From: Terriglobia bacterium
Lineage (GTDB): Bacteria > Acidobacteriota > Terriglobia > Terriglobales > Acidobacteriaceae
Assembly: GCA_020073105.1 (NCBI GenBank)
Contig: JAIQFW010000112.1
Coordinates: forward strand, 6,495-50,176
Direction of reading: 5' to 3'
Length of the DNA: 43,682 bases
This document shows positions 1 through 43,682 of the stretch, in pieces. The notes below the pieces were generated by a model. The model was not told the DNA's origin. It was given only the letters and a program-made list of their open reading frames with translations, and did no database searches. A program made the translations under genes and the position numbers. Positions within the stretch are counted from its first letter, which is position 1. Each line of letters starts with the position of its first letter.

Positions 1-157
1 TGCCGCATGCTTCTCTCGGAGGACTTGCAGCCTGGATTTACATGGAGTGGAGTGACAGTAGTCAATCCTTTCTCTGAGAAGAGGCACGACCTGCTGGTTG
101 GGCTGCTGGGGGAATGACCGTCTTCTGCATCTGCTCATCGAAAGCTTGGCCTAACGC

Positions 158-883
158 TTACTTCCCTCGTCTCAACACGTAAATCACCCAGGGAGCGATC
201 CTGGTTTCGTTGAGCCACGCGTAGGGCTCGTCGCCTTTTGCCAGTGGCTTCAGGACTTGGATGGCCTGCAGGCCTGCTTCTCTATAGATCTCCCCGTACG
301 ACTCGTCGGTCCAGAGGACGTCTTCGACTGGCCTCCTGTCTTGGTGGTCGGTCACCACGATACGCACCACATCACCGCTTCGGGCCGAGGCGTTCTCCGG
401 AAAATCTTTGGTTGTAAACGAAGCCCATTCGTGCGTGTAGATTTCAGGTGACGAAACCAGGCTGACAATCACTCCATTCTGAGCCAGCAGCTTCCCAAGA
501 TCGCGAAAGATTCTCGCCTTCGTTGCTCCAGGAATATTGTCAAAGGTGAAGGCGGAGAGCACGAGGTCAAATGTTTCGACGTCGAGTTCGTCGAAATTGT
601 CACCGGGTACGAGCCGGTAATCGCCGGAAGGATCCACGCCGCGTGCGATCCGCAGCATGTCCTCGGAAACGTCTACTCCGGTTACATTGAACCCGAGTTT
701 CCGTAGGAACCTGCTTGACCTGCCGGTTCCACAGCCGAAGTCAAGCGCTCTGGTTCCGGTTACATGCTCGGCCAAAATGGCAGGCAGGTCACGGTATGCA
801 AGATAATAGGTGTTGGCGAACTCGAGCGTGGCGTACGCGTCGGCACGACTGGCATCTGCGTAACAGTTGACGAAGTCCATCAC
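158..883 (-). CDS. Class I SAM-dependent methyltransferase
   Basis: The 241-residue product has the class I methyltransferase fold signature. A glycine-rich SAM-binding motif I (LDFGCGTG, about residues 47-54) is followed by an acidic strand-2 end ([10 protein letters not shown], about 68-77) and a post-II segment [13 protein letters not shown] near 105-117. The substrate cannot be read from the sequence; the fold covers small molecules, quinones and tRNA. No signal peptide is seen, so it should be cytosolic. The gene starts with GTG (or ATG three bases later) inside the stop codon of RNase PH, a 4-bp overlap, so it is probably translationally coupled and last in the operon. In Bacillus and many other genomes the gene after rph is rdgB; here the methyltransferase takes that place. 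Fold assignment is firm, specific function unknown. Confidence 0.85.
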
Positions 884-1617
884 TGCCTCAGCGTCAAGGT
901 CCCCAAAATTGCCTGCTGCTTGGCAATCAAGGACTGTACACCCTGCTTGGCGAGCGCGAGCATCTTCTGCAGCTGTTGCTCGTCGAACACCTGATGTTCC
1001 GCCGTGGCCTGTACTTCGACCAGCTTGTGGCCTGCCGTCATGACAAAATTCATGTCTACATCGGCGCGGGAGTCTTCTTCATAGGAAAGATCGAGCAGGA
1101 TTTCACCGTCGACCATGCCCACACTCACCGCCGCAATAAAGTCGCGCAGCGGCACTGAAGTCAATGTTCCTGCCTGCACCAGTTTCTCCAATGCCAACCC
1201 GAGCGCCACGAAAGCCCCAGTGACGGAAGCCGTGCGCGTCCCGCCGTCCGCCTGGATCGCATCGCAATCAATCCACACCGTGCGTTCGCCCAGGCGCTGC
1301 AGGTCGGTGACCGCGCGCAGTGAGCGCCCGATCAGCCGTTGAATCTCGTGTGTCCTGCCACTCGGACGGCCCTTGTTCACCTCACGCGGAGTGCGGGTCA
1401 GCGTGGACCGTGGCAGCATGCTGTACTCGGCCGTGATCCAACCCTTGCCGGTGTTGCGCATGAACTGGGGCACGGTTTCTTCAACGGATGCGGTGCAAAT
1501 CACACGCGTGTTCCCAACTTCCATCAGGACCGAGCCCTCGGCGGTATGGATGTAATCGGGCAGGATGTTGACCGGCCGCATTTGGTCGGGGGCACGGTTA
1601 TCCGAGCGGTAAACCAT
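880..1617 (-). CDS. rph: Ribonuclease PH
   Basis: The 245-residue protein matches RNase PH along its whole length. It begins [13 protein letters not shown], has the phosphate/active-site region [15 protein letters not shown] near residues 86-100 and [15 protein letters not shown] near 117-131, and is the usual family length. RNase PH is a phosphorolytic 3'-to-5' exoribonuclease that forms a cytosolic hexameric ring and trims the 3' ends of tRNA precursors. It lies 36 bp downstream of the GerMN gene on the same strand and overlaps the following methyltransferase by 4 bp. The gerM-rph order is also found in Bacillus subtilis, which supports both assignments. No clear Shine-Dalgarno sequence precedes the ATG at 1617. 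Confidence 0.96.
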
Positions 1618-1653
1618 AGGCGGCGATTGTAAATGATCGCAGGTGGACAGCGC

Positions 1654-2250
1654 TCAGGGCACACTCTGCAGTTGTAACACCAGCTGATTGATTGCGCTGA
1701 CGTCGAAGAAAGCCGTCAGGTCGAGGTGTCCCGCCAGCGTGTCGCGTTCCTTGCCGTCCACCAGAATCTTGGCCCGGGTGAGTCCGGGAACATTGGCCGA
1801 CAGGGTCTGGACCAGCGAAGCCATGGTGAGTTCTTCCACCAGCACGCCCGAACGGTGATTGTCAGCCAAGACAGGATTGAGATCGATGACAGCCAGTCCT
1901 GGTTCCACCAGGTACACATCGCGAATCTCGGAGCCCGCAGCCAGAGGATGTGGGGAAGACGGGTCGAGATAGATGTTGAGTAAGGCCCGTAGCAGCTCCT
2001 GAGCCCGCTCCTGGCGCCCTGCGGGAAGGGGAATCCGGGCTGCTCGAGGGCGCAGCACGCCGGGGTCATCGTAGGCGACATACAGCGTGACCTGCTCAGT
2101 CGGCCCGGAGACCGGCGGCGCCACCGGTTGACTGTTGAGCGAGGCGGTTTCGGTCCCGCCCGCCCCCCGAATGTGCCAGGCATAGAGGCCCATCGCCAGC
2201 GCGATCACAATCATCACCGCGGCCGCAATCATCAGGTGGCGGGGGATCAT
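1654..2250 (-). CDS. GerMN-domain membrane-anchored protein
   Basis: A 198-residue protein with one N-terminal membrane segment (about residues 6-24) and then a GerMN domain (about 52-185). The domain is recognised from VTLYVAYDDPGVLRP, a basic-residue-flanked helix with ELLRALL, and the AVIDLNPVL and LVQTLS motifs. GerMN domains occur in spore germination proteins and in envelope lipoproteins of non-sporulating bacteria, and are thought to bind cell-wall components. It overlaps the upstream amidase by 4 bp (ATGA), so the two are probably made together and act on peptidoglycan on the outer side of the membrane. The enzymatic role, if any, is unknown. Confidence 0.85.
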   Translation of the reverse strand: MIPRHLMIAAAVMIVIALAMGLYAWHIRGAGGTETASLNSQPVAPPVSGPTEQVTLYVAYDDPGVLRPRAARIPLPAGRQERAQELLRALLNIYLDPSSPHPLAAGSEIRDVYLVEPGLAVIDLNPVLADNHRSGVLVEELTMASLVQTLSANVPGLTRAKILVDGKERDTLAGHLDLTAFFDVSAINQLVLQLQSVP

Positions 2251-3695
2251 TTTTTCCCTGCCATGAGTTGCTCGTGAAAGTTTGCAATTCCAGTGGCTAC
2301 CGCGCCCATAACCAGTTGTTGATAGTCGAGAGAATTCAGCTGCGAGATGTCGCTGCCGGAAGGCGCAACCTCAACCGCCGTGGCCGCCGCCGTGATGTTG
2401 TTCAATGGCCGCAGCGGCGCGATCAGAGTGCGAACGGACACTTGCTTGCTGCGCAGTTCTGCCGCTACGCTGGCTGTGGCCGTCTGGCTCGTTCCCGCGA
2501 ACGGAATCTGGGCGGCGTTCCAGTCGAGAAACGGTCCACGGTTTTCGGCGGTGGAAGAGGTGACGGCAGTGTAGAGGCGAACACCAGTACCTTGCGACGT
2601 GGCGTGCAAACACAGGTAGATCGCCGGCCCGGCGGAGTTGGTCATGCTGGCACGCTGATCGGCAGTAAGGGTGATGTCACCGTCGCGCAAAAGCAGGGTC
2701 GGGAGGCCGCGGGCTTCGAGCTGCTGACGCAGGCTGCGGCCGAGGGCCAGCGTGACATCCTTCTCCAGCATTTGCGCAGTGAGAGCAGCCCCACGCTCCG
2801 TTCCTCCGTGAGCGGCATCGACCACGGCGAAGTACCGCGGGGCGGCGGGAGGCATGGGATTGAGGGAATTGACCGGTGCTGCGGATGGAGCCCCGGCCGG
2901 CTGCAAGGCCCGGGTCTGTGCCATCGCCGCCGGCGGCGGAGCAATCGTAATTGTGCGGCCATCGTTGCTGAAGCTGGCCATCACCGGCACCGTGCTGCTT
3001 ACCAATATCTCGGCACCTCCGTTATTCTCCGCAAAGCTGGCCGAAGGGATGATTTTGCTGTTGAACGTCAACGTCTGTGAACCCGGGGCGACCACGGGTT
3101 CGTGATTGAATACCATGCGCAGTTTCCCGGGCTCGGTGGCAATCATGGGGTTCACCGGCGAAGTGAAGTTCACAACCAAACTCGGCGGCGTGGTGCTGCT
3201 TACTTGGGCCGTGAAGTGGATTGCAACATTGCCGATGAACAATCGCCGCGCTCCTTGGTTGAGGGTGGCCGGGCCACCGAGGATGCGCGATAGCAGTGTA
3301 CCGAGGCTGGACAGCGGCACGAGCCCTCGGCCATTCTCCAGCAGGAAATTCGCAGGCAGATCAAAATCCCCATTCCGGATACGGGCGCGTTTCTTGCCCG
3401 CGGTGAACTCGCTTTCTACGTCGTTGTAGCGGAGCCTCCAGGTGCCTCCACTCATCTTCGCACTCACCGTTCCTAGCGGTTCGAGAACTTCGAGGAGTCC
3501 CACGTAATCCAGCTTGTTGCGTTCGAGGACAGGCAGCGAGTAGTTGGCCACCCTGGAGTAGATCGAGATCCGCGCGTCGCCAGGAGGGTTGGACAGAAGC
3601 AGCGCACAGGACAACGCCAAAAGAATGCAGACCAGAATCAGGGAACCGAACCCTTCCTTCATTCGCTGAAGCCACCCCGGGATGACGTCCCTCAA
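2247..3695 (-). CDS. N-acetylmuramoyl-L-alanine amidase with AMIN domain
   Basis: The product (482 residues) has an N-terminal membrane or signal segment (about 17-35), an AMIN-like beta domain in the middle (about 150-250), a Pro/Ala-rich linker, and a C-terminal Amidase_3 domain (from about 290). Zinc ligands expected for the family are visible: His in DAAHGG, Glu in LEKDVTL and His in LCLHATS. The catalytic Glu is likely in AVEVAPSG near the C-terminus. The enzyme cleaves the amide between N-acetylmuramic acid and the stem peptide, acting in the periplasm in cell separation or wall remodelling. The start is TTG at 3695, supported by GGAGG eight bases upstream; the ATG at 3662 is the alternative. 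It follows DUF1015 by 20 bp and overlaps the GerMN gene by 4 bp. Confidence 0.9.
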   Translation of the reverse strand: MRDVIPGWLQRMKEGFGSLILVCILLALSCALLLSNPPGDARISIYSRVANYSLPVLERNKLDYVGLLEVLEPLGTVSAKMSGGTWRLRYNDVESEFTAGKKRARIRNGDFDLPANFLLENGRGLVPLSSLGTLLSRILGGPATLNQGARRLFIGNVAIHFTAQVSSTTPPSLVVNFTSPVNPMIATEPGKLRMVFNHEPVVAPGSQTLTFNSKIIPSASFAENNGGAEILVSSTVPVMASFSNDGRTITIAPPPAAMAQTRALQPAGAPSAAPVNSLNPMPPAAPRYFAVVDAAHGGTERGAALTAQMLEKDVTLALGRSLRQQLEARGLPTLLLRDGDITLTADQRASMTNSAGPAIYLCLHATSQGTGVRLYTAVTSSTAENRGPFLDWNAAQIPFAGTSQTATASVAAELRSKQVSVRTLIAPLRPLNNITAAATAVEVAPSGSDISQLNSLDYQQLVMGAVATGIANFHEQLMAGKK

Positions 3696-3715
3696 GGTTG
3701 GTTCCTCCGACCGGT

Positions 3716-5059
3716 CTACTTTAGCGCATAAATCGCAAGTCCACTGAGCAATTTGGGATAGAAATCAGTGGACTTCTGCGGGAGCACTTCGCCGGCAAAC
3801 GCGATGTCACGCACCTGCCGCATCCGCACCGGATTCATGAGAAAGGCCACGTTCGCCCCGCCCTCGCGTACCCGGGTCATGGCTTCGCCGGCGTCGCGCA
3901 CGTAATTGATGTTCTGCTGGTCGCGGATGGACTCTTCGGAGAGCCCTAGCACGGCCTCCAACAGGCACTTATGCAACTGGACAACATCGAGCGATTGCTG
4001 GCGCAGCGAAACCCCCGCAAAAAGATTCGAACCGATCGTCTTCGCTGTGTCGAAGAGGAATGCACGGTTCGCGGTAATTCCCAGCAGGGCCGTGCCGGCG
4101 TGCCCGGCCTCGCGCAGAATTCCCATGGCCCGTCCGGCATCGACCGTTGGATCGACCTCCTCTACGCTGAAGTAACTGCGGGAGCGTTCCTTTAGAGCAT
4201 CGGCGGAGAACGACCCTAACCCATGCACCACGCGATGGGTGGGCAGAATCACCAGGCCAGGGCTGTCCATGTTAATAAAAGTCATCATCACCAGTTCATG
4301 AGGAGCCATTGCCGAGATGACTTGGCGAGCCGCGTCGCGGGAAGCCTCGGGCACGGAATCGGGAGCGTCCTGGGTCCGGCGTTCGTTCCGATAGTTCAGA
4401 GCAGTTTCGTAGCGATGGTGGCCGTCGGCAATGATCAGCTTCTTATCGCGCATTTTGCCCTGTATCAGCTCAATCAAGCCGGGGTCGGAGACCTTCCATA
4501 CCTGGTGACGAACCCCATACTCATCGTGGATGTCCACATCTGGCCCGGAGGTCGTCGGCAACACGCCTTCAATCTCCCCCGCTGGATCGCTGTAGAGCAT
4601 AAAGAGTTGCCCGAAGTGCGCCCGGGTCGCCCGCAATAGCTCGAGACGGTCAGCTTTGGGTTTGGCCAGTGTCTGCTCGTGGCGGAACACCACGTGACCC
4701 GTGTAGTCCTCAATGCGCCCCAGCGCAATGAACCCTCGCCGCTCCAGTTTGGTCTTGCCACCGGGAGCGGTGAAATGCTGCACGTACGCGTAGATAGAGG
4801 GTTGGGCGTCCTGCAGAAAGATACCTTGCCTCCGCCAGTCTTGAAAGGAAGCCGCGGCTCGGGTATAGGAATTATCTCCAGGATGGTCCGCCGCCTCCCG
4901 TTTCCCCAGGATGATGCGTACCAGGTTGTGAGGGCTGGCCGTGTAATAGCGTTCCTGCATCTCAGGAGTGATCTTGTCGTAGGGTTGAGTCACGACCCGG
5001 TCCAGATCGACCCGGGAGGGGTCGTAACGCAGAGCGCGGAAGGGGGCAATGTAGGCCAT
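3716..5059 (-). CDS. DUF1015 family protein (SerK/SbnI-related)
   Basis: A 447-residue protein of the DUF1015 family. The family start (MAYIAPFRALRYDP) and the conserved motif ADGHHRYETAL near residue 210 are present. The motif resembles the ParB-like nucleotide-binding signature shared with the free-serine kinases SerK and SbnI, so a small-molecule kinase activity is possible but unproven here. The open frame continues upstream to 5218, but the extra 53 residues do not look like the family, so the ATG at 5059 is chosen. It is first in a five-gene minus-strand operon with amidase, GerMN, rph and methyltransferase, and is divergent from the VWA genes. Confidence 0.87.
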   Translation of the reverse strand: MAYIAPFRALRYDPSRVDLDRVVTQPYDKITPEMQERYYTASPHNLVRIILGKREAADHPGDNSYTRAAASFQDWRRQGIFLQDAQPSIYAYVQHFTAPGGKTKLERRGFIALGRIEDYTGHVVFRHEQTLAKPKADRLELLRATRAHFGQLFMLYSDPAGEIEGVLPTTSGPDVDIHDEYGVRHQVWKVSDPGLIELIQGKMRDKKLIIADGHHRYETALNYRNERRTQDAPDSVPEASRDAARQVISAMAPHELVMMTFINMDSPGLVILPTHRVVHGLGSFSADALKERSRSYFSVEEVDPTVDAGRAMGILREAGHAGTALLGITANRAFLFDTAKTIGSNLFAGVSLRQQSLDVVQLHKCLLEAVLGLSEESIRDQQNINYVRDAGEAMTRVREGGANVAFLMNPVRMRQVRDIAFAGEVLPQKSTDFYPKLLSGLAIYALK

Positions 5060-5410
5060 GGCCGGAACCCGGCATTTTACTAGACCCTGGCCTTTCTGGG
5101 GCGAGTCGAGACTGGGTCCTGGGCCGAATTCGGGACCAAGTGCTATGAACTGCCTATTCCGCGGGAGATTTGACAGGAATTTGACAACGGTGGTTGGCAA
5201 GGGGTGGTTAAATTTCACTTATAGGTGAGCAAACTTTTGCACAAGATGTCCATCTCAGGTCGCAAAAAAAGGCTGACACTGCAGCCGGGAAGCTGTGGTA
5301 GCATCAGCCCAAGTGAGGTCCCTATGGCCCGCCATTGTGGACGCGGGTCCATTCACTCCCGGAAGAAAGATGGCACCCAGTCGGCCCTTCCCTGGACACT
5401 AACTAGATCT

Positions 5411-6427
5411 ATGCGTTGTCCTGAGCGAGCGGCGATCGCCTGCGTTTCAACTGTCCTTCTTGCTTCCTTGTTCTGGGTTTCGCCCCGCGCCGGCGCGCAG
5501 GTCTCCATCGATGAAGTTCATGTCACGCCACGAATTGAGGCCGCCAAGCCCCAAGCTCTGGATGTGCTCAACCCGGCGTTGAGGACCCGCACCAAGCCAC
5601 TCAAGGTCGATGTAAGCCTGGTGCTGGTCCCGGTTACGATCACCGACCCCATGAATCGCCTGGTCACCGGACTGGACCGGGAGAACTTCCAGATCTTTGA
5701 GGACCAATCGCCGCAGGAACTCAAGTCATTTTCCAGTGAGGATGCTCCGGTCTCCATCGGCGTGATCTTCGATATGAGCGGGAGCATGAACAGCAAGATC
5801 GAGCGTGCCCGCGAGGCGGTGATCGAATTCTTCAAGACCGCCAACCCTCAAGACGAATTCTTCATGGTGACCTTTGCCGACAAGCCCGAAGAGGTCTCCG
5901 ACTTCACCTCTTCGGTGGAGGACATTCAGGGCAAGTTGGTGTACACCGTCCCCAAGGGAAGGACGGCCCTGCTCGACGCGATTTATCTGGGCATCAGCAA
6001 AATGCGTCAGGCACGATTCTCGAAGAAGGCGTTGTTGATCATCTCCGACGGCGGCGACAACCACAGCCGTTACACCGAAGGTGAGATCAAGTCGGTGGTG
6101 AAGGAAGCGGATGTAATGCTGTACGCCATCGGCATTTACGACCACAACATGGCGACTAGCGAAGAGATGTTGGGGCCGGAGTTGTTGAGTGATATTACAG
6201 AGCTCACCGGGGGGCGCGCTTTTACCATCGACAATCCCAATGATCTGGCCGACGTCGCCACCAAAATTGGGATCGAGCTGCGCAACCAATACATGCTTGG
6301 TTACCGTCCTAGCAATGCGGGGCACAACGGCAAATGGCGTAAAATAAAAGTGAAATTACTTCCACCCAAAGGATTGCCGCCGCTCCGGGTATTCGCGAAG
6401 ACGGGATACTATGCACCTTCGGAATGA
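5411..6427 (+). CDS. VWA-domain exported protein (VWFA-related acidobacterial type) 1
   Basis: A 338-residue protein with a signal peptide (about residues 1-30, ending RAGAQ), a short beta domain (PVTITDPMNRLVTGL, the typical pre-VWA region) and a von Willebrand A domain. The MIDAS metal site DMSGSMNS starts at residue 121, and a TALLDAIY segment and the ISDGGDN segment follow. It ends in the family-typical NQYMLGYRPSN...TGYYAP. Such proteins are abundant in Acidobacteria; they probably mediate metal-dependent protein binding outside the cytoplasm, but partners are unknown. The open frame begins at 5225, but the signal peptide points to the ATG at 5411. It overlaps the next VWA gene by 17 bp. 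Confidence 0.88.
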   Translation: MRCPERAAIACVSTVLLASLFWVSPRAGAQVSIDEVHVTPRIEAAKPQALDVLNPALRTRTKPLKVDVSLVLVPVTITDPMNRLVTGLDRENFQIFEDQSPQELKSFSSEDAPVSIGVIFDMSGSMNSKIERAREAVIEFFKTANPQDEFFMVTFADKPEEVSDFTSSVEDIQGKLVYTVPKGRTALLDAIYLGISKMRQARFSKKALLIISDGGDNHSRYTEGEIKSVVKEADVMLYAIGIYDHNMATSEEMLGPELLSDITELTGGRAFTIDNPNDLADVATKIGIELRNQYMLGYRPSNAGHNGKWRKIKVKLLPPKGLPPLRVFAKTGYYAPSE

Positions 6428-7523
6428 TCGAGTTCTGGCTATCCTGGCCGTTTTTCTCCTCCTCACTTTAGCCATCGCGGCGCCGGGTACAGCTGGACTG
6501 GACCCTTCACCTGGCGGTTCAGGACAATCCGCAGCTCCGGCAAATTCTCCTCCGCTGGCAACCACCCCCGTGCAACCCGCCACTTCCGTTTCCGCTGGCC
6601 AGCACCCGGCACAACCGTTGTCTGCGGCACAAGATCAAGAGCAGGCTCCTCCGAGTGACGACAGCGTATTCGTCTTCAAGAAAGAGGTTGAAGAGGTGGC
6701 CGTGCACGCCACCGTGGTCGACGACCAGGGCCACATGGTGCTCGACCTTCCGAAAAGCGCTTTCGCCGTATTCGAGAACGGCCAGCCTCAGACCATGACC
6801 TCGTTCCGCCACGAAGACATCCCGGTGGCGATGGGAATCGTGATCGACAACTCAGGCTCGATGCGGGAAAAGCGTGACAAGGTGAACAAAGCCGCCCTCA
6901 ACCTGGTGCGATCCAGCAACCCCCAGGACCAGGTATTTGTGGTGAATTTTAACGATGAGTACTACCTGGACCAGCCTTTCACCAGTAGCATCAAGAAACT
7001 CAGCGAGGCGCTGGAGAAGGTTGAGGCGCGGGGTGGAACCGCATTGTACGACGCGTTGGTGGCCTCGGCCGACTATATGAAAGCGCAGGCCCGCCTGCAA
7101 AAGAAAGTGGTGTTCGTAGTCACCGATGGGGAGGACACCGCCAGCCAGGAGTCCTTGGAGGAGGCCGTGCGCCGGCTGCAGGAAGAAAACGGACCAACGG
7201 TGTACGCCATCGGTTTATTGGGCGAAGAGAAGTCCCGCCGTGCCAAGCGTGCGCTGGAGACCCTTGCCAAGAGCACGGGAGGACTTGCGTTCCTGCCCCG
7301 GTCCCTCGATGAAGTCGATGAAATAAGCCGTGACGTGGCGCACGACATTCGCAACCAGTACACCATCGGGTACAAGCCCACCACTCCGAAGACCGTGGGC
7401 GGCTATCGCACGATCCGTGTGGAAGCGCGCGCCAAGGGACACAAGAAACTTACCGTCAGAACGCGCAGCGGTTACTACCCGGGGCAGGAGCAATCGCAAC
7501 CGCGGTCTCCAGGTTCCAATTGA
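6411..7523 (+). CDS. VWA-domain exported protein (VWFA-related acidobacterial type) 2
   Basis: A 370-residue paralogue of the preceding gene. It has a signal peptide (about 1-28), then a Pro/Ala/Gln-rich low-complexity linker (about 30-80), a pre-VWA beta region, and a VWA domain with MIDAS DNSGSMREK from residue 146, TALYDAL and VTDGEDTAS. The end, NQYTIGYKPTT...RSGYYPG, matches its neighbour. The ATG at 6411 lies inside the last codons of gene 1, so translation is probably coupled; the upstream GGGAT is only a weak ribosome binding site. Tandem duplication with divergence is the simplest origin. The two may form a hetero-oligomer, which is inference only. Confidence 0.87.
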   Translation: MHLRNDRVLAILAVFLLLTLAIAAPGTAGLDPSPGGSGQSAAPANSPPLATTPVQPATSVSAGQHPAQPLSAAQDQEQAPPSDDSVFVFKKEVEEVAVHATVVDDQGHMVLDLPKSAFAVFENGQPQTMTSFRHEDIPVAMGIVIDNSGSMREKRDKVNKAALNLVRSSNPQDQVFVVNFNDEYYLDQPFTSSIKKLSEALEKVEARGGTALYDALVASADYMKAQARLQKKVVFVVTDGEDTASQESLEEAVRRLQEENGPTVYAIGLLGEEKSRRAKRALETLAKSTGGLAFLPRSLDEVDEISRDVAHDIRNQYTIGYKPTTPKTVGGYRTIRVEARAKGHKKLTVRTRSGYYPGQEQSQPRSPGSN

Positions 7524-7609
7524 TCGCCGCAGTGCCGCGGCGTAGCCCCTTTCAGCAAGATCGCACCTTCCGCTACACTAGGCCTATCTAAGGGCGAGGA
7601 GCCCATTCA

Positions 7610-10600
7610 TTGCACAAGTTCACGTTTCCTTTCTACAAGCTCGTTGTTTTTTCCTTTCTTGGTTTGTTGATTGCCGTATGGGCCGGCGCGCAGGCCGTTC
7701 CCCCAGATCTTTACGGCGGCCTCAAGTGGCGGCTGATTGGGCCGTTCCGTGGAGGCCGTGCCGTGGCAGTTGCTGGAATACCCGGCAACCCCACCACCTT
7801 CTACTTTGGCGCCGTCAACGGCGGTATCTGGCAGACAACGGATGCGGGTAACGTCTGGAAACCAATTTTCGATGGCCAGCACATAGCCTCGATCGGTGCG
7901 CTCGCTGTCGCTCCGTCCGATCCGAAGGTCCTTTACGCGGGCACAGGAGAGTCGGACATCCGCTCCGATCTGTCATCCGGAGACGGTGTCTACAAATCGA
8001 CCAATGGCGGCCAGACCTGGGCCAACGTCGGACTGCGCGACTCGGGGCAGATCAGCCGGATCGTCGTGGATCCCCACGATGCCAATGTTGTGTTCGTGGC
8101 CGTGCTCGGACATGCCTACGGCCCGAATACAGAACGCGGAGTCTATAAGTCAACCGACGGAGGCGCTAGTTGGAACAAGGTTCTTGACTCAGGTCCGGAG
8201 ATCGGAGCCGCCGATCTCGCCATCGCGACGGAGAACCCCAACATTCTTTTTGCCACCATGTGGAGGGCACGTCGTCCGCCCTGGAGCACCTACGCACCAC
8301 TGGGCGGGCCAGGAAGCGGTCTCTTCCGCTCGCAGGATGGCGGCCGTACCTGGACGCACCTCGCCGGCGCTGGACTTCCCGAAGGCGACTGGGGCCGCTC
8401 CGGCGTCGCAGTGTCACCGAGCGGCAAGCGCGTGTACGCGGTCATTGATGCCAAACCAGCCGGGCTGTATCGCTCCGATGACGGGGGCAATACCTGGGCG
8501 CTACACAACTCCGACCGCCGTCTCACCAGCCGTTCCTGGTATTTCAGCAGCATCACCATTGATCCGCAGAATCCGGATGTCATCTACGTGCCGAATGTCG
8601 CGCTGTACCGGTCCGAGGATGGCGGCAAGACCATTTCCGTCTTGCGTGGCGCTCCCGGCGGCGATGACTATCACCAACTGTGGGTCGATCCCAAGGACTC
8701 TTCACGCATGATTCTTGGTACCGACCAGGGAACCACCATCAGTGGGAACTACGGCAGGACCTGGAGCTCCTGGAATAACCAGCCCACCGCGCAGCTTTAT
8801 CACGTCATCACCGATGACAGGTTTCCCTACGTGGTTTACGGCACCCAGCAGGACAGTGGTGCCATTGCCGTGCCCAGCCGTACCGATCATGGCCAGATCG
8901 CTGCTGGCGATGCGTTCACGGCAAGCGGGAGTGAGAGTGGATATATCGCGCCCGATCCCAATGACCCCAACATTCTCTATGTCAGCAGCGCCTATGGCGG
9001 TGTGGTCCGTTTCGATATGCGCACTTCCTTCAGTCAGGATGTCACCCCCTGGCCCGTTCCAACCTGGAATACCGAAATTATTGACCGCAAGTACCGCGAT
9101 CCCTGGGCGCCTGTCCTCCTGTTCTCGCCGTTCGACAAGAAGACGTTGTATCTGGGAACTCAGTTCGTGATGAAGACCGCTGACGGAGGCCTGCATTGGG
9201 AGAAGATCAGTCCCGATCTCACTGGCTCAATTCGGCGCGAAGGCGACAAGAAACCGGAAGGGCCACCGACCGTGGAGAACTCGAAGGAGCGCGGATATGG
9301 TGTGGTGTTCAGCATTGCACCTTCTACTCTCAACGGGGACCTGATCTGGGCCGGAAGCGACACCGGATTGATTCACCTGACCCGGGACGGTGGGAAGACC
9401 TGGAAGGATGTGACCCCGAAAGGCCTCAGCGACTGGGGCAAGATCTCGTTGATCGATCAGAAGCCGTACCTCTACCGCACGCGCGACTACGGCGAGACCT
9501 GGCAACTGATCACCGACGGCATGAGCGCACCGTCGTTCCTGCGAGCGGTTCGAGAAGATCCGCAGATGAAAGGCCTGCTCTATGCCGGTACCGAACTCGG
9601 CGTTTACCTTTCCTTCGACGACGGCGATCACTGGCAGTCGCTGCAATTGAATCTCCCCGCGACGTCGGTTCAGGACCTGGTGATTCACGGCGACGACCTG
9701 GTAATCGGCACTCACGGGCGCTCGTTCTGGATTCTCGACGACATGACTCCGCTGCGACAAGCCAAAGAGGCTGCAGAAGCCGCAGGGGCGTATCTGTACC
9801 GCCCGGAAACCGCCTTTCGCGTGGACAACGATTCGTATCCCGGTACCCCGCTTCCTCCCGAAGAGCCGACAGCCGAGAACCCTCCCAATGGCGCAATCAT
9901 CGACTACTACCTCAAGAGCGCCGCTGATCACGTAAAGATTGAAGTCTTCGACCAGATGCAAAAGCTGGTCACCAGCTTCTCCTCCGACGAGAGGAACGAG
10001 CCAAGACACCGGCTGGTCCCCATCGCGGAGCGATGGTTCCCCAAACCCCAAGTCGTGGAGCGGGCTTCCGGAATGCATCGCTTCGTCTGGAATCTCGAGT
10101 GGAAGACATCGAGTGTTGAGAGTGCGGACCTGGATGATGACGATCATTCCGTCCTGCACGGCCCGCGCGTAGTGCCAGGCGCCTACGAGGTGCGGCTTAC
10201 GGCCAATGGAAAAACCAGCAGCCAAAGCCTCAAGGTGGTGATGGACCCAAGATCGACGGCTACCACCGGGGAGTTGGAGCGTCAGTTCCAGTTGGGCCAG
10301 CAGATGTTCGAGGAAGCGCTTCAGGGTCGGAAGGCAGCGGCCGAGATCCTTTCGACCCAAAAACAAATTGCCGATCTGGAAGCCAGGTTAAAGGCGCAAC
10401 CCGATGCGATCAAAGCAAGCGTCTCGCAACTGAAGAGCGAGTTGTTAGGGATCATGAAAGGGAGCTCAGGCCCCTCCGGCAAGGCGATGGGGCTTGAGGA
10501 CGCGAACAGCGCAGTTGCCGCTGCTCTGCGAGTTGTGGAAAGCAGCGACCGGGAGGTACCTTCACAGGCGCTCGCGGTCTTCGGGGAGTCGGATCAGGCA

Positions 10601-10741
10601 ATGAAGCGGGCTGTCGAGGAGTGGGACAAGCTGAAGGCCGTCCGTCTCCCGCAAGTCAACGATCGGTTGAAGCAGAGAAACTTGCCCCCGATTCCCATCG
10701 CTGAAATCGAGCGCGAGGTGGAGTACCTGATGTCGCGGTAA
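7610..10741 (+). CDS. Exported VPS10/sortilin-like BNR propeller protein A
   Basis: A 1043-residue exported protein. It has a signal peptide (about 1-27, ending WAGAQA), a long beta-propeller region (about 35-720) with at least nine Asp-box motifs of the S/T-x-D-x-G-x-x-W type (TTDAGNVW, STNGGQTW, STDGGASW, SQDGGRTW, SDDGGNTW, TRDGGKTW and others), a beta-sandwich region, and a C-terminal helical segment rich in Lys/Glu/Gln. The family is annotated as glycosyl hydrolase/sortilin-like, but catalytic sialidase residues are not evident, so a binding or scaffold role is as likely. The start is TTG at 7610, supported by AGGGCGAGGAG ending eight bases upstream. Compared with its paralogue at 16123-19338, about 20 residues are missing near residue 615. 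Confidence 0.88.
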   Translation: MHKFTFPFYKLVVFSFLGLLIAVWAGAQAVPPDLYGGLKWRLIGPFRGGRAVAVAGIPGNPTTFYFGAVNGGIWQTTDAGNVWKPIFDGQHIASIGALAVAPSDPKVLYAGTGESDIRSDLSSGDGVYKSTNGGQTWANVGLRDSGQISRIVVDPHDANVVFVAVLGHAYGPNTERGVYKSTDGGASWNKVLDSGPEIGAADLAIATENPNILFATMWRARRPPWSTYAPLGGPGSGLFRSQDGGRTWTHLAGAGLPEGDWGRSGVAVSPSGKRVYAVIDAKPAGLYRSDDGGNTWALHNSDRRLTSRSWYFSSITIDPQNPDVIYVPNVALYRSEDGGKTISVLRGAPGGDDYHQLWVDPKDSSRMILGTDQGTTISGNYGRTWSSWNNQPTAQLYHVITDDRFPYVVYGTQQDSGAIAVPSRTDHGQIAAGDAFTASGSESGYIAPDPNDPNILYVSSAYGGVVRFDMRTSFSQDVTPWPVPTWNTEIIDRKYRDPWAPVLLFSPFDKKTLYLGTQFVMKTADGGLHWEKISPDLTGSIRREGDKKPEGPPTVENSKERGYGVVFSIAPSTLNGDLIWAGSDTGLIHLTRDGGKTWKDVTPKGLSDWGKISLIDQKPYLYRTRDYGETWQLITDGMSAPSFLRAVREDPQMKGLLYAGTELGVYLSFDDGDHWQSLQLNLPATSVQDLVIHGDDLVIGTHGRSFWILDDMTPLRQAKEAAEAAGAYLYRPETAFRVDNDSYPGTPLPPEEPTAENPPNGAIIDYYLKSAADHVKIEVFDQMQKLVTSFSSDERNEPRHRLVPIAERWFPKPQVVERASGMHRFVWNLEWKTSSVESADLDDDDHSVLHGPRVVPGAYEVRLTANGKTSSQSLKVVMDPRSTATTGELERQFQLGQQMFEEALQGRKAAAEILSTQKQIADLEARLKAQPDAIKASVSQLKSELLGIMKGSSGPSGKAMGLEDANSAVAAALRVVESSDREVPSQALAVFGESDQAMKRAVEEWDKLKAVRLPQVNDRLKQRNLPPIPIAEIEREVEYLMSR

Positions 10742-11024
10742 AATACGACGCATGGCTGCCCCACCTTTCGCGATTTTCGAACGGTGGGAGTTAGGCTGGA
10801 TCTTTCTGGGCGAAGTGGCGAGTCAGAGGTAGCAAACTCCAGCCGCGAAGCGGCGGCATGTGATAGCCCGGCACGGTAGTAAAATTGGAGCACCGGCGAG
10901 TCCGGCAGGGACGGCACGCGCGTCTTACCCAGCGCTGTAAGCCCAGCGTAAGGGCGGATCAAACTACGCACCCGAAGGGCGCGATAGCATGACAAGTTTG
11001 CGAGCCCGAAGGAAAGCTGAGGGC
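10742..11024. repeat. Intergenic palindrome-containing repeat region
   Basis: This gap between two convergent genes holds no supported gene. It contains short palindromes, such as GCCGC-GAA-GCGGC at 10842-10854 and CCGG-CGAGT-CCGG near 10893. They sit in a context (GGCATGTGATAGCCCGGCA) that resembles dispersed intergenic repeats I associate with Acidobacteria genomes. No second full copy was seen in this window, so repeat status rests on the general pattern. Confidence 0.4.
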
Positions 11025-12305
11025 TCACGGTGCGAGAGCGTTTCTCGATACTCCGGCTGCATGTGAGGTGATCTCGAACACGGTCCCCATCCCGTGAGCG
11101 CCACCGGTACACGCTGTGCCATACAAGTTGCCTCTGGTATCTGCCAACAGTCCCCCGAGAGGCTGAGCACCGTGCTTGCCATGAACCGGCCTTGCGAGAA
11201 CAGTCTCCGTCCATTGACCATTTCCATCAGCGCTCAATTTGAAGATGGTGCCACAGCCGTACCCATTGCACGGCCCCCCACCGCCTGCAAACGTCGTGCC
11301 GTAGAGATTTCCTGCTGAGTCCCAGACTGGAGTCGAATACGGCCACCGTCCGTCATCACCCGCTTGAAAACTGTAGAGGAGATTTTCTGTCCATCCGCTC
11401 GGCCCCGGGCTGACCTCGAATACGGTTCCATATGAGTAGCCCGCGGTTCTCCCACCCACAGTAGTCCCATATAGATTACCGGCGGCATCGAAGACGAGAG
11501 GTGCTTCGGGGTTGCATCCGTCGAAGATATCGTCAAAACTATGCAAGACAAGTTCAGTCCACGTGCCGCCCGGTACTGATGGTGGCGACAATTCAAAGAC
11601 GTTGCCGCAGGGATGAGTGGGGGGGCCGCTGGATGTTGTGCCATATAGATTACCTGCTTCGTCCCACAACAGCCCCGCTACCGGATTCCGGCCGTCTGGC
11701 CCTCCGGAGAAGCTATAGAGCATCGTCTCGCTCCACTGTCCATGGGGACCAGGTGTGAATTCAAAGACCAGACCTTGTCCATAGGTACCACCGTACTGAG
11801 CCGTACCGTAAAGATTGCCGGCGGCATCATAGACGAGACCGCCTTCCGACATACACCCATCCGATTGCCCTTGAAACGAATGGACCAGGCTGAAGGTCCA
11901 CTTCCCGCCTGGTGCGGGTGTCAGCTCAAATACCGTACCGCACCCTCTCTCGGAATCGTACCTGGTAGTTCCAAAGAGATTTCCAATGGCGTCGAGCATC
12001 AGCGGTGCAAACACCGGACCAGACCCATCGGTTCCCTGGAACGAATGTAGCAGGTGGTACCCACTGGTTGGCGAGATTTGGAACACAGTACCGACGCCAT
12101 AGCGGCCGCCGGTGTTCGTTGTCCCATATAGGTTACCCGCCGCGTCAGAGATCAAAGTTGCCGACGGGCCCGACCCTTCTGGCCCCTTGAACGTATGCAA
12201 CAATCTCCCGCTGACTTGCGCCCATGCAGCCGTCGACAAAGCGAGTGATGTAAGAGCGAGCGCGAAAAATCGCCTCAGGTAAGACAACTCATTGGGGAGT
12301 CGCAT
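11025..12305 (-). CDS. GloVer-repeat exported beta-propeller protein
   Basis: A 426-residue exported protein with a signal peptide (about 1-29, ending TAAWAQ). It then has about eight tandem repeats of roughly 50 residues built on D-A-A/I-G-N-L-Y/F-G-T-T, followed by G-x-G-T-V-F-E-L-S/T-P and L-L/V-H/Y-S-F. This is the choice-of-anchor GloVer repeat. Such proteins are expanded in Acidobacteria and Verrucomicrobia, and are predicted to fold as propellers outside the cytoplasm; their ligands are unknown. The repeat array runs nearly to the C-terminus, and no separate sorting tail is obvious. The gene stands alone between the VPS10 protein and an oxidoreductase. Confidence 0.87.
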   Translation of the reverse strand: MRLPNELSYLRRFFALALTSLALSTAAWAQVSGRLLHTFKGPEGSGPSATLISDAAGNLYGTTNTGGRYGVGTVFQISPTSGYHLLHSFQGTDGSGPVFAPLMLDAIGNLFGTTRYDSERGCGTVFELTPAPGGKWTFSLVHSFQGQSDGCMSEGGLVYDAAGNLYGTAQYGGTYGQGLVFEFTPGPHGQWSETMLYSFSGGPDGRNPVAGLLWDEAGNLYGTTSSGPPTHPCGNVFELSPPSVPGGTWTELVLHSFDDIFDGCNPEAPLVFDAAGNLYGTTVGGRTAGYSYGTVFEVSPGPSGWTENLLYSFQAGDDGRWPYSTPVWDSAGNLYGTTFAGGGGPCNGYGCGTIFKLSADGNGQWTETVLARPVHGKHGAQPLGGLLADTRGNLYGTACTGGAHGMGTVFEITSHAAGVSRNALAP

Positions 12306-12429
12306 CGTGTACCTCCAGAAGAAATCCTGAGGAACCTGCGCGGAGCACCAAGGACAGGGTTACCGCCGGGACGAAAGTATAGCATGGGATCGCACAGGGT
12401 TCCGTGTCCTTCCCAAATGCCCGAGGACC

Positions 12430-13743
12430 TCAGCTGATCCAATCCAGCATCTTGTAATACGCTCCCGCAAACGGCAAGAACCACGGCTTCCCGGTGTAAA
12501 GACCCAAGGGCGCACCGGGGAAGGGAATATCCGCATAGGGATTCCTTACAACTCCACCGCTGATCTGCTCCGCCATCATGGTGCCGAGATAGGTTGCCAT
12601 GGCCACGCCATGCCCGGCGTAACCCACTGCGTAGTGCATTCCGTCCATCCGCCCGGCGTGCGGCATGGTGTCGAAGCAGAAATCGAGCGTTCCGCCCCAC
12701 GCATATTCCACCCTCACATCTCGTAGCTGCGGGTAGACCTCAATCATCCCCCGGCGCAGAATCTCCGCACTGCGACGGATCGTGTTTGTCGTCTCCGGAA
12801 AGAACGCTGCTCGCCCGCCGAACAGCATGCGGTTGTCGGGCGTGAGCCGGTAATAATGAAGGTAGTGTTTGGAATCAAAAATCATCCGGTTCCGCGGGCT
12901 GAGCTCGCGGGCCAGCGCCTCCGACAATCGTTCCGTGGTGATGATGAACGATCCGATGGGAATGATCTTCTTCTGCAGCGCCGGCGTCGCTTGCGAGGTG
13001 TAGCCGCTGGTTCCGATGAGGACGTCTTTAGCAAAGACGCGTCCACGCGACGTGGTCAGCTGAAATCCGGGGCTTCCATTTTCCGCCGTGCGCGGAATCT
13101 GCCGCACGTCAGTATTCTCATAAATGCTGGCTCCTGCCTTGAGCGCAGCGCGACCAAGGCCGGCGATATAGCATGCGGGGTTCAGGCCGGCGCTGACTTC
13201 GTCGACGATCCCGCCGAAGTAGATCTCAGACCCGATCTCGCTGCCCAGGTCCTTCTTCGTGACGACTCGCAGCTGATGATTGAACTCTCGCGCGATCACC
13301 TCCACGGAACGGGCGTAGGTATCAAAGTGGGATTGCTTGCAAGCGACCTCAAGATGTCCACAGCGCGAGAAATCGCATTCGATGCTCTCTTCGCGGATGA
13401 TCTGTTCCACTAGATCAATGGACGCCAGGGACGCAGCGTACATCCGCTTGGTTGCTTCCATGCCGTAGCGAGCGGCCAGCGTCTCCACGCTAAGCTTCAT
13501 GCCGGTAAGCACCATGCCGCCATTGCGGGAGCTGGCGCCCCATCCGATGGTGTGCGCCTCCAGGACTGCGACCCTGGCCCCGCGTTGCGCCAGCGTACGA
13601 GCGGCGGAGAGGCCGGTGAAGCCCGCGCCCACCACGGCAACATCCACTTTCTGGGGCAAGTCGCCCGGCGTACCCGTCGGCATGGTAACGGTGTCGAGCC
13701 AATAGTTCGATTGGTGGAGAGGCATATCGACGAAACCAGCCAT
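12430..13743 (-). CDS. FAD-dependent amine/amino-acid oxidoreductase (DAO family, PuuB-like)
   Basis: A 437-residue protein with an N-terminal Rossmann dinucleotide motif (VAVVGAGFTGLSAARTLAQRG, about residues 33-53) followed by VLEAHTIGWGASSRNGGM. That combination is typical of the DAO superfamily members related to gamma-glutamylputrescine oxidase. The C-terminal FAD segment (YAVGYAGHGVAMATYLG) is intact. These enzymes oxidise an amine or amino acid with FAD and oxygen or another acceptor; the exact substrate is not determined by the sequence. No puuA-type glutamylation gene lies nearby, so a putrescine pathway is not supported by context. It is divergent from the M28 peptidase with a 45-bp gap. 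The start at 13743 lacks a clear ribosome binding site; ATG 13725 is possible. Confidence 0.87.
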   Translation of the reverse strand: MAGFVDMPLHQSNYWLDTVTMPTGTPGDLPQKVDVAVVGAGFTGLSAARTLAQRGARVAVLEAHTIGWGASSRNGGMVLTGMKLSVETLAARYGMEATKRMYAASLASIDLVEQIIREESIECDFSRCGHLEVACKQSHFDTYARSVEVIAREFNHQLRVVTKKDLGSEIGSEIYFGGIVDEVSAGLNPACYIAGLGRAALKAGASIYENTDVRQIPRTAENGSPGFQLTTSRGRVFAKDVLIGTSGYTSQATPALQKKIIPIGSFIITTERLSEALARELSPRNRMIFDSKHYLHYYRLTPDNRMLFGGRAAFFPETTNTIRRSAEILRRGMIEVYPQLRDVRVEYAWGGTLDFCFDTMPHAGRMDGMHYAVGYAGHGVAMATYLGTMMAEQISGGVVRNPYADIPFPGAPLGLYTGKPWFLPFAGAYYKMLDWIS

Positions 13744-13773
13744 TCTACGGCAGCGGCGGCCAACTCCGAACGC

Positions 13774-13779
13774 TATAAT
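13774..13779 (+). promoter_or_regulatory. Perfect -10 box of the M28 peptidase gene
   Basis: TATAAT lies ten bases before the ATG at 13789, which would place the transcription start within a few bases of the start codon. No Shine-Dalgarno sequence fits between them and no good -35 is seen. The message may be leaderless or have a minimal leader. Confidence 0.4.
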
Positions 13780-13788
13780 TACGACGCA

Positions 13789-16092
13789 ATGACAAACGCA
13801 AAATTCCCGTCGATCCGCCAGTCGGTTTTGTATCTCGCAATTCTCGGTCTAGCTCAGATCGCCTCTTCTCAGTCCAGCCCGGCAGCAGGGCCGGAAGTTG
13901 CACCTCTTCCTGGCTATACCGTGCAGTCCTCATCCACGGAACGCAACTGGGAGGCCCGGTTCCGGGCCGGAATTGTGGCCAACAATTTGCGGGAAAGCAT
14001 GCAGCACCTGAGCGCCCGCCCGCACCACGTCGGCTCACCTTACGACAAAGAGAACGCCGAGTGGATTCTCGCCAGATTCAAGGAATGGGGATTCGACGCC
14101 CATATCGAGACCTTTCAGGTTCTTTTTCCCACGCCCAAGGAGCGAATCGTGGAATTGCTCGAGCCCACCCGATTCCGCGCGAAGCTGCAAGAACCCGCTG
14201 TTCCCGGCGATCCCACCTCAACCCAGACCGCCGAGCAACTACCCACCTACAACGCGTATTCGGCGGACGGCGATGTGACCGCGCCCCTGGTATACGTCAA
14301 CTACGGTGATCGGGATGACTACGAAAAGCTCGACCGCATGGGAGTTTCCGTCAAAGGGGCCATCGTCATTGCACGCTACGGAGAGAACTGGCGCGGCACC
14401 AAGCCAAAGGTCGCCGCCGAACATGGGGCCATTGGCTGCATCATCTATTCCGACCCCAAGGACGATGGTTTTTTCAACGGAGACGGCTACCCCAAAGGAG
14501 GGTGGCGGCCCCACGACGGCGTGCAGCGGGGAAGTGTGATGGATACGGCTTATCCGGGTGATCCCCTGACGCCAGGAGTCGGGGCCACAGCGGATACGAA
14601 ACGCCTGCCGCTCAAAGATGCAGCAACGATCACCAAGATCCCCGTGATTCCCATCTCCTACGGCGACGCCCTGCCGCTGCTTTCCGCATTGCAAGGGCCA
14701 GTAGCACCTGAAGCTTGGCGAGGCGCCTTGGCCATCACTTACCACGTAGGTCCCGGCCCTGCGAAAGTGCACCTGAAAGTGACGTCAGACTGGAGCTTAA
14801 AACCCGTCAACGATGTGATTGCAACTCTACGCGGAACGAGTGCTCCCGACCAGTGGGTGATTCGTGGGAATCATCACGATGCCTGGGTAAACGGCGCCGC
14901 TGATCCGATCTCCGGGATGGTTGCGGTGCTGGAGGAGGCCCGCATGTTGGGTGCGATGCACCAGCAAGGCTGGAACCCCAAGCGGACCATCATCTACTGC
15001 GCCTGGGATGGCGAAGAGCCCGGCTTGCTGGGGTCGACCGAGTGGGTGGAAACTCACCTCGAGGAGCTTCAGAAACATGCGGTTGCCTACATCAACTCCG
15101 ACAGCAACGGTCGCGGTTACTTCAGGGCGTCGGGTACGCACGATTTGGAACGGCTGATCAACGACGTGGCACGTAACGTTCAAGACCCCGAAAAGTCGAT
15201 GTCCGTGTGGCAGCGTGCACGCCTGCAGCGTATTGCAACAGCGGCGAACGCGGAAGAACGGTCGGAGGTCCGCAAGCACACCGATCTTCGGATCAGCCCT
15301 CTCGGTGACGGGTCGGACTACGCTGCTTTTCAGGACCATGCCGGCATCTCTGCCCTGAACATCGGATTTGGTGGCGAAGACGACAGCACCGCTTATCATT
15401 CCATCTACGACGACTTCTACTGGTTCACCCATTTCAGGGACACTGATTTTTCCTACGGCCGCGCTCTGGCCCAAACGGGAGGGACGGCAGTCATGCGGCT
15501 GGCCGACGCGGACGTGATTCCCTTCGATTACACCGCCGAGGCCGATGCGATCGCGAAGTACGTGACCGATCTGGAGAAACTGCTGAAAGAAAAACAGGAC
15601 GAGATCACCGAGCTCAATCTGGAGCTCCAGGAAGGGGTTTTCAAGGCTACGGCCGATCCCCGCAAGACCTTCGTGCCCCCGCCTGCCAAGCCGATTCCAC
15701 CCTATATGAACTTCGCCCCGCTGAAGAACGGGGTTGAGGCGTTGAAGAAAAGTGCCGAGCGCTATGACGCGGCCTTGGCGGGGTGGCGGAAGGCTGGATC
15801 TGACATGCCAGCCGAGATCGTACTCGCTCTGAACGCGGATCTTTTGCGGATTCAACGGGCGTTTCTCACCGAACAGGGTCTTCCGGAACGTCCCTGGTTC
15901 AAGCACCAGGTTTACGCCCCCGGCACCTATACCGGCTATGGCGCCAAGCCCATCGCTGCGGTTCGCGAATACATGGACCAGGAGGAATGGAAGAAGGCGG
16001 ACGCGCAGGTGCCAATGGTGGGGCAGGTATTGGAGAACGTCGCGGCGGCCATCGACAAAGCCGCCGCTGATCTCGCAGGCAAGGGGCAATGA
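13789..16092 (+). CDS. M28 family carboxypeptidase, PSMA/glutamate carboxypeptidase II-like
   Basis: A 767-residue exported protein with a signal peptide (about 1-25), a protease-associated (PA) domain (about 140-310), an M28 catalytic domain and a C-terminal transferrin-receptor-like dimerisation domain (about 620-760). Zinc ligands align with human GCPII: His362 and Asp372 (in NHHDAWVNGAADP), Glu in WDGEEPGLLG (with the adjacent catalytic Glu), Asp in INSDSNG and His in TAYHSIYDD. It probably removes C-terminal residues such as glutamate from peptides in the periplasm or outside the cell. The open frame starts at 13552, but the extra residues are antisense to the FAD enzyme; the signal peptide fixes the ATG at 13789. 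It is convergent with the second VPS10 gene. Confidence 0.93.
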   Translation: MTNAKFPSIRQSVLYLAILGLAQIASSQSSPAAGPEVAPLPGYTVQSSSTERNWEARFRAGIVANNLRESMQHLSARPHHVGSPYDKENAEWILARFKEWGFDAHIETFQVLFPTPKERIVELLEPTRFRAKLQEPAVPGDPTSTQTAEQLPTYNAYSADGDVTAPLVYVNYGDRDDYEKLDRMGVSVKGAIVIARYGENWRGTKPKVAAEHGAIGCIIYSDPKDDGFFNGDGYPKGGWRPHDGVQRGSVMDTAYPGDPLTPGVGATADTKRLPLKDAATITKIPVIPISYGDALPLLSALQGPVAPEAWRGALAITYHVGPGPAKVHLKVTSDWSLKPVNDVIATLRGTSAPDQWVIRGNHHDAWVNGAADPISGMVAVLEEARMLGAMHQQGWNPKRTIIYCAWDGEEPGLLGSTEWVETHLEELQKHAVAYINSDSNGRGYFRASGTHDLERLINDVARNVQDPEKSMSVWQRARLQRIATAANAEERSEVRKHTDLRISPLGDGSDYAAFQDHAGISALNIGFGGEDDSTAYHSIYDDFYWFTHFRDTDFSYGRALAQTGGTAVMRLADADVIPFDYTAEADAIAKYVTDLEKLLKEKQDEITELNLELQEGVFKATADPRKTFVPPPAKPIPPYMNFAPLKNGVEALKKSAERYDAALAGWRKAGSDMPAEIVLALNADLLRIQRAFLTEQGLPERPWFKHQVYAPGTYTGYGAKPIAAVREYMDQEEWKKADAQVPMVGQVLENVAAAIDKAAADLAGKGQ

Positions 16093-16122
16093 TCGCGGGA
16101 GAAACCTCTGCTTGTTAGGGGC

Positions 16123-19100
16123 TTACTCTTCGTCGCCAGGATCCTCCTCTGCCTGAGGACTCGCCTCTAGACGGATCTCGGGTAAGTTGGCCCCGCGGAG
16201 CAAAGCATTCAGAGCCTGAAGATCGGACGACTTGATCTCCTCCCAGCGTCTCGCGACCTGCACAGCATCACGTTCCGCCGATGCCGTTGCTTCGATCTGG
16301 GCTAGGGTCGGGGCCGCATCTGCCTTGTCCACGTCGCCGTATAACGTGTTGGCCGCGTCGTTCACTGACTTGAGTGTCACTTCTTCCGTGCCCCGTGCTG
16401 CCTCTCCTGGTTCCCCTGCAAGTGTTTTGAGCTTCTTCTTGAAGCCTTCAATCGATTCCGCTGCCGACCCGATCGCCTTTCCGGATAGCTTTTCCAATTG
16501 TTCGCGGATTGAATGCGTCTGCATAACTGCCTCAGACGTGCTGCTCAGCAACGAAGCCAGTCGCGTCTGCAAGCTGAACTGTTGTTGCAGTCCCGCTGGC
16601 AGCGTCTTCACCCGGGGATCCATTTTGACGGTCAGTGGTGCCGTGTAACTGTGTCCGTTGGCCGTTAACCGCACTGTGTATTCCCCAGGCGCTGCTCGAG
16701 GACCGAGCGGATGTCTCGGCGTGTCGTGGGGTACCGCTGAACTCGGATACTCATGCCGCGCGGACGTGGGCGTGGGATAGTGCAGGTCCCATATCCAGCG
16801 GTGCATACCGGCACTACTTGCAACCGCCTTGTGCGGGCGGAGCCAGTACAGCGGAATCAGTTGCTTGCTCAATTCAGCTTCGGTTTGATCTGGTTGGTCG
16901 GTGCTTGAAAAGCGACGAACCTGGCTTCCCTTCGCATCGAGGATGTCTATGGTCACCGGGCCTGAAGCAGGCTTAGCGAGGAAGTAATCGATGATTGCTC
17001 CCGCGGGAGGGTTCTCGCCAGCCGGTTCGTCCGGCGGAATGGGAGTATCGGTGTGCGTGCTGCGCCGCACCCGATAGGCAGCCGTGGGCTTGAAAAGAAC
17101 GTCGGAACCAGCCGTCGCACCTGTGACTTGCCGCAGCGGCGTGATGTCGTCGAGGATCCAGAACGAGCGCCCGTGGGTAGCCACAATCAGGTCATTCTCA
17201 TGAATCCATAGATCACGCATCGATGTGTGCGGCAGGTTCAGTTGCAGGCTCTGCCAGTGATCGCCGTCATCAAACGAAACCCACACACTCTTTTCTGTGC
17301 CGGCGAAGAGCAGACCTTTTCGAACCGGGTCCTCGCGAACGGTATCGACCGGCGCATCCAGCGGCAGGCCGTCGGTAATCGGCTGCCAGGTCTTTCCTCC
17401 GTTGTGTGTACGGTAGATATAGGGACGGAGATCATCGATGCGAAAGCGGCTGACCGACGCATATGCTGACTGATCGTCGAAATGCGAGGCCTCAAGCTGG
17501 GTGACTTTGCTCCAGGGCGTCAGTTCGGTCGGCGTGATGTTGTTCCAGTTCTTGCCCCCGTCGCGCGTGATCCAAATAAACCCGTCGTCGGTCCCAGCCC
17601 ACAGGGTGTTCACATTCTTGAACGACAGACCCAGCGCATAGATCACGCCACGTTTCTTCGCGGCATCCGGATTCAGGGAGAGCAGGGGACCAACGCTGGC
17701 GGGAACACCCGGGTCAGGACGCGTGAGATCGGGACTCACCGTTTGCCACGAGTTTCCCCCGTCAGCAGTCTTGAAGAGGACGTTGGTTGCGTAAAAAAGC
17801 GTGTGAGGGTCGAGCGGAGAAAACATCGTCGGTTCCGTGCGGTTGGTACGGTACTTGCTGTTGCGAACCGGAATCGGCGTGATGTTTTGCACTTGGCCCG
17901 TGGACCAATGGAACTTCGAAACCTCGGTCCGTCCGCCGCCATAAACCACATCCGGATCGAGGGGATCCGCTACGACGTATCCGTACTCGATCGCCCCCAC
18001 CGGAAGCCAGTCACGAAGCGTGATCTCGCCGTCATTGCCGCGGCTCGAGATGCACACCGAGCCACTTTCCTGCTGCCCACCACAAACCTGATACGGAAAT
18101 GTATTTGTGGTCGAAACGTGATAAAGCTGCGCGGTCGGCTGGTTGTACCATGAGCTCCATGTTTGGCCGCCATTGACGGTGACAATCGCACCCTGGTCAC
18201 TGACCAGCAGGATAATGTTGGGATCGTTCGGGTTGATCCAAAGGTTCTGGTAATCGTCTCCGCCCGGCGCGCCGCGAATGCTGGTCCATGTTTTGCCGCC
18301 GTCCGTGGAACGCACCGTCACAATGCCGGTGCTGTAGACGACGTCAGGATTCTTGGGATCGACTCTGGCTATGGCCAGATCGCCACCGCCAATCCGCATC
18401 GCAGGACGAGGGTCGTCGGTGACCCGGTACCAGCTCTCACCGGCATCATCGGAACGATAGAATCCAAGCCCCGCGCCCGAAGCATAGGCTCCCGGCTGGG
18501 TGGTTCCTAAGGTGACGTAGATGCGGCTGGGCTGGCTGGGCGCGATGGCCACATTGACTTGCACCACGCCTTTGGGCAGACCGTTGCTCAGTTGCTTCCA
18601 GGTGTTGCCGCCGTCGGTGGACTTGAAGAGGCCGCCGCCGGTGCCGTTGAACTGATTGCCATCCTCCCAAGGACCTTCTCGGGCCTCCCACAAGCAGGCG
18701 TAGACTACGTCGGGATTCGAGGGATCTAGCGCAATGTCGGATCCGCCGGTGTTCTCATCCTTATAGAGGACCTTTTTCCAGGTCACGCCGCCATCGGTGG
18801 AGCGAAAAATACCGCGCTCTGCGCTCGGCCCGTAGGGATGGCCCAGCACGGCAGCAAACAATCGATTCGGGTCGCGGGGATCAATGGCCAACGCGGGAAT
18901 CTGCTGCGCACCTCGCAGCCCAAGGTGGGTCCAAGTCTTTCCCGCATCGCTGGATCTGTAGATGCCGTCGCCCACGGAGAGGTCCGGCCGGTGCAACCCT
19001 TCGCCGCTTCCGACATAAATGATGTTAGGGTCAGACGGGGCCACGGCGATCGCGCCAATCGACTGTGTCGGCTGCTGATCGAAGATCGGCATCCAGGTGC

Positions 19101-19338
19101 GGCCGTAGTCGTTGGACCTCCACACCCCGCCATTGACCTGGCCGATGTAGAACACATTCGGTTGGCTGGGGACTCCGGCTACCGCTCGCGCCCGCCCGCC
19201 GCGAAACGGCCCAATCATGCGCCAGCGCAGTTCCTGATAAGTACTCTCTGGGACTTGTTGCGCCTGGCTGAGAATTGCGATCGACGCCAGAAAACAGCCA
19301 GTCAGCACAATAGCGACACCACGATGAATTCGACTCAC
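16123..19338 (-). CDS. Exported VPS10/sortilin-like BNR propeller protein B
   Basis: A 1071-residue paralogue of the protein at 7610-10741 with the same order: signal peptide (about 1-27), a beta-propeller with many Asp boxes (SNDYGRTW, SSDAGKTW, STDGGVTW, STDGGNTW, SDDAGESW, STDGGKTW, TADGGNSW, TRDGGKNW, SFDDGDHW), a beta-sandwich, and a helical Glu/Lys-rich C-terminus. It keeps the segment EASHFDDQSAYASVSRF that is absent from paralogue A. The open frame extends to 19395, but the GTG at 19338 is preceded at nine bases by a strong GGAGGGGGAT ribosome binding site and begins the signal peptide, so it is chosen. Function is unknown; extracellular ligand binding or hydrolysis is plausible. The C-terminus is unusually acidic (EEDPGDEE). 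Confidence 0.9.
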   Translation of the reverse strand: MSRIHRGVAIVLTGCFLASIAILSQAQQVPESTYQELRWRMIGPFRGGRARAVAGVPSQPNVFYIGQVNGGVWRSNDYGRTWMPIFDQQPTQSIGAIAVAPSDPNIIYVGSGEGLHRPDLSVGDGIYRSSDAGKTWTHLGLRGAQQIPALAIDPRDPNRLFAAVLGHPYGPSAERGIFRSTDGGVTWKKVLYKDENTGGSDIALDPSNPDVVYACLWEAREGPWEDGNQFNGTGGGLFKSTDGGNTWKQLSNGLPKGVVQVNVAIAPSQPSRIYVTLGTTQPGAYASGAGLGFYRSDDAGESWYRVTDDPRPAMRIGGGDLAIARVDPKNPDVVYSTGIVTVRSTDGGKTWTSIRGAPGGDDYQNLWINPNDPNIILLVSDQGAIVTVNGGQTWSSWYNQPTAQLYHVSTTNTFPYQVCGGQQESGSVCISSRGNDGEITLRDWLPVGAIEYGYVVADPLDPDVVYGGGRTEVSKFHWSTGQVQNITPIPVRNSKYRTNRTEPTMFSPLDPHTLFYATNVLFKTADGGNSWQTVSPDLTRPDPGVPASVGPLLSLNPDAAKKRGVIYALGLSFKNVNTLWAGTDDGFIWITRDGGKNWNNITPTELTPWSKVTQLEASHFDDQSAYASVSRFRIDDLRPYIYRTHNGGKTWQPITDGLPLDAPVDTVREDPVRKGLLFAGTEKSVWVSFDDGDHWQSLQLNLPHTSMRDLWIHENDLIVATHGRSFWILDDITPLRQVTGATAGSDVLFKPTAAYRVRRSTHTDTPIPPDEPAGENPPAGAIIDYFLAKPASGPVTIDILDAKGSQVRRFSSTDQPDQTEAELSKQLIPLYWLRPHKAVASSAGMHRWIWDLHYPTPTSARHEYPSSAVPHDTPRHPLGPRAAPGEYTVRLTANGHSYTAPLTVKMDPRVKTLPAGLQQQFSLQTRLASLLSSTSEAVMQTHSIREQLEKLSGKAIGSAAESIEGFKKKLKTLAGEPGEAARGTEEVTLKSVNDAANTLYGDVDKADAAPTLAQIEATASAERDAVQVARRWEEIKSSDLQALNALLRGANLPEIRLEASPQAEEDPGDEE

Positions 19339-19804
19339 GTCGATCCCCCTCCAGGTTGGTATGCCGGTGCAGAAAAGCATAAATGAATTTGCCACAGAAG
19401 CGAAGTGTTGCCCTGCACGTAGCGTGCGAATCTCAGTTCCAGGTTTTTCTTCGCGATCTTTTCGACGTCTCTGCGCGCTTTGCGCTCAGAGCTTGAAACG
19501 CAAGGTACGCGAAGGATTGTGAAAAACGCAAAGAAACGTATTCCGGCGCGTCCCCAAGGTCTGGTTTGTGGGAACACTCCCTCGTCGGGAATGTGGTTGC
19601 ACCAATTCAGTAGCAGGCACTCATGGGCGATGCATAGCCCGCTCGTGCCATTTACGTTTCGTGGGGACCAGAATACCTTCGTAACTGAGCAGTTCTGGGG
19701 GAGGGCTGTTCAGGCGCTCTGTGACTCGAAAGGGTCCGGGGCGCCTTTAATTTTGATTTGTGATCCAAGCGGACAGCAACCGAGTACCAGGCTCGCTTCC
19801 TTAA
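19339..19804. other. Intergenic region without recognised gene
   Basis: About 466 bp between the start of the VPS10 gene and the stop of the alcohol dehydrogenase gene, both on the minus strand. It should hold the VPS10 promoter. Reading both strands I see no coding pattern, no clear hairpin terminator and no transposon remnant. The text near 19460-19510 (CTGCGCGCTTTGCG and the inverted AAACGCAAGG) is weakly repetitive. Confidence 0.4.
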
Positions 19805-20797
19805 TCACGGCACAATCACGGCCGCGCCGTCGATCGAATCATTCTTCACCGCCAGAAGCGCCTCGTTGGCGTGCTCGAGTGAGAACGTTGTGACCTTTGG
19901 CCGAAACCCAATTTCCCCGGCAAGCTTCAGAAAATCACGGGCGTCAGAGCGCGTCATGTTGGCCACACTGCGAATCTGGCGCTCGCCCCAGAGCAAGCGG
20001 TCGTAGTCGAATTGCGGAATCCGGTCCAGGTGAATGGCGTTGATCGCGACCACGCCGCCCTTTCGCAGACTGGCCAGAGCAGCAATCACCACATCTCCGC
20101 TCGGCGCGAAGGTAATTGCCCGGTCAAGTTCTACCGGCGGCTTGTCAGTTTCGCTGCCCACCCATTCTGCCCCCAGCGAGGCGGCAAGTCTCCGGTGAGA
20201 ATCCCCGCGGGTTGAGACATACACCAGGCACTTCGAGGCCTTCAACACTTCGATCGTCAGGTGGGCTGAGGCGCCGAAGCCGAATAGTCCCACGCGCTCG
20301 CCCGGTTCCACTCCCGCCACGCGCAGGCTGCGAAAACCGATGATGCCGGCGCACAAGAGCGGCGCGGCGTGGAGGTCGTCAAGCGACTCAGGCAGCGGAA
20401 ATACGAAATCGGCACGCGCCACCGCATATTCCGCATAGCCGCCGTCCACGTTGTATCCTGTGAAAGTTGGTGAATCGCACAGGTTCTCCAGGCCTCGACG
20501 GCAATACCAGCACGTGCCGTCAGTGCCCCCAACCCATGACACCCCTACCCGCATGCCGGCAGGAAATTCAGGCGCGGCTCCCTCCACGATTTCCCCAACG
20601 ATCTGATGGCCAGGAACGAGTCTCTCCCGGCGGACTGGCAACTCGCCTTCAACAATGTGCAAGTCCGTCCGGCAAACCCCACAGGCCCGCACCCGCAACA
20701 AGACGTATCCATCTCTCAGTTCCGGCTGCGGAACTTCGCGGATTTGCAACGGTCGCGTCGCGATGTTACCGGGAGTGGACAGAACGGCGGCTTTCAT
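19805..20797 (-). CDS. Zinc-dependent alcohol dehydrogenase, AdhA-like
   Basis: A 330-residue medium-chain dehydrogenase. The catalytic zinc site is Cys42 (GVCRTD), His64 and Glu69 (VPGHQIVGE). The structural zinc lobe reads Asp93-x2-Cys96-x2-Cys99-x7-Cys107, so the first of the usual four cysteines is Asp with spacing preserved. A nucleotide-binding region follows (GLFGFGASAH). It matches the AdhA branch that oxidises alcohols or reduces aldehydes with NAD(P). The open frame starts at 20920, but the ATG at 20797 has GGGAGG 12 bases upstream and begins the family-typical MKAAVL. It is cytosolic and divergent from the gamma-glutamyltransferase gene. Confidence 0.9.
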   Translation of the reverse strand: MKAAVLSTPGNIATRPLQIREVPQPELRDGYVLLRVRACGVCRTDLHIVEGELPVRRERLVPGHQIVGEIVEGAAPEFPAGMRVGVSWVGGTDGTCWYCRRGLENLCDSPTFTGYNVDGGYAEYAVARADFVFPLPESLDDLHAAPLLCAGIIGFRSLRVAGVEPGERVGLFGFGASAHLTIEVLKASKCLVYVSTRGDSHRRLAASLGAEWVGSETDKPPVELDRAITFAPSGDVVIAALASLRKGGVVAINAIHLDRIPQFDYDRLLWGERQIRSVANMTRSDARDFLKLAGEIGFRPKVTTFSLEHANEALLAVKNDSIDGAAVIVP

Positions 20798-20912
20798 CGA
20801 AATCCCTACCTCCCATCCTAATAGGGAAATGGTGTTGCATAGTAGTGGCGCCCCCGTCTTGACAATCGGGTGGCGGCGTCCGCAGAATGCGACCTGTCCC
20901 TCCGGTGAATCT

Positions 20913-22577
20913 ATGCGCATCTGCTTGCTGACCGTTCTGCTGCTAGTTCTTACTCACAGCGCGCTGGCTGAGACCCGTTCCCACGCGCGCTCCATGGTCA
21001 TTTCGCACTATGGCATCGTTGCCACCAGCCATGTGCAAGCGTCGCTGGCCGGTGCTCAGGTCCTGGCGCGAGGTGGTTCGGCGGTGGATGCCGCCATCGC
21101 TGCTAACGCGACTCTGGGGGTTACCGAGCCCATGATGAACGGTATGGGAGGCGATCTCTTCGCGCTGTACTGGGACGCCAAGACCGGCAAGCTCTATGGC
21201 CTGAATTCCAGCGGATGGGCGCCGCAGGGCCTCACGCCAGCTCACCTCAAAGCCAGAGATGTGACCGCCATGCCGGAATCCGGCATCGATACCGTGACCG
21301 TGCCGGGTGCGGTTGCCGGTTGGAACGCATTGCACAGCCGGTTTGGCCGGTTACCCTGGAAAGACCTGTTCACGACCGCAATTTTCTATGCCGAGCAAGG
21401 CTATCCGGTGCCGGAAATCATCCACAGTTTCTGGGAAAATTCCGTGGACTGGATATCCGGCGACGCCGAGAGCCGCCGTGTCTTTCTTCCGAACGGCAAA
21501 CCTCCCGCGTTGGGGGAGACGTTCCGGAACCCTGACCTGGCGAAAGCGCTCCGCCTAGTCGCACAAAACGGTGCCGATTCCTTCTATCGCGGCGAGGTCG
21601 CCCGCGCAATTCTCAGCACCTCGCAGACCCTGGGCGGAACCATGTCGGCGGATGATCTGGCGCAGTTCTCGCCCGAGTGGGTCGAACCCATCTCCACCAC
21701 CTATCGCGACTGGACGGTTTACGAGCTTCCCCCCAACGGACAAGGCATGGCCGCGCTCGAAATGCTGAACCTTATGGAGACCTCCCCCGCGTCGGCCGAC
21801 GGACCGCTGAGCGTCGCGGAGCTGCACAAGAAGATTGAAGCCATGAAACTCGCGTACGCGGACCTTGGCCGTTACAACGCCGATCCCCGCTTCGCCAAGG
21901 TTCCGACCAAAGGCCTGATCTCAAAGGAATACGCCAGGGAACGCGCCAAGTTGATTGATCCGGCGAAGGCCAACTGTGACGTGCCCAGCGGAAATCCTCC
22001 TGTCAGCGACACGACGTATCTTTCCGTGGTGGATCGCGACGGCAACATCGTCTCCCTGATTCAGAGCAACTATGATTCATTTGGCGCGGGCATCACGGTG
22101 CGGGGCATGGGGTTCGCGTTGCAGAACCGCGGGGCGCTTTTCTCCCTGGACCCATCCTCGCCGAACGTGCTGGCGCCACGAAAGCGGCCCTACCACACCA
22201 TCATTCCGGCGTTCATGCAGCGAGGGAATCAGCACATCGGATTCGGAATCATGGGAGGAGCCAACCAGCCGCTGGCCCACGCGCAGTTCGTTTCTAACAT
22301 TGTGGACTACGGCATGAACCTCCAGGCGGCCCTGGAGAATGCCCGCTTCACTGTCAGTTCGAAGCGAGGATGCAACATCGTCATCGAGTCGCGGGTCCCG
22401 GCCGGGGGCCGCCAGAAGCTTTCCGCGATGGGGCATCAGTTCCACGTTGAACGCGAGTACTCCACCGCCATGGGTCGCGGCCAGGCGGTCATGCACGATT
22501 CCCAGACGAAGACCAACTACGCTGGTTCGGACGCGCGCGCCGACGGCTCCGCGGAACCCGAGCCGCCCCCGCTGTGA
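20913..22577 (+). CDS. ggt: Gamma-glutamyltransferase
   Basis: A 554-residue Ntn-hydrolase precursor with a signal peptide (about 1-20, ending SALAE). The N-terminal GGT signature region is present (ILARGGSAVDAAIAAN-like, followed by EPMMNGMGGDLF). The autoprocessing site is Asp-Thr-Thr-Tyr with the predicted nucleophile Thr368, which would give subunits of about 367 and 187 residues. The common residue after the nucleophile is His; here it is Tyr, as in a branch of GGT-like hydrolases. The enzyme transfers or hydrolyses gamma-glutamyl groups of glutathione or gamma-glutamyl peptides in the periplasm. The open frame reaches back to 20655, but the signal peptide fixes the start at ATG 20913. 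The S4-domain gene follows after 13 bp. Confidence 0.92.
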   Translation: MRICLLTVLLLVLTHSALAETRSHARSMVISHYGIVATSHVQASLAGAQVLARGGSAVDAAIAANATLGVTEPMMNGMGGDLFALYWDAKTGKLYGLNSSGWAPQGLTPAHLKARDVTAMPESGIDTVTVPGAVAGWNALHSRFGRLPWKDLFTTAIFYAEQGYPVPEIIHSFWENSVDWISGDAESRRVFLPNGKPPALGETFRNPDLAKALRLVAQNGADSFYRGEVARAILSTSQTLGGTMSADDLAQFSPEWVEPISTTYRDWTVYELPPNGQGMAALEMLNLMETSPASADGPLSVAELHKKIEAMKLAYADLGRYNADPRFAKVPTKGLISKEYARERAKLIDPAKANCDVPSGNPPVSDTTYLSVVDRDGNIVSLIQSNYDSFGAGITVRGMGFALQNRGALFSLDPSSPNVLAPRKRPYHTIIPAFMQRGNQHIGFGIMGGANQPLAHAQFVSNIVDYGMNLQAALENARFTVSSKRGCNIVIESRVPAGGRQKLSAMGHQFHVEREYSTAMGRGQAVMHDSQTKTNYAGSDARADGSAEPEPPPL

Positions 22578-22590
22578 TGACAGAAAATAC

Positions 22591-22971
22591 ATGACCTCCG
22601 TACGTATCGACAAGTGGCTTTGGGCCGCCCGCTTCTTCAAGACCCGCACCCTGGCGGCACGATCGTGTGAACTTGGCAGAATTCAATCCAACGGACAGCC
22701 CGCCAAGCCGGCGCGCGAAGTCCGGATTGGAGACATGCTGCGGGTCACCTGTGACGCCGGTGACTTTCAGGTTGAAGTGCTGGGGCTCAGCGACGTGCGC
22801 GGTCCGGCTTCGGTTGCGCAAACCCTTTACCGCGAAACCGAAGCCAGCCGGGAAATGCGCCTGAAGGTGGCGGCAGAGCGCAAGGCGATGAGGCAGTTCG
22901 AGCAGTTGCCCGCAGGCCGGCCATCCAAACGTGATCGCCACCATATCATCCAGTTCCGGGGAAGAGGCTGA
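22591..22971 (+). CDS. S4-domain RNA-binding protein, Hsp15-like
   Basis: A 126-residue basic protein. The S4 domain fills residues 3-60, with RIDKWLWAARFFKTRT, the AARSCELGRIQSNGQP turn and VRIGDMLRV. A charged helical tail (SREMRLKVAAERKAMRQFEQ) and RPSKRDRHHI follow. The arrangement and size match Hsp15 (HslR), which binds 50S subunits carrying stalled nascent chains with tRNA. The start at 22591 follows the ggt stop by 13 bp without a clear ribosome binding site, so it may be read as part of the ggt transcript. The upstream part of the open frame (from 22339) overlaps ggt out of frame and is not used. Confidence 0.88.
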   Translation: MTSVRIDKWLWAARFFKTRTLAARSCELGRIQSNGQPAKPAREVRIGDMLRVTCDAGDFQVEVLGLSDVRGPASVAQTLYRETEASREMRLKVAAERKAMRQFEQLPAGRPSKRDRHHIIQFRGRG

Positions 22972-23134
22972 CCGCAGCTTTCCTCTGTGCGCCTCTGTGG
23001 CTAGAACGGCAAAGACCTTCGACATGACCCGCTACCGAGACGATGCCTAGAGGAACGCCTTGATCGTAGTCTTCGGTTCTGAGAAAAGCAGCTTGTCAGA
23101 TATGTTTCCTACTTCCGCTAGCGGATCAACAATA
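22972..23134. other. Short intergenic region with a CCACAGAGG-type repeat
   Basis: Near 22979-23003 the minus strand reads GCCACAGAGGCGCACAGAGG. A related string, CCACAGAGGGCACAGGGG, occurs on the plus strand at 39402-39419. The similarity is short but suggests a dispersed intergenic repeat. No gene is seen. Confidence 0.35.
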
Positions 23135-23410
23135 TCAAGTGGCATTGTTGAAAAATGCCTTCACCGTGTTGCCGTCGATCATTAGGCGTTGCCAGGCAGC
23201 ATAATTTTTCAATTCGACCACTAGGATTCGGTCGTTGGCATCCATGAATCTCATCAGATCATCGCGCAGCTGAACTGGCGTGGCGCTGTGAATAAGAAAC
23301 CATTCCGAATAAAGAACTCGTTGCGCTCCAAATTCCTTGAGCCGTGCAATCAAATCGGGATAATCCTGTCCTGGCTTATCTAGGTCATAACTGATGAGAT
23401 AAAGGGCCAT
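23135..23410 (-). CDS. Solitary Cas2-like (SinR-type) small protein
   Basis: A 91-residue protein that begins MALYLISYDLDKPGQDYPDL, the beta1-alpha1 start of the Cas2/VapD ferredoxin fold, and continues with YSEWFLIHSATPVQLRDDL and DRILVVEL. This is the pattern of the Cas2-like SinR family. Cas2 works with Cas1 in CRISPR spacer capture, while stand-alone relatives are poorly characterised and may be nucleases or toxin-like. No CRISPR array, cas1 or other cas gene lies in the window, so a CRISPR role is unsupported. GGAGG upstream of the ATG at 23410 supports the start. It sits beside a broken transposase and a NYN-domain gene, which suggests acquired DNA. Confidence 0.72.
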   Translation of the reverse strand: MALYLISYDLDKPGQDYPDLIARLKEFGAQRVLYSEWFLIHSATPVQLRDDLMRFMDANDRILVVELKNYAAWQRLMIDGNTVKAFFNNAT

Positions 23411-23477
23411 TCTGCCTCCAACGATGCGGAATTATATTCGAACCCGGGCGCGGCAGTTCTTCATTTGTGCTCGTTTT

Positions 23478-23673
23478 CCTCCCGGAGGGACCACGAGGCC
23501 CCGGACTTCAAGCAAGCGATTTGTAACGACTGCTGGCATTGCCAGACTCCAGTCTCAAAGCCCGATACATTTTTATGAAGTTGTAGGCGATACAATTGAG
23601 AGCTAGCGGCATGATCTTCCAGTTTGCGGGAAAAACCAGTCGACAGGCGCGTGTACCTGCGCATGTTTGTCCG
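23478..23673 (-). pseudogene. IS1-type transposase C-terminal remnant, frameshifted
   Basis: Read on the minus strand, three consecutive pieces in different frames line up with the C-terminal end of IS1-type transposases. The first is VRTNMRRYTRLSTGFSRKLEDHAA (in parts: MRRYTRL, GFSRKLEDHAA). The second is LALNCIAYNFIKMYRALRL, and the third is SLAMPAVVTNRLLEVRGLV. The intact family reads roughly RRFTRLTNAFSKKLENHA, then YNFxxIHxxLRxTPAMAAGVTxRLWE. At least two frameshifts are needed to join them, and nothing upstream resembles the catalytic domain. It is therefore a decayed tail of an insertion sequence. No terminal inverted repeats were identified. Confidence 0.72.
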
Positions 23674-23760
23674 TACCTGTGCGGGCGTGGAATTGAGCTA
23701 TCGCCATAGGAACCTATTATGCTAAAAGCCGCTCAAGGCAAGAAGCTCAAGACTCCGCAC

Positions 23761-23798
23761 AAGAAAACAAACGGGGCGGCCACAGTAAAGGCCACCCC
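23761..23798 (-). terminator. Intrinsic terminator of the NYN gene
   Basis: On the minus strand GGGGTGGCC and GGCCGCCCC form a 9-bp stem (one G-T pair) around an 8-base loop at 23773-23798. It is followed by a T-rich stretch GTTTGTTTTCTT (23761-23772). It lies about 90 bases after the stop of the NYN-domain gene, in the right orientation to end its transcript. Confidence 0.75.
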
Positions 23799-23888
23799 GC
23801 AGATAGGTTATTTATAAGTGTAGGATTAACAGTGTAGGGTTAGGTTTATCGCTATTCTTTAGACTGATCAGTATACAAAAAGGTTTCA

Positions 23889-24725
23889 CTAAGTCAAGGT
23901 TACTTTTTCCTCCACTGTGACCACCTTGGTCTCAACCTTTAAAGCATTGATAACAAACTCGTTATCTCGTATGAGGCGTAAGGCGGAGGTGGGTCTTTCT
24001 GGCGAGTTTGGGTTTGGCACCGAGTGAATCTCGGCCCTGCCGGTAGCCACTGCGGCAGCAATCATCTGCTGTGTGAAACCGTGATTCTTTTTCAAGAGGC
24101 TACAGCCGACGAACGGCATCTTGCCTTCGAGTTCGGCCAACATCTTTACGACTCTGTCCCAGTCGACAGTTGGTTCTGTGCTGGTAGAACCCTTTGACGA
24201 GGGGCCGACAGGCTCAATACCTAAGAGCTTCTCAATGGAGATTATTTCTTCCTCCACGGCATCCGTCAATTCCTGAGCCAATGCAGACTCAAGGGCACAA
24301 ATCTTCACCTTTTTGCCTCGGCTTCGCAATCTATGAACCAAGTCGAGGGCGGCGCGGTCTCCCGTGACGATCACGAACTCATTAATATCAACCCTCTCGA
24401 ACATTGTCTGCAAGGCGTCGAGAAGCAATACCGCATCGGCGCTTTCTTTCCACGTTTCCCGCTGGCCACCCTTGCTAGTCTTTTTTGACAACGTGTATGC
24501 TGGTTCGACCCCGTTCTTTTTCAATGCTGCCTGTACGCCACTGAAATCGTCTCGTTCCCAATCGGCGTAGGCTTTCTTAATGAGAATATTGCCAGATTTG
24601 GCGACTTCTTCAAGGATTAGCGCAGCTAGTTTGCCAGCGGCTGGCTTGAAATTGTATTGATTGACCAGCCCATAGTGGACGTTTTCGTAGTCAATGAAAA
24701 GCGCGATGTTGTTGGAATCTGACAT
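23889..24725 (-). CDS. NYN-domain nuclease with OST-HTH/LOTUS domain
   Basis: A 278-residue protein. The N-terminal NYN (PIN-like) domain spans about 5-165. Acidic residues typical of the metal site are in ALFIDYENV (Asp12), ESADAVLLLDAL and VTGDRAALDLV. After a Ser-rich linker, residues about 185-262 resemble a LOTUS/OST-HTH module (WDRVVKMLAELEGKMPFVGCSLLKKNHGF...ALRLIRDN). The combination is that of the LabA/MARF1-like proteins, where the PIN-like domain cuts RNA and the LOTUS domain binds it. A bacterial role in RNA decay or defence is inference. It has its own terminator and stands apart from the surrounding housekeeping-type genes, beside the Cas2-like gene. The ribosome binding site is weak. 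Confidence 0.85.
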   Translation of the reverse strand: MSDSNNIALFIDYENVHYGLVNQYNFKPAAGKLAALILEEVAKSGNILIKKAYADWERDDFSGVQAALKKNGVEPAYTLSKKTSKGGQRETWKESADAVLLLDALQTMFERVDINEFVIVTGDRAALDLVHRLRSRGKKVKICALESALAQELTDAVEEEIISIEKLLGIEPVGPSSKGSTSTEPTVDWDRVVKMLAELEGKMPFVGCSLLKKNHGFTQQMIAAAVATGRAEIHSVPNPNSPERPTSALRLIRDNEFVINALKVETKVVTVEEKVTLT

Positions 24726-24825
24726 GTTCGCACTCTTGGATTTTAAAGAGAATCTAAAGGCTAACCTGGGGTAACGTGCTTATACCGGGGGAAAATAACA
24801 ACTAAGCATAGCAAAAACACAGCCA

Positions 24826-24975
24826 ATGTCAATGTTTTCCCCATCGTCCTCGGCTACCTTGCGGGATGCCTGTCGCCGCTGCTTTGCGTTTCTGGTCGCG
24901 CAGCTCGTGGTGATGGCGATTTTCGTGGTGCTTACGATCGCCGCTGCCAAGCGGTTCCACACGGCAGCAGCTTAG
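24826..24975 (+). CDS. Possible 49-residue single-pass membrane peptide
   Basis: An open frame from ATG 24826 to TAG 24975 would encode 49 residues: a polar basic N-terminus (SATLRDACRRC), one hydrophobic stretch (FAFLVAQLVVMAIFVVLTIA) and a short basic tail. Third codon positions are mostly G or C, as in neighbouring real genes. There is no evident ribosome binding site, and its end overlaps the convergent gene by three bases, so it is only a candidate. Confidence 0.3.
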   Translation: MSMFSPSSSATLRDACRRCFAFLVAQLVVMAIFVVLTIAAAKRFHTAAA

Positions 24976-25889
24976 ACAGTCACAGACGGCGATGCCAGGG
25001 CCGCTGCCGGCTGACTCTCAACCGCCGGCTCCGCTGCCATGCCCACATAGAAAGCCACTGCCGCGGCCCGCTGCCAGAAACGCATGGCCAGCAGTAACAG
25101 TAAGGTAGCCTGCAGGATCAGGAACGCGCCCAACACGCTGGCCGGCGGCACAATCGTGTGCCAAAGCAGAATCCCGGCCACAAGAACAAGGAGCGCGACC
25201 ATCGCGATCACCACATAGCTCCCCAGCAAACGCCCGAGATTCCGCTGCATCATGCGGAAACCGCTGGCCACCGACTTGCGCACTGCTCCCTGGTCCCGCA
25301 ACACGACTTCCGTCTGGGCAAGGTCGAACCAGATGCGGATCGCCGTCAACACCAGGAAAATCACGGCGAGGCTGGCCACGTGAGTGAAGAACGGCAACCG
25401 TTCATGAGAAGTCTGGTCCGCGGCCTTGGCGAGTGCCACTTCGATGCCGGACAGGATGCTCACCATGATTCCGGCAATCACGGCAAAGAACAGGAACAGA
25501 CGCACGAACCGCCAAACATTGTGCCCGCAGGCGCGAAAGAATTGGTCTCGCGAAATGCGATGGTCCGAGGAGTAGCCCAGCAGCACACCGGGCATGAAGA
25601 ACAAGCTCGCTAGAAGGAACAGCACGGCGAAAATCGTCGCTGGCACTGTTGCACCTTGGCTTCCCCCGAACTCAGGGCGGGAAATCAACTCGACCAGCAC
25701 CGCCAGGTCAAAACCGTGCAGCAGCTTATCAGCGTAAAGACTGTGGCCCATGATGGCCTGCGCATGCGTGCCCAAGCCAGTGGCGCCCAGCCACGCGAAC
25801 ACTACGTTCAACAGATAGAACCACACCACATAGCGCTTGTTACGCTGCGCAATGCCGGCCGCGGCGGAGACCAGGTTCTTCTTGTCCAT
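24972..25889 (-). CDS. Multi-pass membrane protein of unknown function
   Basis: A 305-residue membrane protein with about six hydrophobic segments, including WFYLLNVVFAWLG, ATIFAVLFLLASLFF, FVRLFLFFAVIAGIMVSIL, LAVIFLVLTAIRIWF, YVVIAMVALLVLVAGILLW and ILQATLLLLLAMRF. The N-terminus is cytosolic-looking and basic. I do not recognise a named family. Loops carry SRDQFFRACGHNVWRF and GFRMMQRNLGR, patterns that resemble glycerophosphoryl-diester-phosphodiesterase-type or DUF975-like membrane domains only loosely. The ATG at 25889 follows TAGGAGAG and is preferred to the upstream 25913 start. It lies 11 bp after the M1 aminopeptidase gene on the same strand, so the two are probably cotranscribed. 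Confidence 0.75.
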   Translation of the reverse strand: MDKKNLVSAAAGIAQRNKRYVVWFYLLNVVFAWLGATGLGTHAQAIMGHSLYADKLLHGFDLAVLVELISRPEFGGSQGATVPATIFAVLFLLASLFFMPGVLLGYSSDHRISRDQFFRACGHNVWRFVRLFLFFAVIAGIMVSILSGIEVALAKAADQTSHERLPFFTHVASLAVIFLVLTAIRIWFDLAQTEVVLRDQGAVRKSVASGFRMMQRNLGRLLGSYVVIAMVALLVLVAGILLWHTIVPPASVLGAFLILQATLLLLLAMRFWQRAAAVAFYVGMAAEPAVESQPAAALASPSVTV

Positions 25890-25900
25890 GCGACTCTCTC

Positions 25901-27886
25901 CTATACCAGCCACCAGGCCATGAATTGGGCGAAGAACTGGCTGAGGAAAGCCCAGTAGTTCATCAGCTTGTGCGTCGGCGCGTGATTCTCGTGCGCCACG
26001 TAGCTGTTATTGAAGTTGTTGCGGTCGAAGTAAATCTTGTGGTCGGGATCGATCTCTACCGACTCGACTTTCGCTTTCTTTCGATACTCATAGCGGATCC
26101 AGCGGTCCTGCCCATCCCAGTGCTCGCGTACCTTCTCGCCGTTGTCGAACTTGATCTCGATCTCAACCGGAAAAACGAAATCCTCTTTGCGCTGGATCCA
26201 GACATTGTCCACATACTCCGTCTCGCCCTTCTTCTCCTTCAGGTTCTCCTTGTACCACTCCACCGGCACCGACGTGACTTTGTACACTTTATAGTCCAGC
26301 ACCTGCGTCCCATAGACCGCCTGATTGAAATACCAGCGCAAGTCCTTGCCGGAGACTTCCTCGATCGTCTTCAGGAAATCCTCTTTGTCGGGATGGGTGA
26401 ACCGGTAGCGCATGAAGTAGGTGTGCATGGCTTTGAGCATCGTGTCTTCGCCGATGACACTCTCCAGCGTGAGCAGCACCACCGCCGTCTTGCCGTAGGT
26501 GATCCCGCCATACGACCCGGAGTTCGCGAACTGCCAACCCTTGCGCACCATAGGGTCGAGGTCGGCAGCCCTCAACTGAAAGACCCGGTCAACCTCTCGC
26601 TCTCCAGCGGTCAGCCCCCACAAATCGTAAACCGAGGTCGACGGCGGGAACATGGAGTCCATGACTTTGATTTCCGTGTACTGGTTGATGCCCTCGTCCA
26701 TCCATGCATCTTCGAATTCGTTGGTCGCTACCATGCCGTACCAGTACTGATGCCCGAACTCGTGCTCAATCACGCCCTCCGGCGAACCTCGGTCGCCCCT
26801 GGGTGACCACCATTCGGTTCCCCCCGTAATGAAGGTGGGATACTCCATCCCGTAGGCTTGGGACCCGGCTTCGGGATCGACCACGGTGAGGGTCTTGTAA
26901 GGATAAGGACCGTACCACTTCTCGAAGCGGTCCATGGTCTCTTTCGTGGCGCGCAGATGACGGTCGAGTTGTCCCAGGTGCGCGGGCTGCAGCATGATGA
27001 GGATCTTCACCGGGCCCATGCTTCCCTGGAAAGTATCGTAATAGTCGCGGTAGTGCGGGCTGGCGGTCCAGGCAAAGTCGTGGATGTCATCGCCGTGGTA
27101 GGCGACGGTCTTGGTGCCGTCCGGGTTGTTCACATTGCTGACTTCGATCCCGCTGGCTCCGACGACTTCATACTGCGGAAGCGTCAGTTTCACGTCATAG
27201 ACGCCGAAGTCCGCGAAAAACTCGGTGTAGGCATGGTATTGGTGGTAGTTCCAGGCGCCGTGCCACCACACCCCAACCTTGGGGAACCATTGCCCTCCGA
27301 GCACAAAATCGCGGTCCCACCCCGTGCGCTCGAGTGTCTTTGGAAACTGGTTGCGCCACTTGATCTTGAACTGAACATAACCATCCGGCGGGACCGGCTT
27401 GGGCAGGCGTACCTGCACCACCGTTTTGTCGTCCTGGTTGTTGTCATCCGGATGAATGAATTGCAACTGCGAGGTGAGATCGCCTTGCCCGACGACTTCG
27501 AAACGCTTGATTTCTTCCGATCCGTAGCTCTTCGGGTCCCACTTTTCGAAGTCTTGGCCACGTGTGCCCTCACGCTTGCCTTCGCGTACCCAGGTGGATG
27601 TCGGCTGAAATGCATTCAAGTAAAGATGGAAAGGAAAGGTATCGAGTGGCTGCCCGGTGAGATTGTGGTAGGTGAGGTTTTCGGTCGCGTCCACGGTGTG
27701 CGCTTTGGCGTCGTACTTGGCGTCAATCTCGTAGTGCACTACGCGCTGTGACATCGGAGTGGGAGAATTGATCGCCGAAGTGGTGGCCGGGATACTCAGG
27801 GCGGGACTGCTGGCAACCTGCCCGGACGCAGGCAGGGCAAGCCATGTGGCGATTAGGCATACGAAGGCGCTAGCTCGTAAGAACAT
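25901..27886 (-). CDS. M1 family zinc aminopeptidase
   Basis: A 661-residue exported metallopeptidase with an N-terminal signal peptide (about 1-22) and an M1 catalytic domain. The zinc motif is HEFGH (residues 375-379), with the third ligand Glu398 exactly 18 residues later (DAWMDEGINQY). The substrate-recognition region YGMEYPTFITGG replaces the usual GAMEN. A Lys/Glu-rich beta domain follows and the C-terminus is hydrophobic (MNYWAFLSQFFAQFMAWWLV), which could be a membrane anchor. It should trim N-terminal residues from peptides outside the cytoplasm. ATG 27886 is chosen because TAAGG lies at proper spacing; ATG 27892 is the alternative. It is followed by a membrane protein gene after 11 bp. 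Confidence 0.92.
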   Translation of the reverse strand: MFLRASAFVCLIATWLALPASGQVASSPALSIPATTSAINSPTPMSQRVVHYEIDAKYDAKAHTVDATENLTYHNLTGQPLDTFPFHLYLNAFQPTSTWVREGKREGTRGQDFEKWDPKSYGSEEIKRFEVVGQGDLTSQLQFIHPDDNNQDDKTVVQVRLPKPVPPDGYVQFKIKWRNQFPKTLERTGWDRDFVLGGQWFPKVGVWWHGAWNYHQYHAYTEFFADFGVYDVKLTLPQYEVVGASGIEVSNVNNPDGTKTVAYHGDDIHDFAWTASPHYRDYYDTFQGSMGPVKILIMLQPAHLGQLDRHLRATKETMDRFEKWYGPYPYKTLTVVDPEAGSQAYGMEYPTFITGGTEWWSPRGDRGSPEGVIEHEFGHQYWYGMVATNEFEDAWMDEGINQYTEIKVMDSMFPPSTSVYDLWGLTAGEREVDRVFQLRAADLDPMVRKGWQFANSGSYGGITYGKTAVVLLTLESVIGEDTMLKAMHTYFMRYRFTHPDKEDFLKTIEEVSGKDLRWYFNQAVYGTQVLDYKVYKVTSVPVEWYKENLKEKKGETEYVDNVWIQRKEDFVFPVEIEIKFDNGEKVREHWDGQDRWIRYEYRKKAKVESVEIDPDHKIYFDRNNFNNSYVAHENHAPTHKLMNYWAFLSQFFAQFMAWWLV

Positions 27887-28061
27887 GGTCATCCTTAGAT
27901 ATTAAGTGCAAACCCGAAATCATATCACCGCATGGTGGCAACTGAGGCTTGCGGTGGCTCACAGAATGGTACGGTCCGCGAAGCGCGAGAGTTCCGCGGA
28001 GTTCGGCGGGGTGCACTCTTTTTCTCGTTCTACGCGATGGGCGCCCGTGGATCTCACTGGA

Positions 28062-29753
28062 TCACGGACTGTGCTGGTGCACCTGTGATGGCTGCGCGTC
28101 CGCCGCTTTGACATCGAACTCTTGGCCGGCAATCGGCGCCAGAAATGGAATGACGTAGCCTTTCACGTCCACTTTACCCGCCTGTTTGGCTTCGACCACG
28201 AGGTCGTACTTGAACTCACCCCGGCGGAAAGCTTCGTCGCTCAAGTGGAACACCAGCATCTCGTTCTTCGAACTGCGCAGTGAAATCTGTTCCGGGGTGG
28301 CGTTCTTGATGACAAGAAGGATTTCCCCTCCTTCCTTGTTCTCTTCCACCTCGTGCTTCTCCCGGTCCTCGTGCTTTCCCTTGGGGAGCTGAAAGTCAGG
28401 AATTAGCTGGCGTGCCTGCGCAAGGTTGCTGGCAGGGAAGTTCCCGGGCTGCCATTCCGAGTCCGGTATGTCCCCCGGACCTTCCAGGGCCGGGAACATG
28501 ATCAGGGTTTGACCTGCTTGCAACTCGCGGTGGTTATTTCTGATCACGAATTCACCCACCACCACGGGAAGCGCGACCACTTTCGATCCTTCCGAGATGA
28601 ACAACGGCCGCGCCCCTGGCTCGATGAGCTCTGGGATGAGGATGTAAGCCGCCTCAGAGGTTTCGGCCACGATCATCGCTGGACGGTCTCCGAATGCCAC
28701 GAGGGTCTTGCTGCTATCGCCACTGAAAGGGCCGCTGACCATGCAGAGACTGTCCTTCAGGCAAAGCGCTGCGGCGTGGAAAGATTTCGGCGGCTGGTTC
28801 CTTGTCGAACCCGGGAAAAAGTTCAGGCTTTGCGAAACCGAATGTGCCGGATTGCCAGCTTGGCGAAAGGTGATGTTCAGTCCGGAGCTGCTGCGCGGAA
28901 CGACAAACGTAATGGGCCCATCGGCACGCTGCGGGCTTTCACCCGGCGATTCGAAAAACCAGCCCCACAGCCGTGAGGCTTCGCCTTCAGACTCGAAGGG
29001 CACAGCGACCCGGGTGACGGTGACTTCGGGCAGACCTTCATATTGAACAGGATCTTCGACGACCGTCCCCGATACCCGCTCCCCGGGGCGTAGCTGTGCG
29101 GGCAAAACCACTCCCACTTCTTTGACCACCGTAGTGATGGGCGGTTGGACCGGAGTCGCAGGCTGAATATGCCCGATCTTTCGTTCCCGCTGGGCCCTTT
29201 TCCAGGCGGTCTTGATGTGCTGTATCACCTCGTCGTAGGTGAACGTCTTCACCTCTGCCGCTCCGCCGCTCTCTTCCTCGCCAGCGGGACATTCGACGGC
29301 TTGGTAGTCCTGAGTCGCAGCCCTCCATTCCCAGCAGCGGTACACTCCGGTCCAGGGATCATGCGTCAGCTTGTTGCCGGCAATCTGTTTGCCGGACTCG
29401 TCGAAAACCTGGATGAAGTCGCTGGTGAAGTTTGCACTCTCGTCGTAGGTGGTATGAGCCACCTTGCGGATCCGACCGTTGGGCCAATAGGTCGTGTCAG
29501 TTTGTTGAGGAACGTAATAGCCGGGGAGGTACTCATAGTCCGCTTTCTGCTGGAGTTTTCCATCGGGACCGAGGGTACGCATCTGTGTGACTTTCTCGGC
29601 GGCGTTGTAGTCCATTTCGATTCTTCCGCTCACGCCGTTGTTTTCCACGACCGTGTGCTGGGCGAGGGTGGCAGGCGCGCCGAACGTGAGCAACGCCGAT
29701 AGTGCGAGCGTCTGCGAAATGCGCCAGAGCCAAGCGTTCTGATTTTGGGGCAT
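28062..29753 (-). CDS. Exported protein of unknown function
   Basis: A 563-residue exported protein. Signal peptide at about 1-32 (WRISQTLALSALLTFGAPATLAQ). The first part contains repeated short units of the MORN/RHS-like style (GRIEMDYNAAEKVTQMRTLGPDGKLQQKADYEY...PNGRIRKVAHTTYDES), which suggests extended beta-strands. A middle region has YEGLPEVTVTRVAVPFESEG, and the C-terminal third is a beta-rich region with a Lys/Glu-rich linker (GKHEDREKHEVEENKEGG). I do not recognise a family. The open frame starts at 29795; I place the start at ATG 29753 because the signal peptide begins there, although no ribosome binding site decides it. Confidence 0.7.
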   Translation of the reverse strand: MPQNQNAWLWRISQTLALSALLTFGAPATLAQHTVVENNGVSGRIEMDYNAAEKVTQMRTLGPDGKLQQKADYEYLPGYYVPQQTDTTYWPNGRIRKVAHTTYDESANFTSDFIQVFDESGKQIAGNKLTHDPWTGVYRCWEWRAATQDYQAVECPAGEEESGGAAEVKTFTYDEVIQHIKTAWKRAQRERKIGHIQPATPVQPPITTVVKEVGVVLPAQLRPGERVSGTVVEDPVQYEGLPEVTVTRVAVPFESEGEASRLWGWFFESPGESPQRADGPITFVVPRSSSGLNITFRQAGNPAHSVSQSLNFFPGSTRNQPPKSFHAAALCLKDSLCMVSGPFSGDSSKTLVAFGDRPAMIVAETSEAAYILIPELIEPGARPLFISEGSKVVALPVVVGEFVIRNNHRELQAGQTLIMFPALEGPGDIPDSEWQPGNFPASNLAQARQLIPDFQLPKGKHEDREKHEVEENKEGGEILLVIKNATPEQISLRSSKNEMLVFHLSDEAFRRGEFKYDLVVEAKQAGKVDVKGYVIPFLAPIAGQEFDVKAADAQPSQVHQHSP

Positions 29754-29951
29754 GGGAAATTGGGAGTGTAGCACGCAGTTAATAGTACTAGGCATGGTGA
29801 AGATCCAGCGGGGAACGGCCCGAAGCAGAGGCGGTCAAAGCTTTGTCGGGATGAGACTTATGTTTCTATTGACTACGTCGTTAATAGTTGTATTTGAGCA
29901 AAACGTGTGTTGTAATCCGCTGCGCAGTTGTTATCCAGAGAGGAAAACATC

Positions 29952-31475
29952 ATGAGGACAGCAAGAATCATCGGCCTGTCGGTGTTCGCCACGGCCATCC
30001 TATTGCTATGTAACCTGCCGCTCGCCGCACAGGATCGAGCTAACCACGCCGTAGCATTCGGCATTTCGGCGCCTCTTGGAGACCTGGCTATGCTGCCACA
30101 GCCGCTGCAGTACGGTTTTCATGAGGCCAACCCGGTCCGCCGCATTCCCAAGCGCTCCTTCGGGCATGTAGTGGACAGTGTGGAACAAAATCTCACTGGG
30201 TACCAGGCAGCCGGTTTCACCATCGGAGCGGACTTCCTGGGCGTGGGCAACGGTTTCAACAACTACCACCCTTCGGTTGCCCCTCCTGACACCAATATGG
30301 CAGTTGGCGACACCCAAGTCGTGCAGTGGGTGAACAGTTCCTACACGGTTTGTAAGAAGACCTCGCCCTACACCTGTGGCCCCGCCATCCTGGGCAATAC
30401 TCTTTGGTCCGGGCTTCCGGGAAGTCCGTTGTGCAAGGTCCGCAACGACGGGGACATCATCGCGCAGTGGGATGTGAAAGCGCACCGTTGGCTGCTCACC
30501 CAGAACGTGTTCGCCTCTCCCTACGCGGTTTGCGTGGCCATCTCCACCACCCCCGATGCCAATGGCACTTACTATCTTTATCAATACGGCGTCCCCGGAA
30601 ATGGCCTCCCGGACTATCCCAAGTGGGGCGTTTGGCCGACGAACTACGGCCAGGGGGTGAATAACTTCGGGCCCGGCGGCAGCGGCTTCGTGGGCCCGCA
30701 GGTGTGCCTCTACAACCGCAGAAAGATGCTCAAGGGCGACCCCAGCGCGGAACAAATCTGCCATCAGTACACCATTGACCCCCAGTATCAGGACACCTTG
30801 TTTCCCGCGGATCAGGACTCTGTGACCGATCCTCCACCCGGCCAGGACCAGCTCTTCATGGGCAGCCTGGGGGATGTGGACAACTCCCATCTGTCGCTCT
30901 ATACCGCGCACGTCAACGATCTTAAGGATTGGTCGAAAGGCGCGATTTTCACTGGCGAGGGCAACACGCAGCTGATCACCATATCCACATTCAATCCGGC
31001 GTGCGACGGCAACTATGGCGGAGCCTGCGTTCCGCAAAAGGGGGTTGCAGATTTCCTCGATTCGCTGGCTGGACGCCTGATGTATCGTTTCGCCTACTGG
31101 AACGATGGTGCACAGACGGCGCCCGGGCAGCAACAGTTGCAGCATTGGCTGACGAATTGGGACGTGGCGGCCTCGGGCGGGCAGAATGGCGTTCGCTGGA
31201 TGGAAATCACGGCGCCGGTCAAGAGGATCACCAACCTGAACGATCTCACCGTGTATCAGGAGGGAACGTATGCTCCCAACGGGAACTGGCGATGGATGGG
31301 CTCAATCGCCAGGGACAAGCGGGGCAACATTCTCCTCGGCTACAGCGAATCGTGTTATCGACCAGGACGGTTGCACCTTCTGGTATACGACCGAGTTCTA
31401 CAAGGTGACGGCGACCTTCAACTGGAGCACTCAGGTGGCTTCGGCGAAGTTCGGGAATTGCCAGTAAGACGTTAA
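29952..31475 (+). CDS. Exported protein of unknown function, C-terminus apparently frameshifted
   Basis: A 507-residue exported protein with a signal peptide (about 1-26) and a start at ATG 29952 preceded by AGAGAGGAAA. It has a secreted beta-rich body with several paired cysteines and the recurring motifs APPDTNMAVG and YAPNGNWRWMGSIARDKRGN. From about residue 466 the reading changes: the +1 frame encodes DQDGCTFWYTTEFYKVTATFNW, ending FGNCQ at 31467. That closely resembles the usual C-terminus of this acidobacterial family (DCTFWYT-E-Y), whereas the current frame ends in unlike residues. About 50-60 residues normally lying between the two parts also appear to be missing. The gene may be broken. 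The function is unknown. Confidence 0.75.
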   Translation: MRTARIIGLSVFATAILLLCNLPLAAQDRANHAVAFGISAPLGDLAMLPQPLQYGFHEANPVRRIPKRSFGHVVDSVEQNLTGYQAAGFTIGADFLGVGNGFNNYHPSVAPPDTNMAVGDTQVVQWVNSSYTVCKKTSPYTCGPAILGNTLWSGLPGSPLCKVRNDGDIIAQWDVKAHRWLLTQNVFASPYAVCVAISTTPDANGTYYLYQYGVPGNGLPDYPKWGVWPTNYGQGVNNFGPGGSGFVGPQVCLYNRRKMLKGDPSAEQICHQYTIDPQYQDTLFPADQDSVTDPPPGQDQLFMGSLGDVDNSHLSLYTAHVNDLKDWSKGAIFTGEGNTQLITISTFNPACDGNYGGACVPQKGVADFLDSLAGRLMYRFAYWNDGAQTAPGQQQLQHWLTNWDVAASGGQNGVRWMEITAPVKRITNLNDLTVYQEGTYAPNGNWRWMGSIARDKRGNILLGYSESCYRPGRLHLLVYDRVLQGDGDLQLEHSGGFGEVRELPVRR

Positions 31476-31489
31476 CTGAGAAGACCTCA

Positions 31490-31516
31490 GGGCATCCCGG
31501 CGACGGGATGCCCTTT
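31490..31516 (+). terminator. Intrinsic terminator after the exported protein gene
   Basis: GGGCATCCCG and CGGGATGCCC form a perfect 10-bp stem around GCGA at 31490-31513, followed by TTTGTATTTG. It starts 14 bases after the stop codon at 31475. Confidence 0.8.
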
Positions 31517-31864
31517 GTATTTGTGGATGAATTGTCGGATTCGCGCGGGTGCCCCGTTCTTGCGCGCTATGGGTTCCCTCGGCTTCGCTCGGGATCTCGG
31601 CAGCGGGCTCGGACGCCCGCTGACCGCCTCAACTTTGCGCAAGGGCGGGAAGAGTACCACCCATCCCTCTGTCATTCCGACACCGCTTTAGCGGTGAGGA
31701 ATCTGGGTTTGAGTGTGTAGCGCGGACATTCTTGTCCGCGAGGGGCGGGGGAGTGACCCAATGTCCTTGACTGTGCCCCAACCCCGGGAGTATGTTTCCT
31801 CTTCCCCCAGTAGTCGGACCCCGCTGTAGACCCCAGGAAAAGTTGGCTGTGCATCCCGTTCGCT
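31517..31864. repeat. Intergenic region with dispersed palindromic repeats
   Basis: No gene is seen. The stretch 31575-31635 is about 88 percent identical to 43406-43465 on the same strand (shared core TTCGCTCGGGAT and a GCGGGC...GCCCGC hairpin). ACCGC-TTTA-GCGGT lies at 31680-31693, within TCATTCCGACACCGC...GAGGAATCTGGG. GCGCGGACA-TTCT-TGTCCGCG lies near 31722. These look like non-coding repeat units, not decayed genes. Confidence 0.7.
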
Positions 31865-31875
31865 AAGGAGTCAGT

Positions 31876-32376
31876 ATGAGACGGGTTTCTGCAAGACCAG
31901 AAGCAATGAAACGTGTTATCGCTTTGACGCTGCTGTGCGCGTTCGTGCTCGAGTCCGCGGCGTTTGCCGGTCTTGGTAGCGACAAGACAGCCTATGTCGG
32001 GGGCACGGAAAACCAAATCAAAGACGGCGCCGAAGGAGTCTCCTCGGCCAAAGACGAGAAGAACTTTGTCTTCGAGTCCAAGGACGGGAAACTCGCGATT
32101 CCATACGATCAGGTCAACGACATGGAGTATGGACAGAAAGCGGGGCGCAGGCTCGGCCTGGCGCTCACCATAAGTCCGTGGCTTCTTTTTTCCAAGAAGA
32201 GGAAGCACTTCCTCACGGTTGGGTGGAAGGACGATCAGGCTAAGCAGCACGCGGCCGTGTTCGAACTGGGAAAGTCGATCATCAGGACCACCCTTGCAAC
32301 TTTAGAGGCGAGAACCGGAAAGAAGATTGAGTACCAGGACGACGAAGCTCGCAAGAGTGGATTGGGAGGGGCGTAG
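31876..32376 (+). CDS. Exported small protein of unknown function
   Basis: A 166-residue protein with a signal peptide that may begin at residue 11 (MKRVIALTLLCAFVLESAAFAG). After it come DKTAYVGGTENQIKDGAEG, a short PH-like beta pattern (FVFESKDGKLAIPYDQVNDMEYG) and a basic central helix (GRRLGLALTISPWLLFSKKRKHFLTVGW). The family is unrecognised; similar domains occur in acidobacterial genomes. The start is supported by AAGGAG five bases upstream of ATG 31876. The stop codon is immediately followed by the start of the next gene, so the two form an operon. Confidence 0.8.
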   Translation: MRRVSARPEAMKRVIALTLLCAFVLESAAFAGLGSDKTAYVGGTENQIKDGAEGVSSAKDEKNFVFESKDGKLAIPYDQVNDMEYGQKAGRRLGLALTISPWLLFSKKRKHFLTVGWKDDQAKQHAAVFELGKSIIRTTLATLEARTGKKIEYQDDEARKSGLGGA

Positions 32377-33069
32377 ATGTTAGGGTCACTGTTGCTTGCC
32401 TGCGCCATCCTTCAGTCGTCGTCGGCGACTCCACAAGCTTCAACACCCCCCGCGCCGTCGGCTCAGGTGACGCCCGCCAAGCCGGATGCAGATACGGACA
32501 CGTCCGAACTGCTGAAGGTGAAACGTATTTTCGTGGACAGCTTCGGTGACGACCTGATCTCCAAAGAGATGCAGTCGATGATCGTGTCATCGCTGGTGGA
32601 GACGAAACGCTTCAAGGTGACTGAGAATCGTGACAAGGCCGATGCTGTTCTGAAGGGCGTTGCCCTGGAGAAGACGGCTCAAGAACTTCACGCATACGGC
32701 GAGAGCACTGCAGTCGGAGGCGCAAGTGGCGGCAGCCACGGTGAGATCAGCGGTAGCGTGGTGAACGGCAATGGCACCATCTCTGGTTCGTCGAGCGGAG
32801 GTTTCATAGCACGCCACATGGGAACCAGCGATTCCTCAGTCAACACTGAGACGATCGATAACGCGCGGGTTGCCATACGCCTCGTGAACCGGGACGGTGA
32901 TGTAATCTGGACCAGCACGCAAGAAAGCAAAGGGGCAAAATACAAGGGAGCCAGCGCGGACGTAGCTGAAAAGTGCGTTAAGCAGCTACTCCACGACGTC
33001 GAGAAACTGGAGCGAGCCGACGCCCCGAAAGCGACGCCAGTTGCGACGACACCGAATGCCGACCACTAG
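32377..33069 (+). CDS. Exported or lipid-anchored protein of unknown function
   Basis: A 230-residue protein. It begins MLGSLLLAC, which fits a lipobox (LLAC, Cys9), although the n-region lacks a basic residue. A Pro/Ala linker follows. The main domain (about 45-225) starts LKVKRIFVDSFGDDLISKEMQ and contains KADAVLKG, a Gly/Ser-rich loop and VAIRLVNRDGDVIWTSTQESKG. The pattern is that of periplasmic proteins in which a small alpha/beta domain, related to the CsgG/TolB-N type, senses or assembles envelope components; this is a weak comparison. The ATG directly abuts the upstream stop codon, so translation is probably coupled. Confidence 0.75.
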   Translation: MLGSLLLACAILQSSSATPQASTPPAPSAQVTPAKPDADTDTSELLKVKRIFVDSFGDDLISKEMQSMIVSSLVETKRFKVTENRDKADAVLKGVALEKTAQELHAYGESTAVGGASGGSHGEISGSVVNGNGTISGSSSGGFIARHMGTSDSSVNTETIDNARVAIRLVNRDGDVIWTSTQESKGAKYKGASADVAEKCVKQLLHDVEKLERADAPKATPVATTPNADH

Positions 33070-33123
33070 TGACTGACCCCATCCTTTCGCGCTCTTTGCG
33101 ATAGGGTGGGAGAGGACGAATAG

Positions 33124-33206
33124 CACGAAGGTGGCTGGACAGAACCCACTTGCAGGCGTATAAATTGCCCGACTCTGAGGGGGGCCATAGCGTGAGCTAT
33201 GGCCCC
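33124..33206 (+). repeat. Dispersed structured element, copy 1
   Basis: About 83 nt consisting of a conserved leader (CAC-GAA-GGTGGCTGGACAG, then GTATAAATTGCCCGACTC near 33159) and a perfect 11-bp hairpin at 33181-33206 (GGGGCCATAGC, loop GTGA, GCTATGGCCCC). The second copy lies inverted at 43263-43346. Three stem base pairs differ between copies, and in each both sides changed together. Both loops are GNRA. It lies just upstream of the DUF5343-HEPN pair. Confidence 0.75.
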
Positions 33207-33386
33207 TAGCGTTTGGCTGACCACGCAGGCCACAGAAGCCACTCTTTGGGAGAGTATGCTGAGAAGGCTGGTTCGTGGCGTCGCAGAGCGAAGAGGTGGA
33301 AGTACCGAACGATTCAACTGTCAACCAGATTCTAGGGAAGGATTCGGTTTACTCTCCCCGACAGCTAGTCTAGACAGGAGAAATTA

Positions 33387-34022
33387 GTGGCTGACAACTA
33401 CCCCTATCACGTTAACACCGCCAACGTGAAGAAGTTTTTGGATCACGTCCAAACAGCTGGCGTCCCAGACAAGGTGACCTTCAAGTACGTGGAGTCGGTT
33501 GGCTTCAAGAGCAGCAACGACCGTGCCCTTATCACTATCCTGAAATTCATCGGTTTTGTGAGCAGCTCAGGTGCCCCGACCGATGTGTGGCGGGCATACC
33601 GCAACAAGAGCCAGTCTAGGAAAGTGCTCGCTGCTGCCCTACGCAAAGGTTACAGCACCTTGTTCACGACCTACCCAGACGCCAACCGCAAGGACAACGA
33701 GGCACTCCGGAACTTCTTCAGTAGTCATACCAGCGTGTCGGATGGCACCATCAGCTACATGGTGCGTACGTTCAAAACGATCGCTGATATGGCCGATTTT
33801 GGATCACCTGGCGAAGCCATGCCCGAGATAGAAACCAACGATGACGATGAACCGGAAGTGGGGAAGGGCGGCGGTGGCGGCACTGTCGTCAAGCGAAAGC
33901 TGACGGCAGGTACGAATGGGATGACGGTGAACATCAACATTCAGCTTCAGATTCCTGCCACGGACAAGGCTGACATCTACGACAGTTTCTTCGCAGCGAT
34001 GAAAAAGCACCTACTGTCGTGA
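33387..34022 (+). CDS. DUF5343 family protein
   Basis: A 211-residue protein of the DUF5343 family, recognised from YPYHVNTANVKKFLDHVQTAGVP, the winged-helix-like middle (VESVGFKSSNDRALITILKFIGFV), and DAVWRAYRNKSQSR-like text (here PTDVWRAYRNKSQS). A Gly-rich linker (GKGGGGGT) near residue 168 precedes a short C-terminal beta/alpha unit (MTVNINIQLQIPATDKADIYDSFFAAMKKHL). The family has no established function; a DNA-binding or partner-regulating role is plausible. It starts at GTG 33387 with AGGAG upstream, and its stop overlaps the GTG start of the HEPN gene (GTGA), so the two are a coupled pair. Confidence 0.85.
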   Translation: MADNYPYHVNTANVKKFLDHVQTAGVPDKVTFKYVESVGFKSSNDRALITILKFIGFVSSSGAPTDVWRAYRNKSQSRKVLAAALRKGYSTLFTTYPDANRKDNEALRNFFSSHTSVSDGTISYMVRTFKTIADMADFGSPGEAMPEIETNDDDEPEVGKGGGGGTVVKRKLTAGTNGMTVNINIQLQIPATDKADIYDSFFAAMKKHLLS

Positions 34023-34549
34023 ATGAACTGAAACTCCTACTGGCGCAAGCAAGAGCCTTCGAGAAAGACGCGCACGCACTACTCGCGACGCACGAGGCCT
34101 CAGGCTCTCGTGTGGTTGTACTCGAAGAGTCCTACGACAAACTGACCAAGCTCACACTGAAGCAGGACGAACTGTTCCGACAGGCACTCCGCTGTGTCGA
34201 GCACAAGCTGTTCCGAGCGGCTCATGTCCTGGCGTGGGCTGGCTTCATGGACTTGCTGGAGGAGAAGCTTGCGTCGGATGGTTTGGTGAAGCTGCGAGCG
34301 GCCAAGACTGCATGGAAGGCTGGCAGCGTTGAGGAACTTCGCGAGAGCGTGGTCGAATACCAGCTCATCGAAGCCGCCAAGGACTTGGGACTATGCACGA
34401 AGACCGAGATGAAGGCTCTGCATGGGATGCTCAACAAGCGGAACGAGTGCGCACATCCGAATGACTTCTATCCCGATATGAACATCACGCTCGGCTACAT
34501 CTCAGAATTGTTAACGCGCGTTGCCACTCTCCAGACGAAGATGCTCTGA
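34019..34549 (+). CDS. HEPN-like protein paired with DUF5343
   Basis: A 176-residue mostly helical protein. Residues 141-146 are RNECAH, matching the R-X4-H catalytic motif of HEPN ribonucleases, and are preceded by a long helix (EHKLFRAAHVLAWAGFMDLLEEKL) as in HEPN domains. HEPN proteins often act as RNA-cleaving toxins or defence effectors. Here the upstream DUF5343 protein would be the natural regulator or partner because of the 4-bp GTGA overlap. No membrane segment is present. The start is GTG 34019; the nearby ATG is out of frame. Fold assignment is by motif, so moderately sure. Confidence 0.72.
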   Translation: MNELKLLLAQARAFEKDAHALLATHEASGSRVVVLEESYDKLTKLTLKQDELFRQALRCVEHKLFRAAHVLAWAGFMDLLEEKLASDGLVKLRAAKTAWKAGSVEELRESVVEYQLIEAAKDLGLCTKTEMKALHGMLNKRNECAHPNDFYPDMNITLGYISELLTRVATLQTKML

Positions 34550-34680
34550 GCCAGGCTGGTCGTCCAGGTTCGCGGCCTCTTCCATGCTCTCACCGGTCCT
34601 AGGGGCGCTAACCTGGGGGCGAGAAGCGTGAGCGTGGTAGTTGCGCCGCATGGGCGCCTAGTCGTGTGCGGGTGCGGGGC

Positions 34681-34700
34681 GGCATGGCTGAAGCCATGCC
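34681..34700. repeat. Palindromic hairpin, dispersed-repeat type
   Basis: GGCATGGC-TGAA-GCCATGCC, a perfect 8-bp stem, is flanked by GGGTGCGGGGC and CTACCCTACCC, which can extend it imperfectly. It lies between the HEPN gene and the convergent membrane protein gene, and could end transcription from both sides, although no T-run follows. Confidence 0.55.
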
Positions 34701-34722
34701 CTACCCTACCCAAAGGCGCGGC

Positions 34723-35250
34723 TCAGCCCCGGTGCGCCCTCGCCGCAAAAAATAGCAGGGCCACGATCAGAACAAGAGTAGCCAGCTCGATCAGCAGGGC
34801 GTACGAGGTCAGCTTCTTCGGCAGGGGGAATCGAGCCATGAGCCGGCTGCCTCCCTCCACCACCAACACCACCGGCGATGCCAGCGGCCGGTAAAGGCAT
34901 GGTGCCCCCAGCAGCCATCCCTCGCGTGCCGCCGGGATACTTAATATAGCCAGACTCAGCGGCGCCGTCAGGCTGAAGCCAAACAGCACCTTGGCGTAGC
35001 GGGTGTAGACAGGCTCGGACTTGGAGATCACCAGCAGCAGAAAAAACGTTGGAACCAGAAAGAGACCGCCGATGAATAGCTCCAGCAGCCAGTCCCCGAA
35101 GGCCCACATCCCGCCGGAAGCCGCGGCGTCGTCGGGGTGGCGGACATATTGCAGGTACCTCTGCAAAACCAGGCCTGCGCTGACCAGCAATACGAACACG
35201 TAACTGCCGCCAACCAAGCGCAGCTGTGTCCGCCAGGAGATCGGTTTCAC
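34723..35250 (-). CDS. Small multi-pass membrane protein
   Basis: A 175-residue protein with about four hydrophobic segments: YVFVLLVSAGLVLQRYL, LLELFIGGLFLVPTFFLLLVI, LFGFSLTAPLSLAILSI and a C-terminal LLIELATLVLIVALLFFAA. No family is recognised. The frame stays open to 35469, but the extra N-terminal residues do not look like coding sequence and overlap the divergent RHH gene; the GTG at 35250 starts just before the first hydrophobic segment. No strong ribosome binding site decides this. Confidence 0.6.
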   Translation of the reverse strand: MKPISWRTQLRLVGGSYVFVLLVSAGLVLQRYLQYVRHPDDAAASGGMWAFGDWLLELFIGGLFLVPTFFLLLVISKSEPVYTRYAKVLFGFSLTAPLSLAILSIPAAREGWLLGAPCLYRPLASPVVLVVEGGSRLMARFPLPKKLTSYALLIELATLVLIVALLFFAARAHRG

Positions 35251-35293
35251 AGCACGATTGTACTGCTCCCGGCAAGCCGGGGGCTCCAAGAGA

Positions 35294-35327
35294 TTCCTCG
35301 ATGCACCATAATGGTGTATACTGGTGT
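35294..35327 (+). promoter_or_regulatory. Promoter and direct-repeat operator candidate of the RHH gene
   Basis: TATACT at 35317-35322 is a good -10 box with TTCCTC 17 bases upstream as a weak -35. TGGTGT occurs twice, at 35312-35317 and 35322-35327, exactly 10 bp apart and flanking the -10. Ribbon-helix-helix proteins commonly bind such tandem repeats, so autoregulation is plausible. The start codon is 7 nt after the -10, implying a leaderless message. Confidence 0.45.
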
Positions 35328-35328
35328 T

Positions 35329-35583
35329 ATGCCCGCATCGAAACCGGTCCGCCGTAGCGTCAGCCTTCCCTCCCAGGTTGCCAAGCAAGTGGACAGCATG
35401 GCCCGGCGCCGGCGCCTCAGCGAAAACCGTGTCCTGGTCGAGCTGATCGAAGAAGGCATCGAAGCGCAAAAGAAGAAAGAGAAGACATTCTTCGATCTCA
35501 CCGAACGCTTCCGGGCTGCCCAGGAGCCGGAAGAGGTCAAGCGGCTGGGTGACAACCTGGGGCGCTTCGTCTTCGGTGAGTGA
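35329..35583 (+). CDS. Ribbon-helix-helix antitoxin-like protein
   Basis: An 84-residue basic protein. Residues 7-50 have the ribbon-helix-helix pattern: a short beta strand (RRSVSLP), a first helix (QVAKQVDSMARRRR) and a second helix after LSENRV (LVELIEEGIEAQKKK). The C-terminal acidic tail (LTERFRAAQEPEEVKRLGDNL) could bind a partner. The architecture is that of antitoxins which repress their own operon. The ATG at 35329 lies seven bases after a -10-like box. The following gene begins inside its stop codon. Confidence 0.8.
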   Translation: MPASKPVRRSVSLPSQVAKQVDSMARRRRLSENRVLVELIEEGIEAQKKKEKTFFDLTERFRAAQEPEEVKRLGDNLGRFVFGE

Positions 35584-35828
35584 TGCCGCAGATTGAAGTC
35601 TGGTCCCGGCTTCCCGCCGCCATCCGCGACCACCTTGTCGAGCGGATGCGGGACCGCAACCTCAACCTCGATGACTTAAACCGCCTCCGCTTGTGGATTG
35701 AATCCAAACCAGAGGTTCCTCAGCAGCCTTGGTACAAGGACTTCGGTTCGTTCAAGCTTTGCGGGGAAGGAAAGTATCCCAAGACATTCCTGGCGGCCGG
35801 TCAAGCCGCGACCGGCAAAAAGTTATAA
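35583..35828 (+). CDS. Small protein paired with RHH gene, candidate toxin
   Basis: An 81-residue protein (82 from GTG 35580) with an LP-x2-IRDHLVERMRDRN helical start, a WIESKPEVP segment and the conserved-looking WYKDFGSFKLCGEGKYPKTFL in the second half. I have a general impression that this short protein commonly follows RHH genes, but no named toxin family is assigned. Its start overlaps the RHH stop codon (TGATG), as in many toxin-antitoxin operons. Toxicity is inference. Confidence 0.65.
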   Translation: MPQIEVWSRLPAAIRDHLVERMRDRNLNLDDLNRLRLWIESKPEVPQQPWYKDFGSFKLCGEGKYPKTFLAAGQAATGKKL

Positions 35829-35940
35829 AGTTGGCGGCTCCCACCCGGGCTCGCAAGGAACCTATCAATCACCCCAGGCAGTGGGTTCCAGACTGTCCGC
35901 AGGCGCCCACCCGGCAAGGCAACCCTCCCACTTTCACATG

Positions 35941-35984
35941 CAACTAAATATTTAGTTGACATCCGCGGCCTCATACCGTCTAAT
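35941..35984 (+). promoter_or_regulatory. BlaI-type operator and promoter of blaI-blaR1
   Basis: CAACTAAATATTTAGTTG (35941-35958) is a perfect 18-bp palindrome. It overlaps a perfect -35 box TTGACA (35956-35961), which is followed after 17 bp by TCTAAT (35979-35984) as the -10. BlaI/MecI repressors bind short palindromes of this ACTA-x-TAGT kind, so autorepression by the adjacent blaI is likely. The same 16-bp core recurs before htrA at 37759. Confidence 0.88.
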
Positions 35985-36005
35985 ACGGAGGCACTGGAGG
36001 ATGGC

Positions 36006-36401
36006 TTGCCGCCTAGACAATCGCCCACTTTGACCGAAGCTGAACTCCGGCTCATGGACGTGCTCTGGCAAAAGGGACCGTCCACGGTTCAGCAAGTTTT
36101 GGATGGGCTGCCCAAGCGCCCGCAGCTGGCCTACAACTCCGTGCTGACCACAATCCGCATCCTAGAAAAGAAGGGGTACGTGAAGCACGTGAAGGACGGC
36201 CGCGCCCATGTTTACACGCCGGTAATCGAGCGGGGGGAAGCCACCCGTTCCGAGATCAGCCACCTGGCGCAGCGGTTCTTCAAGAATTCGCGCGAACTGC
36301 TGGTGCTGAACATTCTCGAGGAACAGAAAATCGACGAGGAAGAGTTGAAACGCTTGCGGCAGTTGCTGGGACAGGGCGCAGGGGAGGGAAGCGGACGATG
36401 A
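36006..36401 (+). CDS. blaI: BlaI/MecI/CopY family transcriptional repressor
   Basis: A 131-residue penicillinase-repressor type protein. The N-terminal winged helix is evident (TLTEAELRLMDVLWQKGPSTVQQV, YNSVLTTIRILEKKGYVKH, DGRAHVYTPV) and the C-terminal dimerisation helix follows. BlaI represses target promoters as a dimer and is cleaved or released when BlaR1 senses a signal. The start is TTG 36006, five bases after GGAGG; an ATG at 36001 is out of frame and gives a ten-residue peptide. The gene overlaps blaR1 by ATGA, and its own promoter carries the palindromic operator. Confidence 0.93.
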   Translation: MPPRQSPTLTEAELRLMDVLWQKGPSTVQQVLDGLPKRPQLAYNSVLTTIRILEKKGYVKHVKDGRAHVYTPVIERGEATRSEISHLAQRFFKNSRELLVLNILEEQKIDEEELKRLRQLLGQGAGEGSGR

Positions 36402-37726
36402 CCTCTGTGTTGCCCGAGCTGGCCCGGTTGTCTGCCGAGCGGATGCTGAACGGAATGGCGGAAGGCCTGGTCATTGCCTTCGTTGCCTGGGCGCTGCTGC
36501 GGGTCATGGGCCGGCGCAACGCCAGCACACGTTTCGCGGTGTGGTTCGCAGCATTGCTGGCGATCGCAGCGCTACCCTGGGTAGGTTCTCTGAGTTCCAG
36601 TTCCGTTTCTGTTGGAGAAGGTCACTCGGCGATCACCATGCCCGGATCCTGGGCGGTGACTTTCTTCTTGGCGTGGGCAGTGATTGCCGGTTTGGCGCTA
36701 TTGCGGGTGGCGGTTGGGCTATGGCAGTTGCGCAAGCTGCGTGCCGATAGCACGGCGGTGGATCTCGCCGGCCTGGATCCCGCGGCGCGGAACACCTTAG
36801 AAGAATTTCAACAGACACGGGCGGTGGCGCTGGCTGTGTCGGATAAGCTGCGCGTCCCCACCGCGATGGGTTTCTTCAAGCCGATGGTAGTGCTTCCGGC
36901 GTGGGCCGTGCGCGAACTCTCTGCGGAAGAATTGAACTCGATTTTGATTCACGAGTTGGCCCACCTGCGGCGGCGCGACGACTGGACCAACCTGGCGCAG
37001 AAGTTGCTGCATGCGATCTTGTTTTTCCATCCGGCAGTGTGGTGGGTGGAGCGGCAACTTTCGCTGGAACGGGAAATGGCTTGCGATGACGTGGTGCTGG
37101 CCCGTACCCGGAATCCTCAGGCGTATGCGGAATGCCTGGTCTCAGTGGCGGAGAAGAGTTTTGTGCGGCGAGGGCTGGCCCTGGCGCAGGCCGCCGTCAG
37201 CCGGGTGCGCCAGACCTCGATGCGGGTGTCGCAGATTCTGGACCACGACCGGCCGGGCGCAATCCGCGTCTGGAAACCGGCGGTGGGCCTGGTGGGAGTG
37301 GTGTCCCTGGTGGCGGTAATCGGATTGGGGCACGCTCCGCAGTTGGTTGCATTCCGCGACAGCGTGCCAGCGGTCTCGATGGCGGCGGTGGTTCCACCGG
37401 CAGTAATGACGAACTCGGTCAGCAAGACGACAGCGTTGGCAGTGAAGAAAGCCAAGCCAGTGACGTCGCCAAAGTCGGTTGTCGCCAGAAGCGCGCCGCA
37501 GCCTGCTGCTGAATGGCAAGCGTTTGAGACCAGTTTTGTCGAAGGGGCGGCGAACGCCGGACCGCGGCCGAGCAATGCCAGCGTGCAGACTGTATTCGTC
37601 GTGATGCAGACCCGGCAGTGGGATGGGTCGGGTTCGGGGACGTGGACCGTCTCGGTGTGGCGCCTGACGGTGTTGAAAGCGAACCCGGTTCCCGCGGCCG
37701 TCAACGTTCCGGCGAAGTCGACGTAA
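36398..37726 (+). CDS. BlaR1/M56 family membrane metallopeptidase
   Basis: A 442-residue membrane protein of the M56 family. It has four hydrophobic segments (about 20-40, 42-65, 85-110 and 305-325), with the gluzincin motif HELAH at residues 185-189 and the likely third ligand in LEREMACDD (Glu224 or Glu226). In BlaR1/MecR1 the cytosolic zinc site cleaves BlaI after an extracellular sensor is acylated by beta-lactams. Here, after the last membrane segment, the roughly 110-residue tail is Ala/Val/Lys-rich with no penicillin-binding SxxK domain. The signal detected must therefore differ. It overlaps blaI by 4 bp. Confidence 0.92.
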   Translation: MTSVLPELARLSAERMLNGMAEGLVIAFVAWALLRVMGRRNASTRFAVWFAALLAIAALPWVGSLSSSSVSVGEGHSAITMPGSWAVTFFLAWAVIAGLALLRVAVGLWQLRKLRADSTAVDLAGLDPAARNTLEEFQQTRAVALAVSDKLRVPTAMGFFKPMVVLPAWAVRELSAEELNSILIHELAHLRRRDDWTNLAQKLLHAILFFHPAVWWVERQLSLEREMACDDVVLARTRNPQAYAECLVSVAEKSFVRRGLALAQAAVSRVRQTSMRVSQILDHDRPGAIRVWKPAVGLVGVVSLVAVIGLGHAPQLVAFRDSVPAVSMAAVVPPAVMTNSVSKTTALAVKKAKPVTSPKSVVARSAPQPAAEWQAFETSFVEGAANAGPRPSNASVQTVFVVMQTRQWDGSGSGTWTVSVWRLTVLKANPVPAAVNVPAKST

Positions 37727-37758
37727 GAATCGTCAGGGCATTTTTTTTGCAGTTTACA

Positions 37759-37774
37759 AACTAAATATTTAGTT
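37759..37774 (+). promoter_or_regulatory. BlaI-type operator upstream of htrA
   Basis: AACTAAATATTTAGTT is a perfect 16-bp palindrome identical to the core of the blaI operator at 35942. It lies 6 bp before the htrA ribosome binding site AAGGAG (37780-37785). The spacing places it where BlaI would block transcription initiation or early elongation of htrA. The promoter itself is not clear. Confidence 0.85.
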
Positions 37775-37794
37775 GCACCAAGGAGATCAAGAAT

Positions 37795-39333
37795 ATGAAA
37801 ACTCTGATTACAAAACTTCGGCAGACTGCCGGCCGGCACGCAGCGGTTGCGCTGATCGCGATCGTCGGACTGGCGTCGGTCGTGACCTACGAAGTGGTGA
37901 AGCCCATCTCTGCCAGAGCCGCGACTCCGGCTCCGGCTCCAGCGGCGGCTGGGCTCGACGACAACAGCATCAATGCATTGCTTTCGCTCGACCGGGCGAT
38001 GGAAACCCTAGCGGCGCGGGTGACCCCGGCCACGGTCAACGTAGCCGTCACCTCAAAGAGCAAGCCCGACGCAACCGATGCCCAAATTCCCGACGAGTTG
38101 CAACGCTTCTTCGGCGGACCGGGGATGGGCCCGCGCATGCAGATCATCCCTAGGGGCCCGCAGATCGAGCGCGGCATCGGAAGCGGCGTCATCATCTCCC
38201 CCGACGGCTACATCGTCACCAACGCACATGTTGTGGATGGGGCGACGGACATTCGCGTGACCATGAGCGACCGTAAGATTCTGCCGGCGAAGCTGATCGG
38301 CACCGACCCGCTGACGGACCTTGCGGTGATCAAAATTGAAGGCAGCAATTTCCCCAGCGTTCCCTGGGGAGACTCGACCAGCCTTCATCCCGGGCAGACG
38401 GTGCTGGCGTTCGGTAACCCCTTCGGGTTCCGCTTCACGGTGACGCGCGGAATCGTCAGCGCTCTCAACCGTCCCAATCCGTCGGAAGACCGGCGGAAGC
38501 CGGGCGCGTTCATCCAGACCGATGCGGCCATCAACCCGGGCAATTCCGGCGGGCCGCTGGTCAACGCTCACGGGGAGGTCGTGGGCATCAATACTTTCCT
38601 GGTGTCGGGTTCGGGGCAGTTTGCCGGTATGGGCTTCGCCATCCCCACGCAGATTGTGCGGCCCACGGTGGAGACACTGATCAAAGACGGCAAAGTCACA
38701 CACGGTTACATCGGGATCGGGATCGCTGATGTGACGCCGGAGAACTCGAAGTTCTTCAAGCTGAGCGATGCCAGCGGAGCGCTGGTCAGCCAGGTGGAAG
38801 ACGGTTCGCCGGGCGCGAAGGGCGGGTTGAAGATCGGCGACGTAATTACCGAACTCAACGGCGAGAAAGTCGCTGACGCGGGACAACTGCAGGTGGAAGT
38901 GGGACAGAAACGGCCGGGCACCGTCGTGAAACTCGGGCTGATCCGCGACGGCAAGAGCATGACGCTGCCGGTGACGCTCGAAGCCATGGGCAGCCGCGAC
39001 AAAACCGGAAACGAGATTGGCGAGAGCGGCCCCGGCAAGATGCGTTGGGGGATCGGTCTGAGCGATCTTACGCCGGATGTGCGCGATCAAATACAGGCGC
39101 CGAGCGACTTGCACGGCGCGGTGGTCGAGCAGGTGCAGCCGGGAAGTGCGGCGGACGACGCCGGACTGCGACGGGGCGACGTCATTATGCAGGTCAACCG
39201 GCAGGATGTGAAAGACGCCTCCGACGTGAAAGATGCTTTAGCCAACGTGCCCAAGGGACAGGACGCGCTGGTGCTGGTGTGGTCGAACGGCGGGAACACT
39301 TTCCGGGTGCTGCACGCGCCGGAAGGGATGTAA
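37795..39333 (+). CDS. Do family serine protease HtrA/DegP
   Basis: A 512-residue periplasmic protease-chaperone. After an N-terminal membrane or signal segment (about 15-37) and an Ala/Pro linker, the trypsin-like domain shows the catalytic triad His145 (TNAHVV), Asp175 (DLAVIKI) and Ser251 (GNSGGPL). Two PDZ domains follow (about 300-390 and 405-505). It degrades or refolds damaged envelope proteins. AAGGAG at 37780 supports the ATG at 37795. The upstream operator shared with blaI implies control by the BlaI-BlaR1 pair. Length and domain order fit the DegP/DegQ type; no family subtype is claimed. Confidence 0.96.
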   Translation: MKTLITKLRQTAGRHAAVALIAIVGLASVVTYEVVKPISARAATPAPAPAAAGLDDNSINALLSLDRAMETLAARVTPATVNVAVTSKSKPDATDAQIPDELQRFFGGPGMGPRMQIIPRGPQIERGIGSGVIISPDGYIVTNAHVVDGATDIRVTMSDRKILPAKLIGTDPLTDLAVIKIEGSNFPSVPWGDSTSLHPGQTVLAFGNPFGFRFTVTRGIVSALNRPNPSEDRRKPGAFIQTDAAINPGNSGGPLVNAHGEVVGINTFLVSGSGQFAGMGFAIPTQIVRPTVETLIKDGKVTHGYIGIGIADVTPENSKFFKLSDASGALVSQVEDGSPGAKGGLKIGDVITELNGEKVADAGQLQVEVGQKRPGTVVKLGLIRDGKSMTLPVTLEAMGSRDKTGNEIGESGPGKMRWGIGLSDLTPDVRDQIQAPSDLHGAVVEQVQPGSAADDAGLRRGDVIMQVNRQDVKDASDVKDALANVPKGQDALVLVWSNGGNTFRVLHAPEGM

Positions 39334-39356
39334 GCGAACACCCGAGTGAAGGCCTT

Positions 39357-39383
39357 GGGGCAGGTGCCCTCCTCACCTGCCCC
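39357..39383. terminator. Hairpin after htrA
   Basis: GGGGCAGGTG and CACCTGCCCC form a perfect 10-bp stem around CCCTCCT, 24 bases after the htrA stop. No T-run follows, so it may act as a 3' stabiliser or as a repeat unit and not as a classic intrinsic terminator. Confidence 0.45.
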
Positions 39384-39773
39384 GAGGAAATCAACAGCTC
39401 TCACCACAGAGGGCACAGGGGACACAGAGTCCCCGACAACAATGTCATCTTGAGCGGAGTGGGCGGACTCGTTCACGAGTCAGCCCGCGCAGTCGAAAGA
39501 TCGCTACATCTTCTCCAGTGCTGATGGTGAGGCAGGGAATACGCTTCTCGGGTTGGGAAGGGCACGAGTTCACTCGTGCCGAAACGGCTGCAGTCAAGAT
39601 GCGGCTTTAGCCGCTGAGGGCGGCCTCGGCTCCGCTATCACGACTGAACACTCCCCACGTGGAGCTTGGACAGCCACTTTCACGGGTCGGAGTGATGTGC
39701 CGGCCTGGTGGCGGCGTAGGCGAGGAATGCCCAACCAAGCAACCGCGGCCTGGGTGGGCACCTGCCCAACCCT
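39384..39773. repeat. Intergenic cluster of short palindromes
   Basis: No gene is supported. Successive hairpins are GACTCG-TTCA-CGAGTC (39466-39481), GGCACGAG-TTCA-CTCGTGCC (39561-39580) and GCGGC-TTTA-GCCGC (39601-39614). A CCACAGAGGGCACAGGGG string occurs at 39402. Two hairpins share the TTCA loop. This resembles stacked repetitive extragenic palindromes. Confidence 0.65.
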
Positions 39774-40376
39774 TCAAACCACAACCTTGTGAATCGCCTC
39801 GCAGAGGTCGCTCACAAACTGAATGGCCTGTTCCGCCATTGGGGGATTTATTGGCCATAGGACCCCTGGAAAACTTGGATCAAGGTCTGCTTCATGTGCG
39901 ATCTTGTTTCTCCTTTCTACCAACAACTGAACACGATCCTTTAATGTTTTTGGATCTTCCTTCAACTCGACCGCAACGGCTTTCCACAGTTCCACATTGG
40001 AAAACAACCGGAGTGCATCTGCTACCCTCTCAGGGTTCTGAAAGGACTGAAATCCATGGCGTGTTCGAATCTCGGATTCTAGCTGGCCCGCAGACGTGGT
40101 ACCGCCAATCACGCCCAGCATGCATTCTAGAGACACATCGAAGCGCAAAAACGCTGGGGTCGAAGGGCGTTTCCCGTCGAATACCTCGAGCATTCCGAGC
40201 CTAGTCACCTCGTGAATGTAGTGATCTAACGCGCTGACGATCATCACTACTTCGGCTCTCAGCACATCGGTAAGGTCCACGACGGGAGTGACCATTGACG
40301 AAACACGGAGATAGATGGCGTGGATGTTCCTGACCCGGTCCAGATTTTGCCGGAATTGGTCAATTGCTTGCTGCAT
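39774..40376 (-). CDS. HEPN-domain protein (RiboL-PSP type)
   Basis: A 200-residue helical protein. The beginning (DLTDVLRAEVVMIVSALDHYIHEV, about residues 34-57) and the R-X4-H motif RNKIAH (Arg156-His161) fit the RiboL-PSP HEPN family. HEPN proteins of this kind are predicted RNA endonucleases in toxin-antitoxin and phage-defence loci. ATG 40376 is chosen; TTG 40391 is possible. It overlaps the end of the ParA-like gene by 17 bp, so both are likely made from one transcript. No antitoxin-like small protein is adjacent, so the ATPase may be the regulator. Confidence 0.82.
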   Translation of the reverse strand: MQQAIDQFRQNLDRVRNIHAIYLRVSSMVTPVVDLTDVLRAEVVMIVSALDHYIHEVTRLGMLEVFDGKRPSTPAFLRFDVSLECMLGVIGGTTSAGQLESEIRTRHGFQSFQNPERVADALRLFSNVELWKAVAVELKEDPKTLKDRVQLLVERRNKIAHEADLDPSFPGVLWPINPPMAEQAIQFVSDLCEAIHKVVV

Positions 40377-41418
40377 TGTCGATAATTGCAATGACGCGGT
40401 CGGCGGCTACCGAGAAAAGGTCGTAAAATTTCCTCATCGATTCCTTTGTGCCCTCGAGCACAACTCCCACCTGCTCGAGTTGCGCATCAGAAAGCGCAAA
40501 GACCGGCACTTGGTGTTTTTGAGATTGGGCTATCAGAGAGTTGAAATCGGGCATCTGGAGTAGGGGTTTTTCTGGCAAGAAACCGGCGTGTTCGTAGGCT
40601 TCGGTCGCAAGAACCATGCCCGCTTGACGCAAGGCGGGCAGCAGACGTTTGGCTAGGCCCGTCTCTAGCTGATCGATCCATTGTTGGAATGCTTTTGCGG
40701 GCACATTCTCGCTTCGGGGGCGGTATTTCTGAACAATGCTACCCAAGAATTTTGGAAGGACACTAGGGAAGGGATAGCTTGCCTCCGCTAGTAGAGGCAG
40801 TTGCTGTGCTCGCTGGGCCCAAGCTCTCCACTTTGGGATGATGTTGGCTAGTGAGTCAATACCCATCATGGAAAAGTAGTCTGGATGCATGGGAACGAGA
40901 AAATATTCGCAGGTCATCAGCAGATTCTGGTTTACCGAACCAAGGCTGGGGCTCATATCTACCAGGACGTAATCGATGGAGTATGCTTTCGCAGTCTGCA
41001 AAATTAGATGGCGAATCGATCCCGGCAAGTTTCTGAGCGTGACTAGAGATCCAGACAGCTCCTGCGCAATCCCGAGCGTGACCTCATATTCTGCGAGCCC
41101 AATGTGGCCCGGCAACAAGTAGAGATTCTGATTCCCCGGAATTGACACACACTCTGCGGCGCGAATTGGCTCAGGACGAGACTCGAATGCAGGCGCAAGA
41201 CCATCCCGAATGTTTTTCGGAATACCTGTTCCGACAATAGACTGTAGGTCCTCCAGCTTCTTGAAGCCGAGGACCATTCCCGTCAGATTGCACTGAGGGT
41301 CACAGTCAACCAAGAGCACCCGTTTATCCTTAGTTGCCAGCATCCAGCCCAAATTGAACGCGGTGGTTGTCTTGCTCACGCCACCCTTGTGATTGAACAG
41401 GCAGATTACGGTCGTCAA
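40360..41418 (-). CDS. ParA/MinD-type ATPase
   Basis: A 352-residue SIMIBI ATPase. The deviant Walker A motif is KGGVSKTT (residues 11-18, signature Lys11), VDCDPQCNLTG follows as Walker A', and VLVDMSPSLGSVNQN is the Walker B-like region. The C-terminal part (about 250-350) is longer than a minimal ParA. ParA proteins move plasmids or protein complexes, but no parB or parS candidate is nearby; the neighbours are a HEPN RNase (17-bp overlap) and a deaminase 18 bp upstream. A regulatory or defence ATPase role is therefore as likely as partition. The start is TTG 41418 with AGAGGGGGA upstream. Confidence 0.88.
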   Translation of the reverse strand: MTTVICLFNHKGGVSKTTTAFNLGWMLATKDKRVLLVDCDPQCNLTGMVLGFKKLEDLQSIVGTGIPKNIRDGLAPAFESRPEPIRAAECVSIPGNQNLYLLPGHIGLAEYEVTLGIAQELSGSLVTLRNLPGSIRHLILQTAKAYSIDYVLVDMSPSLGSVNQNLLMTCEYFLVPMHPDYFSMMGIDSLANIIPKWRAWAQRAQQLPLLAEASYPFPSVLPKFLGSIVQKYRPRSENVPAKAFQQWIDQLETGLAKRLLPALRQAGMVLATEAYEHAGFLPEKPLLQMPDFNSLIAQSQKHQVPVFALSDAQLEQVGVVLEGTKESMRKFYDLFSVAADRVIAIIDNAASN

Positions 41419-41436
41419 TTGTCCCCCTCTTAGTTC

Positions 41437-41949
41437 CTATGTGCCCCTCTTTCGCTTTCTCGACTTAAGAATCTTGGGGTCTATGGGTACGAAATCGACA
41501 CCAGCTTCCTCAAACATCGCTAACGAGATTTTCCCCGTTCTGTGGGTGTGAGAACCTGGGTTTCTTTCAGGATCGGGCTTAATTCCGAGGACCCGCGCAA
41601 CACCGGCTTGAATAATGAGCACCGCGCACCTAGGGCAGATCGGCTTCCCATACACATACAAAGCACCCCTCCTAGCACGAGAACCAGAGCAGAGAAGTGT
41701 GTTTTGTTCAGCATGAACGATCATCTCGTTCTTTAGCTTGCCGTCTTTTAGCTTTTCGACGTTGTCTTCAACACCAGCCGGAAATCCATTGTACCCAAGC
41801 GCAATCGGCCAACCCTTCTTGTCCAAGAGAACAGCGCCAACTTTTGCCTTCGGATCTTTCGACCAAAATGATATCCGCTTTGCGAGCAAGAAATAACGGC
41901 GGTCCCACTTATCCGCAGTCTTCTTCTTCATGCTCATGCTTAGCCTCAT
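41437..41949 (-). CDS. Deoxycytidylate deaminase-like zinc enzyme
   Basis: A 170-residue cytidine/deoxycytidylate deaminase-fold protein. The zinc site is His79-Ala-Glu81 (VHAEQN) and Cys105-x2-Cys108 (PICPRCA). The N-terminal RISFWSKDPKAKVGAVLLD and GYNGFPAGVEDN segments are typical of dCMP deaminases, which convert dCMP to dUMP. The C-terminus is basic (KSRKRKRGT). A strong AGGAGGAT ribosome binding site precedes ATG 41949. It heads a three-gene minus-strand run with the ParA ATPase and the HEPN protein. Deaminases that deplete dCTP are known in phage defence, so a defence role is plausible, but a housekeeping dCMP deaminase cannot be excluded. Confidence 0.87.
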   Translation of the reverse strand: MRLSMSMKKKTADKWDRRYFLLAKRISFWSKDPKAKVGAVLLDKKGWPIALGYNGFPAGVEDNVEKLKDGKLKNEMIVHAEQNTLLCSGSRARRGALYVYGKPICPRCAVLIIQAGVARVLGIKPDPERNPGSHTHRTGKISLAMFEEAGVDFVPIDPKILKSRKRKRGT

Positions 41950-42103
41950 AAGCTATCCTCCTGCAAACATGGCCCTTCGCAGAAGAGCGCAGCCTGTGGC
42001 GGTTCATACGCTCTCCTCAGATGCGGGAACGCACAGCCAATTCTCTTGAGGAATGCAGCGGAACCGAATGTTGGAAAGCCCTACCTTTCTATCAAGTGGA
42101 GTC

Positions 42104-43030
42104 CTAGGGATTCTGGGCAAACCTATGAATCTCAGCCAATATCGGCTCCTGATGCCAATAGGCTCTTATTGACGTAATCCTGCCTGCCGCATTCACTTCA
42201 ATTATGTCGACACCCTCGAAAGTCAAGCCTCTCCCATTCTTACCACGCACCTTCGCAGTCCACTTGATTGCAGCACTGTCACCAACAACGAAGACATCAT
42301 CCCGGGAGAAGTCGAAACCCTCGCAGGACTCAGCGAGCTTGAGAAAGAAACTGCGTAGTACGGGAAATCCAGCAGGACCTTGATCCGTGCTCGCGGGCGA
42401 TGCTGTGACAGAAACCTCGAACATCGCAGCCCATTGATCAAGCTCCATCGCTTCTAACTTCTCAAAGTAACCCTCAACTGCCCTCTGAACATGTCCACAC
42501 TCAACCCGTGCAGCAGTGTGAACGCGCTTTGGCGTCCATGCGGTGAAGATTGAGACTAAGCCCGGCAACACAATGGCAAGAAACACAAGCCCGGTGGCTA
42601 ATTCATATACGACAATCCGCTGTGAGGCGAAATCGAACGGCGAATAATCGCCGTAACCGAGAGTGCTCAGCGTAACGAGGCTGTAGTAGAAGGCTTCACT
42701 TGGTCTCGACAACGGTGCCCCATGGCCGTAGATGTAGCCAAACCGTAAGTAAAGGACTGCGTATGCAACAATAATTTCGTACATATTTGCTATTGCAAAA
42801 CCAAGACTCCGTCGTGCAGTACGGTCAGTCCACGGTATCCGTTCACTCTTCACAAAAATGAAGTACAAGCGGTAGGTGAGTATATCCAGTATTCGCCACC
42901 CGGCGAAGCCAGCGAGGAAATCACCAACGTGTCCTATTGCACCGTCAGTGAGATTGTAACGAAGCCATGGGAATCCAAAGAGGAGCAGCATCGTCAAGTA
43001 GAAGACGAAGAAAAGGACGTATTTATCCAT
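42104..43030 (-). CDS. K+-channel-like protein with C-terminal NTF2-like domain
   Basis: A 308-residue protein. Hydrophobic segments lie at about 3-23, 35-60, 75-97 and 137-163. The pore loop before the last one carries the potassium selectivity filter TLGYGD (residues 123-128, in VTLSTLGYGDYSPF). The cytosolic part from about 175 to 305 resembles a SnoaL/NTF2-like fold (VQRAVEGYFEKLEAMELDQWAAMFE...FVVGDSAAIKWTAKVRGKNG...VDIIEVNAAGRITSIRAYW). The fusion suggests a ligand- or partner-gated channel, but the NTF2-like domain may also be an enzyme. The start is uncertain: ATG 43030 is conservative, while ATG 43219 would add 63 residues. The frame reaches 43462 only by running through repeats. Confidence 0.8.
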   Translation of the reverse strand: MDKYVLFFVFYLTMLLLFGFPWLRYNLTDGAIGHVGDFLAGFAGWRILDILTYRLYFIFVKSERIPWTDRTARRSLGFAIANMYEIIVAYAVLYLRFGYIYGHGAPLSRPSEAFYYSLVTLSTLGYGDYSPFDFASQRIVVYELATGLVFLAIVLPGLVSIFTAWTPKRVHTAARVECGHVQRAVEGYFEKLEAMELDQWAAMFEVSVTASPASTDQGPAGFPVLRSFFLKLAESCEGFDFSRDDVFVVGDSAAIKWTAKVRGKNGRGLTFEGVDIIEVNAAGRITSIRAYWHQEPILAEIHRFAQNP

Positions 43031-43262
43031 GTTTCTGGTGAAGGCTGATTCTGCCTCTGCAGTCTCGCCCTCTCCTATGAACCATCGCGAGGGTGACACT
43101 GCTTGAGCCAAGACAAAGGAACAGCTCAGTGTCTTGGCAATAGCGGTGCGATTCCCGTCGTGCCAGACTCGTGCTAGCTCCTCGCGTGAGTCGGCGAAGC
43201 ATTTTCTTGGTGCCGTCATGTATATGTGGGCCGTTCTTTGTTTTCTTGGCGCAAGTGCAAAA

Positions 43263-43346
43263 GGGGTCACGGCTTGCGCCGTGACCCCCCTCAGAGTCGG
43301 ACAATTTATACCTCTGTGAGACGGGTTCTGTCTAGCCACTTTTGTG
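43263..43346 (-). repeat. Dispersed structured element, copy 2 (inverted)
   Basis: On the minus strand this matches 33124-33206: CACAAAAGTGGCTAGACAG, then GTATAAATTGTCCGACTC, then an 11-bp hairpin GGGGTCACGGC, loop GCAA, GCCGTGACCCC (43263-43288). One-base indels and scattered substitutions separate the copies in the leader. In the stem the three substituted pairs changed on both sides. Confidence 0.75.
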
Positions 43347-43405
43347 GTATGTGCTTTCTCCCAAGACGAACGGGAGAATACCTTGAAATCGCAGGGAAGC
43401 TGAGC

Positions 43406-43465
43406 TCCCTCGACTTCGCTCGGGATTTCGGCGGCGGGCTCGACGCCCGCCAAGCGCCTCAACTT
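43406..43465 (+). repeat. Dispersed repeat, second copy of the 31575 unit
   Basis: About 60 bases, starting TCCCTCGACTTCGCTCGGGA and ending CGCCTCAACTT, about 88 percent identical to 31575-31635 on the same strand. It includes a GCGGGC...GCCCGC hairpin. Translated on the minus strand it gives RRLAGVEPAAEIPSEVEG, which explains the spurious N-terminal extension of the channel gene. Confidence 0.75.
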
Positions 43466-43569
43466 CGACTTCGCATCCGATTTCGCAAGCGAAACCGGAT
43501 GATTCGTTCAGGATGACAGCAGGAAAGGACGGGTGGCCGACTCAAGCCCGGTCTTGTGTTCAGTCTCAT

Positions 43570-43606
43570 GACATCCTTTACAAAATGTCTCTAGACATCC
43601 TTTACA
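43570..43606 (+). mobile_element. Edge of an IS481-type insertion sequence: terminal direct repeats
   Basis: GACATCCTTTACA occurs twice, at 43570-43582 and 43594-43606, 24 bp apart, just before a transposase start. Such repeated GACATCCTTTACA/TGTAAAGGATGTC strings are familiar at the ends of IS481-like elements, where they serve as transposase sites. The element runs off the right end of the window, so its other end and any target duplication cannot be seen. Confidence 0.65.
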
Positions 43607-43645
43607 CTCCGGCGCGGCGCAGCGAGCGCGGGAGCATACCTATCG

Positions 43646-43682
43646 ATGCCATGGAAGACAATGGATGTCCGGGAACAACGAG
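43646..43682 (+). CDS. IS481-type transposase, N-terminal fragment cut by window end
   Basis: From ATG 43646 the frame reads MPWKTMDVREQR and is open to the last base. This matches the usual beginning of IS481-like integrase-core transposases (MPWKE/T...REQR), which continue with a helix-turn-helix and a DDE domain outside the window. GGGAG lies upstream. The identification rests on 12 residues plus the flanking terminal repeats, so it is moderately sure. Confidence 0.65.
   Translation, partial: MPWKTMDVREQR

Follow-up and report, generated by a model that had tools for sequence, protein, structure and literature searches.

To our knowledge, the silencing and induction of defence genes have usually been described system by system. 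Several described arrangements resemble the element reported here in part. In attenuators of the trp and BglG/LicT types, a GC hairpin with a T-tract lies between promoter and gene, and the terminator's first arm has an alternative pairing partner further upstream. In ToxIN-type antitoxin RNA loci, a terminator between the promoter and the defence gene limits expression. Mobile promoters supply unrelated genes with a common promoter-like sequence, and integron gene cassettes combine a short folding element with one gene into a unit that is found in new surroundings. A terminator-like hairpin of the form GGGGCC...GCAA...GGCCCC is also present in the BjrC68 small RNA (RF02353). The element occurs twice in the window, by which we mean the whole stretch of 43,682 nucleotides that was analysed. 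On its sequence features, it is probably a promoter-attenuator leader of approximately 95 bp that travels together with accessory genes, often anti-phage ones, with a predicted promoter, a predicted terminator and putatively regulated read-through.

The two window copies lie where a preliminary description of this DNA had placed them, at 33124-33206 (+) and 43263-43346 (-), and folding reproduced the 11-bp hairpin in both. All three stem pairs that differ between them (C-G/U-A, U-A/C-G and A-U/G-C) remain paired. With the first copy as the query, BLAST recovered the second (E 7e-14) and one further copy (G000:C174:1283-1371, E 6e-18), giving three copies in the 5.14 Mb and 308 contigs of this genome. 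The third copy has the same hairpin sequence as the second, so the covariation at the three pairs represents a single contrast within the genome. The likeness of the two window copies is not due to chance, with two window matches to a 20-nt motif (one with three mismatches) compared to 0.00 expected from 100 shuffles. The features of both copies and the genes behind them are listed in Table 1. The T-tract following the hairpin of the first window copy is weak (TAGCGTTTGG). By eye, extragenic stretches of the TCATCCTGA/TCATTCCGAG...GAGTCGAGGAACC type were seen directly 5' of two of the three copies (window 43382-43520 [-] and L002 1214-1266), and other repeats sit 5' of several copies of the element.

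Table 1. Features of the two window copies of the leader and the genes located behind them
Feature	Position	Strand	Basis or remark
First copy: CAC-GAAG-GTG motif, putative regulator site	33124..33133	+	Sequence; 51-copy conservation profile, columns 5-14; just 5' of the -35-like hexamer; consensus in the family, CAC-NAAA-GTG
First copy: -35-like hexamer TGGACA	33136..33141	+	Sequence; 51-copy alignment
First copy: -10-like hexamer TATAAA	33159..33164	+	Sequence, alignment; 17 nt 3' of the -35-like hexamer
First copy: predicted transcription start	near 33171	+	
First copy: conserved, putatively initially transcribed segment CGACTCTGAGG	33170..33180	+	
First copy: 11-bp terminator-like hairpin GGGGCCATAGC-GTGA-GCTATGGCCCC	33181..33206	+	
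First gene behind first copy: DUF5343 protein	33387..34022	+	PADLOC candidate defence family PDC-M34A, E 2.5e-51
Second gene behind first copy: small protein, at best DUF4145-like	34019..34549	+	PF13643, E 0.071, below cut-off; HEPN label from the earlier sequence reading
Second copy: CAC-AAAA-GTG motif	43337..43346	-	Sequence
Second copy: -35-like hexamer TAGACA	43329..43334	-	Sequence; 18 nt from the -10-like hexamer
Second copy: -10-like hexamer TATAAA	43305..43310	-	Sequence
Second copy: 11-bp hairpin GGGGTCACGGC-GCAA-GCCGTGACCCC, then TTTT	43263..43288	-	
First gene behind second copy: ion channel (Ion_trans_2) with SnoaL-like domain	42104..43219	-	
Genes after the channel gene: dCMP deaminase-like, ParA-like, HEPN_RiboL-PSP	39774-41949	-	ParA-like gene named from sequence

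A covariance model built from the three copies of this genome was used to search 398 genomes from the bacterial family to which it belongs. Many full-length matches were present among the matches listed, as were hairpin-only matches (about model positions 71-107), which were put aside as ordinary terminators. From 42 extracted stretches, eight were excluded by eye (G140, G275, G356, G143, G283, G052, G030 and G139b), as were G139a and G045a, and a second model was built from the resulting 32-copy MAFFT alignment. At E <= 0.001, this model matched 42 of the 398 family genomes, belonging to 13 of 79 genera. In a phylum-wide sample, three of 396 genomes matched, all from the same family (the share of the 396 that lies outside the family is not given), and one of these matches was weak and partial (G163, E 9.9e-4). 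Sixteen carrier genomes had one to four matches each at E <= 0.01, with more candidates scored. The 55 fetched stretches contained 79 matches, comprising 51 copies above 42 bits, seven at 34 to 38 bits and 21 below 29 bits; the latter were mostly reverse-strand hairpins and were not counted. The two window copies are thus members of a larger leader family in one family of Acidobacteriota, and modelling the element and searching related genomes, as the preliminary description had proposed, yielded many more covarying copies.

Searches beyond these genomes returned few sequences. Exact-pattern scans of viral contigs gave one match (L203), which is located inside a phage coding sequence and received no score with the model, and a pattern scan of plasmids gave none. 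With a strict promoter pattern, a scan of the genome collection found L024, which corresponds to the promoter half of G045:C7, and L023, a chance match inside an open reading frame (ORF) that was rejected as a member. A divergent look-alike with CTGGACAG, GTGTATAAATT, a hairpin and TTTTT was seen at L039 1501-1596 (G139:C122), directly 5' of a gene that appears TIR-like by eye. This look-alike may be a distant member or a case of convergence.

The stem of the hairpin is maintained as RNA on the gene strand. In the 32-copy MAFFT alignment, 97.7% of the cells were paired, compared to at most 61.1% with the arms slid, and 16 double-changed cells were found in four of the 11 pairs. Across 58 copies read on the gene strand, 97.3% of the pair cells were paired, with 45 double-changed cells spread over eight of the 11 pairs, although this alignment is model-fitted and leans towards structure. 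Pairing was lower (83.7%) when the stem of the 58 copies was read on the opposite strand, owing to its many G-U pairs. The selection on structure proposed from the window copies was therefore borne out; an absence of pair-preserving changes or a mostly unpaired stem, either of which would have argued against it, was not seen in the 58 copies. The stem is broken in a single copy (L148, 48 bits). The GNRA loops also proposed hold for both window copies (GTGA and GCAA) but are not a trait of the family, in which loop sequences vary and a GNRA loop was present in 16 of 51 copies in a simple fold.

Immediately after the stem, T occupies four successive positions in 46, 48, 45 and 40 of 51 copies, compared to a background T content of 21%. 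The GC hairpin and T-tract on the sense strand look like the marks of an intrinsic terminator. Alternatively, the hairpin could protect the mRNA at its 5' end or insulate the translation start, with no role in termination. Strong stems close to 5' ends stabilize mRNAs, and the predicted 5' end is about 10 nt away from the hairpin; the weak T-tract of the window copy would also fit such a role. However, both the T-tract conserved across the family and the apparent co-evolution of the 5' segment with the first arm of the hairpin would be superfluous for protection, and we regard this explanation as rather improbable.

Upstream of the hairpin, the conserved blocks follow a fixed order in the model-aligned copies: CAC-NAAA-GTG, 2 to 3 nt (48 of 51 copies), a hexamer, 17 nt (45/51), and TANNAA or TAGATA. 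The -35-like hexamers include TATGTA, TGGCAT, TAGCAA, TTGCAT, TGGACA and TAGACA. In this model-fitted alignment, the distance between the -35-like and -10-like hexamers is 16 to 18 nt in 50 of 51 copies and exactly 17 nt in 45. The first T and the A of the -10-like hexamer are conserved in 51 and 50 of the 51 copies, respectively. On average, the two hexamers match the consensus at 2.9 and 3.5 of six letters, and the best promoter match reached 7.63 of 12 letters, compared to 6.88 in shuffles. As a yardstick, nine of 11 lexA hits from ten family genomes are preceded by TTGAC with a -10-like hexamer 16 to 18 nt away. Overall, the leader half resembles a weak promoter of the sigma-70 type. A sigma-54 promoter was rejected, as GG-N10-GC occurs in five of 51 copies.

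The CAC/GTG block could itself be read as a mini-hairpin, as 93.8% of its cells are paired. Because it is almost invariant and the next outer pair is often mismatched (by eye), it was taken as a DNA motif instead. Control by LexA as part of the SOS response was also considered. CAC-N4-GTG was found upstream of lexA in none of the 11 hits from ten family genomes, and as the motif upstream of lexA differs from that of the element, SOS control was put aside. A direct repeat, TTCGC-N6-TTCGC, is located 5' of lexA in all ten of these genomes (10/11 hits; L180-L189) and is a likely LexA box of this bacterial family.

The copy at G045:C7 (L016 1493-1620) consists of the promoter half without the hairpin. 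It precedes a gene with a weak HEPN match and is adjoined by a divergent kinase-like gene. As this copy retains the promoter half alone, the promoter and hairpin halves are separable.

In many copies, CGACTGTGA, a segment between the promoter-like half and the hairpin, can pair with the hairpin's first arm (TCACGG). In the first window copy, the corresponding segment (33170..33180) does not form this antiterminator-like pairing, which is seen in relatives. Among the 32 copies, 87.8% of the antiterminator-like cells were paired and five were double-changed, while one pair was broken in 11 of the 32. The covariation score of the pairing (0.076) was exceeded by three of six slid controls (0.083 to 0.131), which weakens the case for an antiterminator. 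In a swap test on 57 copies (L155 was left out), however, segments paired with their own partners at -6.28 kcal/mol, compared to -5.27 kcal/mol with swapped partners (standard deviation [SD], 0.15; 300 swaps). Likewise, the 38 distinct combinations gave -6.16 and -5.00 kcal/mol, respectively (SD, 0.20), and none of 500 swaps was as good. Shared ancestry is still contained in both the swap and the covariation scores. The pairing is much weaker than that of the terminator and fails in the window copies and some others. The covariation of the 5' segment with the first arm of the putative terminator is therefore suggestive of an antiterminator but not more, given the poor pairing in the window copies and the relatedness of the sequences compared.

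The same stretch could be explained at the level of DNA, as an operator, with a repressor that recognizes a GTGA-N5-TCAC palindrome spanning the transcription start and a hairpin that is merely a by-product. Indeed, many copies contain a GTGA-GGGGG-TCAC dyad. However, the arms diversify across the family (GTGA/TCAC, ATGA/TCAT, GACC/GGTC and GGGA/TCCC) and stay complementary, unlike a fixed protein-binding site, and wobble pairs in the long stem disrupt the symmetry of the DNA. An operator is a very unlikely explanation. The four arm types are among those seen for the antiterminator-like pairing.

The element has a prevailing direction with respect to its neighbours. Strand and orientation agree with those of the nearest ORF downstream in 49 of 58 cases, compared to 31 of 56 for the nearest upstream ORF. 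The ORFs were called by a crude method, which for the window copy at 33120 selected a spurious, oppositely oriented ORF as the downstream one. Of 50 chosen ORF starts, 24 are no more than 60 nt and 41 no more than 200 nt away from the hairpin. In the close cases, little space is left for a second promoter, and the gene would have to be read through the hairpin. The element is a directional 5' leader. What had been described as a dispersed 83-nt element is indeed dispersed, but it is better defined as such a leader with two separable halves.

This arrangement bears on two further explanations. The element could be a small-RNA gene, whose promoter and terminator would yield a trans-acting RNA of about 45 nt, with neighbouring genes transcribed by incidental read-through or from other promoters. 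A promoter-like block directly followed by a terminator-like hairpin with a T-tract is what such a gene would look like, but neither the fixed orientation and closeness of the next gene nor the preservation of one leader-gene unit across different surroundings would be expected, and we consider a small-RNA gene unlikely. Alternatively, the element could be a selfish or mobile repeat (REPIN- or MITE-like) that is intergenic by happenstance. Its dispersal in multiple copies and the other repeats 5' of several of them would agree with this. In contrast, one orientation to the downstream gene prevails, the promoter-like spacing is conserved, matches number at most four per genome and the pairing is specific to the RNA strand, which makes a mobile repeat highly improbable.

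The leader-gene unit referred to above is that of an EVE gene in three genomes of the genus g29 (G301, G315 and G339). From about 13 nt 5' of the element through the stop codon, approximately 84% of positions match. Beyond this unit, similarity between the fetched flanks is confined to short repeat-like stretches and, in G301, to a second element. The EVE gene and its leader are therefore conserved as a unit in otherwise different surroundings in three genomes. Two genome pairs, G144/G049 and G006/G351, have shared contexts, as expected from vertical descent.

The first genes behind the leader are diverse. Among 40 of them, Pfam identified OLD-like and other AAA ATPases, TIR with ATPase, PHP-ATPase and AAA_13. 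Mrr, Z1, C5 methyltransferase, EVE, dCTP deaminase-like, SIR2, ThiF, DuOB and HD/dGTPase-like proteins were also identified. Genes other than defence genes (PEGA, phosphoesterase, TPR and DUF4136) were present too, and ten of the 40 gave no Pfam match at E <= 0.01. Pfam families in the control were mostly housekeeping (25 of 62 listed). In single PADLOC scans, 20 of 30 first genes matched at E <= 1e-5 and ten did not, a share that overstates the contribution of defence, as the 30 proteins were hand-picked from 58, leaving out PEGA, phosphoesterase, kinase and several unknown genes, among others; three of the 30 are located behind copies that score just 34 to 37 bits. At the same threshold, neither the channel gene behind the second copy nor the first gene behind the third copy in the window's own genome matched PADLOC.

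All 58 first genes together matched 244 PADLOC models, compared to 87 for 58 of 172 random ORFs drawn from family genomes carrying matches; these totals count models rather than proteins and are inflated by proteins with multiple matches (at E <= 1e-5, L124 with 99, L158 with 75, L142 with 67 and L127 with 62), and in the control apparently by one HsdS gene. Overall, the association with accessory loci suggested by the window copies extends across the family, with diverse and often defence-like first genes. A PEGA-type secreted protein is encoded behind the leader in three genomes (L106 6050-6775, L108 5934-6659 and L113 6080-6805; Pfam identification on the L106 copy only), and the leader is thus not exclusive to defence genes.

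The favoured reading, a promoter joined to an attenuator, would operate as follows. Transcription would be directed by a sigma-70-type promoter, with the CAC-NAAA-GTG site abutting the -35 hexamer, and would start within the conserved segment CGACTGTG. Some 10 nt past the start, the polymerase would transcribe the strong GC hairpin and T-tract as an intrinsic terminator, and by default most transcripts would end at a length of roughly 45 nt. Many copies offer an alternative, in which the segment transcribed first would pair with the terminator's first arm and give a weak, antiterminator-like hairpin that encloses a G-rich loop. Whenever this antiterminator or another antitermination event prevailed, read-through would extend into the accessory gene, which usually starts within 200 nt. 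The family suggests that many unrelated, often anti-phage genes have one built-in, off-by-default switch in common.

An extension of this model, which we consider doubtful, is that the switch senses infection, with the start-proximal terminator keeping unrelated anti-phage genes off until an invader alters the host RNA polymerase. The trigger could be, for example, an antitermination factor made by the phage or a loss of termination in general. If so, defence genes would be read through just when a phage commandeers transcription.

In the titles and abstract openings covered by a literature search, no prior description of the leader family was found. The preliminary description had recognized no named RNA or repeat family in the element, and Rfam 15 gave no match at gathering score over the element in the window. 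Nine further loci gave three Rfam 15 matches, all to Acido-Lenti-1 RNA (RF01687) and none over an element. These three, above gathering score, are at L106 4912-4958, L106 7029-7075 and L129 11630-11674 (all on the minus strand), the second of them about 150 nt 5' of a leader copy. The leader family, which had no Rfam 15 match at gathering score in the window and these nine loci, most likely represents a promoter with a start-proximal attenuator. It may be common to OLD-like, Mrr-like, SIR2, PHP-ATPase, methyltransferase, EVE, E1-like, DUF5343 and other genes, which would make a shared induction mechanism directly testable. Furthermore, it provides a sequence handle for new defence genes in this family of Acidobacteriota.

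Compared with the known systems, the element resembles each in part. BjrC68 was rejected, as its best score was 29.4 bits compared to a gathering score of 39 and the match covers mainly the terminator hairpin; the first stem of the BjrC68 model falls into a gap in two own-genome copies, and the third matches it only in part. At E <= 10, BjrC68 also matched 11 of 14 control genomes. Whereas integron cassettes share the short folding element, the element reported here lies 5' of its gene and is promoter-like, and both the R' and R'' core motifs of an attC site were found in one of 51 copies only, which did not support an origin from integrons. In contrast to ToxIN-type loci, there is one hairpin, with no tandem RNA repeats seen, and the downstream proteins are unrelated. 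Unlike trp-, BglG- or LicT-type attenuators, a single leader family heads many unrelated genes, and as the putative terminator is only about 10 nt from the predicted start, there is no space for a leader peptide. Finally, unlike mobile promoters, the promoter-like sequence is joined to a terminator-like hairpin, often precedes defence-like genes and stays with its gene.
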